From contig JAPJBO010000747.1 of the NCBI GenBank assembly GCA_030068145.1, positions 1 to 64,000 of the forward strand: a stretch of DNA of 64,000 bases. Direction: 5' to 3'. The notes beneath the pieces were generated by a model, which was not told the DNA's origin, did no database searches, and saw only the letters and a program-made list of their open reading frames with translations. Positions 1-64,000 of this stretch are shown piece by piece. The translations under genes were made by a program, and so were the position numbers. Every line of letters starts with the position of its first letter. Position 1 is the first letter of the stretch. The DNA is from Diplonema papillatum (lineage: Eukaryota > Euglenozoa > Diplonemea > Diplonemida > Diplonemidae).

Positions 1-715
1 GTGACGCCGCTCCCGAAGCCGGGCAAAGACCACTCGGTGCCATCGGGCTACCGGCCGATTTCGCTCACGAGCGTTGGCCTCTAAGATAGTGGAGACCACT
101 ATCAAAGACCGCCCCACGTTCCTCCATCGATGGACTCCTCAGTCCGCGCAGGGAGGCTTCCGGGTAGGGAGAGGCACAGAGGAGCAGCTCTACACCGTGA
201 CGCGGCAATCAACCGGAAAAAAGGCCGATTCACATGCTGCTCGTCTTCGACCTGGCGCGTGCTTTCGACACTGTAGACCACGCGCGCCTAGAGAACCAGA
301 TGGTGGAGCGGGGCATCCTGCTGAAACTCATTCGATGGGTGGAGTCCTTCCTGAAGGACCGGAACTCGATCGTCCGAGTAACGGCGAATACGGCGCCTCG
401 GCAGAACTCGAGAGCGGTGTTCCTCAAGGGTCAGTACTGGATACTCTTCCTCCTGTACATCGACGACCTCGGAGACGACCTGGTGAAACTGAAGGACGCA
501 ACGGCCTCGCCCTTCGCCGATGATGTAGGCGCAGTAGCGACGGGCAGAACGACGGCGGAGATGGCGAAAACGTGCGCTGGGTAATACGGGCGATGGAAAA
601 TTGGTCGGACGAAGCGTTATGCAACTATCGCACGCACAAACGGAAGCGATAGTATTCAAACGCCCGGAAAGCCTGACGCGTCGCTGCCGACAAAAGAGAG
701 TTCCCGCAACCCGAG
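1..715 (+). mobile_element. LINE (non-LTR) reverse transcriptase remnant
   Basis: This is a decayed piece of a non-LTR reverse transcriptase, cut by the window start. The first frame reads PKPGKDHSVPSGYRPISLTS, the usual entry to the RT fingers. A second frame then gives QGGFRVGRGTEEQL, and a third gives FDLARAFDTVDHARL (motif A region) and LYIDDLGDDL followed by SPFADDVGAV, where FADD is the catalytic motif C. The C-terminal hallmark TEAIVF follows near 645-660. Reading the whole domain needs at least two frame changes plus an in-frame stop near 82, so it is a pseudogene. The motif spelling fits the Jockey/I/CR1-like LINE groups, but the clade cannot be fixed by eye. No 3' tail or target duplication was found. 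Confidence 0.88.
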
Positions 716-1005
716 CGAACAAGTCGATCCGCGCAGACGCGTACAAAAGGAGAACGGCTCTTCGGCTGATTGCACAGACACCCTGCAAGAGACAATTGCG
801 GAGGAGAGCATCGGAGAAGACTTCGACCGGTTGACAATCCCTCTGGTGAGGAAACTCGAATGGTTGCAGTCCACGTTGCCGACAAGTTCTTTTTGCCCGG
901 AAGATTCCACGAGGTGTTACACATACGCGTGCACCTAGTGGTCTGGTGCAGATTTTGTGCCTTGACATTCCGGTGCGGATTGGTTTTTTTTTTTTTTAAC
1001 TTTTC
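716..1005. other. Unassigned spacer
   Basis: No gene is seen. It runs from the LINE remnant into a T-rich tract at about 982-1004 next to the hAT-like element. Confidence 0.5.
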
Positions 1006-1013
1006 CCCAGGGG

Positions 1014-2556
1014 CAGGGGACTTTAACAGGATGGCTCCCAGCCAAAAAAACCCGGTTCAGACAAAAAACCCGGTTTTGGTGGGGTGGGGGTAAAATACCC
1101 CCCAAAACCCCCCCCCAGGGGTGGCCCTAAGCGGCCAGATTGCGGAGTCGTTGGCAGAATCTGACCTGACCCCCCCCCCCCCTATATACAGGCTATTTTC
1201 ACTGTGGAGGGGGACGCTACCTGTCACTCTCTAAGGTGGTCACCACGGTGGGTGGTCAGAAAAAAAAATTTTTTTTTTGGCCCAAATACCCCAAAAACCA
1301 CACTTTGAAAATTTTTTGTGGGCCCACTTTTGCCAGGGAATTTTGACCATTTCACCTTAGAGAATTCGACCACCCAGCCTCCAAGGCAACTGCACTGTAG
1401 AAGGGGGGGGGGGGGGTCCCTTGCAAAGTCGTTGGGGGCTCTCAGGGTAGTGTCAGCACTGCCCCCCCCCCCCCCCAATACCACCCCATGGCCTCCCTCA
1501 GTTGACCCTGGCCATCACTTCGTTACCTCATTTAGTGACCCTGTTCATCACGTTCTCACCTCACTTAGTGACCCTGCACATCTCTTTTCCCATCACTTGG
1601 TACTACGCGACTTTGTGATCGGAACGATTCCTTCAAATGCGACTTTTTCCAAGGGCGGCCTTACCAAAAAAAGGGAGTGTCAGCAATCCCAGACTTGGCA
1701 CGAAATAAATATTTTCGGTAGTGTACATAAAGTGCGTGGACACGAAATAAGTCTTTTCGGTAGTGTAGATAAGGTGTCTGGGAACGAAATAAATCTTTTC
1801 GGTAGTGTACATAAACTGTCTGGGAACAAAATAAATCTTTTCGGTAGTGTACATTGGGTGCCTGGTGGCGAGATAAATATTTTCGGTAGTCCATATATAT
1901 TGCGTAGACACGAAATAAATATTTTAGGTAGTGTACATAAATTGCGCAGACACGAGAAAAGTCTTTTCGGTAGTGGACATAATGTGTCTGGGAACGAAAT
2001 AAATCTTTTCGGTAGTGTACATAAGCTGTCTGGGAACAAAAGGAATCTTTTCGGTGGTGTACATAGGGTGCCTGGGAACGAAATAAATATTTTCGGTAGT
2101 GTACGTAAGGTGCCTGGGAACAGAATAAATATTTTCGGTATCATACATAAAGCGCCTGGTAACAAATAAATATTTTCGGTAGTATACATAGGGTGCCTGG
2201 GAACCAAATAAATATTTTTGGTTGTGTACATAAATTGAATGGACACAGAATAAATATTTTTGGTAGTGCACATAAAGTATGGACACGAAATAAATATTTT
2301 AGGTGGTGCACAGTAATCGTCTTGGAACGAAATAAATCTTTTCTGTAGTGTACATAAATTATCTTGGAACGAAATAAATGTATTCGGTAGTGTACAGAAA
2401 GTGTCTGCACACTAAATATTGTATAGAATATGATGGTTCATACTCGGTAAAAAAAAAAAAGTCAAAAAAACTCGACTTTTTTTTTTAGGCCGATTTTGGG
2501 CCAACCGGGTTTTTCCGGTTTTCCGAACCGGAAAACCGGGTTGTTAAAGTCCCCTG
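1014..2556. mobile_element. Non-autonomous hAT-like transposon
   Basis: The ends are a perfect 15-bp terminal inverted repeat, CAGGGGACTTTAACA at 1014-1028 and its complement at 2542-2556. The flanks are a perfect 8-bp target duplication, CCCAGGGG, at 1006-1013 and 2557-2564. A CAGGG-type end with an 8-bp duplication is the signature of the hAT superfamily. Subterminal AACCCGGTT-like blocks repeat on both sides. The interior has no transposase; it holds C- and G-tracts, about three 33-36-bp repeats (1500-1600) and a 42-bp tandem array. The matching target duplication suggests the copy is fairly recent. Confidence 0.88.
1690..2412 (+). repeat. 42-bp tandem array inside the hAT-like element
   Basis: About 17 degenerate units of roughly 42 bp, with core TTTTCGGTAGTGTACATAAA followed by variable TGTCTGGGAACGAAATAAA. 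It is open in several frames on both strands only because the period is a multiple of three. Confidence 0.9.
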
Positions 2557-2984
2557 CCCAGGGGTTTATATAGCTTTTCCTCCTCTGTAGAAAAGTCCTT
2601 TTCGCCCTCGGATCCAAAATTAATTAGAATTGGTAGTCAAGAGGCAAGCACTACCATGCCAGCCCAGCCCAACGCAACCCAACCTCAGTGTTGGTAATAA
2701 GAATCAGACAAAATGGTTAGTAGATGTCGGAGTGGTAACAGAAACTAAGTAATCCATCCTACAAACCTTGCAGAGACTCGAGAGAGTGTGACTTACTGCT
2801 AGGGCGGTCACAGCATGAGTGTCCATGATGCAAAGGCACTCGGAGTTTCTTTCTTGTTTCAGGTCCTGCGTGCGTGCAGACTTCTGAAAAATTCTGGGGG
2901 AAAAGCAGTGATTTATATATGGGTCTGGGGCTCGGGGCCACCCCGAGCGCGAAAGAAAAAAATTGAATTCTGGCTGAGGGTTGG

Positions 2985-3435
2985 GATTCTAACTAAATTT
3001 GGAACCCGAAATTGGACACTGACTACCAAGTCTAATTGAAATTGGGTACGACATCAGACGTTGACTGCCGCCAATTCTAATTAAATTTGGATCCGACGTT
3101 AGACGTTGACTAGCAATTCTAATTGAATTTGGATCCAACACGACGTTGACTCCCACTTCTAATTAAGTTTGAGAACCGAAATTGGACGTTGACTACCAAT
3201 TCTAATTAAATTTGGAACCCGAAATTGGACACTGACTACCATGTCTAATTGATATTGGGTACGACATCAGACGTTGACTGCCGCCAATTCTAATTAAATT
3301 TGGATCCGACGTTAGACGTTGACTAGCACTTCTAATTGAATTTGGATCCAACACGACTTTCACTCCCACTTCTAGTTAAGTTTGAGAACCGAAGTTGGAC
3401 GTTGACTACCATGTCTAATTGAAATTGGGTACGAC
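2985..3435 (+). repeat. Higher-order repeat of about 213 bp
   Basis: Subunits of roughly 40 bp of the form GACGTTGACTACCAATTCTAA are arranged in a larger unit of about 213 bp. GGAACCCGAAATTGGACACT recurs at about 3001 and 3214, and a partial third unit ends near 3430. An inverted scrap of the same motif lies near 2614-2632. Confidence 0.8.
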
Positions 3436-3534
3436 TGAGCGGGTCCTTGCAGCGAGAAATGCAAAAGTCCCGGTTTGAACCTGGGGAATGGTAGTGGCAC
3501 ATACAGATGCACGCGATTTGCGGGTGTCACACTG

Positions 3535-3640
3535 GATTTCACACTGGATTTGCGGGTGTACCCACACCCGCCATTTCGACCGCACAGTTCACTCCCCCAT
3601 CGGGTGCTGGAGCACACCGTGCGTGATAGACCGAATAATA
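3535..3640 (-). repeat. Dispersed repeat D, copy 1
   Basis: It matches, inverted, the block at 31880-32095: GCACAGTT, ACTCCCCCAT and TGGAGCACACCGTG occur in the same order. It includes a GCGGGTGT / ACACCCGC hairpin. Nothing coding is seen. Confidence 0.7.
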
Positions 3641-4170
3641 CAGCACCGGGCAATTCGATGAATTAGGGGTGGATCTGATAGACCGTGGTTGACCGTGATG
3701 CACTGTGATAAACAGCGGCAGTTCAGCTTAATGTGAGTTTGATCAAAGCAACATCAAGGCAGCCCCTACAAAGACCGGCCACAGTCAACGCCGCGTGGGT
3801 GCGGGCTTTTGATATTAATCATCATGCTTCAAACCCCCGATTGCGCGTAACCTGGAAGCACCCAGAGGGTGTCGGTGGTACAAAGGTGCAGTTGCCCGCA
3901 GCCATCCGGCAATTAGCTCGCATCGGACGCTACCCACCTGGACTTTTCAAGGTGTCCTGCTAGCAGGCACTTCGATGCAGTTTCAAAAGATAGGGACGGA
4001 CCGGCTCATCGGCGTTGCAAACTCCCCTCGGGCCTCCCTCGGGACTAAGACGACACCCCGACAACATAAACGGAAAATTATCTTGCCGAATAAAAGCTTA
4101 TACCTACCCCAGGCATCTTGTTAAGAAACATCCATCCATCCATCAGCCGGCTGACCCCCCTCCCCCCCCG
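3641..4170. other. Unassigned spacer
   Basis: No recognisable gene, RNA or mobile element. It ends in C-rich low-complexity DNA next to the 21-bp array. Confidence 0.5.
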
Positions 4171-4186
4171 TGGATTACTTTTTACC

Positions 4187-4897
4187 CCCGACACGTACTT
4201 TCCACCCCCCGAAAAACGGGGGGTAAAGAGTATAAATCGGAGGGTATAGAGTATAAACCGGAGGGTATAGAGTATAAATCGGGGGGTATAGAGTATAAAT
4301 CGGGGGGTATAGAGTATAAGTCGGAGGGTATAGAGTATAAATCGGGGGGTATAGAGTATAAATCGGGGGGTATAGAGTATAAATCGGGGGTATAGAGTAT
4401 AAGTCGGGGGTATAGAGTATAAATCGGGGGTATAGAGTATAAATCCGGGGGTATAGAGTATAAATCGGGGGGTATAGAGTATAAATCCGGGGGTATAGAG
4501 TATAAATCGGGGGGTATAGAGTATAAATCGGGGGGTATAGAGTATAAATCGGGGGGTATAGAGTATAAATCGGGGGGTATAGAGTATAAATCGGGGGGTA
4601 TAGAGTATAAATCGGAGGGTATAGAGTATAAATCGGGGGGTATAGAGTATAAATCGGGGGGTATAGAGTATAAATCGGGGGGTATAGAGTATAAATCGGG
4701 GGGTATAGAGTATAAATCGGGGGGTATAGAGTATAAATCGGGGGGTATAGAGTATAAATCGGGGGGTATAGAGTATAAATCCGAGAGGTATAGAGTATAA
4801 ATCGGGGGGTATAGAGTATAAATCGGGGGGTATAGAGTATAAATCGGGGGGTATAGAGTATAAATCGGGGGGTATAGAGTATAAATCGGGGGGTATA
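4187..4897 (+). repeat. 21-bp G-rich tandem array A
   Basis: About 32 near-identical units of CGGGGGGTATAGAGTATAAAT (21 bp), from about 4217 to 4897. The bases just before it (4187-4216) are an inverted copy of the unit of array B further right. Each unit has a run of five or six G, so the G strand could form quadruplexes. The repetitive peptides read from either strand are artefacts of the 21-bp period. Confidence 0.95.
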
Positions 4898-4949
4898 AAT
4901 CGATGTCGGGGGGTGGAAATTGTTGTCGGGGGGTGGAAAGTACTTTTCG

Positions 4950-5145
4950 GGGTAGTCGCCACCCACCACCCTTTGGCCCTCCCGCCTGGCCCTCCTCCCT
5001 CCTCTTCCCCGCCTCCTTTTTACTCATCCTCCAGTCCCCATGGCTTCGCCCCTTGGCCCTCCTGCCTCGGCTCCCCCCTTTATCCCACCCCTGCCTTGGC
5101 TCACCCCTTGCCGCTGATCCCGGTTGGTAGTGACCCGGCCCTACG
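4950..5145. other. C-rich spacer between the two 21-bp arrays
   Basis: A pyrimidine-rich segment full of CCCTCC and TTGGCCCTCC motifs. No gene is seen. Confidence 0.5.
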
Positions 5146-5445
5146 GGGTGGAAATTTTTTTCGGGGGGTGGAAAGTATTTTTCGGGGGGTGGAAAGTACT
5201 TGTCGGGGGGTGGAATCTTTTTTGTCGGGGGGCGGAAAGTATTTATCGGGGGGTGGAAAGTACTTATCGGGGGGTGGAAACGTTTCGTCGGGGGGTGGAA
5301 AGTACTTTTCGGGGGGTGGAAATTTTTGGTCGGGGGGTGGAAAGTACTTTTTGGGGGGTGTAAAGTACTTTCGGGGGGTGAAAAGTACTTTCGGGGGGTG
5401 TAAAGTACTTTCGGGGGGTGGAAAGTACTTTCCGGGGGGTGGATT
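5146..5445 (+). repeat. 21-bp G-rich tandem array B
   Basis: About 14 units with core CGGGGGGTGGAAAGTACTTTT. The period and the CGGGGGGT half are the same as in array A, but the other half differs (GGAAAGTACTTT against ATAGAGTATAAA). Inverted units precede array A, so A and B belong to one structure of about 1.25 kb. Confidence 0.93.
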
Positions 5446-5514
5446 GTTTTCTGGAGCGCGGCGGGACACTGTACTTGCACACACGAGAATCGAGTTTAAA
5501 AACAGAAACCAATT

Positions 5515-5760
5515 TAATCCGCAAACCCGCAAACCCGCAAACCCGCATATCCGAACCTGCAAACCCGGAAACCCAAACCCGTATTCCCGCGTACCCAAAC
5601 CCGCAAAACCGCATACTCGAAACTGCATACCCGTTCCCGCAAACCCGCATACCCGAGCCTGCAAACCCGCAAACCCAAACCCGCATACCCAAACCCGCAT
5701 ACCCGCGTACCCAAACCCGCAAACCCGCATACCAGTTCCGCAAGCCCGTAAACCCGCACA
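5515..5760 (+). repeat. Short-unit AACCCGCA-type array
   Basis: Irregular 6-10-bp units such as AAACCCGC, ATACCCG and GTACCCA. It resembles a degenerate telomere-like repeat, but the unit is not a known telomere repeat and the array is internal. Confidence 0.85.
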
Positions 5761-7519
5761 GCACTTGGGATCCCTTCTGTTCTTTGTCGGGCAGCATCGT
5801 CGAGCATTTCCTTTCAAGCTGGCGCTTATGTAAAAAAATTCACTCAACGTGACCCAACGCGTGCCGTAGTCTAGGCACACAGTGATTCGCCATAATTAAG
5901 TCTGTTGAGGGGACTTAGGAAGATATGTATGGCTAAAGAAGAAGTGTGAAAACGGGGTTTGCCTAAGGTTTCGAGGGTAAAGGTTCAAGAAAGAGCTACA
6001 CAGAATAAGAAAGCGGACCGCAGACGGTGCAAATCGTGTGCGGGGAGTGGCGTGGTGAATGAACGGACACAGTAACAAGTGGCGAGCGGCACGTGACCTC
6101 TGCCTGGTGCTGTGGATGTCGGAAGCGAACGATGGGAGATCAGGCCAACCGCGGGTAAACAGCGGTGCTGCATAAATAAGGATGCGGGGGAGTTGTAAAG
6201 GAAAGCTGGCAGCAACAACAGTGCGCGGCCGTTTTGCATTATTTGCTATCTGGAAGTAGTTGTGTGAGCCGCCGAAGCAGCCAGAGACAGCGGGCGGGGA
6301 ACATTCTTTCGTACCCCAGATTGCGTAGTTTCTGCGTAGTTCGTGGGGGTCTGTAAAAACGGCGAGGGCTATTGCCAAGTCCATGCGCTCTTGTGACCGA
6401 CAACGAGTTTGTGCGGAGTTTTTGCGTACTTCGCTACTTCGGTTTTTGGGGGTATCATATTTGCTCGCTCCTTTTTTTTGCTCTCATGGGTACCCGCCCC
6501 CAGGCATTCTCAACTTTCCGGTTTTGGTCGTGGCCTCCCTGGGACTGCATCGTTCGAGCAGGGACAACCTGGCCGGTAGACGTATTACCAAGCATTCGGG
6601 TCTGGCTGGCAACATGTTGACGGTGCAGTCCAGTGGACAAGCAACACTAGCAACACGACCATCAGTTTTCATTTTTAGAGTGAAATTTTGCTTGAAGATC
6701 TGGGATGCTTAAGGTCTTCGGGTGACCGTCGTCGAAAGGGTTCTTTCTTTATCGTACTTTTACCGTCTTACACACAAGTATTTTTCGTGGTAACAATGCT
6801 TTGTAAACACGAAAGTGAACGCTGGCAGCGTGTTTGGGAGAAGAGCAGCCTAACGATCATATTCACTCACTATCAATCACGAACAGGCTAATCCTCCCCC
6901 GGCACGTACAAAATATTTCCGAAGGCGGTATTAGGTATGTGCTTTTTTTTGTAGGTGGGTACGGCTGACGTTTTCGTTGACGCTGAAGGTCGAACGTGAA
7001 CTGGTGAACAGTTGGCCTGGGTGGTGCGCGTGCGGAAACACAAAAGGTTTGCGCAAAGAGGCTGGGACACGGCAACGCCGACGGTTTGCGTGGCTGGGCA
7101 GTTTGTGCTGGAGGGCCGGAATCAGCTTGTTTGCCATCGTGGTTGATGTCGAAGCTGATCGCACTGTTGTGCGCGTCTTCTCATTTCCCAAACCGTAGCG
7201 CTGCGCGGGCTGAAGTCCTACGGCAAGGGATCCCGTGGACTGCTACGGTATTTCGATTGTGCCGCTTCGAAACTCGCACCGAGGGTTTCTGATGCTTTCA
7301 TCGAGCTCAGATGTCTCCGCCACCAGTACCAGTACCAGTGAGATTCCACTGGTAGCGATGGGTCGTCCGGGAGACAACTCCATCTCTACCAGTGGAAATA
7401 CCCACTGGTACCCCGAAACCCCCGTATTCGTAGTTCGTGCGTATGAGTCGAACTTTGAGGACGTGAGCCCCTCCGAAGAGCTAGTAAACGACGGGTGGTT
7501 TTACGGGTAATGACAGGCC
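5761..7519. other. Unassigned 1.8-kb region
   Basis: No domain is recognised in any frame. A short diverged copy of dispersed repeat B starts near 5938 (TGTGAAAACGGGGTTTGCCT). A TTTTTAGAGTGAAATTTTGC motif and a GGTCTTCGGGTGACC motif, shared with repeat E relatives, lie at about 6674-6728. Confidence 0.5.
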
Positions 7520-7763
7520 GGGTAAACCCTGGGACACCCGGGGGGTGTCCAAATAGTCACCTGCGTGACTGCATCAGTGGCCGTCTTGCAGCCTCCTATG
7601 ACAGCGGCATCTATGGGTCGAGCTGAGTATTGAGCACCCCAAGGCTCGGGCAAGCACCAGGGTCGCGATATTCTGCAAAGTTACGCAAAGTCGCAAACCC
7701 CGAAAGAAAATGCCGAACCGTTGGTGTCCAAACCCATTTCTGGGGGTGTCCCAGGTGTTACCC
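7520..7763. mobile_element. Small inverted-repeat element (MITE F), copy 1
   Basis: A 244-bp element with ends GGGTAAACCCTGGGACACCC and, inverted, GGGTAACACCTGGGACACCC. The left 190 bp match, inverted, the right part of the copy at 57383-57841. No coding capacity and no clear target duplication. The superfamily is unknown. Confidence 0.72.
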
Positions 7764-7814
7764 TTGCAACATCGAGCAATTGTATGTTTCCGGCTGGAGC
7801 ACCGATTTCCCGGA

Positions 7815-7995
7815 AGAAATACTCGAGGGGCTGCCTTGTGCTTACTTCGAAGGAGGCTAGAGGGGGAGAAACAATGCAAGTACAAAGTGGGTCTTCTTGT
7901 TGAACGCTTACGCCCGCCACTGAACCCACCTGTACCTACCTGTGTTTCGTGTGGGCTACAGCACGTTTACCTCCTTTAACCTTTTGCTGCTGGCA
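7815..7995 (+). repeat. Dispersed repeat G, copy 1
   Basis: A block of about 180 bp shared with 60656-60850 (same strand) and 24478-24612 (inverted). Conserved words include GAACGCTTACGCC, CTGTGTTTCGTGTGGGCT and GGCAGCC.CCTCAAGT. No ORF is conserved, so it is probably a non-autonomous element; the class is unknown. Confidence 0.75.
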
Positions 7996-8042
7996 GCCTC
8001 CTCAAGTGATCTAGAACGTACCGTGTGCAATTCCTCAACGAA

Positions 8043-8135
8043 GAAATGTGAAAACGGGTTTTTGCCTAGAGGCTTTTCGTGTTATCTTGCAAATGCTTTG
8101 AGCTATCTTCGTGTCTGTGCTTTCAGTCGTCAGGC
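8043..8135 (+). repeat. Dispersed repeat B, copy 2
   Basis: About 90 bp nearly identical to 36614-36705 and related to 45655-45735. It starts TGTGAAAACGGGTTTTTGCC and ends GTGTCTGTGCTTTCAG, which looks like a pyrimidine tract and 3' splice site. Confidence 0.82.
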
Positions 8136-9075
8136 GAAAGAAGAGGTTACACCGAACCTTGTCTTGCAGATCTCCGGCCTTGCGTAGCAACAACTGCGCA
8201 GTTTCCAGAGCGGATGCAGAGACTGCAAGACACGACTTGTTGCGACCGTGGACAAAAGAAGGAGAGGGCTACCGCTTGCAAGCGTTGTTTCTTTTTTTTT
8301 CAGAGTTAAAGCAGGGCAGGGACTTATATGGGTCTGAGAGATTTGGCGGGAAAGTTGGGAGTGCAGTGGGTGAAACTTGGGCAGTTGGAATGTTGCCTTT
8401 TGGCAGAAGTTTCCGACGCTTCTCGTCTCACGTTGGACACTGCTGCGTCATGCTCGCCCAGCCAGGTGCCAACTTGGCAGTCAGAACGCGCTGCGGCAAG
8501 AAGATCGGGTAAGGGCGTTGGGGCAACAGGGTCTGTTTGTGTTCCAACTGAGAACGTTAGCCCCGAACTAGTTTCCTGGCGCCAGCACCTGCTCCGGTCA
8601 ATACAAGACACCACGGAGACAGAGGTCTACGTAATCTAGACTTCTCTGCGATGTTGCATAATTCCCGCACATAGTTCCTGCATGCGTCGATTGCTATGCG
8701 AATCCTCTGGGAGGAGCGAGTTGTTGTTTCATGAAGTCGGCTAGAGTGGCAGTCGTAGGTGCGATAACCCGAATATTGGCTGATGTTGCACTTTCGACTT
8801 GAGCTGCTGACACTTCTCCTTCCTGGGCGCACTCGAGCATGCCCAGCAGGTTCTGCATTTGGAGCTAAAAAGCCAGCGAGTGTGTCATCGAATCTCGCCC
8901 GTTTCTTCGGTGGCATGGTGCCCTGACTGACCCTGGCCAACCCCCAAAAAAAGAACTGCCTGTTCAGAAGATTATCATTTTTTTTTTTTTTCCCGCCCGC
9001 CCAAGTTTTTTTTTCGGGTAAACAGTAAACTTGGGAGACGGCCCAAGTTTGCTATTCATATATGAGCCCCTGAAG
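8136..9075. other. Unassigned spacer
   Basis: No gene is recognised on either strand. There are T-tracts near 8290 and 8978. The end of the stretch abuts the left hAT-type end at 9076. Confidence 0.5.
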
Positions 9076-9164
9076 CAGGGGTCTTTAAAAGTTTGGGGGT
9101 TGGAGCGGAAAACCCGGTTTCAGCCAGAACCCCGGTGTGAGGTCAAAATTTTCTTTTGGGTAAA

Positions 9165-9560
9165 TTCCCTTATATGTCCGACATGTTTTCAAAATGCCCC
9201 TTATATGTACGACATATTTTCAAAATGTCCCTTATATGTCCGACATATTTTCAAAATGCCCCTTATATGTCCGACATATTTTCAAAATGTCCCTTATATG
9301 TCCGACATATTTTCAAAATGCCCCTTATATGTCCGACATATTTTCAAAATGCCCCTTATATGTCCGACATATTTTCAAAATGCCCCTTATAAGTCCGACA
9401 TATTTTCAAAATGCCCCTTATATGTCCGACATATTTTTCGATGTCCGACATACTTTCACATACCTCTTATATGTCCGACATATTTTCAAAATCCCCTTAT
9501 GTGTCCGACATAATTTCGCAGATGATGTCCGACATATTTTCAAAATATCCGACATCTTAC
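9165..9560 (+). repeat. 31-bp array in the left MULE end
   Basis: About 12 units of a 31-bp repeat with core CCTTATATGTCCGACATATT followed by TTCAAAATG. ATATGTC-C-GACATAT is an inverted repeat within each unit. Confidence 0.93.
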
Positions 9561-10604
9561 CCAATATGTTCGACAGCGGGGTGAAGGCGGGGTGAAGGTT
9601 GATACAAGTCCACCATGAATCACAGGAGGTAAGGCGAACACGTCCGCCCCCCGGTCGGTGGTGTGTTGCACGCTACAGCAAGCTTCCGGGTCGTTGTCCT
9701 TAACAATTTGGAAGTAGGACCGTAACTTGCTGTATGCGTCCGCCCCACCTCGCGAGTACTGGTCTCGGGCGTCCTCCAGCGCATTGTACGCGATCTTATT
9801 TGTAATTTTAAGACTGTAATCAGTCTGTGCGCGCTTTCTGACGCTTCCTGCGTTCAGCTCGGGTACTTCCCACAGCCATGTAGAAATGGCTCTTCCGAGC
9901 CACTCTGCCACAGACCTTCCCTTTACACGTGTTGGCTCCGATTGAAGGGAACACGTGTGGTCCACGGCTGTGGTTACGCCCCATGCCCCCTCCGCTCTGG
10001 CCGATTGGCGCGCGTTGCAAGTAAACTTGCACGCGCTCTTGTTCGAGCAGGAAAAGTGGACTTTTCCATTCCACTTCCGTCGCGTAAGCGACAGGCGGCC
10101 GGCCTTCACAGCGGACTGACACACTGTGTCGGAAAAGACTTCTGACGACACGAAACGGTTGCCTTGAACAGGCATGCGGGGCTGGATTGTCGCCGGTTTT
10201 TCGTTGTCGTCTTCACCAGATGCTTCATCAGAGTGGGTTGTGTCTCTGTCTTCTTCGTTTTCTTCGTCAGAGTAGCTTTCCTCTTCTTCGATGGCGTTTT
10301 CTTCGATTTCCTCGCATTCTGTGTCCTCTTCGTTTTCTTCGTCTTCTTCGTCAGAGTGGATTTCCTCTTCGTTGCCGTCTCTGCCATCAGCGCGGGCGGG
10401 TTCTTCGCGGTTGTTGATCGCCGGACCTTCACAAGCCAGAGTTCGTAGAGTGGCCACAAGTATTTGGGGTTCGTTCTTGAACGTGGTGAAGATTGGCCGC
10501 ACCCGTTCTTCATGCAGCACAGTGTAAGCAATGACCTTCGTAAGGTCCCCCGGACTCTCAAATTGGAGGTTTCGCAGCCCTTCAAGCAGAACGCTAAATG
10601 ACAT
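9540..10604 (-). CDS. MULE transposase, N-terminal part only
   Basis: The 354-residue ORF starts MSFSVLLEGLRN. A long acidic stretch (about residues 75-145, rich in E and D) is followed by a cysteine/histidine region (FSCSNKSACKFTCNAR, then VDHTCS) of the kind found in the DNA-binding domain of Mutator-like transposases. Next comes a helix-rich segment (ITNKIAYNALEDARDQYSRG then YSKLRSYFQIVKDNDPEACC), typical of the region just before the DDE core. The catalytic core is absent; the last 20 or so residues run into the 31-bp array. Known MULE transposases are usually 600-900 residues, so this is about half. The host-gene alternative is unlikely given the inverted arrays on both sides. Confidence 0.75.
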   Translation of the reverse strand: MSFSVLLEGLRNLQFESPGDLTKVIAYTVLHEERVRPIFTTFKNEPQILVATLRTLACEGPAINNREEPARADGRDGNEEEIHSDEEDEENEEDTECEEIEENAIEEEESYSDEENEEDRDTTHSDEASGEDDNEKPATIQPRMPVQGNRFVSSEVFSDTVCQSAVKAGRLSLTRRKWNGKVHFSCSNKSACKFTCNARQSARAEGAWGVTTAVDHTCSLQSEPTRVKGRSVAEWLGRAISTWLWEVPELNAGSVRKRAQTDYSLKITNKIAYNALEDARDQYSRGGADAYSKLRSYFQIVKDNDPEACCSVQHTTDRGADVFALPPVIHGGLVSTFTPPSPRCRTYWVRCRIF

Positions 10605-10669
10605 CTTCGGTCCTTTTGCATGGGTTTGATCTTTTTGTTGTCCGGAGACCGAGCCACAGCGTCACCTAA

Positions 10670-10860
10670 ACTGTTCGGTTCTGGTCTATGTGGTGGTTCA
10701 CATCGTCGGTTGAAGAAGGAATAAGCAGCACAGAGACTGCGTTGCCTAAACTGTTCGTCTGGTATATGTGGTGATTCACATCGTCGGTTGAAGAGGTGGT
10801 CCAGAAGGAATGTGGTTCACAAGCAGGCATAGCGTGAGTTACAGTGTGTAAATTGTTAAG
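10670..10860 (-). repeat. Short direct repeat upstream of the MULE ORF
   Basis: CCTAAACTGTTCG followed by TGGT.CACATCGTCGGTTGAAG occurs twice (about 10667-10712 and 10743-10790). It may belong to the element's 5' leader. No ORF is seen. Confidence 0.5.
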
Positions 10861-10974
10861 CTTCGGCAAAGGTATTTCAGAACAGACTGGGGGGAATACG
10901 TGAGGTAGTTCAGAAAGGACTTAGGGAAAACGTGGTAGATTCATCATGTTGTGGGGTTTTGCGCGAGAGGTAGA

Positions 10975-11378
10975 GCATGCAAGGCAACTTCAAAATGCGT
11001 CGGACATGTAAGGGTAACGTGAAACTATGTCGGACATATAAGGGGAAGTTTGAAAGTATGTGAGGACATGTCCGAAAATATGTCGGACATACTTTCGGCT
11101 TCCAAAAGAAGTCGGACATATAAGGGGCATTCTGAAACTATGTCGGACATATAAGGACATGCGAGAAAACATCATTGAAACTATGTCGGACATATAAGGA
11201 ACATTTTGAAAATATGTCGGACAAATAAGGGGCATTTTGAAAATATGTTGGACATATAAGGGTAAGGTCAAAGATGTGTTGGGCATATAAGGGGCATTTT
11301 GAAACTACGGTGTCAAAATGAAAATATGTCGGACATATAAGGGGGATTTGAAACTATAGCCGGACATTTAAGGTAGTT
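10975..11378 (-). repeat. 31-bp array in the right MULE end
   Basis: Inverted and more diverged copies of the 31-bp unit of the left end (ATATGTCGGACATATAAGGG), with insertions and size changes among about 11 units. Confidence 0.9.
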
Positions 11379-11383
11379 TGCCC

Positions 11384-12059
11384 TTTTTTTTCCGACACTT
11401 GGGCAGCAGGGGTGCCTTGGGACGAAAATCTACGCTCTAAACCGGGGTTTAGGGGAATCACACGGCATTCAGCGGTGAGTCACCCCCACCCTACTGTAGC
11501 CCCGACCCGCACAGTAGGCTGTGTTAACGCTTCGGGTGGGGGAAGACCTGCCCGCGAAGCGATATATTTTGTGGTGCTTTTGGCTTCTGCGTGCGTGTGC
11601 CGCCTCTGGTGCACGATTTGAACCAGCGTTAAACTCCGGAACACCGACCCAGCAACTTATCTTGTGGTGGTTTTGTGTTTCTTAAAGGAGCCCTGCGCCG
11701 CAGGCGCGGAAACTTTTAAACGGTCGCACTTACGGATCAAAGCAGATGGGCAGTAGGATGGCTCGTCACAACTACTAGGTTGGCTGACATGTCAACTAAA
11801 CCTGCGCCGCAGGCGCGGATATTTTGACAGTCGCACTTACAGCTAAACAGATGGACGGAAACACGTTGGTCATCGGCTGCAGCAGGTTTTCGTCCTGCAC
11901 AACGCCCCTGCATTGCCTGCCACGGTGGAACACTGTGAACGGAATGAGCAAAGAATGCGATAGCCCCATTACGGAAAAGATACTCAGCCAAAATACCTGC
12001 GCGGCAGGCGCGGAAAATTTTTGGCGCATTTCTGGCCAGCCAGCTAAGTACGAAGATCG
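11384..12059. repeat. Spacer with three CCTGCGCCGCAGGCGCGGA words
   Basis: The GC-rich palindromic word CCTGCGCCGCAGGCGCGGA, or a one-base variant, occurs at about 11692, 11801 and 11997. Two of these are followed by a CGGTCGCACTTAC-like sequence. No gene is seen. Confidence 0.6.
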
Positions 12060-12490
12060 CAAAACACTTTTCCGTGAAAGAAACTTCCGCCAGTGGTTTC
12101 TGCCATGAGAAAATTTCCATCAGTTTTCTGTCGTGAGAAAATTTCCACCACCGTGAAAGTTTCCCACGAAACAAATTTCCGCCAGTAGTTTTCACGAGAA
12201 CATTTCCATCATCGGTTTCCGTCACGAGAGAAATTTCCGTCAGTAGTTTCCATCACTTTTCTGTCGTGAGAAAAACTTACACCAACAGTTTCCCACGAAA
12301 GAAAATTCCGACAGTAGTTTCCACGAGAACATTTCCATCAGGTTTCCGCCACGAGAGAAGTTTCCACCGGCAGTTTCCGCCACGAGAAAATTATCATCAG
12401 TTTTCTGTCGTGAGAAAATTTTCCACCACCAGTTTCCCTTCCCACGAAAGAAATTTCCGCCGGTAGTTTCCACGAAGAAAAGTTCCAGCC
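12060..12490 (+). repeat. Degenerate repeat of CACGAGAAAATTTCC type
   Basis: Irregular units of roughly 25-30 bp containing TTTCC.CCAGTAGTTTCCACGAGAA and TTTTCTGTCGTGAGAAAA. It lies just inside the right hAT-type end, a likely subterminal array. Confidence 0.75.
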
Positions 12491-12750
12491 TACACAGTGA
12501 CAAAACAGAAATCTGGATTTTTTTTTTTCCCGGGTTTTCCCGGTGTTTGACACCGGGACACCGGGTTTTTAAAGTCCCCTGCTTTTAACCCTCTTTTCAA
12601 AGTTCTTTTGCATCTTTCCGTTTTACTTAAAGTCAGGGGTTTATATGGAAAGCTGGGTCCTCTGTATTAATCCACATGCCTGTGGGGGTGGTTAATTTTT
12701 TACCAAGAAAGTGTTTTCTCAGTGTGGTTGCGGAGCTGCACCCAAGGACA

Positions 12751-12962
12751 CATCAAGGCTTCGAAAGGTCAGTCCTTCAGAAAACTTGGGCCACATCAAG
12801 GCTTCGAAAGGTCAGTCCTTCAGAAAACTTGGGCCACATCAAGGCTTCGAAAGGTCAGTCCCTCTAGAAACTTTGGGCCACCTCAAGGTTTCGAAAGGTC
12901 AGTCCCTCCAGAAATTTTGGGCCACATCTAGGCTTCGAAAGGTCAGTCTCTTCAGAAAAGTT
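12751..12962 (+). repeat. 43-bp tandem array
   Basis: Five units of 43 bp with core AAGGCTTCGAAAGGTCAGTC; the first three start at about 12751, 12794 and 12837. All are close copies. Confidence 0.92.
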
Positions 12963-14479
12963 CCATTCCAGCCCAGTGTAGCCTAGCGCAGCCCAGCACA
13001 GCCGAATTGTGTCTCGTTCGTGTCTCGATCATAAAGGAAAAGGTGTGTCAAGTGTACGGCAGGGAACTTCAAGTCAAAACAACGTAAGCTGCAAACGGGG
13101 TTACTACAGGCCTACAATACTAGCCTCAAAAAGGGGCGCTGGACGTGCAACAAGCAGTAGTATAACGAAGCCCTTGCAAACTTGAGCTGCGTAGGGCGCA
13201 CATTTGCATAGGTCACTGTTGCTTCCTGAGTTCGAAGCTCCTCGGTATCATTAGTGGCCAGAATCATTGTCGTGATCACTCTCATGATATGTGGCATCTG
13301 TCGCCACAACCAAGTACTCCCTCATAAAAGAGTCAACGAAGTCCGCTGTGACTGGCTCATTCGACTGAAAACTGGACGCCAAGAACAAGCACCGGCGTAC
13401 AGAGGCATTCAGCAATTTATTTCGCAGCTAAGTGCGCGTCAACTTTACGAGAGAGAAGAGAAGCATCTTGAAATGCTGCAGATAGTTCGCTTGTTTTGCC
13501 TCCCCTCAGCAGAGTCTGCGATAATGGACCTACTGGTAAATAGTCTCCCGGCTGCGCCCACCCCCAACCCCCCACCCCATCATCAGCGCGGAACCTGAGT
13601 GTCTGCAAACAGGACAGTGGTGTGAGTCTGGTTTGTCAAGCGGCTGTTCGTAGCTCGTCACAGCCAGGACCCGTGCGACTAGAGCACAAGCGAACCCGGG
13701 AGAAAGGGGGAAGGCAGGTGCGGGTGTAGACAAGAATGGGTCCGGTCCAACAGGCCATGGCAACAGGGATACAAATTTTCAGAGCGAAAGTTCGCTTTTT
13801 TAGAGTGAAACGTCGCTTTGACTCCGGGGTTTTAGAGTCTCCGGGTGACCTTTGGCAACATGGGAAGATATCCTTGCGCCCAAGATTTCCTTTGGGAGCT
13901 GCGTGCTCTTAAGGGTGGTGGCTACACGAGGTAAGAGACTCAGTGTCCCCCACCCCAGGCTGGCTCCCCGGGCCCGGCCCCCTTCAGTGGCTGGCCCCCC
14001 AGTGCCGTGCGTGGGGGTCAGGGTATTAGCGTGACCCTCAAAATCGTGTACAACCTGAAAATAATGTGAGGGATAGCCCTTTTCTGGTGGGGAAGCTTTG
14101 TTGGGCACGTTTTTGTCTCGAAGAAATGCAAGACGGGGGTTCGGCTAAAAGCTCTTCAGAAAAGCGCAGTTTGCGCGGAAGAAAAGCCTCTGCTTGCTGT
14201 TTGCACCGTGGCCATCCCGGTGCAGTGGGTTGGACCCCGGCTGACTGCACCAGGCGCACTTCACCGAGGACCCCCGTTTCAGATTGCGTCCCCCCCCCGT
14301 CTTGTCTAAGAACGGGTTTGGCTTATTATTGTTGACACAGGCCCCGCGCAGCGGCAAATTCTTTTTGGATACACTTTTGAGGGGGGGTGGTTTCTTGGCC
14401 CCGCGCAGCGGCAACATTTTTTTTTTGGGTATGTTTCTTGGTGATGTGTGTATGACTGCCCCCCCCCCCGGGTCCGCTT
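12963..14479. other. Unassigned 1.5-kb region with a repeat H fragment
   Basis: No domain is recognised. Positions 13574-13740 match dispersed repeat H (CATCATCAGCGCGGAACCTG onward). GGGTTTTAGAGTCTCCGGGTGACC-like sequence, shared with repeat E, lies near 13828-13852. Confidence 0.5.
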
Positions 14480-14510
14480 CACGACGCACTTGTCATGCAC
14501 AATCACTTGT

Positions 14511-14702
14511 TATATAACAAGTGACCTAACAAGTGAAAATGTATAACAAGTGCCACTTGTTATATAACAAGTGATCACTTGTTATATAACAAGTGATCAC
14601 TTGTTATATAACAAGTGATCACTTGTTATATAACAAGTGTTTGCTTGTTATATAACAAGTGATTGCTTGTTATATAACAAGTGATTGCTTGTTATAACAA
14701 GT
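14511..14702. repeat. Palindromic 22-24-bp array, left end
   Basis: About eight units of CACTTGTTATATAACAAGTG, a perfect 20-bp palindrome, joined by AT or TT spacers. Confidence 0.93.
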
Positions 14703-14789
14703 GTTTGGTTGCAATTTCATAAGGAACCTGGGGTTTGCACCTACCTACGAGAGAAAATCAGTGATCTGCAAGACACAAGGCTCCACCTG

Positions 14790-16440
14790 GTCCAGACAAA
14801 AGTATCGGGGAGTTCGGGGAAATTCGGGGAGTTTCGGGGTATTTCCTTTGTGGCGACCACTTTCCCTGCAGCCGGCCATGGCGGGGAGGGGGCTACGCTA
14901 TTATGGCCCTACCTTGCGCAGAGCGGTCCCGTGTTCGGTTATGCCCCGAAGACGAAGATAGAGGCTGAGAAGGAAGGACAGACTGGGAGGTACAGGTTGA
15001 CACGTTTTGACACAGGTAGCTACAGGATCCGCTGCGGTAAGGAGAGCCGTTCCACCAGAGGTCGTGCGGGTACAGAGACGATGCTCGTGCTCGAGTCGCA
15101 GTTGGGGACGAACAGGCACGCCTTCAATGATGAGGTCTGGGGGATGGACGTATTTTCCACGTATGGGGAGGAAAGGATCGGACGTGCTGGTGGGACGCCT
15201 TCGAAGGGCGTGCCCAGGCCACCACCAAGGACGAGAGAGTGCGCACGAGACATCACAGTTTGAATACCAAGCACTTGCCCCCCAGCGTTGTACTTCTGGA
15301 CACCGAAGGGGAAGCTCGTCTTTACCCTTGGATCTGCTCCAAGCACGGCGATCGTCAGAGAGGCCGGACACTGTCCAGTGAAAACGGCTCGAATTGCCTC
15401 GGCGAATTGCTCTTCCGGCTCTCCCCAAGAAGAAGACCCCTCCGCTTTCACGGACTGCTCCCAGTCGCAAACAGGGTTTCTGGATGGAACTCCCGCACTG
15501 CGTTGCTCAGTTCCGCCCGCTCTCGGCTACGCAGTTTTTCAGCCCATCCCTCGAATTTGTGCGGTGGTGCTGGCCTGCTGCAGCTGCTCACGATGGCCAC
15601 CATTCTTCGGCTTTTCTCTGTGCCGCTTTGCTGGCTGACATCTGGACTCTTGCAGTACTCTGACTGCACGCAGTCAATTTTAGGTGCAGTTCTGGTGTAA
15701 TCTTGCGGAATTTGGTTATCCCCGGTACCGAAAACCTGTGCATGCTACCGTTACACTACCGTTACGCTACCGTTACGCACCCGGGACCAGCTTGATTGAG
15801 AAGGCATAGGATGGTTTTCAACACTATTCTGAGTCCAGTGTCCCAGTCTTGTGATCCGAGGGTGTGTTCTGGGGTCGTAACCACCCTGGATGTCGTTCTC
15901 TGTGTGCTCCAACAAGTCGACAAGGGAAATATTCTTGCTAGAACATGGCAGCTTTCTTGGGTGCACCACCCTGAGTGTACGGACCTTGGACTTTTCTGGA
16001 GCATCTGGGTGGGATATTATAGTCCCCTGAGTGCTTTTCTGCCCGCCAGATGTTGTGTGCTGCCAGTAGGGGTAATTTTCTGGCAGTCTCGGGCTTCAGG
16101 AAGGCGTAACGGTAACAGTCAATCTCGCTCCCCGAAATAGGCAAAGCCCCCTGATTTTGTTAACGTTCGTTAACAGGCCGAAAATCCTCCTTTTTTGGCT
16201 GTGGTGCATCAAATACGCAGTTGTGCAGCTTTTTGGCCGTAAATTTGGTGTCATGTCACAGTGGAGGTGATGTGTAATACCTGGAGTACGGTCACCGCCT
16301 TCGGCGAAGATGTCAAAAAAGCACGAAATCACACTCGTTTGGCCGTGGTGGTACCCCGGCCCGGGGGTTTTCACACGACAAGAAACTTCGACCCACAGAA
16401 GAACCCCGAATGAGCGGTTCGGGTGTGCAAATGCCAAGCG
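14790..16440. other. Interior of the 3.4-kb element, no identified gene
   Basis: On the minus strand two adjoining ORFs (15669-15448, 72 residues, and 15451-15020, 143 residues) could be pieces of one protein, but neither shows a motif I recognise. Three copies of TACCGTTAC lie near 15748-15776. Confidence 0.4.
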
Positions 16441-16454
16441 TGCTTAGGGACAGC

Positions 16455-17544
16455 GGATTATTACCCGGGCGGGCCAACTGCCCACTACTTTCGCCAAAAT
16501 TTTGGTGGGTGGGTCCCCCCCCCCCCTCTGGTGGGAATATTTTTTCCCCAAAACTGCATGAAGATTTTCCGACGGAAACCCACTGTTGCATCAATGTAAT
16601 GGCCCAAATCTGACCGAAAACCGCTGTTACATCAATGTAATGGGCCAAATCTGGCGGAAAACCACTGTTACATCACTGTAATGGGCCGAATTTCACAGAA
16701 AACCACTGTTACATCAATGTAATGGCCCAAATTTGACGGAAAACCACTGTTACATCAATGTAATGGGCAGAATTTGACCGAAAACCACTGTTGCATCAAT
16801 GTAATGGCCCAAATTTGACGGAAAACCACTGTTACATCGATGTAATGGGCAGAATCTGACGAAAAACTTGGCCCATTACATTGATGTAACAGTGGTTTTC
16901 CGTCAGATTCTGCCCATTACATCGATGTAACAGTAATTTTCCGTCAGATTCTGCCCATTACATCGATGTAACAGTGGTTTTCCGTCAAATTTGGGCCATT
17001 ACATTGATGTAACAGTGGTTTTCCGTCAAATTTGGGCCATTACATTGATGTAACAGTGGTTTTCCGTCAAATTCTGCCCATTACATCGATGTAACAGTGG
17101 TTTTCCGTCAAATTCTGCCCATTACATCGATGTAACAGTGGTTTTCCGTCAGATTCTGCCCATTACATCGATGTAACAGTGGATTTCGGTCAAATTTGGC
17201 CCATTACATTGATGTAACAGTGGTTTTCCGTCAAATTCTGCCCGTTACATTGATGTAATGGCCCAAGTTTGGGCCATTACGTTGATGTTTTTTGGGGAGG
17301 GGCAGTGCAACTTGGACCTGATAGAGCCGCTTTGCCCCCCGAACCCCCCCTTATTTCGACTTTCCAGAACAAACCAAACCCGTACATTTCAGCTGTGTAT
17401 GGCGGTGTCGGAAGCCAAGAAGGCAGGTGGTGAAATTGGAAACTCAAAAAAAAAAAATTCCCACGGGCTCGGGAGATTTGGGGGTGGGTGGGTCCACCCC
17501 CCCCCCCCTTTGGGCGGGCAGTTGGCCCGCCCGGGTAATAATCC
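16455..17544. mobile_element. Nested 1.1-kb near-palindromic element
   Basis: The two ends share a perfect 29-bp inverted repeat beginning GGATTATTACCCGGGCGGGC (16455-16483 and 17516-17544). Weaker inverted similarity continues outward (TAGGGACAGC against TAAGGGACGCC). Most of the interior is two opposed arrays of a 41-bp unit, so nearly the whole element could fold into one hairpin. No transposase is present. Confidence 0.75.
16575..17285. repeat. Opposed 41-bp arrays forming a giant palindrome
   Basis: About seven forward units (16575-16865) and about ten inverted units (16866-17285) of a 41-bp repeat containing CCACTGTTACATCAATGTAA. The core TTACATCGATGTAA is itself a perfect palindrome. 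Confidence 0.92.
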
Positions 17545-17639
17545 GGCGTCCCTTACAGCAACCGTTTGTTTGCCAAAAGCCGAGTGTCTTGCAGATCACG
17601 TGACTTTCTCTCGTAGGTAGGTACAAACCCCAGGTTCCT

Positions 17640-17830
17640 CATGAAATTGCAACCAAACACTTGTTATAACAAGCAATCACTTGTTATATAACAAGCAATC
17701 ACTTGTTATATAACAAGTGATCACTTGTTATATAACAACTGATCACTTGTTATATAACAAGTGGCACTTGTTATATAACAAGTGGCACTTGTTATATAAC
17801 AAGTGACCACTTGTTACATCACTTGTTAGA
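17640..17830. repeat. Palindromic 22-24-bp array, right end
   Basis: The same CACTTGTTATATAACAAGTG units as the left end, about eight, slightly more diverged. Confidence 0.92.
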
Positions 17831-17879
17831 AATATAACTAGTTATGTCCCAAAAAAAACAGCTAACAAGTGCGTCGTGT

Positions 17880-18260
17880 TCGTTTACTTTTGGAATCGGT
17901 TCGCTTCTTGGTTCGTTTCTAGTTTTGGAGAGTTCGTTTCTAGTTTTGAAGGTTCGAAACTAGTTTTGGAATCGGTTCGTTTCTGGGCTCTTTTTAGGCT
18001 GATTTAGCTTGGGGAGTGCTTCGTTTACTTTTGGAACGTTCGAAACTAGTTTTGGAAGGTTCGTTTCTAGTTTTGGGTGGCTCGTTTACTTTTGGAACCG
18101 GTTCGTTTACTTTTGGAATCGGTTCGTTTCTAGTTTTGGAAGTGCTTCGTTTACTTTTGGAAGGTTCGAAACTAGTTTTGGAATCGGTTCGTTTACTTTT
18201 GGAAGGTTCGAAACTAGTTTTGGAATTACTTTTAGAAGGTGCGAAACTATTTTCGTTCAC
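17880..18260 (+). repeat. Array of GGTTCGTTTACTTTTGGAA type
   Basis: About 20 short variable units (18-22 bp) mixing TTCGTTTACTTTTGG, TTCGTTTCTAGTTTTGG and TTCGAAACTAGTTTTGG. No gene is seen. Confidence 0.88.
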
Positions 18261-18304
18261 TTTTGGCTGTTTTTGCAGGAGTTACCACAGTTTCCCACAA
18301 TTTC

Positions 18305-18432
18305 CATACTTTTCAGATTCCCCAAAAATTGGACCCCAAGAATTTCGACCAAAGATTTGGACCAAAAATCTCGACCAAAATTTTCGACCCCAAAAATTTG
18401 GACCCCTAAAATTTGACCAAAATTTTTGACCC
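18305..18432 (+). repeat. Inverted array pair, left arm
   Basis: Short units such as TTTCGACC, AAAATTTGGACC and CCCCAAAAATT. The complement lies at 20610-20770, so the two bracket 2.2 kb. Confidence 0.8.
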
Positions 18433-19355
18433 AGTCCAGCCCGTTCCATTCGTTTTTGGTGTTTCCTTGTCCGTAGGCATAAGCTGGCTTCAGTGCCCCA
18501 CCCGAGACGTTCTGGGTGCCTCAGAGCGACTGGTTGCACCGTTTCACAACTTCAAGCTGGCCACCGCGTTTCTTGGCCTGACATACCAGTGACCACGGTC
18601 ATTCTCCACTGTCCTTGTTGAGGCTGTGTCACACTGTGACTGTCACAGTGTCAGTCACTGAGTGACCGGACAGTGTCGCGGCAGCCGTAAACTGCACACC
18701 CACCGCACGTCTGCAGGATTCACCTCCAGATTCGGGGACCAGAACACAGGGTATCGCTATAGCTGTCCGACTCCGAGTGCCTGGAGTGGAGAGCCTGGTC
18801 CAGTTACCTCTGGACAATAGAGCAGCAGCTGCAGCAAGGAACAGCAGCAGGACCGGGACTACTGGCTCAGTGGAGGGAAGGCGCCGCTGTCACGCGGCTG
18901 CGAGTCAGCCACAGTCACAGCTGATTTCACTTACGCAGTGAAGCCTGCAGTGAAGGAAGCTGTGTCCACCGTCGTGCAACCGGTGTGTGTGCAACCAGTT
19001 GCGGTGCAGGCGTGGGCACAACGACAGTTGATGACTTTAGGAAGGAATCAGCCATTCTTGCGTGAGCTGCAGATTCCGTCTGTCGGCAACAGTGTCCGAC
19101 TGTGTCGCCACCTTGGGTTGTTAGCCCACCGTCCTCCGCGGTTCTGGCCATCTGTCTTGTAATCTGGGTTCAGTTCCGAGTTTGGTTTCCTATCCGAGGC
19201 TATCGGGCACTGGTTCGGTTTCGGGTTGAGGTTCGGTTTCGGGTTCGGTTCTGCCACCATCACTCCTCAGAACTTCTGGGTTCGGGTTCGATTTCGGCTT
19301 TGGCTCGCCGTGCCAGGCGTGGGCGTCAACTCGCGACACGTGATGTCTCCATGTC
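18433..19355. other. Unassigned spacer
   Basis: No gene is recognised. CACTGTGACTGTCACAGTGTCAGTC-like palindromic words lie near 18632-18656 and a GGTTCGGTTTCGG low-complexity patch near 19210-19250. Confidence 0.5.
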
Positions 19356-19640
19356 GGGCCAAAACCCATTACAGTATGTTATCCAAACTTTGAACGAATT
19401 ACAGTATGGTCCGAACTTTGAACCCATTACGGTATGTCAATCCAAACTTTGAACCCAGTACGGTGTGGATTTTCAAACTTTGAACGAATTACGGTAGGTT
19501 CCAAACTTTGAAACCCATTACGGTATGGTTTTCAAACTTTGAACCCATTACGGTATGGTTTTCAAACTTTGAACCCAGTACGGTGAGGTTCCAAATTTGA
19601 ACCGATTCCGGCATGATTTCTAAACTTTGACTCTCAAAGT
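19356..19640 (+). repeat. 35-bp tandem array
   Basis: About eight units with core CAAACTTTGAACCCATTACG followed by GTATGGTTTT; the degenerate period is about 33-36 bp. Confidence 0.9.
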
Positions 19641-20605
19641 TTGAGCCCATTTCGGTGTCACTGTCAGGTTATAAGCCCAACACCAACGAGATACGTTGAA
19701 GCGGACGTGGAGAGAGATCATAGATGTGAAGTTGGCGTCGATGGATCCAGTTTGTGTCTTTTGGCACATGCTCGAGGTTGGCTGCTTGCTTTGGACCTCT
19801 CGATTGCTGAAGGACCTCGCACAGATGCATCCCCAGGGGAAGTGCTCGGGTTTGAAGAAGAGTCGGTGCATGGTTGGGCAACCACCATGGCGGCGCACTC
19901 GCCCCTGATCCGCCCACCCCGGGGTCCGGTCCAATGCCTTCCTTCCCTGTCCAGCCGGTCGGCGGTCCGCCCGGCCCTCCGTCATCAGACTTCATGGGAG
20001 GAGGTCCCGACGAGTCCACTTCCGATTCGGGCTCGTCCGATTGCGAACTAGAGTCGGACTTGGAGTCCTGAAACTTTGTGAAAGGGTTCCAGGGTGAGGT
20101 TCACGCTCGAGTCGACCCTGTGGCTGAAACGCCGCTGCTACTTCCGGATCCAGACGGCTGCCGCTCGCGGAGTCAGACCGACTGCGAAGTAATGCTGCTC
20201 GAAATCTGCTCCCTCTGTACGGTGCTGATCATGAAGTTTACTCATGAAGTTTTACCCTTCCTCCTCCTCATCTCTCTCTTTTCGCCTTCCTGTTGACGCA
20301 AGTGATGGACAGAATCATCTGCGAATGGCGCGAACGTTCCACAGCTTCCCAAAACAGCTTCTTCCGGTCCAATCACAATCCGGACGTGGCCGTAGGTTTC
20401 ACTGCCTGCTGATCACGAGGTTTACTACAGCTGTAGCAACAGCACACAGCCAACCGTTCACGTGTCACAGACTAACGCCGCATCTTTGCGTTGAACGTGG
20501 ATTTCGGAGGTCGCCGAATTGGAGATGAAAGTGAATCTGTTGCTACTGCGGTGCAGAAGGATGATGACTTAGGATCGGCCAACTGAAGACATGGTAGCTG
20601 CAACC
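19641..20605. other. Unassigned spacer
   Basis: Overlapping ORFs of up to 136 codons are present (for example 19641-20051) but none shows a domain I recognise. Confidence 0.45.
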
Positions 20606-20609
20606 ATCA

Positions 20610-20775
20610 CGTCGAAATTTTGGGTCCAAAAATTTTGGTCGAAATTTTTGGTCGAAATTTTGGGTCCAAATTTTTGGTCAAAATTTTTGGGGTCCAATTT
20701 TTGGGGTCGAAATTTTGGGTCCAAAATTTTTGGCATCGAAATTTTTGGTCGAGATTTTTGGTGAGTTACTCAGGG
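20610..20775 (-). repeat. Inverted array pair, right arm
   Basis: Units such as GGTCGAAATTTTTGG and GGGTCCAAAATTTTTGG, the inverse of 18305-18432. A further patch of the same units lies at 20972-21065. Confidence 0.8.
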
Positions 20776-21170
20776 CACATCGGATTTATCGGGCCACGAC
20801 TAGCTTCGGCGAACGGCAACTTCCAAATTCACATCCAGATCCCGTGTCTCCAACCGGGTCTATACGAGTCCGAATGGACCGGCGGGCGTAACGCACTGAG
20901 GAGCCTTGTTGTTCCGAGGGCTTGAGCCTTATGGCCGGTTCCTACGGTTATCTCCTGGTTCGGCTCCACTCGAAAGAGTGGTCGAATTTTTTGGGTCCAG
21001 ATTTTTGGTCAAAATCTAGTTGGGCAAAATGTTGGGGCAAAATTTGGTCGAAAATTTTGCCCCAACATGGGTGGGATATAAGGGAAATTTACCATAGTTG
21101 TAAGTGCGTACTTCGAGAATTAGGCCTTGCATGGGTACACTTTGCTGCCTATTATACCTTGCAAACTGTC
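20776..21170. other. Unassigned spacer
   Basis: No gene is seen apart from the short patch of the GGTCAAAATTT repeat at 20972-21065. Confidence 0.5.
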
Positions 21171-21175
21171 ATAAG

Positions 21176-21345
21176 TACCGGTTATTGACCGCAATGTTGC
21201 GATCAATGACCGCATGGGTGCGGTCAATGACCGCATGGGTGCGGTCAATGACCAGTACCCTACCGGTCAATGACCGCAAGGTACCGGTCAACATTATTGC
21301 GGTCAGCGTGGTGCGGTCATTGACCGCACCAGCCCTTAACCGGTC
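21176..21345. repeat. Cluster of GCGGTCAATGACCGC palindromes
   Basis: At least seven near-palindromic blocks built from GCGGTCAATGACCGC, ACCGGTCAATGACC and GCGGTCATTGACCGC. Confidence 0.88.
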
Positions 21346-21657
21346 CACCGTGTAGGCCCCACCAGCTGTTGAACCCCAGGGTTCCCGAAAAAACGCACAT
21401 TTCTTTTGGATTTTTCCGTTTTCCAAGGTGGACTACACCGGTTTCCTCCCCAGATCTTGACAAACGGCGGCACCAAACGGGCACGTTTTTTTTACTTGTG
21501 CTCAAGCACAGCTTTTAAGCCCTGCGGAGACCATCCAGGTCTTTATTTCGTGTTTTTTCCGGGGTTTGCCCTGGGGTATGTAGCCATGGGCTCGTGTACG
21601 CGCGTATTTCGCCTTACAAAAAAAAATACCCCAATGGGACACTTTTTTGCCTTATAG

Positions 21658-22659
21658 TTTGACCCCCCGGGGGGAAGTCCAACGAGATGGACTTCGTGGC
21701 GAGCTTCGTTTGCCGAACTACATGATAAGAAACGCGTTTTGATTAACTTGCAAAATGCGGCAGATGACACAGAGGCGAGACAGTGGTGTTCTTCTGTTCC
21801 TGCCTCACTCGAGCTTGTGAGCAGGCCCTTCTTTCTTGTCTTCTCACACGTGAAAAGCTTACTGACAGAAATTGACAAGGCTGTGAAAACACTTGAAGCA
21901 GACTGGTCACGCATTGGCTTCATTCTTCCTTGCATGCATCAGTTGAGGTGCCATATTGTGGAGCTAAAAAGCACTCTGGCACAAGGTCTCAAAGAGCTGA
22001 AAGTGTCCAATGCTGATGTCGCCGATCACAGCACCAGATTTGACACGATTGTTGAATCTATCGACACACGCAAGAAGCAGTACGAGGTGGACTGGGTCGT
22101 TGCTGCAACCATGCTCTCTCCGTTTGTCCACTGCCCAGGAGAGAAACACAAGGAACTGTTCGAAACCTTCACCAGTGGAAACACCATGACTATGTTGAGA
22201 TCAGGAACACAGAGGTATCTGAAGTGCAAATACAGTGAGGCTCAAGAACAGCGAAGAGCACTTGCCGAGCTTATTGAATTTGAAACAAGAAGCGGCATCT
22301 TTGACAATGACGGGTTGTGGGTTTTGGCTAACACAAAGCCACCCGAAGCATGGTGGGGGGCAATCCGAAGAATGCACCCACAGTCTCTTTTGGCACCTTT
22401 GGCCAAGAAGATAACCATGGTTGTACCTCACTCCTGCCAGTGTGAAAGAGTCTTCTCGGTAATGGGGTGGATGTCCAGTGGGAAGCGGTGCCGGCTCAAC
22501 TCTGACAAAGTGCACAAACTTGCGAGTGTGTACTACAACCTCTCAGGAAAGTACAAAAATCAGCAGCACACTGGTTGGTGGGACGCTGAAGATGACATTG
22601 AGCCGAAAGAAAAGCTCAAAGGTGCACGTCAGCCAATAGATTACACTCTACTCATGTAA
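21658..22659 (+). pseudogene. hAT transposase, C-terminal half
   Basis: The open frame runs from just after a stop at 21655 to TAA at 22659, about 333 codons. It opens with TRWTSWRASFAELHDKKRVL, resembling the T-R-W-S-W block in the hAT catalytic core. It ends with the hAT dimerisation domain: WWGAIRRMHPQ, PLAKKITMVVPHSCQCERVF, then SSGKRCRLNSDKVHKLASV. Upstream coding for the zinc-finger and first catalytic part is missing; a full hAT transposase is usually 600-800 residues. The retained half has no internal stop. It could be the source of hAT activity in this genome, but its end family is unknown; CAGGGTTCCCG at 21370 may be a left end, with no partner found. A domesticated host gene cannot be excluded. 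Confidence 0.85.
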
Positions 22660-23744
22660 AGGCGTGCACCAGTCTACTGAAAAGTGTTTAGGAATACCCT
22701 CCTCTTTCTACTTTGATCTTCTCGTTCACTGACTTCCACAGTTCAGGCATCATCGAAAAAGTTACTTCACTTTCTCCCTTGACTGACATTGGCAGTGGCT
22801 GGAAGAGTCTGCAGAATTATCAGGAGTTGCGCTGACTTGTAGAGCGGTAGCTGGGTGGCTTTGGTAGGCAGGATGTAGAAAGCTGGGTGTTTTAAGTGGT
22901 TTAGGTGGAGTGTAGCAAGGCTCGGTTGGGGTGTGCACCAGGATTTGGGATCACCAGGAGGGCCTTGTTTTTTTGTTTTTTTGTGTTTTTTTGTTTTTTT
23001 GTTTTTTTGCTGTTTTTTTGCTCCAGGATTTGTTTTTTTGCCTACATTGCCCCCCCCCCTCCCCCGCTCTGGCTCCCCCCAGATTCTGCCAGGTTGACCA
23101 GAAAATACAGGTCGGTTCCTTTCGGTACGCGACCTCGCCCCCCGTATCGGCAATCAGGAGAAATCGTTGCATTTTCGGAGGTTCGGCATATTGTGGTACT
23201 TGTCGTACTCGGCGGTTTTGTCCACTGGCACCCTGGCTCACCCAGCATTTTTCAGTTTCGGCAGTGCCGTGCTTGCTCTGGCAAGCAACAGTCGCTGGGT
23301 GGTGTCGTCACCGGACACTCCTGCGAGCTTTTGTTTCTTCGCCGCTCCTCGCCTGCTTGGCTGCTCTCGGCTTTGATGAGTCAATAGGCAGTCGGACCAC
23401 CCTTCCTTCTCCCGACGACAGCTTGTGTTAGCCCATTGAGCAAATCACCCAGGGGGTGGGTGGCTTCTTTTCGGCGGTTGCTTCTTTTTAGAGTGAGAGT
23501 TCGCTTGAGGACTTCTGGCGGCACCGAAGCCCTGTTTGGAGCGAGTGTTCGCTTGGCGGGGTTTTTGGCAGCAACCGTTGTGCGGGAAGATCGTCTTCGG
23601 GCTTCTTCTAAATTCGTGCTTCCCTAGCTGTGCCGCCCCCCGTGTACAACACAACTCCCAGGGTCGCTTTGGCCATGGTTCCTCGCGCGGTTTGTTTGCA
23701 AGCATTGGGTAGCCAGGCGACACCCACACGGTTCTGACCAGCCT
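22660..23744. other. Unassigned spacer
   Basis: No gene is recognised. A T-rich tract with TTTTTTTG units lies at 22965-23040. TTTTTAGAGTGAGAGTTCGC, a relative of motifs near repeat E, lies at about 23486. Confidence 0.5.
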
Positions 23745-23905
23745 CAGAAACGCGGTTGCTCTGTCAGTGAGCTTTTCTTGCAGCAGGGCGCGAGCTGCTA
23801 TCTCCGCATGCTCAGCTGCCGCGATCGACGCTTTGGCGGGGCCTTCAACTACGTACGTGTTGAGCGCACTACACCGCAAAAGCCACAGAGCGGAGCCCGC
23901 TTTTC
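23745..23905 (-). pseudogene. Detached copy of the SMYD-like gene's C-terminal exon
   Basis: About 160 bp encode LNTYVVEGPAKAS, AEHAEIAARALLQEK and TDRATAFLRL, closely matching residues in the exon at 43822-44434 and its tandem copy. The flanks are unrelated and no other SMYD exon is near. This is a gene fragment moved about 20 kb from its source. Confidence 0.8.
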
Positions 23906-24477
23906 CTTCACGAGCGGCGCAGCAGTGCAGGCGCGGACGCTTTTTTTGCGTTTCCGGCACAGTGTGCGCGCGATCAGCCGGCTTGCCGGATTAAATTTCG
24001 AGTATTCTTCTTACCGCAAACGCCACCTTTCGCTGTTGTTCCTGTCTGAGCACTCAAACTTTGAGTCAAAGCGCACGCGCCCGCTCTCCTCCTTCGTTCG
24101 CTGCGAGTACGCACGAGACTGACACGTGGTCAAAGTTTTCGCTTGTCCAGCTGAGTCAGCACGACTGACAACGCGGGATAAAGTCCATCAACCGAGAGCT
24201 GACTGAAGGTCAGGGTTTGAACAAGCGCGAAAATCAGCCGATTTTCAACAGTGTAAGCTTTGGCTTTGCCGCCCATGGAGCGGAATCAGCTTGGCGCACA
24301 AACCGGGCAAGTTGTGAATCAAGATGTCGCAAAACCGTCTGATCGGCACAGACCTTCCAAAAGTCAGCCGGCTGATTACAAGCCGGTCAGTTTTTCAAGA
24401 ATTTCTTTTTTGTATAAGCACCTGCTTTGAATGCTTGAGAAGACTGCCGGTTGCGAGATCAAAGGAGGTAAATGTGC
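23906..24477. other. Unassigned spacer
   Basis: No gene, RNA or repeat is recognised. Confidence 0.5.
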
Positions 24478-24612
24478 TGTAGCCCACACGAAACACAGGT
24501 AAACCTGGGTTTAGTGGCGGGCGTAAGCGTTCAACAAAAAAGAACCACTTTGTAGTTGTCCTCTAGCCTCCTTCGAAACGAGCACAAGGCAGTCCCTCGA
24601 GTATTTCCGGCT
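24478..24612 (-). repeat. Dispersed repeat G, copy 2 (inverted)
   Basis: It matches 7820-7960 inverted: AGCCCACACGAAACACAGGT, GGCGTAAGCGTTCAAC and CAGTCCCTCGAGTATTTCC occur in order. Confidence 0.75.
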
Positions 24613-25119
24613 GAAATCAGCCGCTTTTTTCCTTAGCGCGAACACTGTTCCGACACAGTTTGCGCGCTATCGGCTTGCCGGGCTTTTTTTGTTTGCCAAC
24701 GTTCCCACACTGTGCTGCCGCAGTGGGTGGAAGAATGCAACGAATTCTCGTGATGCTAGATACAGGAGTTCGGTCAAGGCTGCGCAAAGCTGGAATCGAG
24801 GGGGGTGAGTGTTGTGTTGAACATTGCACGCATTTCGTGTTCGCTGCTGACTTCTACTGAAGCGACATCCAAGTTCGACATCGATCTGGAATCAGGTCGA
24901 TCATGAAGACAGGTGCCGACACGAGAGTGGTGCAGGGGTGTGTGCGGCTTCAGCGGGACCGCGACAGATTCTGCTGAAGATTCTTGCATTTCATTCGAGA
25001 CTGGAGGTCCTATGAACATGCAATGTGAATAGCCTCTATTCGAGCCAACCCGGCTTTTCTTCATGAAAAAAGTGTATTGTTTTTGGAAAGAGCCGGGCAA
25101 GCTTTTTTTTTTCCTCGCA
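24613..25119. other. Unassigned spacer
   Basis: No gene is recognised. Confidence 0.5.
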
Positions 25120-25124
25120 GAAGG

Positions 25125-25815
25125 TATGCGGGTGGCAAAGTGACCGGGCGCCGGCCTTCAGGCAGGTGAGTCCGGGTTCGAACCCCGCCCATGACATTTT
25201 TCCGGTCGAAGATTGTTTTCGAGGTTTGTTGCGTTTCGGGGTCAAATGTGCCCGAAAATTGCGTTCTTGGCGGGTTTCTCAGTATCTCGCGGTATTTGGG
25301 TCACCCCGGGAAACGGAGTCGGGCGGCCGAGCTTGCCATCACAGGCCAAACTTGCTACGAGAACCGAACTTTGCTTCACCAGAACTCAGCTTCGTGCGAA
25401 CTTTGCTTCGTCCGAACTCAGCTGCGCCCGTACCAGAATTTAGCATCGCCCGAACTTTGCTTCGCCAGAACTTAACTTCGCCCGAGCGTTGCTTCGCCCG
25501 AACTCAGTCCGCCCGAACTTTTGCTTCGCCGGGGGGCGGCGGGGGGGGCGCCCACCCGGGTACCAGCGCCAAACTTTTCCCGCACTCGGTGGGTCCGGGG
25601 GGGGTGTCCCCCCGGGTACGAGCACCGACCTTGGCTTCACCCGGACTTTACACCCTGGCCGAACTTCGCTTCGTGCCCGAACTGTTTTTTAGTATTAGCG
25701 CAGCCTGAGCGCTTAGCAACGCCCGAACTAAGCATCACTCGAACTTAGCTTCACCAGCATTGCCCGAACTTAGCTTCGCCCGAACTTTACTGTTCCCCGA
25801 ACTTTAACTGCTGCC
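25125..25815 (+). mobile_element. SINE-satellite composite element, copy 1
   Basis: A tRNA-like head carries a pol III A box (TGGCAAAGTGACC, from 25133) and B box (GGTTCGAACC, 25175-25184). A body of about 130 bp follows (TTTTCCGGTCGA, AATGTGCCCGAAAA, TTTGGGTCACC). Next is an array of GAACTTTGCTTCGCCC units (25355-25800), and the element ends with GAACTTTAACTGCTGCC. Copy 2 at 38277-42065 has the same parts in the same order on the other strand. The tRNA-like arms do not pair well enough for a working tRNA gene. Confidence 0.82.
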
Positions 25816-28476
25816 TCCAGTCTCGCCACGCGCCGGCCTTAGCCGAGCGCACGTACTTTCTTTCTGTGCTGTTTTCTTGTGCTGAATCATAAAAAAAGGA
25901 GAGAGAGAGGACGAGTTGGAGTGCAGGGACCATCTCTCCGAGGAGTGAGCCGAGTTGCCTCGCATCTGACCTTTAAAACACGGCTGAGTCACGCATGCTC
26001 TTGACAGACGCTTGCGTCCGACATTTCGCACGCGCGTCGCAGTCTTGGGATGGACAAGGGGGTTTCCTCGGACTCGGAGGAGCTTCGGTACTTCACCGCC
26101 CCGTACTGTCCCAGGTCCAGCCTGCAGAATTCTGCAGAACTATGCGTCGGCACTGAATGTGAAGTGGAGAAGATTTCTGCTAAACAGTAGGTGGATCACC
26201 CCAGAAGATATCCTTTAAGCTCTGCGTAAACTTGAGGGTGTTGGATACACGGCTAATAGTATCTAGGTTGCGGGTTTTTTCGTGGTTGGTATCTAAGTTT
26301 GGGTTAGCGTTCTTTTTTTTTTTTTTTTTTCTCCCCGACGATCAGGTTATTAGCTTCATTTTGCCTCAGCTTTCCATATTCCGTCTCAATGGCCAAGTTT
26401 CTTTTCCCGCTCTGAGACCGAGAAGCTTTTGTTTAGGTTGCATGAAACTCCCAAAGGTGGGGGGTCCGGGGGGGTCCGCCCCCCCGGCGAACGGTACGGT
26501 ACATTCAGGTGAAAAAAGAGTTGCACTTCTCAGTCCGTTTGTCGCGTTAAACATGTTGACCAACATACTGGAGCCCACCTGTGTGACCGGCGCGGCTCCT
26601 TCAGGTGCACATTCCTGAAGGCAACAATCCATTCCCAATTCATCCACCACTCGGATACTGCGTGCTGGTAAATCATTCGTACGAGTAGAATGCAGACACG
26701 GAAATAGAGGCACTTGCGTCGACTCAGAAAGAATCTGGGCTGCTTTGGCGGTCGGGCGAGTTAGGGGCTGGGCATCGCCGGGCATGGTGGCTGGCTGGCA
26801 GAAGTTTGGGGCTGTCGCGGGGGCTGAGCCGAGTGCGAAAGTCGAGGCTCAGGCCCAGCCGACCGCCAGCCAGCTTCCTGGCACAGCGGCCTAGCCCACG
26901 CCTCCACCGGAACCCCACGACTGTTTTCATCGAAGGTCGTTTTTTTTGCACTTATCCAGCTGACGGAATTTGGAATGGGAAGCTAATGCCCTGCCGCATC
27001 CCGAAGGTAGTTGATTCCATTGCGCAGGGTCCCTCTACCAGCGGGATTGGTTTTTCTCTTCAATATGGGGGGCGTTTTTTGTGTTTCCGATCGTCCGGTG
27101 TGGGACGTACAGATTGGTATCTGTCGACCTTCTGTTTTGTAAGGTTCGGCAGGTCATTTTGTTTTGGCAGATTTCTTCTTCACAGCCGGGGTATTTTCCA
27201 CATTCTCTCTTATATTCCTAGTTGGTTTCCCTACATTCCTAGCGTTATTTTATTCCTGTTTGAGATGCACGATGGCCCTTCCCTTTAATCCCCCCTAATC
27301 AGGTGGGATGGTGAAGACTTTTCCAACTCAAGGAATGCAGCGATAATTAGACCTTTTCTCTTTGTTAGCGTTAGTTGTGGATTAGAAGGGGACTTTCTAA
27401 GAGGCTAATTTTTTGATTATTTTGTTGGTTCTTCTTTTCCTGTCGGCATTTTGTTGGCATTTGATGCCTTTTGGCCGCCGGGGCGTTGTTTTTGGTGCTG
27501 GTGACTTCTGGCCGCCGGGGGCGGGACTAATATGAGTTATTTCCCGTCGTATAGCCTACTTGTTTGCAGTGGTTAACCAAAGTCGGAGTCGGCGGTGTTT
27601 AATTCTTCAGTTTTGGTTTCCGCGATCGCCACACGTTTGGATTATTTGATGCCGGCGCCCTAACTTGGCCCTGCAGGAGGCAGTGGTTACAGATGTGACT
27701 CGCCACGAATGCCTGCGGCAACGCTGTCGCCAACGAGAGTTCGACGCAAAGTTTCACCTGGAATGACCCACGTTACTGTCGTCGTCTGCCCAGCTGTTGT
27801 AACAGCGCCTTGCATACGCCTCCTCTGCTTCAGCTCCACAGAGTCAATTTTTAGCCTTATATTCTTGAGTTAACAATGCATTGTTGGTACTAAAAAATAG
27901 TAGTTGGCAGCGTACTACATGAAACTTACCAAAGCAGGTGAGTTCCGCTAGTTATCTGATTCTGCAGACTGTTTTTATCGGATTCTGCACTGGTTCCGCT
28001 AACTTCAACTTCGGCCACGATTGACATGATTATAAGCCTCGCGAAAGGGCCTGCTCTACCAGAAGCGGTTTAGTGCCTGACGCAAGCAGGGCACTCCGCT
28101 GTTCTTTTTCGCTCCTTGTAGTGTCGCAATCAAACATCCATGCAATTGACGCAAGCGGGGCGTCGAAGTCCGTTGCTCGTTTCGCTCTTTCGCCTTTGGC
28201 TGCGTTCTTGGCGACTTCCCAAGAACCGGTTTTCTACCGGGGGTCTGGATCGTACCAGAATACCCTGGTTTCCTGGCCTGGTCTGGTGACCAGGTCACCG
28301 TCCCCAAGCTGCGGTACCTTGTCTTTTTGCCATACAGCAAACGGACGGACCCTCGCCACCCAGAGATGGTGGGTTCCGATAAGGCAGGGTCTAGTCCGTT
28401 TTGGAGTAGTTGCATGGACTCGGAAACCGATAATATTCTTTCCTTCTCATTCATCAATTCTTTCATTTTTCTTTTT
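25816..28476. other. Unassigned 2.7-kb region
   Basis: No gene is recognised in any frame. Notable only are a T-tract at 26312-26330, G-rich patches near 26460, and a paired GACGCAAGC.GGGC word near 28078 and 28148. Confidence 0.5.
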
Positions 28477-28647
28477 AGCGTTTATTGTGGTTTAGAGGTT
28501 CGGTGTTTTAGGGTCTCCGGTTGACCATTGAGGCTGTGAGGCGGGTGGTATGTGGGTAGTAGGTATGCTTAAATACGGCTAGCCATGTTTGTAAGTGTTG
28601 CGACCGACACCAAGAAGAAATTCGCTTTGAATTTAGTCTTGGGCCCC
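28477..28647 (+). repeat. Dispersed repeat E, copy 1
   Basis: A block of 171 bp from AGCGTTTATTGTGGTTTAGA to TTTAGTCTTGGGCCCC, including GGGTCTCCGGTTGACC. It is nearly repeated in the same orientation at 32956-33135; the first 110 bp also occur at 53484-53593. The first two copies flank the reverse transcriptase/deubiquitinase element. It contains no ORF. Confidence 0.85.
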
Positions 28648-28870
28648 CCACGCGCATGCATGTTGAGCAGGGGTTGCCATGCAGCTCGTATCGGTCTGTA
28701 ATATGCGTTCTTACTTCCTTTGGGTTGAGGAGGACGTGCGGTGGGAGGGTCGGGTAGTAGAAAGAGAAGGTGAAGGGCTAAAAAAAAAATATTTCTTTTT
28801 GCGTAAGTGGCGACTGCTTGTTGTCCTCCGCAGTTAAGGTACTCTGAATACACTCTGGCATCGTGGCTGG

Positions 28871-30232
28871 TTATCTGGTCGTAGCTCCTGGTTTGCGGTG
28901 TTTAGTTTTGCACCACGGTTTGTGGTGTCGTAGGCTTGTAAATTGTGGTTTGTTCGGAGTCTGTCCGTCGCTGTGACAGTACGGGCAAATCTCCCTTTTG
29001 CCTGCTGAGCTTGCAGGCGTGGTGCTGTGGCGTGGTGGTGTGCGTCGTAGTTTCTTCTTGCAAAAACGCAGGTGGATGCTCAGGCCGTGAATGCCTTTTA
29101 TTGCAGTGCCAGTTTTCGTCGTTCGTGTGTGGCAGTTCGGACATTGGAGTGCCTCCGTGTCGGGCGTGTGGCCCGGAGTAGGCTCTAGGCCACGCATTTC
29201 TTCGAGAATTTGTTGGGTTGGCGTGGCAGTGCCGCTGCTCTTGTCGGATGATGGGACGTCGGTGGTGGATTGAGAGCTGCGTTGTGCGGTTTCGTTCCCC
29301 GTGCGCGTTGGGGCCTGAAGTGCGGCGTGCGGTGTTGAGTTTGTCATTGCGTCGTCGTCGAGGTGGCAGGGAACCGGTTCGTGTACAGGTTCTGTTGGGT
29401 CAAACGTATAGAAGAGTACATTCGTACTCTGGTCGGTGTAGCCGCGATTGGCTGAATGCGTGACGTTGGCGTTGTCGAAGTGTGTCCATCTTGCGTCATT
29501 GTATGGGGTATCGTTTAACACGTGTACAGTGTAGTGTCCTGCGTTGTCTCGTCCTGCGTGGGCAACAACTGCTCTGAGCTTCAGCGGTTGTGCCTGGTTA
29601 GGCACCAGCAGCGTTTGGTCAGCTGCAACCGCTTGGCGATTCTCCCTTGTGTGCTGATTACGTGTTATGCGTAGAACGAGGCTTCCTTGTATCCTGCTGA
29701 TGCCGTGTTGCATGGTCGTCTTATTGGAGGTTCCGCACTCGCATCTGTACGTGTCCGGTTTGTGTGGGGCACAGTGGAAGTCCAGGCATCCTTGTACCGT
29801 GCTTGCAACAGGGGCGATGACAGCCATGTCGTTCCAGTGACCGTTCGTGTTGTTGTGCTTGCATTTGGCACAACGCGTTGTCGTCGAGTACCAGTGTCGT
29901 ATGGCGTCGAAGTTGTCAGACTCGCCTGGTTGACAGCATGTGTGTTCTGCGTTTTCGTCTACGATTGACGCGAGTACCACCCTCATTGCTTCCTCAAAGT
30001 CGTGTTGTTGGCCCGCTTCGAAGGGATGTTTCAGGTTCTGGTGCAGTCTAACGACGGTGTCCGGTGTTCTTATCCGCTGTGTCCAGTCGTACGCAGCCAA
30101 AGTGCATTCCCCTGTTCTGTGTGCTGCACATGTGACGTATTTCGATATCTGTTCGGCGAGGTTGGTGGCCGAGATCACGTTAAGTACCGCTTGTAAATAG
30201 CATGTATTTACAGCTGACAGGGTTTGCCGCAT
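28871..30232 (-). CDS. USP-family (C19) deubiquitinase with zinc fingers, in a retroelement
   Basis: The 453-residue ORF has the ubiquitin-specific protease boxes. The Cys box is NTCYLQAVLN with nucleophile Cys11. QQHDFEEAMRVVLAS (75-89) is the usual Q-D region. A CxxC pair (121-124) with C164/C166 resembles the USP zinc ribbon. The His box AVVAHAGRDNAGHYTVHV has His233, then WTHFDNANV (Asp253/Asn254) and NVLFYTF. After a Ser/Thr-rich linker come two C2HC fingers: C364, C367, H387, C391, and C416, C419, H436 or H437, C441. Family knowledge says such enzymes cut ubiquitin from proteins; the fingers suggest nucleic-acid binding. At about 270 residues the protease is small for a USP. Its start overlaps the end of the RT ORF by 25 bases in another frame, so the two look like parts of one element. 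A captured host gene is the alternative. Confidence 0.82.
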   Translation of the reverse strand: MRQTLSAVNTCYLQAVLNVISATNLAEQISKYVTCAAHRTGECTLAAYDWTQRIRTPDTVVRLHQNLKHPFEAGQQHDFEEAMRVVLASIVDENAEHTCCQPGESDNFDAIRHWYSTTTRCAKCKHNNTNGHWNDMAVIAPVASTVQGCLDFHCAPHKPDTYRCECGTSNKTTMQHGISRIQGSLVLRITRNQHTRENRQAVAADQTLLVPNQAQPLKLRAVVAHAGRDNAGHYTVHVLNDTPYNDARWTHFDNANVTHSANRGYTDQSTNVLFYTFDPTEPVHEPVPCHLDDDAMTNSTPHAALQAPTRTGNETAQRSSQSTTDVPSSDKSSGTATPTQQILEEMRGLEPTPGHTPDTEALQCPNCHTRTTKTGTAIKGIHGLSIHLRFCKKKLRRTPPRHSTTPASSAGKREICPYCHSDGQTPNKPQFTSLRHHKPWCKTKHRKPGATTR

Positions 30233-31368
30233 CGTGGTCTTGGGTTCCTTGTTCTGGTAGTTACTCTGTTGGCGGCGAAGGCGGCGATTGCTGCGGCGAC
30301 GGTGATTGGAGCGACGATGCTTGTAACTCGTTCGGCGACTGTAAGCGGTCTAGGCGGTTGCAAGCGGGAAGACGGTTCGCTGGCTAGGTCTAGAGGGATG
30401 AAGTTCGCCGGTTTGTGTTTTCCTGCGTACTCGGGTTCGTCGATACGCTGTTTTCCGGCTTTGTGTCTGGCAATCGAGAACCCGAGGAACGGCTTGAGTT
30501 GATTCAGCAACCGTGGCAGGTTTGCGAACTCTTCAGTCAGCCAAGCGTTCCAAGGTGCGTACAGGATACGCGGGTTGTGCCCTCTCTCGATCATGGAGTA
30601 CACGCTCCTTTGAATCTCCACGCGCAAGTCTTGCCAGTGGTTGGTCTGTCGTATCGCTCTGATGAGAGCGCCTTTGAAAATTCCACTGGCTTGCGACTTG
30701 GGGGCTGTGGAGAGCTCGTGGGTGTAGCGTGTTCCGTAGTTCTTTGGCTGGATGGAAAGGCGTATGTGGGGTGCATGGGGTGGGTCAGGTCGTTCTACTC
30801 GTATGCGTACTCCGAGAAAAACGACGTCGTCGTGTGCCGTTGTGGTGTTCTTGTAGCGCATATGGTAAAGGTGTTGAGGTGGAGGTGTCGTCCCCCAGTT
30901 GAGGAAGTCATCGATGAAGCGGAGCGTATGCGCGTGTGCTTTCGCCTCTTCGATCTTGCCTTCTTCTACGAGCTTGTCAATGTAGGCTTTTTCAATCCGG
31001 TAACAGAACAGATTCGCAATGTCAGAGCTCGCGTTACCTCCCATGGGAATGCCGTCAACCTGCCTGTAAACGTTGTCACCCTGAGCGATGAAACTGTTGT
31101 TGACGATCATAGTTAGCAGTTCTTTGATCTGTGTTTGATCTTTTTGTTCGTCGACTTCACTTTCTTTCAGCAACGCTTCCTTCGAGTTGTGCCCCAGATT
31201 TGGTGTAGCCTTCGTACCTTTTTCGAAAGATGTCGAAGCGATGGATGGCACCCAAACCTGCCAACGAACAAGACTTGGTCGGCAAGCATGGGTGCCAGCA
31301 CCCGGTAATTCCGGCACCAATAAGAATAGGTTTTGTGAGTCTGGGAGCGTGTTTGCACGCTTTCCCAA
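30208..31368 (-). CDS. Reverse transcriptase of uncertain retroelement family
   Basis: The ORF of 386 residues carries RT core motifs: YRQVDGIPMGGNASSDIANL (101-120), the B motif with GIPMG, and LRFIDDFLNWG (149-159), the catalytic C motif with FIDD. After these come VVFLGVRIRV and a segment (NHWQDLRVEIQRSVYSMIERGH) similar to the thumb of the large animal and protist RT group spelled GIPMGTNCAPL...YIDD, which some would place near Penelope-like elements. The fingers region upstream is not recognisable as a complete domain. The last 40 residues include a hydrophobic stretch (VAPITVAAAIAAFAANR). I see no integrase, RNase H or GIY-YIG domain. The deubiquitinase ORF follows directly on the same strand. 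Confidence 0.75.
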   Translation of the reverse strand: MGKRANTLPDSQNLFLLVPELPGAGTHACRPSLVRWQVWVPSIASTSFEKGTKATPNLGHNSKEALLKESEVDEQKDQTQIKELLTMIVNNSFIAQGDNVYRQVDGIPMGGNASSDIANLFCYRIEKAYIDKLVEEGKIEEAKAHAHTLRFIDDFLNWGTTPPPQHLYHMRYKNTTTAHDDVVFLGVRIRVERPDPPHAPHIRLSIQPKNYGTRYTHELSTAPKSQASGIFKGALIRAIRQTNHWQDLRVEIQRSVYSMIERGHNPRILYAPWNAWLTEEFANLPRLLNQLKPFLGFSIARHKAGKQRIDEPEYAGKHKPANFIPLDLASEPSSRLQPPRPLTVAERVTSIVAPITVAAAIAAFAANRVTTRTRNPRPRCGKPCQL

Positions 31369-31399
31369 AACGGTTCCAAAACTCGACGTGAGAGCAGGG

Positions 31400-31880
31400 T
31401 TGTTCTCGTAATGCTGGACAAATAAAAGAAGCTCCTGGAACGTAGATGCGCGAATGAATAACGATTTTCACGTCTCCATTTTTTTTTTTCCCCCTGACGA
31501 CAGCAAGCCCCACCCAGGGGTGGTTTCTTCCTGCTGGGTCTCTACCGTACGGAAGTTAGCCACGATAGCCGCGATACGTTGTGGTAAATGCTGCGGCTAT
31601 TCTGGCCACATCGTGAGAAAAGTTGTGCACCACACCCTGTGCTCAATTGACCAAGCTAACACCCTGATCCCGAATCCGTGTCATAGTATACAGAAGACGA
31701 GGGCATTCGATGACAAAAAGACAGGCGCTTCGTTTTGTTTGGTGCCGTTTTCCCACTTGTATTTACCCTGTGTGTATTCAGGTAAGGAATTCTGATCAAC
31801 CACCAAAACACGCTGCCTACGTCTTTTTAGCCTGCACAATACATCGAAGGGCAACCCACAAGATGTTTTAGGGGGGCGTC
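31400..31880. other. Unassigned spacer
   Basis: No gene is recognised. It may include the 5' leader of the retroelement. Confidence 0.45.
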
Positions 31881-32095
31881 CACTGGATTGCAAACTGGAT
31901 TTGCGGATGTGGCACACCGGGTGCATCCACACCCGAAAATCGGGTGGGTGCTACAACCAAAACACGTGTAAATCCACACCCGAAAAGCGGGTGTGACACC
32001 CGCTTTTTTAACCCCAGCCTTATAACCCCAGCTTCTGAGGTTGGACTACACGGTGTGCTCCAGTATTGGATGGGGGAGTTAAACTGTGCGGTTCA
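31880..32095 (+). repeat. Dispersed repeat D, copy 2
   Basis: It contains ACTGGATTTGCGGATGTGGC, hairpin words CACCCGAAAAGCGGGTGTGA and ACACCCGC, then CAGCTTCTGAGGTTGGACTA and CACGGTGTGCTCCAGTATTG. Related copies are at 3535-3640 (inverted) and 47070-47190. Confidence 0.75.
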
Positions 32096-32955
32096 TTTCA
32101 TCTCGTTTATCCGGCCATCCGGCCAAAGTGGCTGATCCCTAACAAGAGCGCAGCCCCCCCCCCCGGGGGGGGCCCCCCCTGCAGCTGCAGGGTTTCGCTT
32201 GGCAATGCGGTGGACCCTTTTTCCCCCTTCAGTTTCCGTTGTGTCTCGCACCGGTTGATCTATTCCGGCCTGTTTATTTTTTCCGCGCTGCGTTGTTAAT
32301 TAGCCTTCACATTACATCGTGGGGTAATCTATAATGAGTCTCCGGCGTCGGGTGAGAGAAGGAGGAGAGGAAGAATGCAGAACCCGAAGATTCCTAAGTG
32401 AACGCGGCCGTATTGGGAGACGACCGCGTGTGCGAAGGTGCCATGGTATATGGCTTAAAGCAGTGCTCAACTTTTCCAAATTTACCGTACTACTAACCGT
32501 GACAAAGTGGTCAGAATAGCCACAATTCACCCACAATACCTTGTAGCCATTGACATAGTTTTGTGGCCAGAATTTTTTTCCCTTGTGGCCATTGAAAATG
32601 GGCAGTAATCAAAAATGCCACCGTGTGAATCTATTCCGTCGACACGAACTTTTCACACGCAACATGCTACAAGGGTCCCCAATTCCACCGAGACATGGGG
32701 AAAATATTCTAGCCACAATGCCTTGTGGGAAAGTTGCGGGTGCACAGTACTGCTTAAATTTTTACTTTTACTAACGTTAAAGAACTCAATGCTTGAAATG
32801 GGTAGCCGAGTTTCGCCAGTCTTCGGGGGACTGGATACACGGTGAAGCCCAGCCTCTGCTGACCACGTGAAACACGTTCCCAGTGAAAGTTTGCTTGTGC
32901 GCGTGTGTAACTCCCGGTCACAAGAACACGATATGCGGTCGGCCATCTCCTTTTC
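32096..32955. other. Unassigned spacer
   Basis: No gene is recognised. CCCCCCCCCCGGGGGGGGCC near 32155 is a strong GC hairpin. Confidence 0.5.
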
Positions 32956-33135
32956 AGCGTTTATTGTGGGTTAGAGGTTCGCTGTTTTAGGGTCTCCGGT
33001 TGACCATTGAGGCTGTGAGGTGGGTAGTATGAGGGATGTAGGTATGATTATACACTTTAACTACGGCTAGCCAAGTTTGTAAGTGTTGTGACCGACACCA
33101 GGAAGAAATTCGCTTTGAATTTAGTCTTGGGCCCC
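32956..33135 (+). repeat. Dispersed repeat E, copy 2
   Basis: About 90% similar to copy 1 across its length, with an extra TACACTTTAACTACGG segment that is also partly present in copy 3. It lies about 350 bp upstream of the kinase ORF. Confidence 0.85.
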
Positions 33136-33481
33136 GTCAATCGCAGTATGCAGGATCACACAAACGGGCTTGTAGCGTCAAGAAGCCCAAGGTCCTCAGT
33201 TTCAGGTCACCGGCCACTTCTAAGGTTGGAGGCGGAAGCGGGTTTCCGGACGCCTCTAGTCAGCTTTGTCAGTCTCTTTTATTCGGATCGGATCGTACCA
33301 ATTTTCAGCGAAACTGCTGCGCTATCTATCAGTTTCTTTGGACGCAAGTAGGTAAACTTCTGTTCAGCAGGAAGCCGCCCTTCCACATACACACGGGCGC
33401 ACCGACAAAAGAAAGCAGGGCACGCGGTGGTAACAGACAGGCGCCAGCACAATCTTGTAATGCGACACGAGCGTTGCGGTC

Positions 33482-34170
33482 ATGATCGCGCAGCAGGGTG
33501 CATTGCACGATGACCGGAAGATGCAGCGACGGACGAAGAGCGCACCGGCGCTGGGCGCAGACGCGAACAGGGGGAGGAGTCCGGTGACTCGGCTGCGGAG
33601 CACCGCCGCCCTGAATAAGGAAGAAAGCCTCGCCCGTAGCAGCCGCCTGATATTCGACACTGTGGCGGAGCGTGACAAGCTCGACGCCTTGGGCCAGCAG
33701 ACCAGCCGGGCCGGAGACGGCGCAGGCACAACGGGCAGAAAGAAGAAGAAAAAGAAGGACACCGGCGCGTCACCCGCGACCAACTCCCTCTCCTCCTCGT
33801 TCTCCTCCTACGCGTCTACGGCCCCTGACCCAGCGCAGAGCTGCGGGGCGTGGCTCAGGCACTGGTCAGAGGATGGCGCTGTCGCGTGGGCCACTGAATA
33901 CTTTGCCCGGAGAAGGTGACTTCTTCCTGCCAACGTGGCACGGCGAATCGGGCGATGTTTGCCTCGGCGAAGGCGGCGACGGGGTCGTCACGTTTGCTGT
34001 CGAAGCAACCCACAAGATTCCTTGCGTCCTGAAAGAACTGTACTCAGAAGGCGACCGCGAGATCATCATCCACGCCACGCTCGAACGCCGGCGCATTGTA
34101 CGCTTCTACGCCGACTTCTACGACGAGGACTCAGACACACGGTACATTGTCCTCGAGTTCATGTCCGGAG
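33482..34170 (+). CDS. Protein kinase, N-terminal region and N-lobe (partial)
   Basis: The upstream frame (from MIAQQGALHDD at 33482; MQRRTKSAPAL is also possible) is a basic, Ser-rich leader with a run of six lysines. It ends at a stop near 33918. The overlapping +1 frame then gives a kinase N-lobe: DVCLGEGGDGVVTFAVEA (glycine loop GEGGDG), CVLKEL (ATP-anchoring Lys), REIIIHATLERRRIVRFYAD (alpha-C Glu) and RYIVLEFMSGG (hinge). The N-lobe ends exactly at GGAG|GTACCC (34170/34171), a plausible intron donor. Moving from leader to N-lobe needs a frame change near 33900, so there is either an unrecognised small intron or a frameshift. The C-lobe (HRD, DFG, APE) was not found downstream; the gene may be broken or its remaining exons may be lost. 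Confidence 0.72.
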
Positions 34171-34580
34171 GTACCCACGCGCATGCATTTTGGCAATGAT
34201 GGTTGTATTTCCCACTGGAACGGATGCTGTGACGAACCTAATTTCTTCGTAACACATGGGGAGAAAGAGAGAAAGAGAGGAAACAGACAGTGAGGGTCTG
34301 GAGCGCCGGCGTCGTGGAAGCGCGGGCCCCCTTGCTAGTTAAAAACCCGCCCTGGAAGAGGCACCTATTACTCGCGGGGGGTAGGCCCCTGCGGAGGCCT
34401 TCTTCCGTGTGCCTCCACAAACCTTTCAAAGACCGCGGAGGCCAGCGAGCCGGAAAGGTGTGTGACTGTGCACCGACACGTGGCAGAATAGCCCCATTAT
34501 TGCACCATCCGCTTTACGTGGCGGAACTCCTGTTTTGGTCCTGACACTTCGGAAAGAACCAGCTACTCAATGGTTCGGTG
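34171..34580. other. Spacer after the kinase exon
   Basis: No further kinase exon could be supported. It is probably intron or decayed sequence. Confidence 0.4.
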
Positions 34581-34587
34581 GCTACAG

Positions 34588-34868
34588 CTTTGGCTCCAGC
34601 TTTGGCTCCAACTTTGGCTCCAGCTTTGGCTCCAGCTTTGGCTCCAGCTTTGGCTCCAGCTTTGGCTCCAGCTTTGGCTCCAGCTTTGGCTCCAGCTTTG
34701 GCTCCAGCTTTGGCTCCAGCTTTGGCTCCAGCTTTGGCTCCAGCTTTGGCTCCAGCTTTGGCTCCAGCTTTGGCTCCAGCTTTGGCTCCAGCTTTGGCTC
34801 CAGCTTTGACACTAGCTTTGGCTCCAGCTTTGGCTCCAGTTATGGCTCTAACTTGGCTCCAGCTTTGG
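34588..34868 (+). repeat. 12-bp tandem array GCTTTGGCTCCA
   Basis: About 23 nearly perfect 12-bp units, fading rightward into GCTTTAGCTCA variants. All three forward frames and one reverse frame are open across it (LAPA, FGSS, WLQL, KLEP), as expected for a period divisible by three. It adjoins CAGCTTCTGAGGCCGGACTT (34916), a fragment of repeat D. Confidence 0.95.
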
Positions 34869-34989
34869 CTCAGCTTTAGCTCAGCTTTATCTCAGCCTCA
34901 GCTCAGCTTTAGCCCCAGCTTCTGAGGCCGGACTTCCACCGTAACTCTGTCGCCCCTTCGACGGGCTCGGACTTAAACGCCGCGTACTA

Positions 34990-36189
34990 TCAGCGGGGCA
35001 CAAGGACGTAAAAAGTGTTCAGGGGGTGCTGCTGCTGCTGTTGCAGCAGCTGCTGCGACGGGAGCGACCCGGCTGGCACCTGGAAAGGCTGGGCGTACGG
35101 CATGGCCGGATGGGGACGGCTGCAAGCGGAGGACACCACGTATTGGACGGCACCCTGCACGGGCTGCGGGAACCCCGGGGAAATCTGCTGCATGAACACG
35201 GCGCCGGCAGGCAGGGTGGCGGCCGGAACGAAGGAGCACCGCACCGCCCGCGGCGCCTCGCAGGGCTGCTGGTAGAAGCCAGCCGCCGCCGGCGTCTGCG
35301 AAACCGGGTACGCCGGGGGCGGCTGCGGGATGTCTTCGTCCATCAGCAGCCGCAGCTCGTTGTGCAGCGACGACGGCGGCGACGCAGCCGGCTTCTGCTG
35401 TCTATTGCCGGCGACGGCCGCCCCGCAAACAGCCCCTCCCCGGAGCTGCTGCGGCAGCCCGCCAGCCAGCTGCTGGCGGGCGGGGCCCCCGTTCCACACA
35501 AATCCGTTGCACGAGGAAACCCCCGTCGACGGTATCGAAAACGACGACGACCCGACCCCTCCAGGACAAGACCCGCTTTCGAAGCCGGGTCCCTTGCCGC
35601 CTGCAGACCCTTGCGAGTCGGAGGACGAAGGGCCGGTGCCCGTCAGGTTGTTGATGACGACGTTCAGCCTTTTCCAAGCTTTCCGCTTCTTCGACTGGAC
35701 CCGGTAGATGTGCACGTGGGGGCATTCATCCTTGAGCTCGCAGCTGCCGGAAAAGTGGTCGGGGCACTTGGTGTGCCACGACAGATCGGTGCGCCAGGTG
35801 ACCTGGCACGTCTTGCACTGCAGGAACACCTGCGTCCCCGCCATGCGCGACGTCCGGACCCACTCGTTGTGCCCGCAGGGCCGGCTCTGCGAGAGCGGCC
35901 ACGACGACAGAGTGCTCGCAGCCGGCGTACCTTTGCCCTTGCTCCTGCCCCCGGCCCCCCCCGGCCGCGGGAAGGCGGCGCCCTGCTTCGCGGCCTGCTC
36001 GTTCGCCTCCCCTGGCAGCCTGTCGTGCGCAGCAGGGCCCGCCGGCGACACCGGGTTGTTGTTGCTGAAGGTCGCCGATCCCATCCAGCTGTCCCCGCCG
36101 CTGTCGCCTATCAGCGACGGCGGTGATTCATCCCACTCGTCCTCCCGCTCTAAAGAACTGTCGAGGCATATGCCGCCCCACCGAGACAT
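34990..36189 (-). CDS. CCCH zinc-finger protein, putative RNA-binding
   Basis: A single-exon ORF of 399 residues starting MSRWGGICLDSS. An acidic, Ser-rich N-terminus is followed by a compact Cys/His domain at about 105-162. It contains C105, a CxxC pair (C125, C128) in QVFLQCKTCQVTW, then a canonical C-x7-C-x5-C-x3-H finger (C142, C150, C156, H160; CPDHFSGSC then ECPHVH). The rest is low-complexity Gly, Ser, Pro and Gln, including LLQQQQQ near the C-terminus. CCCH fingers usually bind RNA, so a post-transcriptional regulator is the likely role; the exact orthologue is unknown. Codon use is strongly GC-rich like the PLD and SMYD-like genes, which supports a host gene. The next gene (kinase, +) converges with it across the 12-bp array. 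Confidence 0.82.
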   Translation of the reverse strand: MSRWGGICLDSSLEREDEWDESPPSLIGDSGGDSWMGSATFSNNNPVSPAGPAAHDRLPGEANEQAAKQGAAFPRPGGAGGRSKGKGTPAASTLSSWPLSQSRPCGHNEWVRTSRMAGTQVFLQCKTCQVTWRTDLSWHTKCPDHFSGSCELKDECPHVHIYRVQSKKRKAWKRLNVVINNLTGTGPSSSDSQGSAGGKGPGFESGSCPGGVGSSSFSIPSTGVSSCNGFVWNGGPARQQLAGGLPQQLRGGAVCGAAVAGNRQQKPAASPPSSLHNELRLLMDEDIPQPPPAYPVSQTPAAAGFYQQPCEAPRAVRCSFVPAATLPAGAVFMQQISPGFPQPVQGAVQYVVSSACSRPHPAMPYAQPFQVPAGSLPSQQLLQQQQQHPLNTFYVLVPR

Positions 36190-36613
36190 ACCGCTGCTGT
36201 GCTGGTGGTCGTGCTGCTCGCAGATCGGAGAGCCAAAACGGGTGTCTCAGCCTTTTCAAAACGACCGGGAAGTCGGCTGAAACAGGGAAGCTACCGGGAA
36301 AAGGTGTGCACACGCGCCCGAGTGTTACAACCTGGTGGGATTGCGGGATAATGAAACCTCGGGGATGAAAGACTGCGTGTTGTTGTTTTTTTTTTTTCCC
36401 CCCGTTCAAAGAAGGAATGTGAAATCGGTATTAAAAAAAAGGGCGAAGGGCGGATTGGGAGTAGAGCGGGAGAAGGTATAATATCCTCCTTTTCGCAGCG
36501 CGGAACGCTTTTTAGACTGCTCAAGTCGGTTATTTTGTGTTTTTTTTCCGACGAATCGTGTATAGTACTGATTTGTGAGGATTCAGCTTCGTGTGTGGTG
36601 TGAGACAGTGGGA
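36190..36613. promoter_or_regulatory. Upstream region of the CCCH gene
   Basis: Presumed promoter and 5' leader of the minus-strand CCCH gene. No recognised element is seen apart from a T-tract near 36387-36400. Confidence 0.3.
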
Positions 36614-36705
36614 TGAAGTGTGAAAACGGGTTTTTGCCTAGAGGCTTTTCGTGTTATTTTGCAAATGCTTTGAGCTATCTTTGTGTCTGTGCTTTCAGTC
36701 GTCTT
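36614..36705 (+). repeat. Dispersed repeat B, copy 3
   Basis: Nearly identical to 8043-8135 over about 90 bp, including AGCTATCTTTGTGTCTGTGC and the terminal TTTCAGTCGTC. Confidence 0.85.
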
Positions 36706-38276
36706 CTTAACCAAGAAGCTTTCTTCTTCTTTTTCTCCGAATGGGGGACTCTTTTGATTGGGATAGGACCGGACGGGACTAAGAACACGCAGAGGAGCCG
36801 AAGGTTGCGGTGGCTAAAGGGTGATTTTTTCGCGAGGAGGCTCGATGTAACTTTTTACTTTTTGCACTCCTGGGACTTGCCAACTTCAACTTGGGTACCT
36901 CGTGGGACTGGGACCACGTTGCCCAGACGGAAAAGCACTAAGGAGGGGTTGTTGTTTGAAGCCTTTTCCGCCTTTTGTTTCGTTTGCTCCCTTTTTTTTT
37001 TTTCCGCGCTCCCGTCGATTGCCCCCGTCTCAAGCGACGACTGTTAGACTGGCCCGGGGGGGTTGATCCTCTAAGGTTTTCTTTTCCGGCGGGAGTTGAG
37101 TCAATCCTTCTCCGTGTTCCCGGCGGTACCCGCTAAGTCGGCTGCCTGCGACGGCTTTTTCCTTCTAATTTTCCCGTGTCAGTCAAGCCCGCTCAATTTT
37201 TGTTGTTGGCGCGGCGAAATTCGCTCGGATTAGTCTTTGCTTTTACAATTCTTTTCGCTGTCAAAAAAAGAAGATCTTTTTACGACGGGTTCTCTTACTT
37301 CGAGATTGTCGTTTTTTTTTTCTCTTATATTCGTTGGTGCGTAGGGGGAGGGGTAGGAGATGGTGTGTACTGTGTAGCAAAAAGATCCTGGCGAGGTGAA
37401 TTGAGCTCGGTATCCTGGAGGTAACGCAAGAGCTGGCTTGGGGTGAGATGCGGTCGCCCGCGTGTCCTGTCTGCTTCATCTTTAAAGCACGAACAAGACT
37501 CTGCGAGGGTCCCAGCTGCTTGGGTAGGTCCTGAGCTCCATCGTTTACAGCAGTGGACTACGACGGTATTCTGATCATCTTGGATCCCCACGCTCTCGTT
37601 CTTGATTAATGAAGACATTCTTGTCGAGTGCTTTCGCAGAAGTTCGTCTTCGCGATATCAGCCATTCTCCTAGCGACCGTTCAAATATGGAAGAAACCAT
37701 CTGGTTGGTCAACTCATCGTCATTTTCTTTGGCCCGAGGGCGTTTTTGAACTGTTTTGAATCCGATATTTTCATTCCGACCCACCGTGGGCACCGGAGCT
37801 CGATATCTGGCGGGCTATAGATCCCAAAATTAGGTTCTGCGAAAAACGCATTTTCATGTTTTGCCATCGAGGGGGTCGCCAGATTTTTGGTAGCACCCCG
37901 GGAGTTTTCAGGCACGCTCCGGATTAGAATTCTTTGATTGGCCAAATTAGAGGCGGGGATGGTGGGTGTATGGGCTGCGACAGCTTTCTCCTGTGTCACC
38001 GTACTATACCACTAGGGCAGCACGAGGGCCTAGACCCTGTGGGCTTAGGCTCTTTATCCAGGGCACCTATTGCTCAGGAAGAAGAGATTCTGCGTGTCGT
38101 AAAGCCTCGGCAGAACTGCAAGCGGGGGAACCTAAGAAATACTCGACGTTGCTGCTTCGACTCCGAATGGAAGGGAGGAAGAGAGGTAGAGGGGCAAATA
38201 CAATACAAATACAATCTGATTTGTTCTTCGCTTACACCATCGTGTGTTGCTTTCTCACTCAGGACTTTGACTAGCG
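36706..38276. other. Unassigned 1.6-kb region
   Basis: No domain is recognised. Pyrimidine-rich tracts are frequent at 36720-37330. Confidence 0.5.
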
Positions 38277-41200
38277 GCAGCAGTTAAAGTTCGGGAAACA
38301 GTAAAGTTCGGGCGAAGCTAAGTTCGGGCGAAGCTAAAGTTCTGGCGAAGCGAAGTTCTGGTAAAGCAAATGGGCGATGCTAAGTTCGGGCGAAGCAAAG
38401 CATAGTTCGGGTGAAGCGAAGTTCTGGTGAGGCTAATTCTGGTGAAAGCATAGTTCGGGCGAGCAAAGTGCTGGTGAGGCACATGGGCGATGCTAAGTTC
38501 GGGCGAAGCAAAGCATAGTTCGGGTGAAGCTAAGTTCTGGTGAGGCTAATTCTGGTTGAAGCAAAGTTCGGGCGAAGCAAAGCAAAGTTCGGGCGAAGCA
38601 AAGCTAAGTTCGGGCGATGCTAAGTTCTGGTGAAGCAAAGCTCGGGCGAAGCAAAGCATAGTTCGGGTGAAGCGGAGTTCTGGTGAGGCTAAGTTCTGGT
38701 GAAAGCATAGTTCGGGCGAGCAAAGTGCTGGTGAGGCAAATGGGCGATGCTAAGTTCGGGCGAAGCAAAGCATAGTCGGGTGAAGCTAAGTTCTGGTGAG
38801 GCTAATTCTGGTGAAAGCAAAGTTCGGGCGAAGCAAAGAAAAGTTCGGGCGAAGCAAAGCAAAGTTCGGGTGAAGCTAAGTTCTGGTGAGGCTAATTCTG
38901 GTGAAAGCAAAGTTCGGGCGAAGCAAAGCAAAGTTCGGGTGATGCTAAGTTCTGGTGAAGCAAAGCTCGGGCGAAGCAAAGCATAGTTCGGGTGAAGCGA
39001 AGTTCTGGTGAGGCTAAGTTCTGGTGAAAGCATAGTTCGGGCGAGCAAAGTGCTGGTGAGGCACATGGGCGATGCTAAGTTCGGGCGAAGCAAAGCATAG
39101 TTCGGGTGAAGCTAAGTTCTGGTGAGGCTAATTCTGGTGAAAGCAAAGTTCGGGCGAAGCAAAGCAAAGTTCGGGCGAAGCAAAGCAAAGTTCGGGTGAA
39201 GCTAAGTTCTGGTGAGGCAAATTCTGGTGAAAGCAAAGTTCGGGCGAAGCGAAGCAAAGCAAAGTTCGGGCGATGCTAAGTTTTGGTGAAGCAAAGTTCG
39301 GGCGAAGCAAAGCATAGTTCGGGCGATGCTAAGGTCTGATGAAGCAAAGTTCGGGCGAAGCAAAGCTAAGTTCGGGCGATGCTAAGTTCTGGTGAAGCAA
39401 AGCTCGGGCGAAGCAAAGCATAGTTCGGGTGAAGCGGAGTTCTGGTGAGGCTAAGTTCTGGTGAAAGCATAGTTCGGGCGAGCAAAGTGCTGGTGAGGCA
39501 AATGGGCGATGCTAAGTTCGGGCGAAGCAAAGCATAGTCGGGTGAAGCTAAGTTCTGGTGAGGCTAATTCTGGTGAAAGCAAAGTTCGGGCGAAGCAAAG
39601 AAAAGTTCGGGCGAAGCAAAGCAAAGTTCGGGTGAAGCTAAGTTCTGGTGAGGCTAATTCTGGTGAAAGCAAAGTTCGGGCGAAGCAAAGCAAAGTTCGG
39701 GCGAAGCAAAGCAAAGTTCGGGCGAAGCAAAGCAAAGTTCGGGCGATGCTAAGTTCTGGTGAAGCAAAGTTCGGGCGAAGCAAAGCATAGTTCGGGCGAT
39801 GCTAAGGTCTGATGAAGCTAAGTTCGGGCGAAGCAAAGCTAAGTTCGGGCGATGCTAAGTTCTGGTGAAGCAAAGCTCGGGCGAAGCAAAGCATAGTTCG
39901 GGTGAAGCGAAGTTCTGGTGAGGCTAAGTTCTGGTGAAAGCATAGTTCGGGCGAGCAAAGTGCTGGTGAGGCACATGGGCGATGCTAAGTTCGGGCGAAG
40001 CAAAGCATAGTTCGGGTGAAGCTAAGTTCTGGTGAGGCTAATTCTGGTGAAAGCAAAGTTCGGGCGAAGCAAAGCAAAGTTCGGGCGAAGCAAAGCAAAG
40101 TTCGGGCGATGCTAAGTTCTGGTGAAGCAAAGCTCGGGCGAAGCAAAGCATAGTTCGGGTGAAGCGGAGTTCTGGTGAGGCTAAGTTCTGGTGAAAGCAT
40201 AGTTCGGGCGAGCAAAGTGCTGGTGAGGCAAATGGGCGATGCTAAGTTCGGGCGAAGCAAAGCATAGTCGGGTGAAGCTAAGTTCTGGTGAGGCTAATTC
40301 TGGTGAAAGCAAAGTTCGGGCGAAGCAAAGAAAAGTTCGGGCGAAGCAAAGCAAAGTTCGGGTGAAGCTAAGTTCTGGTGAGGCTAATTCTGGTGAAAGC
40401 AAAGTTCGGGCGAAGCAAAGCAAAGTTCGGGCGAAGCAAAGCAAAGTTCGGGTGATGCTAAGTTCTGGTGAAGCAAAGCTCGGGCGAAGCAAAGCAAAGT
40501 TCGGGTGAAGCGAAGTTCTGGTGAGGCTAAGTTCTGGTGAAAGCATAGTTCGGGCGAGCAAAGTGCTGGTGAGGCACATGGGCGATGCTAAGTTCGGGCG
40601 AAGCAAAGCATAGTTCGGGTGAAGCTAAGTTCTGGTGAGGCTAATTCTGGTGAAAGCAAAGTTCGGGCGAAGCAAAGCAAAGTTCGGGCGAAGCAAAGCA
40701 AAGTTCGGGCGAAGCAAAGCAAAGTTCGGGCGATGCTAAGTTCTGGTGAAGCAAAGTTCGGGCGAAGCAAAGCATAGTTCGGGCGATGCTAAGGTCTGAT
40801 GAAGCTAAGTTCGGGCGAAGCAAAGCTAAGTTCGGGCGATGCTAAGTTCTGGTGAAGCAAAGCTCGGGCGAAGCAAAGCATAGTTCGGGTGAAGCGAAGT
40901 TCTGGTGAGGCTAAGTTCTGGTGAAAGCATAGTTCGGGCGAGCAAAGTGCTGGTGAGGCACATGGGCGATGCTAAGTTCGGGCGAAGCAAAGCATAGTTC
41001 GGGTGAAGCTAAGTTCTGGTGAGGCTAATTCTGGTGAAAGCAAAGTTCGGGCGAAGCAAAGCAAAGTTCGGGCGAAGCAAAGCAAAGTTCGGGCGATGCT
41101 AAGTTCTGGTGAAGCAAAGCTCGGGCGAAGCAAAGCATAGTTCGGGTGAAGCGAAGTTCTGGTGAGGCTAAGTTCTGGTGAAAGCATAGTTCGGGCAAAG

Positions 41201-42065
41201 CAAAGCAAAGTTCGGGCGAAGCAAAGCAAAGTTCGGGCGAAGCAAAGCAAAGTTCGGGCGAAGCAAAGCAAAGTTCGGGCGATGCTAAGTTCTGGTGAAG
41301 CAAAGCTCGGGCGAAGCAAAGCATAGTTCGGGTGAAGCGAAGTTCTGGTGAGGCTAAGTTCTGGTGAAAGCATAGTTCGGGCAAAGCAAAGCAAAGTTCG
41401 GGCGAAGCAAAGCAAAGTTCGGGCGAAGCAAAGCAAAGTTCGGGCGATGCTAAGTTCTGGTGAAGCAAAGCTCGGGCGAAGCAAAGCATAGTTCGGGTGA
41501 AGCGAAGTTCTGGTGAGGCTAAGTTCTGGTGAAAGCATAGTTCGGGCAAAGCAAAGCAAAGTTCGGGCGAAGCAAAGCAAAGTTCGGGCGAAGCAAAGCA
41601 AAGTTCGGGCGAAGCAAAGCAAAGTTCGGGCGATGCTAAGTTCTGGTGAAGCAAAGTTCGGGCGAAGCAAAGCATAGTTCGGGCGATGCTAAGGTCTGAT
41701 GAAGCAAAGTTCGGGCGAAGCAAAGCAAAGTTCGGGCGAGGCTAAGTTCTGGTTAAGCAAAGTTCGGGCAAAGCAAAGCATGAGGCTAAGTTCTGGTGAA
41801 AGCAAAGTTCAGGCGAAGCAAAGCAAAATTCGGGCGAAGCAAAGTTCTGGTGAGGCAAATGGGCGATGCTACGTTCTGGTAGGCTGACTCAAACTACCCA
41901 AGGTGACCCAAAACTGCCAGATATTGAGAGACTCGCAAGTTTCGGGCACATTAGACCCGAAAACCAACAAATCCCGAAGAATCATTTTCGACCGGAAAAG
42001 TGTCCTCGGCCGGGTTCGAACTGGGGTCTTCAAGCCCTGAAGGCGTGCGCCGTTCACTCTGCCAT
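38277..42065 (-). mobile_element. SINE-satellite composite element, copy 2 (expanded)
   Basis: Read on the minus strand it starts with an A box (TGGCAGAGTGAAC at 42063-42051) and a B box (AGTTCGAACC near 42021-42012), and continues with the same SINE body as copy 1. A 3.6-kb GAACTTTGCTTCGCCC array follows (41880-38290), and the element closes with the same tail, GAACTTTAACTGCTGCC (ending 38277). It is five times longer than copy 1, entirely because of the array. Confidence 0.85.
38290..41880 (-). repeat. 3.6-kb satellite array with higher-order structure
   Basis: The base unit is about 16-21 bp, GTTCGGGCGAAGCAAAGCAAA with variants GTTCTGGTGAAGC and GGCGATGCTAA on the plus strand. Blocks of about 590-740 bp marked by GTGCTGGTGAGGCACATGGG recur at about 38468, 39050, 39488, 39958, 40200, 40560 and 40950. 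The last third is a shorter-period expansion. Confidence 0.95.
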
Positions 42066-43430
42066 CACGGTGTCAGTTCCAGGGAAAAAAGGTCCAGGCA
42101 AAAAAGTGCCCCGGGCTTCGCCCGCGGACCCCCTAAAAAGTGGGGTTGGCTCGATAGAGCTATTAGCATACCTCTAGTCTCGGAAAATGGAGCTGGATAC
42201 CACCAGCCTGTCACCATCCCCTTCGTCCACATCGAGATCGTCTTCGGACGACGTTGTCAAGTAACCCTAGTTTTTGATAATTGTGTGGTGAAGATTGGGC
42301 TCGGAATCCACGCATGGAGCAAGGCGCCTTTCTGCGCTGACTTTTCCTTGACGTTTTGCCTTCCGCTCGTACAACAGATGACTGGGCGTAGCTCGCATCA
42401 GCCAGGATCACCCGTTGTTGACTCCGGCTTTGAATAACCGCCTCCCTCGCATGCTCACCGATGGAGGCTCCGTTGGGTTTCTACGCGTCAACAAATGAAG
42501 CCGGATTTCGTTGACTGCTTTGCCCTGGGCGCTTGTTTCTTCGGTACAGAGGCGCAGAGGCGCGAGGAAACGCCGCGGATGGCCCGTGGCCCTCCAACAC
42601 TGCATTAGCACTACGTAGTATCCTCTACGTGCTGTAGAACGGTATGTGGTAGCACCTCAGTATTGGGCCCAATACCTGGCATACGAGGATGGATATCCAG
42701 ACGGGCGCTAAGGTGCCCTCGGGAGGTGGATGGATACTGCGCGTGGGTGAGCGTGTACCATGGGTATACACAGTACGTATGCGTAGTGGGACGTTTGCTA
42801 AAAAAACGAGAAAAGAAACAGGTGCCACCGGGTACAACGGAGCTAACAGCAGTCTAGTTCTAAGCAACAGTGGTCGTCCAAGAAGGCTCGGGCCGCACAT
42901 GATGTTGAGTCTCAGCTGGGAGACGATTGGTGCAACGGTGCAGCCACAGTAAAGCGAGTTTTTTCCATTCCCTGCCCCGATTCGGAATGTGATTGACTCA
43001 CTCTAGTGATTAGCGTTCTTGCCTTATGAATACCAGTCTCTGTCATTTGCCAGTCTTTGATTTTCATTTCATGCGTGGTTGACCATTATATTACCAACAG
43101 GAGAGGTAATGATTCTTCCGTCGTCCTGAAGCTCTAGAGCTTCCAGGAGGGGAGGACCCCTTTCCTATATTGGGCATGACCCCTTTTCCCGAACTGGGGG
43201 TGACAATTTCAAACGTCACTGTGTACAAGCCGGCAAGACTTACCGGCCAAAGGACTCGGAAACGATTCGTCAGCCGTGTACACGTGGGCGCGACTCGACA
43301 CGATTATGTGAGACAAAACGAGTGATGAACAGCCCCTCGTTTTTTTCGCGAAACGCCGCATGGAAATGAGACACTCGACCAGTCTGACGGGATTGCGTTT
43401 GCACTGATTGCTCGTCATACGATGGTGCAC
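42066..43430. other. Unassigned 1.4-kb region
   Basis: No gene is recognised. GAATGTGATTGACTCACTCT at about 42984 also occurs at 62268. The palindrome GAAGCTCTAGAGCTTC lies near 43129. Confidence 0.5.
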
Positions 43431-43760
43431 AAGGGTGCCAGCAAGGCCGAGAGCCTCCAACAGCCTCAGCCCCATCCTCAGAAACGCGGTTGCTCTGTCA
43501 GTGCGCTTTTCTTGCAGCAGGGCGCGAGCTGCTATCTCCGCATGCTCAGCTACCGCGATCGACGCTTTGGCGGGGCCTTCAACTAAGTACGTGTTCAGCG
43601 CACTACACCGCAAAAGCCACTGCAGCGAAGCTCTCTAAAAGCTCCCGGGACCATTTGCGATACAAGCGACATTTGGATGCAGCGGCTTTGGTGCAGCAAA
43701 AACGACGGAAAGGTGAGCAGGACCGTTGGCGGCTCCCAGTCGGATGCTTGGTAATTCCGC
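43430..43760 (-). pseudogene. Tandem broken copy of the SMYD-like C-terminal exon
   Basis: A degenerate duplicate of about 330 bp of the exon just upstream on the minus strand, offset by about 436 bp. It keeps SALNTYLVEGPAKAS and AEHAEIAARALLQEK but has an in-frame stop before RASLQWLLR and lacks the CAG|GTAACG donor. Confidence 0.85.
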
Positions 43761-43821
43761 TGCCGGCAAGACTTGCGTCAAAAGGATTCGGAAACGAGAC
43801 ACTCGACCGGCCTCACGTTAC

Positions 43822-44434
43822 CTGCGTTTGCACGGTTTGCAGCATGCTCGTCATACGATGGTGCGCAAGGGTGCCAGCAAGGCCGAGAGCCTCCAACAGC
43901 CCCAGCCCCATCCTTAGAAACGCGGTTGCTCTGTCGGTGCGCTTTTCTTGCAGCAGGGCGCGAGCTGCTATCTCCGCATGCTCAGCTACCGCGATCGACG
44001 CTTTGGCGGGGCCTTCAACTAAACACGTGTTCAGCGCACTGCACCGCAAAAGCCACAGAGTGACGTGCAGCGAAGCTCTAAAAGCTACCGGGACCACTTG
44101 CGAGACAAGCGACATTTGGATGTAGTGGCTTTGGTGCAGCACAGACGACGGGGAGGTGAGCAGGGTCTTGAGGGGCTCCCAGTCGGATGCTTGGCAGGCG
44201 GACTTGATCCTGGGCCATTCCTCGATGGCTTCTTTCTCGGCTTGGAGGTAAGAGCTGATTGTGAGGTTGTGCAGGGGGTTCGACGTCTCCAGGCTCCTCG
44301 CTCCACCCCAGCAGCGGCTGCCCGTCTCCACAGGCATGACGGTAACCGGCAGCGCCACCTCGCGGGCTTCGACCTGGCGGCAGAGCTGCAGGAGCTGTTC
44401 TTCGGCTTCTTCCGTGCTGGCCGGAAACGCGTAC
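43822..44434 (-). CDS. SMYD-like gene, exon 3 (C-terminal helical domain)
   Basis: The acceptor is AATCAG|G and the donor CAG|GTAACG. 613 bases give one base plus 204 codons, starting YAFPASTEEAEEQLLQLCRQ. HQSHYIQM matches the conserved H-x-x-H-Y stretch of insect-type SMYD C-terminal domains. Confidence 0.68.
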
Positions 44435-47400
44435 CTGATTAATATTGTAGATTTGGACGGGTTCTTAAAGAGCGAAAAGTTCTAGAAAACCACGGAGCGA
44501 ATCCGATCCGAGATAACATGGAACGGATCGGAATGTGCCGAATCGGACTGGAAACCCCACGAGGCGAATCCGAACCGACACAACGTATCAAATCGGACGG
44601 GGAAAACGCGAAGCGAACCGAGACATCATGTAACGACACAATCAGAATTTGCCGAATCGGACTGGAAAACACGAAGCGAATCCGATCGGAGACAGCATTT
44701 TATAACGGAACAGAATTTTGACTGGAAGCACGAAGCGAATCCGAGCCGAGGCAAAATGTTACGGATCAGAATTTTCCTAATCGGACGGAAAAAACGCGAA
44801 GCGAACCGAGACAGCATGTAACGACAAAATCAGAATTTGCCGAATCGGACTGGAAAACGCGAATCCGATCGGAGACAACATTTTATAACGGAACAGAATT
44901 TTGCCGAGCGAATCCGAGCCGAGACAAAATGTTCTCCCATTGGTACATGTCCATTAACCTAAACGCGTGTAATTGAGACCCCGCCCTCAGCCCCAAAAGT
45001 GTCTCAATTACAAGCGTTTTCTACTGTCTCAATTACACGGGGGAGGGTAGGTATGTCGTTAAATGATGTCTCGGTTCGCTTCGCGTTTTCCCCGTCCGAT
45101 CAGGAAAATTCTGATCCGCTAGCACCACTGGATTGGCACACTGCACGATGGGGTGTCGAGGCTCGCTTTGTTCGGTACAGGTGTCACAGTGCCACAATAG
45201 AAATACATTAGGTCATTAGCGGTTGAAATTGGGACACTTGTGGGAAAATTACGAAAATAGGGTGTCTCAATTGCACGGGAGGTAGGTAATCAGAATTTGC
45301 CGAATCGGACTGGAAAACGCGAATCCGATCCGAGACAACATTTTATAACGGAACAGAATTTTGCCGAATCGGACTGGAAAAGCACGAAGCGCAATCCGAG
45401 CGAACCGGGCGGGGGAAACGCGAAGCGAATCCGAGCCGAGACAGCGCGGAGCCGGAGACGGTCCGCTGGCTCAGAAACGGTGCGTGCTGACTGCACCAAT
45501 AAGAGATGTGAAGGCGGGGTTTTAGAGTTAAAGTTCGCTAAATTCCGGGGGTTTGGGGTCTCCGTGTGACCGTTCATGAATGGGTTCTCTTAGAGCAAGA
45601 AAGGGCTATATGGTCACGGGTTGTATATTTGGTGCACGCTTTCGTTATGTGTTATGGCTTGCCATTTTTGCCTGGAGGGCTTTTCGTGTTATTCTGTAGA
45701 TGCTTTGAGCTATCTTGGTGTCTATGCTTTCAGTCGAGAGAAGATCGGCACACCTGTCGTCGCACTGGTCGACGAATGCGCGAGATTTGTCCGGGCCGCG
45801 GCACGTGTCGCATACGCACACAAACCGGTACGTCTGCTGTAGCAACCCGCGTCTTTCCGCCGTCGGCAGGTACGGGCCGCCGTAGCTGATGCTGATCGGC
45901 TGCCCCTTCTCGATCGGCCGCAGGGCGACGACTTTGATGATCGACTCGCCTGTGTCCCCCGTCTCCTGCATCACCTGCGCGGTGGCCGACGGGTTGCAGT
46001 TGTGCTCCATCAGCGACGCGAAGGGGAACACGGCGATGCCCGAATACCCGGATCTCCGGATGGATATCGCATTGCACTGCACCGTCAGCAGCAGGCGCAC
46101 GGCTTGGTCGATGGTCAGCACGTCTCTGTACTCGGCGAGGGCCGCCAGCGAGTGCACGTAAGCGGTGGAGAGGGACATGTACGACGCGACGAGCTCCGGG
46201 TCCGCCTCTTTCATCGGGCAGTAGAGGTCGAACACGTGGAAGCACTTCGCCTTCGATCCGCTTGCCTTCGCGCCGTGGGCGGCCTCGAAGAATTGCGCGA
46301 GGACCGGGAGCACGCCGTCTTTGAACACCACACCTGTGTTGCGACAGAGAGGAGGATAAAGAGTTTGACCCACCGGTTTGATATACCTCGTTGAACGGGG
46401 ATAGTAGTAGTATGCAGCAACAATCTGTGACGATAGACTTCACACGGCGTGGGCGGCCTCGAAGAATTGCGCGAGAACCGGGAGCACGCCGTCTTTGAAC
46501 ACCACACCTGTGTTGCGACAAAGAGGAGGATAAAGAGTTTGACCCACCGGTTTGATATACCTCGTCGGACGGGGATAGTAGTAGTAGCTTGAACTTGGTA
46601 TGCAGCAACAATCTGTGACGATAAGTTGCACAAGCCTTTTTGATGTACCTCGTCGAACGGGGACGGTAGTTGCAGTATTTTGAACTTGATGTGCAGCAAC
46701 AATCTACTGCACAAGCCTTAGCAGTAGTAGTAGTTTGCACTTGTCATGCAGCAACTATCTGTGACGATAGACTGCATGGACTACCTCTTTGCACGCGTCG
46801 TGCCATGCTTCGGTCGCATCTTGCCCCGCGTACTGGTGCACGCTTCACGCCCGTTGTGGTGTCTGACGAGCCCGAGGAATCACCAGACGATTCAGCATTC
46901 AGCACATTTCCTTTTCTCCCTCGCAGGTTGGCTCCGCGGCCGAGATCTCGACTCCTCTCTGTTCCTTGCCTCCGCCTGCTCGTCTTCGCGGCTCCGGACA
47001 GTCGTGGTAGCAAATTGGAACCTGCACGACGGAAGCGCGCAAGCCTCAGAAGCTGGTGTTAAAGGTGGAACCAAAAAAGCGGGTGTCGCACCCGCTTTTC
47101 GGGTGTGGATTCACACGCGTTTTGGTTGTAGCACACCCGCTTTTTCGGGTGTGCTCTTCGACTTCAGCTTCTGAGGTTCGACCTCACCGTGTAACTCTGT
47201 ATAACCCCTCGTAAAGTGGGTTGTGTCTGTGTGGTCCTTTTAAAGATGGATTTGTGTCTGCACATCCGCGAGCTCACCCACGGTGACGAAAGAAGTGCGT
47301 AGTTTTGTTTTATTTTTTTACTTGTTTGTTGTCGACAACATAATATTATTGTGGTTGAGGTGTCATTCAGATGTAGATCTAAAGCCGCCCACGTCAAATT

Positions 47401-50400
47401 TTGTTAAGCATTGAGTTCTTTTAAGTACATGAACCACATGGATTAGCATGCACTATTGAGTTCTTTTAAGTACACGAACCACATGGATTAGCATGCACTG
47501 CCTTGAAAGTCAGGTTATCGGATGACGTCGTGCCATTGCGTCGTCAAGGTCGAGCATTTGTGGAGCTAGCGGGGTTTGGCTTTCTTGCGATTCCAAAGAC
47601 TGAGTCGGCGAGTACGATGGCGGGCAGGAGTGCCCGTTTTCCACTTTCGAGGGCATTGGTGTGCCCGTGGTCCCCGGTCGTTTCTGAGAGCTGCTTGCCC
47701 TCGGAACCTTCTTCTTCCTTCGATGCACCCCTGAGTCGGGTGTGGTCGCCTTCGTCTTCTTCCGCTTGCGGCCGGCGATCGGGCCTTCCTTCGGGGTGCC
47801 GAGCACCCTCTTCTTCCGCGCTGGTCGTTCGCTGGTTCCTGGCGTTGGTGGCGGCCTCTTGGTTGCCCGTCCGGTCGACGCTGTTTCCTTTTTCGTTGCC
47901 GCGAGCGGCGCTCGCGCCGCTCGCTTTCCTACTGGCGTTTCCCGCTGTACACTCACCTGGGTGGGTGAGGAGGGCCTCTTCTTCTTGCTGCGTCCGGGGG
48001 TTGACTGGACGTTCGTCTTGTTGGACTGGTGGTGGCCGCGGCTGCAACATGCCGCCGGTCGCCTCTGCGTCAGCGTAGGGAGCCTTCTGCACTCTTGGCA
48101 GGTGGCTCTGCCATGCGTGCGGCAGGCATGATGCCCGCTGCGGCAACACGCCGCCGCCGTCTTGCACTCGCCGCACTTCGTCGTGCTGTGCTCTGTGCAC
48201 ACCGCGATCGGCTGCCCATCGTTCGCGTGGTGATGGTGCCGGCAGCACATCTCTACCGTGGGAACGTCCCTTCGGACGAGTGCTTTGCACGCCTCACACT
48301 TCCCTTTGTGATGGGTCGCGCATGTGACGAGTGCCTTCTCTTTTCCGACTCCCGGCATATGCACGGGGTCTGGGTGTAGTTGTGGTGGGGCAGGCAGGGC
48401 CCACCTCGCCGCTCTCCCGATCGTCCAGTCAGGGTACGTCGGGCACTGCGTCCCTACATCGCTTCCTTTCACTTGTTCCTCAAGTATCGTCCCCGTGTGT
48501 GCCTCGCGAAAGCGTGGCCTGGGCCGTATACCCGATATCCCCGTGATGCCCATGAACGACAGCGACGTCGTCGGGCACACCCTCTCTCCTCTCATGCAGC
48601 TTCCCAGCCCTTGCTGTGCCGCCAGCTTGTCCAACGCGCTCATCATGCAGCGCAGGACGTTTCCCCGTTCTCTCACCCCCTTCGGCGCATTCCCGTGCAG
48701 CGGCATGCTGAGGCCCGAGAAGAGTTCAAAGTCGATCGCAAGCTCCAGCATTGACGCCTGCCCGTTCTCGGTCCATTGCATGTCCGACAGCCACGCTACC
48801 AACGCATAAAACGTCGGTAGTCCCCAGGTCTTGTTCCGCTCCCACGTCCATGCCGGGGCAATCCGCGCGAAGGGGTGGTCAAATTTCTCGGCAGGCATCG
48901 CATTCGCTCTCGACCAGGGGGTCGTGGGGTTCCTGGCCACCCAGCCACGTGCTTCGAGCCCAGCCCGTTCCGCAAGGATTTCAGCCATCATCTCCTGGAG
49001 CCGCCTCGAGAATTGGGCATTCTCGGGTACTACCACACCGTGTTCCAGCGTGCATCTGGGCCAGTCGGCCCGGTTGGCTGCCATCAGCTCGACATGTGCC
49101 TCTCGTCGCCGTATGTGCGAGTACGCTCCGCAGTCCCAGAATACGTGTTTCTCGTCCTCGGTGTCGCCGCTTCCACAGTGCTTGCAGCTGGGCGCCTGCG
49201 GCTCAGCTCCGGCCTGCCTCATCCGCGACGTGTACTCAGCCGTGTTCACACCCCCCGCCAACGCTACACGTATTAGCCTCGCGGTGTGCGCGGGACATTC
49301 ACGCATCCTCCAGAAGGTGTTCGTCCGCTCCAGGTCGGCTCTCTGTATGCCCTCAAATCCCGGCCGCCTCGCCACCAGTCGGGACCACGTCTTCGCCCTC
49401 AAGTCCGCCCTAACTTCATGTCCCCTCTTCGAAGGTGCCGAGGTTAACGGGTCATATGTTGCACCATTCCTCAGCGTGCGAGACAGGGGCCCGGGTCCCC
49501 ATACGTGTCCACACTCCTCCATGCTCCTCATCGCCAGTCCAACTGGCCCCAGGGGTAGGTCCCCCTCGGCGTATCTTCCCCGGATGCTCTCCATCAGAGG
49601 CAGCAGTCGTGGCAACCTCTCGCACGCCGCGTAAAACGCTGTCGTCACCCTATATGCTAGGCATGTACCGGGATCCGTCAGGTGGCCCTTCTCCTGAAAG
49701 TTTAGGACCATCTCCCTCGCGCGCTTCGGGTTGGATCCACCCCAGATCAGTCCCATCACCGACGTCGTCAGCCGTTTCATCGCCACTTTCGATACCGGCG
49801 CGAAAGAGCAGCCTGACAGCGCCGCCGGTAGCACATTCGACTGCACAATCCGGACCCGCTTTTCGTACCGGAACGGCGCATGGCGGAGGCCTTCCGCCAG
49901 GGCAGCCGCCTTCTCCACGCCGTCGAGACTAGGACCCCGAGGCACTTGACGGACTTGCTAAACCGCAGCAGCGCATCCACGCTGCGGAGTTTGAGAGTCG
50001 ACTGATGCCTACGTCTCGTCGAGAACGCGACCGTCTTCTGGAGGTTTAGCTCCATCCCGGTGAGTGTGCAGAACTCGTCTACTACGTCCACTCCCTTTTG
50101 CAGGGCGGCCTCCGACAGCCTGGACAGCAGTGTGGCGTCGTCCGCGTATGACTTTGGACTCACACCCCCCGCTTCTTTCTTGACCGTTTTCATCACTACC
50201 GACAGCAGGGCATTGATGAGTATGACGGATACAGGCGGTCGACTTCCTTCACATCCGCGGGCGCGTACACCACATCCCCCTCCGGAGACCTCGTCACGTA
50301 TGCCGGCAGCACCTTCTCCGCGCCGTCAACCCTGCAGACCACGTCTGTCCGCCTACTGCCCTCCAGAGCCGCCACTGTGACCATGGCCGAGCCCTCCGAC

Positions 50401-51101
50401 ATCCCCTCACGTCGTATCTTCCGCGCGCTCGCCATGGGCGCGAACGCCACCGTGGCTTCCGCCAGCTTGGTGTGTTCTACCACTGGCACTCCCCAATCCT
50501 CCTGCCTCAGCTCAATCTTCGTCTTCCTCGCCCCTTCGACTGGCTTCCCGTCTTCTTCGGCCTTCCTCTGCCCGACCTCTTCCATCGCGCGCTCGGCCGT
50601 CGGCTTCCTCTCCTTCTTGCCCGACACCTCCGTCCAGCCCCCGTTGTGCTTCTTCTTCTTCTTGCTCCCTTTTCCAGTCGACGCTGCTTGCTTCGCCACG
50701 CCGTTTCCGCCGCCGCTGCCGTCGTCGTTCTCACCTGCATTCGTCCTGCCCTTTACGCCTCTTCCGCCCGTGTCCTCTGCCTTCGAACGCTTTCCTTTCT
50801 TTTTACTCTTCCCGCCGTCTTGTGCTTCGTCCACTGATGCCTTCCCTCGCATCTCCGAGCCCTCCACCTCCCCGTCGGTTCCGTCTGGATCGATCCCCCG
50901 CTCGGCCTCCTCCTCGTCCTCCTCGTCCAACCAGATGGAGCGAGCGTCCCTCACCCGTGCACCACCCGAACGGGCCTGTTCCACCAGACCGTTGACGGCG
51001 GCCATCAGGGTCGCCATCTGCTGGCCCTGAGCCTGCACTTGGGCGGCGAGTTCCCTGAACCCCGGATCCGCCATCGCGCGCTCACAGGCGTACTGCTTTG
51101 T

Positions 51102-51139
<38 letters not shown>

Positions 51140-52801
51140 CTCCCGTTGTCTTCGTCCTCTTGATACTTTGTTGGTGCTTCCTTTTACAGGGACGGATCCC
51201 GGTGCCGCTCTCCTTCGAGAGTGTCCACGGCAAGACACCAATAAAGTACAATTTTGTTAAGCATTGAGCTCTTTTAAGTACATGAACCACAACCACTTGT
51301 TAAGCAGCGGCTGCCAAAACTTGCCGTGACACCTACTTGATGCAAGGTAAAGGAGAAGGTTGGAAGTAATTGGGAACTTGATATTTTGTTGAGACCCTTG
51401 TAGCTCGCTGGGTCTGGGAAGGGCGGAAGCCAAAATCTGGCACGGGAAGGTCCCCAGAGTCCTGGAGAGCCACAGGCCGACGAAGCGGTAAAAGACGAGC
51501 ACTGCTACGACTGGCAGGAAGCAGCACGCAACAAGAGCGAAACTGTATGCTCGGTATGCGACACCACCCGCCAGGTGGATCTGCGCTCTCTCTCCCTTGT
51601 TGCCGCCCGAGGGAACCGGCTGTGAGCCGAAACTCGGCACCGGTCTCTCCGGACTGCACCAGGAGAGAACTTCGCGGCGGATCACAAAGCACCCGCCCTG
51701 CACGAGGCATGCGCCCAAGACCCGTGCACGGCTACCGTAGCACCCTCAATGTTTGCACCCCTTCCTCGGATGCTACGGCTTCAAAGTTGGGAAAACACGT
51801 TCCCCTTCCCCGCGTTATCCGTGTGGGGTTACCACCCTGGCAACTGCCGCAGCAGCCGCAGATACGTCCTTCGCCCTTGGGGGAGGTGTCGCTGCTCACC
51901 TACCAGTGTGTTCTTGGTCGTTGCCCTAGTGACAGACCCGGTACACGAGACTAATCCAATACCAGGCATCATCAGTCGTGCTCTTGGACTTCACCCTGTT
52001 GGCCTAACAGGGTGGTGGCGGCCGTGTAGGACGGTTGTTGCACCGGTACAGTAGGCGGTAGTGTCTCATTCAGTGCCGAGTGCAAAAGACAAGACCTGTA
52101 AGAGAGGCGGGCGTCACTGCGAAGCCCTGCTCTGCATCTTTGCCGGAATTTTCGACCTTCGTGAGCAGCACGATGCCTGTGTCGAGCTCTTTGGACTTGA
52201 CCGAATGCTTTGCCGCGAACTTGCCCGCCTTCGCCAGCTGCCTGAAGGCCAGCGTCCTCTTCTGCAATTCAGACGCCAGAAGGCATCCGTCAACGCTGGC
52301 TGGGACGTCGAGACACGCCGAGTCGTAGAAGATGGCCTCGCCGGCGGCGATGTCGCTCGAAGCGACGAGGAATCTGCCTTTTTCCCCCGTTTGCAGGCAC
52401 ACGCACTTCGGCTCGGCGCCGTCCGGCAGCCAGCCGCGGTGCTTCCAGCGCACCTGGTCGAAGCCGAGGTGCGCGGCGGGGGCTTGCCGCTGCGTGTCCG
52501 AGTCGTCGAGCCCGTCGCCGGACGCGGCGGCCGCTTTCTCGGCCGCTGCGGTGAGTGATCGGGCGCCGGCTGTTTCGGCCGCCTCGGCCGCGCCCGCGGC
52601 CGCCCTCGCAGCGCTGTCGAACGACGACAACTCGGCCCGGGCCGCGTCCAGCTGCGCCCGCAAGACTGCGCGCCGCTGGTCGTGGGTCTGAACGGCAGCC
52701 TCCCGGTCGCTCGACAGCTCTTTCAGCCTGTTCTCCTTCTCCGTCCGCTTCACACGGAGCGCGGTGATATCCAGACCGCTCCAGTGATGACGGGGCTGCA
52801 T
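43822..52801 (-). CDS. SMYD-like SET-domain protein, three exons
   Basis: Exons 52801-52096, 46333-45754 and 44434-43822 have GT-AG borders whose phases fit (ACA G|GT and AG|G), giving about 633 residues. Exon 1 has an Arg/Glu-rich coiled coil and a SET N-terminal strand (GEKGRFLVASSDIAAGEAIF). Exon 2 has the SET core (NAISIRRSGYSGIAVFPFAS, MEHNCNPSA, ISISYGG, ERRGLLQQTYRF) and the post-SET CVCDTC. Exon 3 is the helical C-terminal domain (VLHQSHYIQMSL, AEHAEIAARALL). SMYD proteins methylate lysines on histones and other proteins. No MYND finger is visible between SET halves, unlike typical SMYDs. The model ends at a donor (CAG|GTAACG), so further exons are expected but not found. Intron 1 (5.8 kb) contains a LINE; intron 2 contains a satellite. 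Splicing has not been verified. Confidence 0.72.
44465..44940 (+). repeat. Array of CGAATCGGACTGGAAAA type in intron 2
   Basis: Irregular units of 55-120 bp joining GCCGAATCGGACTGGAAAAC, GCGAAGCGAATCCGA and AACATTTTATAACGGAACAG. A second block of the same array lies at 45285-45450, and one inverted unit at about 45058-45108. Confidence 0.88.
44941..45284. other. Interruption of the intron-2 array
   Basis: TGTCTCAATTACA and related words occur four times (about 44968-45030 and 45262). It also carries one inverted array unit. No gene is seen. Confidence 0.5.
45285..45450 (+). repeat. Array of CGAATCGGACTGGAAAA type, second block
   Basis: The same units as 44465-44940. Confidence 0.85.
45655..45735 (+). 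repeat. Dispersed repeat B, copy 4
   Basis: It matches copies 2 and 3 (GCTTTTCGTGTTATTCTGTA, TGAGCTATCTTGGTGTCTAT, TTTCAGTCG). It lies about 19 bases inside intron 2 from the exon 2 donor. Confidence 0.75.
45754..46333 (-). CDS. SMYD-like gene, exon 2 (SET core and post-SET)
   Basis: The acceptor has a strong pyrimidine tract (TTTATCCTCCTCTCTGTCGC then AACACAG|GT). The donor is CGACAG|GTGTGC. 580 bases give 2 + 192 codons + 2. The substrate and cofactor motifs are NCNPSA, SISYGG and CVCDTC. Confidence 0.78.
46446..46760 (-). pseudogene. Tandem copies of the intron 1 / exon 2 border
   Basis: 46446-46635 repeats 46262-46445, including the acceptor and the first coding bases of exon 2 (GVVFKDGVLPVLAQFFEAAH). 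A partial third repeat of the intron part reaches about 46760. A second usable acceptor upstream is therefore possible, but the copy stops after about 25 codons. Confidence 0.8.
46761..47069. other. Intron 1 spacer
   Basis: No gene is recognised in the part of intron 1 between the acceptor copies and repeat D. Confidence 0.5.
47070..47190 (+). repeat. Dispersed repeat D, copy 3
   Basis: Hairpins GCGGGTGTCGCACCCGC and CACCCGCTTTTTCGGGTGTG are followed by CAGCTTCTGAGGTTCGACCT and CACCGTGTAACTCTGT. Confidence 0.75.
47510..49945 (-). CDS. LINE ORF2, C-terminal part with Cys-rich tail
   Basis: The open frame of 811 codons continues the RT thumb (EGLRHAPFRYEKRVRIVQSN, LPAALSGCSF). It then has the usual LINE zinc-like motif CKHCGSGDTEDEKHVFWDC near residue 255. 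An unusual tail of about 300 residues follows. Residues about 545-645 are rich in Cys and His (CATHHKGKCEAC, CCRHHHHA, CTEHSTTKCGEC, CRTHGRATCQEC), and the last 150 are very basic (KKKRPSS, KRKKTKATT). The tail looks like several zinc-binding knuckles plus a nuclear or nucleic-acid-binding end. One frame change near 49940 separates it from the YADD segment. Confidence 0.78.
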   Translation of the reverse strand: MPRGPSLDGVEKAAALAEGLRHAPFRYEKRVRIVQSNVLPAALSGCSFAPVSKVAMKRLTTSVMGLIWGGSNPKRAREMVLNFQEKGHLTDPGTCLAYRVTTAFYAACERLPRLLPLMESIRGRYAEGDLPLGPVGLAMRSMEECGHVWGPGPLSRTLRNGATYDPLTSAPSKRGHEVRADLRAKTWSRLVARRPGFEGIQRADLERTNTFWRMRECPAHTARLIRVALAGGVNTAEYTSRMRQAGAEPQAPSCKHCGSGDTEDEKHVFWDCGAYSHIRRREAHVELMAANRADWPRCTLEHGVVVPENAQFSRRLQEMMAEILAERAGLEARGWVARNPTTPWSRANAMPAEKFDHPFARIAPAWTWERNKTWGLPTFYALVAWLSDMQWTENGQASMLELAIDFELFSGLSMPLHGNAPKGVRERGNVLRCMMSALDKLAAQQGLGSCMRGERVCPTTSLSFMGITGISGIRPRPRFREAHTGTILEEQVKGSDVGTQCPTYPDWTIGRAARWALPAPPQLHPDPVHMPGVGKEKALVTCATHHKGKCEACKALVRRDVPTVEMCCRHHHHANDGQPIAVCTEHSTTKCGECKTAAACCRSGHHACRTHGRATCQECRRLPTLTQRRPAACCSRGHHQSNKTNVQSTPGRSKKKRPSSPTQVSVQRETPVGKRAARAPLAATKKETASTGRATKRPPPTPGTSERPARKKRVLGTPKEGPIAGRKRKKTKATTPDSGVHRRKKKVPRASSSQKRPGTTGTPMPSKVENGHSCPPSYSPTQSLESQESQTPLAPQMLDLDDAMARRHPIT
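49940..50225 (-). CDS. LINE ORF2, RT motif C fragment
   Basis: The frame reads LINALLSVVMKTVKKEAG, SPKSYADDATLLSRL and TGMELNLQKTVAFSTRR, then VKCLGVLVS. This is the RT palm with catalytic YADD, followed by the G-x-x-x-N-x-x-K-T motif. It joins abruptly to ORF1 sequence at about 50225. Confidence 0.8.
50196..51074 (-). CDS. LINE ORF1-like protein, truncated
   Basis: I chose MADPGFRELAAQVQAQGQQM (51074) as start because sequence before it is read from the CA microsatellite. The protein has a short coiled coil (LAAQVQAQGQQMATLMAAVN), an acidic stretch (DEEDEEEAE) and lysine-rich runs (KSKKKGKRSK, KGSKKKKKH). It ends 13 codons after the deletion point. ORF1 proteins of LINEs bind RNA; no zinc knuckle remains here. 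Confidence 0.7.
   Translation of the reverse strand: MADPGFRELAAQVQAQGQQMATLMAAVNGLVEQARSGGARVRDARSIWLDEEDEEEAERGIDPDGTDGEVEGSEMRGKASVDEAQDGGKSKKKGKRSKAEDTGGRGVKGRTNAGENDDGSGGGNGVAKQAASTGKGSKKKKKHNGGWTEVSGKKERKPTAERAMEEVGQRKAEEDGKPVEGARKTKIELRQEDWGVPVVEHTKLAEATVAFAPMASARKIRREGMSEGSAMVTVAALEGSRRTDVVCRVDGAEKVLPAYVTRSPEGDVVYAPADVKEVDRLYPSYSSMPCCR
51098..51137. repeat. TG/CA microsatellite
   Basis: About 18 TG units in the 5' leader of the LINE. Confidence 0.95.
51336..52095. other. Intron 1 spacer next to exon 1
   Basis: An ORF on the minus strand (51718-51257) has a hydrophobic run (SFALVACCFLPVVAVLVFY) but no recognised domain; I do not call it a gene. Confidence 0.45.
52096..52801 (-). CDS. 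SMYD-like gene, exon 1 (coiled coil and SET N-terminus)
   Basis: It starts MQPRHHWSGLDITALRVKRT and is followed by an Ala-rich coiled coil, then GEKGRFLVASSDIAAGEAIF near residues 143-162. The end TCTCTTACAG|GTCTTG leaves one base, which fits exon 2. The ORF has strong GC codon bias. Confidence 0.75.
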
Positions 52802-52936
52802 CTCGCCAAGGCCCTGCTGGCTTATTCCTTTGCTCGTTGCTTTGTTTTGTGTTTGATCCCGCGGGACGCGCAGCTGGGTGTTTTTCGATTCTTCTGTTTG
52901 TTTCGTGAGGTATGGGAGGTTGGATAGAAAAAAGCT

Positions 52937-53420
52937 TCACTGTGCACACGATCTGACTTCGGTTAGACTATCCGTTTGGTCGAAGGGCAAAACCCTTGGT
53001 TTGTAAGTCTGAGCGAGTCGAATCTGCGTGCATTGCGACGTGTTCTTTCGGGTGCTCTTGTGAGACAACGTGCGTTTGACTTCCGCTGTCGAACGACGAC
53101 AACTCGGCCCGGGCCGCGTCCAGCTGCGCCTGGGTCTGAACGGCAGCTTCCACAGCTCTTTCAGCCTGTTCTCCTTCTCCGTCCGCTTCGCACGGAGCGC
53201 GGTGGTATCCAGACCGCTCCAGCGATGACGGGGCTGCATCTCGCCAAGGCCCTGCTGCCTTATTCCTTTGCGTGTCGTTTTGATTTGTGTTTCCGACGAT
53301 CCCGCGGGACGCGCAGCTGGGTGCTTTTCGATTTTTCTGTTTGCTTCGTGAGTTTCAGATCGGGTGGGATAGCAAGGTTTACTGTGCAGGCGACCTGACG
53401 TCGGTTAGTAGTACTATCCG
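52937..53420 (-). pseudogene. Partial tandem copy of SMYD-like exon 1 and its leader
   Basis: It begins MQPRHRWSGLDTTALRAKRT like the real exon, but skips to a short coiled-coil piece and loses frame. Upstream leader sequence (CCCGCGGGACGCGCAGCTGG, CCGTTTGGTCGAAGGGCAA) is repeated too. A third scrap of the leader lies at 53695-53800. Confidence 0.82.
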
Positions 53421-53483
53421 TTTGGTCGAAGGGCAAGTATTTCTTGGGTTGTAAGCCAGAGCAAGCCAGCAAGTCTCACTTCT

Positions 53484-53593
53484 AGCGTTTATTGTGGTTT
53501 AGAGGTTCGGTGTTTTAGGGTCTCCGGTTGACCATTGAGGCTGAGAGGCGGGTGGTATGAGGGTAGTAGGTATGCTTATACACTTTAACTTCT
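53484..53593 (+). repeat. Dispersed repeat E, copy 3 (short)
   Basis: It matches the first 110 bp of the other copies, including GGGTCTCCGGTTGACC, and stops after TATACACTTTAACT. Confidence 0.83.
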
Positions 53594-54087
53594 TTCCGTG
53601 CTGCTACGGCGGGCGTAAGTCGCTCCGGAGGCGCGCTGTAGGTTGCGGCTCTGCTACAGTGAGTGGCGGCGCCGGAGTTGGCGCTGCAGGGGGTTTGCTG
53701 TGCAGGCGATCTGACTACGGTTAGACTGACCATTCGGTCGACAGCAACATGCGTAAGGCAAACCCCTCGGTTTGCAAGTCAGAGCGAACTGACCACAGAA
53801 GGACCTCTCCCCCACACAGTAGGACCTCTCCTGGTCTTACCCGATCTCGGCGGCTACCCCAGCCTTGGAAAACGCGAAGATCTCACACACAGCTCCGTTT
53901 CAATTCAAGACCGGCTAACTCCTCCGCTCACAGTATGGTGTCTGAGAATGAATGGCGGGAGGGGGTGGGATTGGCAGGTCACGCCGTGTGGACGGCGACG
54001 GAATCCAGACAGGGGGGGTGAAAAAAAGACGTAGAAACCAGATGGTGGAGTAACGAGAGTACGAAACAACAACGACCCCGCATTGCG
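53594..54087. other. Unassigned spacer
   Basis: Only the third scrap of SMYD leader sequence (53695-53800) is recognised. Confidence 0.5.
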
Positions 54088-54462
54088 GGGGAGCGGGCGG
54101 ATGGCAAGAACGTGCTTGGATATTGTATATGTGCTCAACACCGCGCTGGTCCCGTCTGCGCCGTGTTTCGGGTCCTTTAAGCCACGGACACATAAGGCGG
54201 ACCATCATCAGCGCGGAACCTGAGTGTCTGCAAACAAGACACATCGGAGTGAGGCTGGTTTTGTCAGGCAGCTGTTCGCAGCTCGTCACAGCTAGGACCC
54301 CCCGTGCTACCAGAGCGCGAGCGAATCCGTCACGGGGGGGAGTAGGCCTACAACCGTGGATGAGCAAGCAGTTAAAAAACTCAGGGCTCCCGCCCTGATT
54401 GTGACTGCAACTCGCCAGGCAGCACTGACGTGACTCTGTCTTCTTTATACGGTGCGGGGGAA
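54088..54462 (+). repeat. Dispersed repeat H, copy 1
   Basis: A 350-bp repeat running GTGCTCAACACCGC, GTCTGCGCCGTGTTTCGG, CGGACCATCATCAGCG, CAGCTCGTCACAG and CGCCCTGATTGTGACTGC. Other copies are at 56203-56555, 58201-58548 and 58697-58856 (partial), and a fragment at 13574-13740. It has no conserved ORF; the class is unknown. Confidence 0.82.
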
Positions 54463-54524
54463 GAAAGAAGGTTGAAGTATGGCTATAGTAGATAAAGTGG
54501 TGTCACCTGAGGTGGTAATCTCAG

Positions 54525-54640
54525 GGCCGCCCACGTGATAAGCCGAAATGCATGTACCACAGGGGTAAGCTTGCATTTGTCATAGGCTAGGGTTATCTAA
54601 GCCGATAAGCAGCGGCTGCCGGCTTATCCCGTGACACGCT
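54525..54640. mobile_element. Small inverted-repeat element (MITE)
   Basis: The ends CACGTGATAAGCCG and, inverted, CACGGGATAAGCCG form a hairpin of about 115 bp. It is the uninterrupted relative of the sequence split by the LINE at 47.4-51.3 kb. Confidence 0.65.
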
Positions 54641-54679
54641 CTCGCAGACCGAAAGAGGTGGGGGCTTGCGAGCGGTGCT

Positions 54680-55505
54680 CGGACTGCATAGGAGATCGGC
54701 ATCCGATACAGCGTTTATCAGTCAATGTTCGGTTTTGCGTCCGAAAAAGTCTATGTATTGGGTTTGCCATCTAGTAGTTCGTTCTTCCCAACACACTGCC
54801 TATGCACCTTCCACCGGAACGTGTTCAGGAGGGCAACAAGTTCCTCAACACAGCGGCGACCACCGTTTCAGCTCACCGCGTCACGGAGCCACGTGTCACA
54901 CGCTCGACGAGGTTTCCGCCGCTGTCCGCGTGCTGCCGTCGTTGGAGTACCTGTTCATCATATCGGCACGGTGTACCGAACCCCGTCCCACCCCGAGAAA
55001 CCAACGGTCGAAGGCCCAGAGTTGCGTGCATCAACAATTCTCAACCAGCACCATTTTCGGATACGTTCGCAGCCCGAAATAACTGTTTGGACTGCAGATG
55101 CAAAGGTGTCGTGAGTATCCGTTACAGCGTTTATCAGTCACTCTGCGACCAAAAAAAGTCTCTGTATTACTATTAGGCTTGCCATCCAGTAGTGTTGCAT
55201 GCATCAATTCTCAACCAGCACCATTTTTGGATACGTTCGCGATCCGAAAGAAACGTTTGGTTCTGCTGACCAAAAAAGTTTAGCTATTAGGCTTGCCAGC
55301 CAGTAGTGTTGCATGCATCAACAATTCTCAACCAGCACCATTTTTGGATACGTTCGCAGTCCAAAAGGAATGTTTGGTTCTGCTGACCAAAAAACATCAG
55401 TTATTAGGCTTGCCAGCCAGTAGTAGTTACATGCATCAACAATTCTCAAACCACGCCTTCTTGTTGCGCACCATTTTTGGACTCGCAGACCGATAGAAGC
55501 GCTGC
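54680..55505 (+). repeat. Tandem repeat of about 115 bp
   Basis: The clear units are 55015-55130, 55180-55270, 55290-55395 and 55405-55500. They carry GCATGCATCAACAATTCTCA, ACCAGCACCATTTTTGGATA and GGCTTGCCAGCCAGTAGT. An older copy of part of the unit lies at 54700-54790. Confidence 0.85.
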
Positions 55506-56202
55506 CCTGCCTGCAGACGAGCTTGTGCTTTGGCCATGCATGTTCATAGATGGCGCAAGACTGGTTTCTTGCCCCGTCTTAGTTTTCTTAGCTGCCGGTT
55601 CAGTATCGGATCAGTCGAATCTCGGTCAATGACTTTCTACTCTCTCTCTCGGTCGCAGTCATGAGCATTAGGATGCTTGCTGCTTCAGATGAATCGCATT
55701 CGCGCATTTTTTTCTCTCAGGTTCCGCGCCCCTCGGTGGAAAAACAAAGACCGGAGCAAAGGGTTTTGACGGGTTCGAACTCGATTTATTCCATTGCGGC
55801 CATGAGAAGAACGTGAAAACCCTACGTTTTCGATTCTAGGGCCGGCGGCGAGCTCATAGAATGTCGATTCGGAAAAAAGGTCAGAAAGCCACCTTTTGCC
55901 CAGACCACTGCAGCCCCAGCACTGCGGGTCTGGTTTTGTCAGGCGGCTGTTCGACTTCCGTCACACAAGGTGTCCCGTGACTTGTCCACATCGCGCCCTG
56001 CTACAAGAATCAACCCGCGGGGGGTCTTCCACAACAACCTTCCGCGCCAAAAAGACAGGAAATACGAGAAGAACTGCATGCGATCTCCAAGGAAACGATG
56101 CAACCGCTCCAAACTTGGATGATCACCACCAGGCACCGGCGAAGAGCTTGTCACAGCCAGGACCACCCGTGCTACGAGCACGGCAGATCCGTCTTTTGGT
56201 TC
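55506..56202. other. Unassigned spacer with repeat H scraps
   Basis: Rearranged short pieces of repeat H lie at about 55925-55960 and 56135-56190. No gene is seen. Confidence 0.5.
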
Positions 56203-56555
56203 GGGGGGTGGATTGCAAGGACGTGCTCGGAATGGGCATGTGCTCAACACCGCACTGGTCCCGTCTGCGCCGTGTTTCGGTCCTTTGAGCCAAGGACACA
56301 TAAGGCGGACCATCATCAGCGCGGAACCTGAGCGTCTGCAGACAGGACAGCGGTGCGAGTCTGGTTTGTCAGGGCTGTTCGTAGCTCGTCATAGGCAGGA
56401 CCACCCGTGCTACGAGAGCACAGGCGAATCCTTCACAGGGAGAAGGCCCCTACAACCGTGCCTGAGCAATCAGCTAAAAACACAGGGCACTCGCCCTGAT
56501 TGTGACTGCGACTCGCTGGGCAGCACTGACTTGTCTTCTTTTTACGGTGGCAATC
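56203..56555 (+). repeat. Dispersed repeat H, copy 2
   Basis: Full length and about 85-90% similar to the other copies by eye. Confidence 0.82.
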
Positions 56556-57382
56556 GGTCTACGATCACAGACAGATCTGTCGGTTCGGGGGGTGGAGGGG
56601 GACAGCGCTATTATATACACGCGCGCATGCCTAATTCATGGGGTTCGGTCTGTAAAAGGAGGGGGCCGTGTGCATTTCCCCAGACAGCAGGGGTGAGGAC
56701 TACAAAGTGCACTCTAGCCACAGAAGACAGAGCGAAAGCAAGAACCCCTGTTGACCCCCCCGTGTCCTTCCGCATGGAGGCACACGGAATAGCTCCCCTG
56801 CAAGGGTGCTTACCCCCCGCGAGTAAAACGGTGGTGCAGGTATTCTCATCTTGCAAGGTGGCCGGTGCTTCCTCACGGGCCCCGACGCACGCCTGCGTCC
56901 TCTCCATCCAACCCTCTGGTTTTCTTCTTTCTCTTTACTCCAAGTTCCCCCCTCGTGTTGGCACCACGAAGCGAGGTGAGCACCGTCTTGACGCGTCGCG
57001 GGCTCTCTTCTACTTGGCAATTGTACGGCCTACGGCGGCAGCCAGCGTCTTGCGGGTACTCGGGCACGGCATCGTTCCAACGGTCGCGGGCGCAGATCGA
57101 CTCCAATTTGCACGGCATCCACTCTGTCTTCCGACCAGCCGCAAAGCGTGGGCGGCGGTGTGTAGATCCCGGCATCGCTGGCGCACCTGGACAACGCAGG
57201 GAGCAGAGGCCCCGGCGCCTCCGAGAAAGACATCTGAGAGCTCCTTGATGCCACTAGATACTTTTTTTCCATGAAAATACGGGACCCTATTGAGATCCGT
57301 GTTCCCGTGTCAAGTGTCGCCTCGCATCTCCGTGCGAAAAGGCGACACTAACATGGGATAAATGGAGGCGACACCTTGAACC
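56556..57382. other. Unassigned spacer
   Basis: The overlapping ORFs here show no recognised domain. Confidence 0.5.
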
Positions 57383-57841
57383 GGGTAAAACCCTGGGACA
57401 CCCCGGGGAAAGCCTGCTACACGGGAGCCAAGCTTCAGGTGTTCGGCGGTACTGCAGAGCCACGGGCCTACAGGTCAAGTGGCTACCGATTTCCCAAACT
57501 AAAACATCAAGGCGTGGCGCACCTTGGGGCTTGCGCTTGCGCTGAACACAAGCTCGTCGAGACGGTCAGCCACAGGGCAGAGCGGACGGGGTTGTGGCAC
57601 TGTGCTGCCTGTGGTTGACCGTCACGTTCCTGGACCAGGAGCGGCCTTTTTTTTCTTTCGGGGTTTGCGACTTTGCGTACTTCAGAACATCGCGACCCTG
57701 GTGTTTGTCCGCGTCTCGGGGTGCTCAATACTCAGCTCGACCCGTAGATACCGCTGTCGTGGGAAGCTACAGGACCACCACTGATGCAGTCACGCAGGGG
57801 ACTACCTGGGAGACCCCAGGTAGGTGCCCCAGGTTTTACCC
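57383..57841. mobile_element. Small inverted-repeat element (MITE F), copy 2
   Basis: The ends are GGGTAAAACCCTGGGACACC and, inverted, GGGTAAAACCTGGGGCACC. The right 190 bp match 7520-7710 inverted. The left part includes AAGCCTGCTACACGG and GTTCGGCGGTACTGCAGAGC, a block that recurs alone at 57971-58050. Confidence 0.72.
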
Positions 57842-58200
57842 GGTCGTATTCCTTATATTTTGCCTAATACTCGGTTCGCAGTTTCGCTCCCGACGTCAAC
57901 AAAACTGTTGAGCATCGGTTCGGGGGGCCGTGGCACCAATGCGAACATTTTTTTCTTCTGGTCACGGAGGAAAAGCCTGCTACACGGAATCCAAGCTTCA
58001 CGTGTTCGGCGGTACTGCAGAGCCACGGGCCTACGTGTCAAGTGGCTTCTGGTCACGGGGAGGCACCGTGAAAGCACGAGTGTGTTGTTGACATGTCTTC
58101 TTTCCTTTCTTTTTTTGATTGATTGCTGTTCTTCCTTCTTATTTCTCCGTTCCCTGATTTCGAACTGTGAAACATCATCCGGTCAAGAAGGTGGGGGGGG

Positions 58201-58548
58201 GGGTTGCAAGAACGTGCTTGGAATGGATATGTGCTCAACGCCGCACTGGTCCCGTCTGCGCCGTGTTTCGGTCCTTTAAGCCACGGACACAGAAGGCGGA
58301 CCATCATCAGCGTGGAACCTGAGTGTCTGCAGACAGGACTGCGGTGTGAGTCTGGTTTGTCAGGCGGCTGTTCGTAGCTCGTCACAGCCAAGACCACCCG
58401 TGCTACTAGAGCACAGGCGAATCCGTCACGGGGAGAAGGCCCCTACAACCGTGTCTGAGCAATCAGTTAAAAAACTCAGGGCACTCGCCCTGATTGTGAC
58501 TGCGACTCGCTAGGCAGCACTGACTTGTCTTCTTTTTACGGTGGCAAT
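58201..58548 (+). repeat. Dispersed repeat H, copy 3
   Basis: Full length, preceded by a G-run, and ends with TTTTTACGGTGGCAATC. Confidence 0.85.
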
Positions 58549-58696
58549 CTGCGAAGTAAACTCCGCAGAGCACAGTGGACATGGGGTTGCCGTGTGCAGC
58601 ACTAATGGTTGAAGTACCAAAAGGGAAAAGAGTGCGAGGAAGTTATCCTGCGTGCTGAGGGCAGCAAGTCGCGTTACGCGAAGTACCCTACTGGAA

Positions 58697-58856
58697 TGGG
58701 GGGATTGCAAGAACGTGCTTGGAATGGATATGTGCTCAACGCCGCACTGGTCCCGTCTGCGCCGTGTTTCGGTCCTTTAAGCCACGGACACATAAGGCGG
58801 ACCATCATCAGCGTGGAACCTGAGTGTCTGCAGACAGGACTGCGGTGTGAGTCTGG
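58697..58856 (+). repeat. Dispersed repeat H, copy 4 (cut)
   Basis: The first half of repeat H only. It stops at GTGTGAGTCTGGG, just where the hAT-like element starts. Confidence 0.83.
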
Positions 58857-58864
58857 GTGGGGGG

Positions 58865-60091
58865 CCCGGCTATGTAGGATGGAAACGTTGGAAACGTTTC
58901 CGTTTCCGTTTCCGTTTCCGTTTCCTTCTTTTTGGCGGTGGATGGAAACGCCGTTTCTTTTCAAAAGAAACGGCTGGTATGCCACGAGTATACTGGCTGA
59001 AGGTCCGACCGGAAATGTGTTCCGAACGGCGGACCCCGCCATCCAGTGGGAAACCATGGACAAGGAGGCTCCGAAAAAGAGGGAGGAAAGAAGCACAGAG
59101 TTGCGACCGCGCAACCACGCATCCGGTTGTGATGACTTTGAGGTCTGCAGCTCTTTATACCAATGGCTGTTGTGGCGACGATAGCGTTTTCCAAAAAGAC
59201 ACAAGGTTTTGACCCTGCATGCTATACAGATACGATCGTTCAGGACAGCGGGAGCACCGCCGCACCACAGGCTACAAGACCGGGGTTTTTCGGCTGCGTA
59301 AGACAAAGAGGGAGTGCAATCAGCATCAGGAGGTGAGAAGGGCACACGTATGCCGGGGCAATGTTGAACCCGCCAGAAAAGCGATGACCACGCAGTAACG
59401 TGTGTGCCACAGTGCACCTTGCATACGACGACGACCAGAAGGGCACCATCAGGCGGTGATGTCCGAGCATAAACAGCGACGGCAGGAAGAACCCCACCGA
59501 CAATGCAGAAGAGGACTGCAGATTCAAAAAGCCCGGCCGCCGATACAAGTAAACATCAGAACGTGGGTTGGAAGCAACAGAGGACGAAGTGGTTGGCACA
59601 GAAGAGTGGAATCTGGTGTCAGAAAACCTTAGCATCCGCATGTGACGACATTCTGCATCATTAGCTTGTGGTTACCTATTTGCTCGTGTCAGATCGCCGA
59701 CGAAAGAAAGCGGTGAGCATCAGCGACTGCTCTGCACAAACGAGACCGCGACGACACACAAGAAGGGGCCGAGCCAAGTCGAAGAACAGCCAAGGAAGGG
59801 CCCTGAAGAGTCAGAGAGCCCGCCAGAAGACGGAGGAAGAGAAGTGCCCGCTGGTAGATCTAAAGAAGAAGGTGATCCCGCCCTCTGAAAGGAAAGCCAA
59901 AATTTAGGCTGGAAACGGACACCCGACGGACACACCAGAAGGACCCGCGAAGTGGTATCCAAGAGGACCCCTCAGCATGAGGAGCCTTCCGGCGTTTCTT
60001 TTAAAAGAAACGGAAACGTTTCCGTTTCCGTTTCCGTTTCCTTATATCGAAAAAACTAAAAGAAACGGCGTTTCCATCCAGCTTAGCCCTA
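58865..60091. mobile_element. hAT-like element with GTTTCC subterminal arrays
   Basis: Imperfect inverted ends are CCCGGCTATGTAGGATGGAA and, read inverted from 60091, TAGGGCTAAGCTGGATGGAA. Both lead into GTTTCC arrays and an AAACGGCGTTTC-type hairpin (TTTCTTTTCAAAAGAAA left, TTTCTTTTAAAAGAAA right). The 8-bp flanks GTGGGGGG and GGGGGGGG agree at seven positions. TAGGGCT-type ends with an 8-bp duplication suggest hAT. The 1-kb interior has ORFs (for example 59668-59907, basic) without a transposase motif. Confidence 0.62.
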
Positions 60092-60191
60092 GGGGGGGGG
60101 TTTGATTCTTGAACAGTCCAGAAGTGGGAGACTGGCCCCGAGGTCTAGAACTGGAGGTCTGACCCACAGGGGCTAAAACACCGTGTATTGT

Positions 60192-60655
60192 CTGTTTCAG
60201 CAGCACGGACACAGCGCCGTCTGCGATGCAGATGATCGCCACAGATTATTTGCATTCTAACCCAAATTATCACTGTCTATCAAGAGGGGATGGACCGGCT
60301 CACCGTACCTCTCGACGGGCCGTTTTTTTGTTGAACGCGTACGCCCGCCGCTATCCCCAGATAATCCTGGGTTCGAGCGGGCTGCAGCACATTTTCTCCT
60401 TCGGGGCTTGGGCTTTTTTTGTCGCAATTTTTGGCGGCAAAGCAAGCAGGTGCTTTATTCAAAAAGTGCAGGCGCGCCGCATTGTTTGTGCGTGCCGGTT
60501 GATAAGGTTCCCATTTGTCTTTACCCTGTTTCTCTTTGCGGGTTCGAAATTCTGACGTCTTTTTTAGACAGTGCATTGCAAGGCGACCCGCAGGATTTGG
60601 GGGTATTAGCTTCTTATTGCCAGCTTTGAGCCAAGGTCCAAATCTGCGTCTAGAG
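60192..60655. other. Unassigned DNA with PLD-like and repeat G scraps
   Basis: GCAGATGATCGCCACAGATT at 60228 is shared with 61300. A partial repeat G piece, AACGCGTACGCCCGCC, lies at 60337. No gene is seen. Confidence 0.5.
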
Positions 60656-60850
60656 GCGGAAAATATTCGAGGGGACTGCTTTGTGCTTATTTCGACGGAG
60701 AGACTACAGGGGTAGAAACAATACAGCTACAAAGTAGGTATGTTGAACGCTTACGCCGGCCACTAAAGGCAGATTCATCTGTGTTTCGTGTGGGCTGCAG
60801 CACATTCGCCTCTCCTTTGAGATTTCGCAACTGGCAGCCGCCTCAAGTAT
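60656..60850 (+). repeat. Dispersed repeat G, copy 3
   Basis: It matches copy 1 from ATATTCGAGGGGACTGC to GGCAGCCGCCTCAAGT. Confidence 0.78.
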
Positions 60851-61284
60851 TTCCTACACAGCAGGTGTTTATGCAACAAGAATATACGACGTCCTTTTAG
60901 GCCTTCTCGACATGCGCGACACCAAGGCACTAGCTCGGATGGAGGACACATGAGATGAAAAGGTGGCACACGTGTTGGATGCCACGATCGCTGAAGCCCA
61001 TTATGTCGAGAGTCAAATGTCCCCGGGGGCAAGGGTATGGCGACCGCGCAAAGCTAAACCCACTGCAGCTAAACAGTGGTCCAAATTTGCAAACCCGCCG
61101 GCAGGTCAAGTAAATAATGTCTGAGCCAATTCACCTCCCCCCCTGAAACGACTTCTCTAAACTAGCTGAAGATGAAGCTGGACGGGCAGTCGACAGAGAA
61201 GCGAAGCGCCAAGCGCGCCAGAACGCGACGACGGAGACGAGCTGAAGAGGCGAAAGCATAGCACATCACTTGCGAAGAGGTAAC

Positions 61285-61500
61285 CACGACGCCGGCGATG
61301 CAGATCATCGCCACAGATTCTTTGTATTCTAACCCAAACAACAACGCTCGACAGCATTCGATCAGGCAGAGGTGGATTGGCTCAAACGTGCAAGAGGTTG
61401 TTGTACAAAAAAAAGAGGAGGGGCGTCCGCGCTCAAAACATTTGGAGTGGATGTACACAGTGCTGTACCTAGGGGTGCCGACTGAGCCACGTGTTTTTCT
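61285..61500 (-). pseudogene. Degenerate PLD exon scrap
   Basis: On the minus strand it reads YSTVYIHSK, the start of the PLD second catalytic motif. A MICIAG-like echo of QMIAGSAN follows after a long insertion. It is too decayed for more. Confidence 0.5.
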
Positions 61501-62284
61501 AAAGGTGTCACCCGGGGTTGGAGGGGCACCTTCTTCTAAGTGCCTCCGCCACGGGGAGGTGTCTCTCACCTGTTGGAAGTGCATCCTGCCGTTTGAACGT
61601 GTCTCCAGTGGCCGGATACCCCTGGAGGACACCTCGACACCTTTGGATGAAGGGAGACACCTTGCATGTGTCTCCTGCCACTTTCAGGGGTTTCACGGAG
61701 GGAGTTGATGCACCGCGAAGGTCGGTAAGGAAGCTTCACACTGCCTTCAAGGTGTGGTTGGTTAAAGAAAAGTAAGGTTAGGAGGATGGAAAGTGACCTC
61801 GCCCAAGGCAGTCACTCGACATTTCCTTGCACTTGTGACATAATAAGATACAAAGACGTCTTCTTACTTTCCCCTTTCTTGGCACTTCGTCAGACAGAAG
61901 CTCCCAGTAACTTTCGACCGATATCGGAATGCCGCTGTTCGTTGGAGCTCCAAATCGCTATCTGACGAACAGTCGGTGATGCCTACTGATCCAGCGAGCA
62001 TAGCGGTCATACGGCGCTCGAGAGTCCAGACAGCTGTGGACTCGGCAAAAGGTGCAACGGTTGCTGATGCAGTTTGTGGGTCATTACGGGCGCATAACGG
62101 GGTTTGCAGCTCAGCACACAACCATTGACACGGCAGCGGTACCTGCAGACCGATGTATCTCATTGACGCATGCTTTGTGCCGTGCGCTCGAGGCTGAGCG
62201 TAACCTGTCTTCCTGAGCCCACAGAATAGTTAGCTATGTCACTAGAGCGGAGTGCTGCTCCGATTCAGAATGTGATTGACTCAC
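61501..62284. other. Unassigned spacer
   Basis: Several GGTGTCTC / GGAGACACC words lie at 61500-61680. GAATGTGATTGACTCACTCT at 62268 is shared with 42984. No gene is seen. Confidence 0.5.
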
Positions 62285-63172
62285 TCTAAACTTTGCTGCA
62301 AATGTTCTCCAGGTACTTCCATCGGACTGTCCCATGTTCGTGTGGATCTGTCATCAAGTGGGTCACTGTCTCACTGTCAGTGGCTGCGGAAGTGATGGTG
62401 TTATGATGACGCCGAGCCATCGGTGGCCAGTTGCAGTAGTGGTTGGTGCAGCAAGCAGCGGACCGTGTGGCCGAAACTCCTTCACAAACTGGAGACTCGC
62501 CAATCATCGAGCAGTCGTTAGCTCACTGATTCTGCGTGCAGGTTAAAACAAGGGTCAGTATTGCAGCGGGACCCTGCTGATGCAGCCCTTCACCGACTTC
62601 AGCATCGGCCGCGGCTCGTGCCTTCGCCTGGTCCGCGGCGACGACAGAATTGCAAGGAAATGTCGGGAAACCACCCTCGTACGCGTCCGTGTTGATTGAT
62701 TTGCATGAGCTTTCTCGCAACCGCCAACTACAGCCGGTCGTTTCCGAGGCTGAGCCCGCGAAGCGGGAACCGCAAGGTTTTGCCCAACTGTTCCGGGTAC
62801 CTCCGACGGAACTGCCTGACTGTTGCTGCGGTTGTTTGGATCTGCCATCGAGGGAGGCGGCGAGCCCAGTGTGATTTCGCGTAAACAAGACTCACGAAGC
62901 AGTCAGTGTCCAGCGCTGTGACGACGGAATTGCAAGGAACCGACGGGAAGACACCCTCTTACGCGTCCGTGTTGATTGATTTGCATGCGCGCAACCGCCA
63001 ACCACAGCCGGTCGTTCCCGAGGCTGCGCCCGCAAAACCGTGCCGGACTGTTCTCCAAATACTTTCGACGGAGCTGCCGGACTGTTGCTGTGGTACCATC
63101 GAGGGAGGCGGCGATTACGGATTCGCCAACCAACGAGCTGAGCGTGATTTCGCGTGCAGGCGAAAACAAGAC
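62285..63172 (-). pseudogene. Three serial broken copies of the PLD terminal exon
   Basis: The blocks 62285-62552, 62560-62890 and 62890-63172 each resemble part of 63180-63620 (AATTGCAAGGAACCGACGGG, CTCTTACGCGTCCGTGTTGA, CCGGTCGTTCCCGAGGCTG). All are interrupted and shortened, and the outermost one is the most decayed. Confidence 0.83.
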
Positions 63173-64000
63173 TCACACGAAGAAGTCAGTGCCCAGCGCG
63201 GCGCGCTCGACCATCGACTTGTCAGTGCCAACTTTAGAGAGCCATTGCAGCGGGAACCTACAGATGCAGCCCTTCACCGACTTCAGCATCGGCACGTCCC
63301 GCATCGACACAGGGACCGCGGCTCTCGCCTTCGCCTGGTCCGCTGTCACGACGGAATTGCAAGGGACCGACGGGAAGACACCCTCGTACGCGTCCGTGTT
63401 GATCTGCATGCGCTCGCGAACCGCGAGCCACAGCCGGTCGTCGCCGAGGCTGAGCCCGCGCAGCGGCCACCGGACCCGGGCGCCGACTTCGCCCATGTGC
63501 TCTTCGAGCAGCTTCCGCCGGAGCTGGCGGACGGCGCCCGTCCGCTTGAACCGGTCGTCGAGCAAAATCGCGATTTCGGAGTCGCGGTCGCCGACGAGCG
63601 AGCGGTCGTTGATGTTCGCGGACCCGGCGATCATCTGGTCGTCGTCCACGATCAGCAGCTTCGAGTGTATGTACACGGTGCTGTGCACGGGGGCCTCGGC
63701 CAGCGGCAGCCTGCCGTGCTGGTTGAGGCATGCGACCAGCAGGTAATCCTCCAGCAAAACGTTCCCCGTCATCTCCTTGACCTTCTGCACCAGCGCCCGG
63801 AGCGTCGAGCTCTGGAAGTGGACGACCCGCTGGATGTAAACATCGGTGGTCGGGTTGCCCTCGCCGTGGGGCTGGACGAGGAGGACGCACCTGAACTTCT
63901 CTCTCGCCTTCGCGGCCGAGCAAATTCGGTCTGCGATGGCCGCTGCGACCGTGTTGATCACAGGCGGCCCGTACAGCGAGGAGATGAAAAACTGGTTTTC
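63173..64000 (-). CDS. Phospholipase D, C-terminal part (5' end outside window)
   Basis: The open frame runs from the window edge (ENQFFISSLYGPP) to TGA at 63173, about 276 residues. It has the second HKD motif: H-S-K-LLIV-D, then GSANINDRS and SEIAIL. This is the catalytic His/Lys/Asp set that, with the N-terminal HKD, cuts phosphatidylcholine to phosphatidic acid. DVYIQRVVHFQSSTLRAL and the C-terminal VKGCICRFPLQWL fit the eukaryotic PLD1/zeta-type tail, which usually finishes soon after. Codon use is very GC-rich like the CCCH and SMYD-like genes. The first HKD and any PX/PH or C2 domain would lie beyond the window. The last exon has been copied at least three times downstream. Confidence 0.92.
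   Translation of the reverse strand, partial: ENQFFISSLYGPPVINTVAAAIADRICSAAKAREKFRCVLLVQPHGEGNPTTDVYIQRVVHFQSSTLRALVQKVKEMTGNVLLEDYLLVACLNQHGRLPLAEAPVHSTVYIHSKLLIVDDDQMIAGSANINDRSLVGDRDSEIAILLDDRFKRTGAVRQLRRKLLEEHMGEVGARVRWPLRGLSLGDDRLWLAVRERMQINTDAYEGVFPSVPCNSVVTADQAKARAAVPVSMRDVPMLKSVKGCICRFPLQWLSKVGTDKSMVERAALGTDFFV

Follow-up and report, generated by a model that had tools for sequence, protein, structure and literature searches.

The window analysed here, a 64,000-nucleotide stretch of contig JAPJBO010000747.1 of the marine flagellate Diplonema papillatum, contains a reverse transcriptase (RT) ORF and a USP-type (C19) protease ORF on the minus strand, which overlap by 25 bases at positions 30208-30232 according to the ORF list. 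The initial annotation had described this pair, with the motifs GIPMG and FIDD in the RT, as a retroelement that joins an RT to a C19 protease, and both ORFs and their overlap were found where it had placed them. The features of the locus are compiled in Table 1.

Table 1. Features of the retroelement locus in the window
Feature	Position	Strand	Basis
Family A retroelement copy, 5'-truncated	28473..31132	-	blastn 99.4% to L009 over 2673 columns; 3' end as in other copies
RT, C-terminal part: motif B GIPMGG, motif C FIDD and the region beyond	30211..31132	-	Homologues and motifs
Flanking non-element DNA inside the listed RT ORF	31133..31368	-	Homology to other copies ends at 31132
USP part and C-terminal finger motifs, ORF of 453 aa	28871..30232	-	In L009, L010 and L011, C-terminal portion of the RT polyprotein
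USP (UCH, C19) catalytic domain, residues 8-275; Cys11, His233, Asp253, zinc cysteines 121/124/164/166	29408..30211	-	Pfam UCH and alignment
First putative C-terminal zinc-finger-like motif, CPNCHTRTT...GLSIHLRFC	29060..29143	-	Sequence motif only
Second putative C-terminal zinc-finger-like motif, CPYCHSDG...LRHHKPWC	28910..28987	-	Sequence motif only
3' untranslated region and element 3' terminus	28473..28870	-	Common to compared copies; flanks diverge beyond
Separate 3'-tail fragment, family A	32951..33135	-	88.6% to L009

The profile search proposed for the downstream ORF was clearly positive, since Pfam UCH matched residues 8-275 with an E-value of 7.8e-17 and 62.1 bits (cut-off 23.9). UCH also scored above its cut-off in L009 (family A), L020 (family D), L026 (family E) and L059 (family F, 56.2 bits), as well as in the proteins P0004, P0006, P0011 and P0012; P0005, P0007, P0008 and P0009, whose gene models contain just the start of the domain, remained under it. 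A profile of families A-E matched the USP36 catalytic domain (8.7e-9). Single-sequence PDB matches of the USP were weak (best 0.0029), and a protein search with the USP alone gave no match at E 0.01. None of the 33 pattern matches from an IMG/VR scan with alignment A1 was confirmed. In an alignment of ten USP domains Cys11, His225 and His233 were invariant, the Asp253 position was occupied by Asp in nine domains and by Asn in P0012, and three of the four zinc-ligand cysteines were invariant, the fourth being kept in nine domains. Family F also retains the catalytic Cys and His and, by eye, reads HYNN at the Asp253 position. The catalytic residues and cysteine pairs first proposed are thus borne out by profile and alignment, on which the downstream ORF is identified as a USP-type (C19) protease, and the two suggested C2HC fingers correspond to two C-terminal motifs of the CxxC...H...C type present in the same ORF.

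The RT ORF of the window alone reached an E-value of 0.042 against RVT_1, below the cut-off, and a PHROGs search with the RT gave no match; its identity was established by five homologues, the best at 2.9e-44. The proposed RT is therefore confirmed as such, but it is a fragment that lacks motif A and the KLHK box, and positions 31133-31368 of its ORF are flanking DNA, since the element sequence starts at 31132. In the window copy the reading frame is interrupted where RT and USP meet. In L009, L010 and L011 RT and USP lie together in one 1027-codon ORF (an upstream ORF of L010 had no Pfam match), so the two-ORF overlap is peculiar to the window copy and, judged from this comparison, is a defect of that copy. 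Two ORFs as the organisation of the whole family, as originally suggested, did not hold up: relatives encode one polyprotein, also with an endonuclease-like domain. The shared frame of these three copies likewise rules out the overlap as an expression device. A direct repeat at 28471-28647 and 32950-33135 was considered as an LTR pair and rejected on the evidence of other copies, being the 3' tail of the element and a separate, more diverged tail fragment; the two tails are unequal in their identity to L009 (99.4% for the copy, 88.6% for the fragment), and ~1.8 kb of non-element DNA lies between fragment and copy. LTRs bounding the element were not found for the window copy.

Of 46 distinct USP loci (26 in a first set, window included, and 20 in a second), 45 have an RT or a C-terminal RT remnant upstream of the protease, the single exception being L045, which was read ~1 kb upstream. 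Three new RT loci outside the USP listing, read from 93 RT rows, all carry a USP. RT and USP thus recur together, as the initial annotation had anticipated in calling for a genome search, and neither an RT copy without the protease nor a lone spliced USP gene was seen among the 46 USP and three RT loci. The window copy, with its ORFs in different frames, could suggest that a host USP gene happens to lie next to a piece of an RT; against the recurrence of the pair and its in-frame fusion in other copies, the probability of this is vanishingly small. Read from these copies, the pairing is inherited, and they contradict a chance neighbourhood.

The longest relatives carry RT, USP and an endonuclease-like domain in single ORFs of 2663-2762 codons, with a Pro/Ser/Thr-rich N-terminal region of 1,150-1,260 residues followed by a GIY-YIG-like endonuclease, an RT with the KLHK box, the USP and two zinc-finger-like motifs. 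GIY-YIG matched all four endonuclease-region sequences (best E 2.4e-4; pattern VVY...YVGQT...R...E...N); the member shown scored 20.6 bits, under the Pfam curated value of 22.6, with an E-value of 0.026 for the full-length protein, and the endonuclease alignment gave no match in a profile search of the PDB. In each of the 11 ORFs holding both, the region lies upstream of the RT; it was not seen in family A, copies of which are truncated. These data indicate a GIY-YIG-like domain that is likely a DNA-cutting endonuclease. The same order, with the endonuclease N-terminal to the RT, is found in the Naiad and Chlamys groups of Penelope-like elements.

The 3' end of the copies is common to within a few bases, while seven different 5' ends were present among eight loci compared with L009, and the tail was joined directly to the 5' region at four of the five loci checked (C167, C233, C618 and C187, but not C52). 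Because of the common 3' end, the variable 5' ends and these tail-to-head junctions, the sequences suggest a Penelope-like retroelement. The KLHK box and a MYTxLP motif, both seen in the RT of relatives, are motifs that we take to be tied to the Penelope/telomerase RT clade. A comparison of five loci with Rfam gave 19 rows up to E 0.5, none of them a hammerhead ribozyme; hammerheads are common in Penelope pLTRs, though not universal. Inspection of the junction letters gave no consistent target-site duplication.

One important question is whether the USP is maintained by selection. Its dN/dS was 0.10 for families B-C and 0.16 for B-D, C-D and D-E (D-E being close to saturation), which argues for purifying selection on the USP in the measurable family pairs. 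Between families A and F, at similar pS, the RT is 84% identical in amino acids and the USP with its fingers 41-42%, with pN/pS of 0.13 and 0.52-0.58, respectively; as synonymous sites in this pair are saturated or nearly so, fast evolution and replacement by recombination look alike in these values. By sequence comparison, then, the USP keeps its catalytic residues yet changes far more quickly than the RT; the rapid change could reflect weak constraint away from the active site or an old replacement. Such divergence is what would be expected of a passenger that came from a host gene, has no relevant enzyme function and drifts. The catalytic Cys and His kept in all ten aligned domains and in family F, the low dN/dS values and the frames that stay open through the USP in several families make this improbable.

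Behind related RTs there is a deubiquitinase of one other class and perhaps of a second. In the relative P0016 the RT is followed by an OTU protease, and the C-termini of P0002, P0003, P0014 and P0015 resemble Josephin by eye in a Cys and a DGWFS block, with no Pfam and no PDB match to Josephin in these four proteins. In an hhalign test against Josephin the two blocks came into register with a score of 20.6, on a par with one of five shuffled controls (20.2); the USP, OTU and RT controls scored 13.5-13.8. An RT tree of 19 rows, built without reference Penelope or telomerase sequences, left its deep forks open and the clades of the deubiquitinase classes undecided, so the USP was possibly acquired more than once.

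That the element is of the type and architecture described and that its USP is active is, taken jointly and from sequence, probable. If the element works as Penelope-like elements and LINEs are known to do, its endonuclease would nick DNA and its RT would copy the element RNA at the nick. Because the USP is carried in the protein of the RT, it may act on the element's own protein-RNA complex, from which an active enzyme would remove ubiquitin and thereby delay destruction of the complex by the host; this step alone we put slightly short of an even chance. A fast-changing non-catalytic USP surface would fit contact with a changing host factor. Cutting of the element's own polyprotein, in the manner of a retroviral protease, might be imagined from the great predicted length of that polyprotein. 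USPs cleave after the Gly-Gly end of ubiquitin, however, and the four ORFs scanned contain 1-4 Gly-Gly pairs each, of which one is the RT GIPMGG and none is LRGG, so that this function is very improbable. The targets of the USP might also be chromatin or repair proteins of the host where the element inserts, for instance histones or repair factors that bear ubiquitin; the fingers would keep the enzyme on nucleic acid, and its action would facilitate target-primed reverse transcription or conceal the nick. In favour of this, USP and endonuclease-like domain occur in one protein, families A-E, F and the C1222 copy have finger motifs behind the protease, a similar one lies near the C-terminus of P0016, and the authors of Ginger propose, in the consulted part of PMC2836005, that OTU and Ulp1 domains act on repair factors during transposition. 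No such finger was seen in the other USP and Josephin-like relatives, and the USP domains of P0004, P0006, P0011 and P0012 end without the two motifs, and we regard this role as rather unlikely. A broader and more tentative picture is that of a Penelope-like lineage in more than one protist which kept its RT, carried different deubiquitinases behind it (USP, OTU, perhaps Josephin-like), with the USP evolving much faster than the RT, and whose spread may depend on overcoming a ubiquitin defence that changes in the host.

Should the USP prove active, the element would supply a deubiquitinase of its own within the RT protein, and removal of ubiquitin could be tested as a step in retrotransposition. 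The element family is also a source of some dispersed Diplonema repeats, and Diplonema genes annotated as deubiquitinases can be transposon parts, as with P0011, named ubiquitin hydrolase.

As regards known systems, the element USP shares its catalytic Cys/His boxes and zinc-ribbon cysteines with the cellular USP36, USP8, USP46/12 and USP7 by sequence or profile comparison, but is a short catalytic domain fused to an RT. Penelope-like elements such as Penelope and Poseidon are alike in a GIY-YIG endonuclease and telomerase-type RT in one ORF, pLTRs derived from partial head-to-tail tandems, and 5' truncation (PMC3846280 and PMC11167929, in neither of which the string 'deubiquitin' occurs). The Diplonema element differs from them by its USP, the two C-terminal finger motifs, the Pro/Ser/Thr-rich N-terminal region and a hammerhead that was not found. 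That the initial annotation knew of no described RT element with a USP agrees with the literature searched, in which no USP in a retroelement was found. The consulted sections of PMC4640811 describe an RT element that is alike in carrying a ubiquitin/SUMO-type cysteine protease, but of another RT class, with a restriction-like endonuclease and an N-terminal Ulp1-like protease instead of a USP. Ginger1 elements with C-terminal OTU or Ulp1 domains and Helentrons with OTU (PMC2836005 and PMC6431247, in part) also join a ubiquitin/SUMO protease to a transposition protein, but are DNA transposons without RT. One Trichomonas vaginalis protein is named in the consulted part of PMC2836005 in which a USP-class (peptidase C19) domain is fused to a mobile-element enzyme, there a DNA transposase (transposase_11) without RT. 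Together with the Ulp1-like proteases of LINEs and the OTU and Ulp1 domains of DNA transposons, the Diplonema element suggests that ubiquitin-type proteases have been recruited repeatedly by unrelated mobile elements.

The minus-strand ORF assigned to a C19 protease by the initial annotation was searched against Pfam, and a UCH match (7.8e-17, residues 8-275) was obtained well over the curated cut-off. As a single sequence, the USP gave weak PDB matches, to USPs only (42 rows, best 0.0029), and a profile of USPs from five families retrieved the USP36 catalytic domain at 8.7e-9, with an alignment spanning the Cys and His boxes. Across 10 aligned USP domains, Cys11, His225 and His233 were invariant and position 253 was Asp in nine and Asn in one, in agreement with the catalytic residues first proposed (Cys11, His233, Asp253/Asn254). 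The two fingers also attributed to the protease correspond to two putative finger-like motifs located C-terminal to the USP domain.

The RT ORF, which shares 25 bases with the USP ORF as described, was poorly detected by Pfam (RVT_1, 0.042). Five proteins were obtained with phmmer (best 2.9e-44), two of them from Diplonema papillatum and one (P0004) containing RT and UCH in a single protein. The window copy is 99.4% identical to the family A copy L009 from 31132 to 28473; since it begins at 31132, nucleotides 31133-31368 of the RT ORF are flanking DNA. The fingers and motif A of the RT are missing, and the main tblastn alignment of P0001 begins at residue 308, agreeing with an N-terminally incomplete RT. 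Small length differences from L009, one near the RT-USP junction, disrupt the frame of the window copy. One single 1027-codon ORF is open through the RT, the USP and the finger motifs in L009 and in two other family A copies, L010 and L011. The latter two are probably one insertion inside a duplicated segment: L010 (6088-8001) and L011 (3-1523) have 6.2 kb in common at 99.9%, probably a segmental duplication with a truncated element copy inside, and the upstream ORF of this segment had no Pfam match.

Element-related features located in the window
Feature	Position	Strand	Remark
ORF with USP	28871-30232	minus	Pfam UCH match
ORF with RT	30208-31368	minus	phmmer homologues
3'-tail fragment	53480-53578	minus	one of several element families
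3'-tail fragment	45520-45665	minus	one of several element families
3'-tail fragment	32951-33135	minus	one of several element families
3'-tail fragment	13796-13853	minus	one of several element families
3'-tail fragment	6673-6740	minus	one of several element families

The assembly (271 Mb, 2910 contigs), which includes the contig of the window, C747, yielded at least 94 matches to the window USP (93 of 1265 candidates scored). Among the matches listed, 14 span residues 1-453 at 98-100% identity; the remainder are partial or 36-40% identical, with a few at 56-75%. Upstream sequences were tallied for 46 distinct USP loci (20, those on contigs C317, C974, C538, C1143 and C1076, the window copy and a further 20), and an RT or a C-terminal RT remnant was found in 45, the remnant being just 26-40 residues in truncated copies L008, L036, L042, L043 and L047; L045 had no RT within about 1 kb upstream of the USP. 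The pairing of RT and protease claimed initially is sustained at the loci examined, and its layout as two overlapping ORFs gives way to the single ORF of L009-L011. The family A RT gave at least 93 rows (93 of 655 candidates scored) and revealed family F (82-83% RT identity), which is not in the USP match list; an uninterrupted reading frame of exactly 2210 codons occurs in 13 of these 93 rows, each of them at 82%. As to RT copies without the protease, a possibility raised at the outset, the USP was present downstream of the RT in all three additional loci read (family F on C42 and C1125, another locus on C1222). We infer that D. papillatum is the host. The available text of its genome paper (PMC10161547) names LINE-1, SLACS, R2, jockey, TATE, MULE and Helitron-type sequences, and "ubiquitin" does not occur in the main text.

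The longest ORFs seen have 2762 (family B), 2602 (C) and 2663 (D) codons. L013 and L020 encode, in this order, a Pro/Ser/Thr-rich N-terminal region (1258 and 1150 residues, respectively), an endonuclease-like domain, the RT (motifs KLHK, MYT, GIPMGG and IDDF), the USP and two finger motifs. In all 11 ORFs with both, the endonuclease-like domain lies N-terminal to the RT. GIY-YIG was matched by all four endonuclease-region sequences (best 2.4e-4; displayed member 20.6 bits vs a cut-off of 22.6; whole protein 0.026), and a PDB profile search with this region gave no match.

Eight other family A loci share the 3' end of L009 within a few bases and have seven different 5' ends, one being common to L010 and L011. 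In three family D loci and one family B copy the 3' tail abuts the 5' region directly, and the point of joining is the same, resembling the partial-tandem pLTRs described in the available parts of PMC3846280 and PMC11167929 for Penelope-like elements. In C52 (L033) no 3' tail was found before the 5' region, and no hammerhead ribozyme was found in the element loci searched. All 3'-tail fragments of the window lie on the strand of the main copy. At about 2659 of L012 (G000:C551) a family A copy starts right after the apparent 3' tail of another family, which looks like a head-to-tail arrangement. A CTTCTAATCCACAA(A/C)TAACGCTAA-like sequence resembling the tail of a further family occurs at about 27390 of the window and 2508 of L024. 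A large satellite-like array, diverged and built of AAAGTTCGGGCGAAGC units, also lies in the window (38286-41859; 206.2 copies by TRF), with a short inverted counterpart at 25364-25530.

Pairwise dN/dS between families was estimated by Nei-Gojobori counts. For the USP it was 0.10 (B-C), 0.16 (B-D, C-D), 0.16 near saturation (D-E) and 0.33 at dS about 1.9 (A-B, A-C), the remaining four pairs being saturated; for the RT it was 0.06-0.07 (B-C, B-D, C-D). The finger region gave 0.21 (B-D, C-D), 0.12-0.13 (A-B, A-C) and, on very few changes, 1.88 (B-C). Families A and F are 84% identical in the RT, 58% in the linker, 41% in the USP and 42% in the finger region, with pS alike throughout (0.67-0.76), so divergence is far more rapid in the USP and fingers than in the RT. 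Catalytic Cys and His are retained despite this divergence, which may reflect host conflict, weak constraint on the rest of the domain, or an old replacement.

By analogy with Penelope-like elements, for which the available part of PMC11167929 describes an endonuclease cut and an internal start of reverse transcription, copying would follow these same steps. The USP, borne on the RT's own protein, would most likely remove ubiquitin from the element's protein-RNA complex, the main alternative being that its substrates lie at the insertion site. Cleavage of the element's own polyprotein is unlikely, as no LRGG-type site was present in the four ORFs scanned.

A profile search (8000 candidates scored) found 20 related proteins. 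P0004, P0006, P0011 and P0012 combine RT and USP without fingers after the USP, and the UCH match of P0005 and P0007-P0009 covers no more than the beginning of the domain and falls below cut-off. The ENA record P0016 joins an RT to a region matching OTU at 1.8e-6, over the cut-off, and has, near its C-terminus, a motif with CxxC-RTT-G-GL-H-C spacing identical to that of the USP families. P0002, P0003, P0014 and P0015 (a EukProt entry with a transcriptome-type name) have a different C-terminal stretch, Josephin-like by eye, in which a GECGWA block is conserved and for which tests were negative or not significant. No DUB was detected by Pfam in P0017-P0021, including ENA records P0018 (1053 aa, with a YVGQT motif near the N-terminus) and P0019 (963 aa). 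The RT tree did not separate the relation among protease-type groups. In D. papillatum gene models P0008, P0010 and P0013 the element RT is joined to UNC-93, to WD40 (in a model that carries the name dynein intermediate chain) or to calpain-like sequence scoring below threshold; these are either misjoined models or insertions into genes.

In open-licence literature searched by title and abstract start, no report of a USP in a retroelement was found, and PMC6338049, on accessory domains of retrotransposons, contains no occurrence of ubiquitin, Ulp1 or OTU. Among known elements, as described in the available portions of the sources, Ulp1-like proteases occur in NeSL and Utopia LINEs (PMC4640811), OTU in Helentrons (PMC6431247), OTU or Ulp1 in Ginger1, and a C19 peptidase in one T. 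vaginalis transposase (both PMC2836005).
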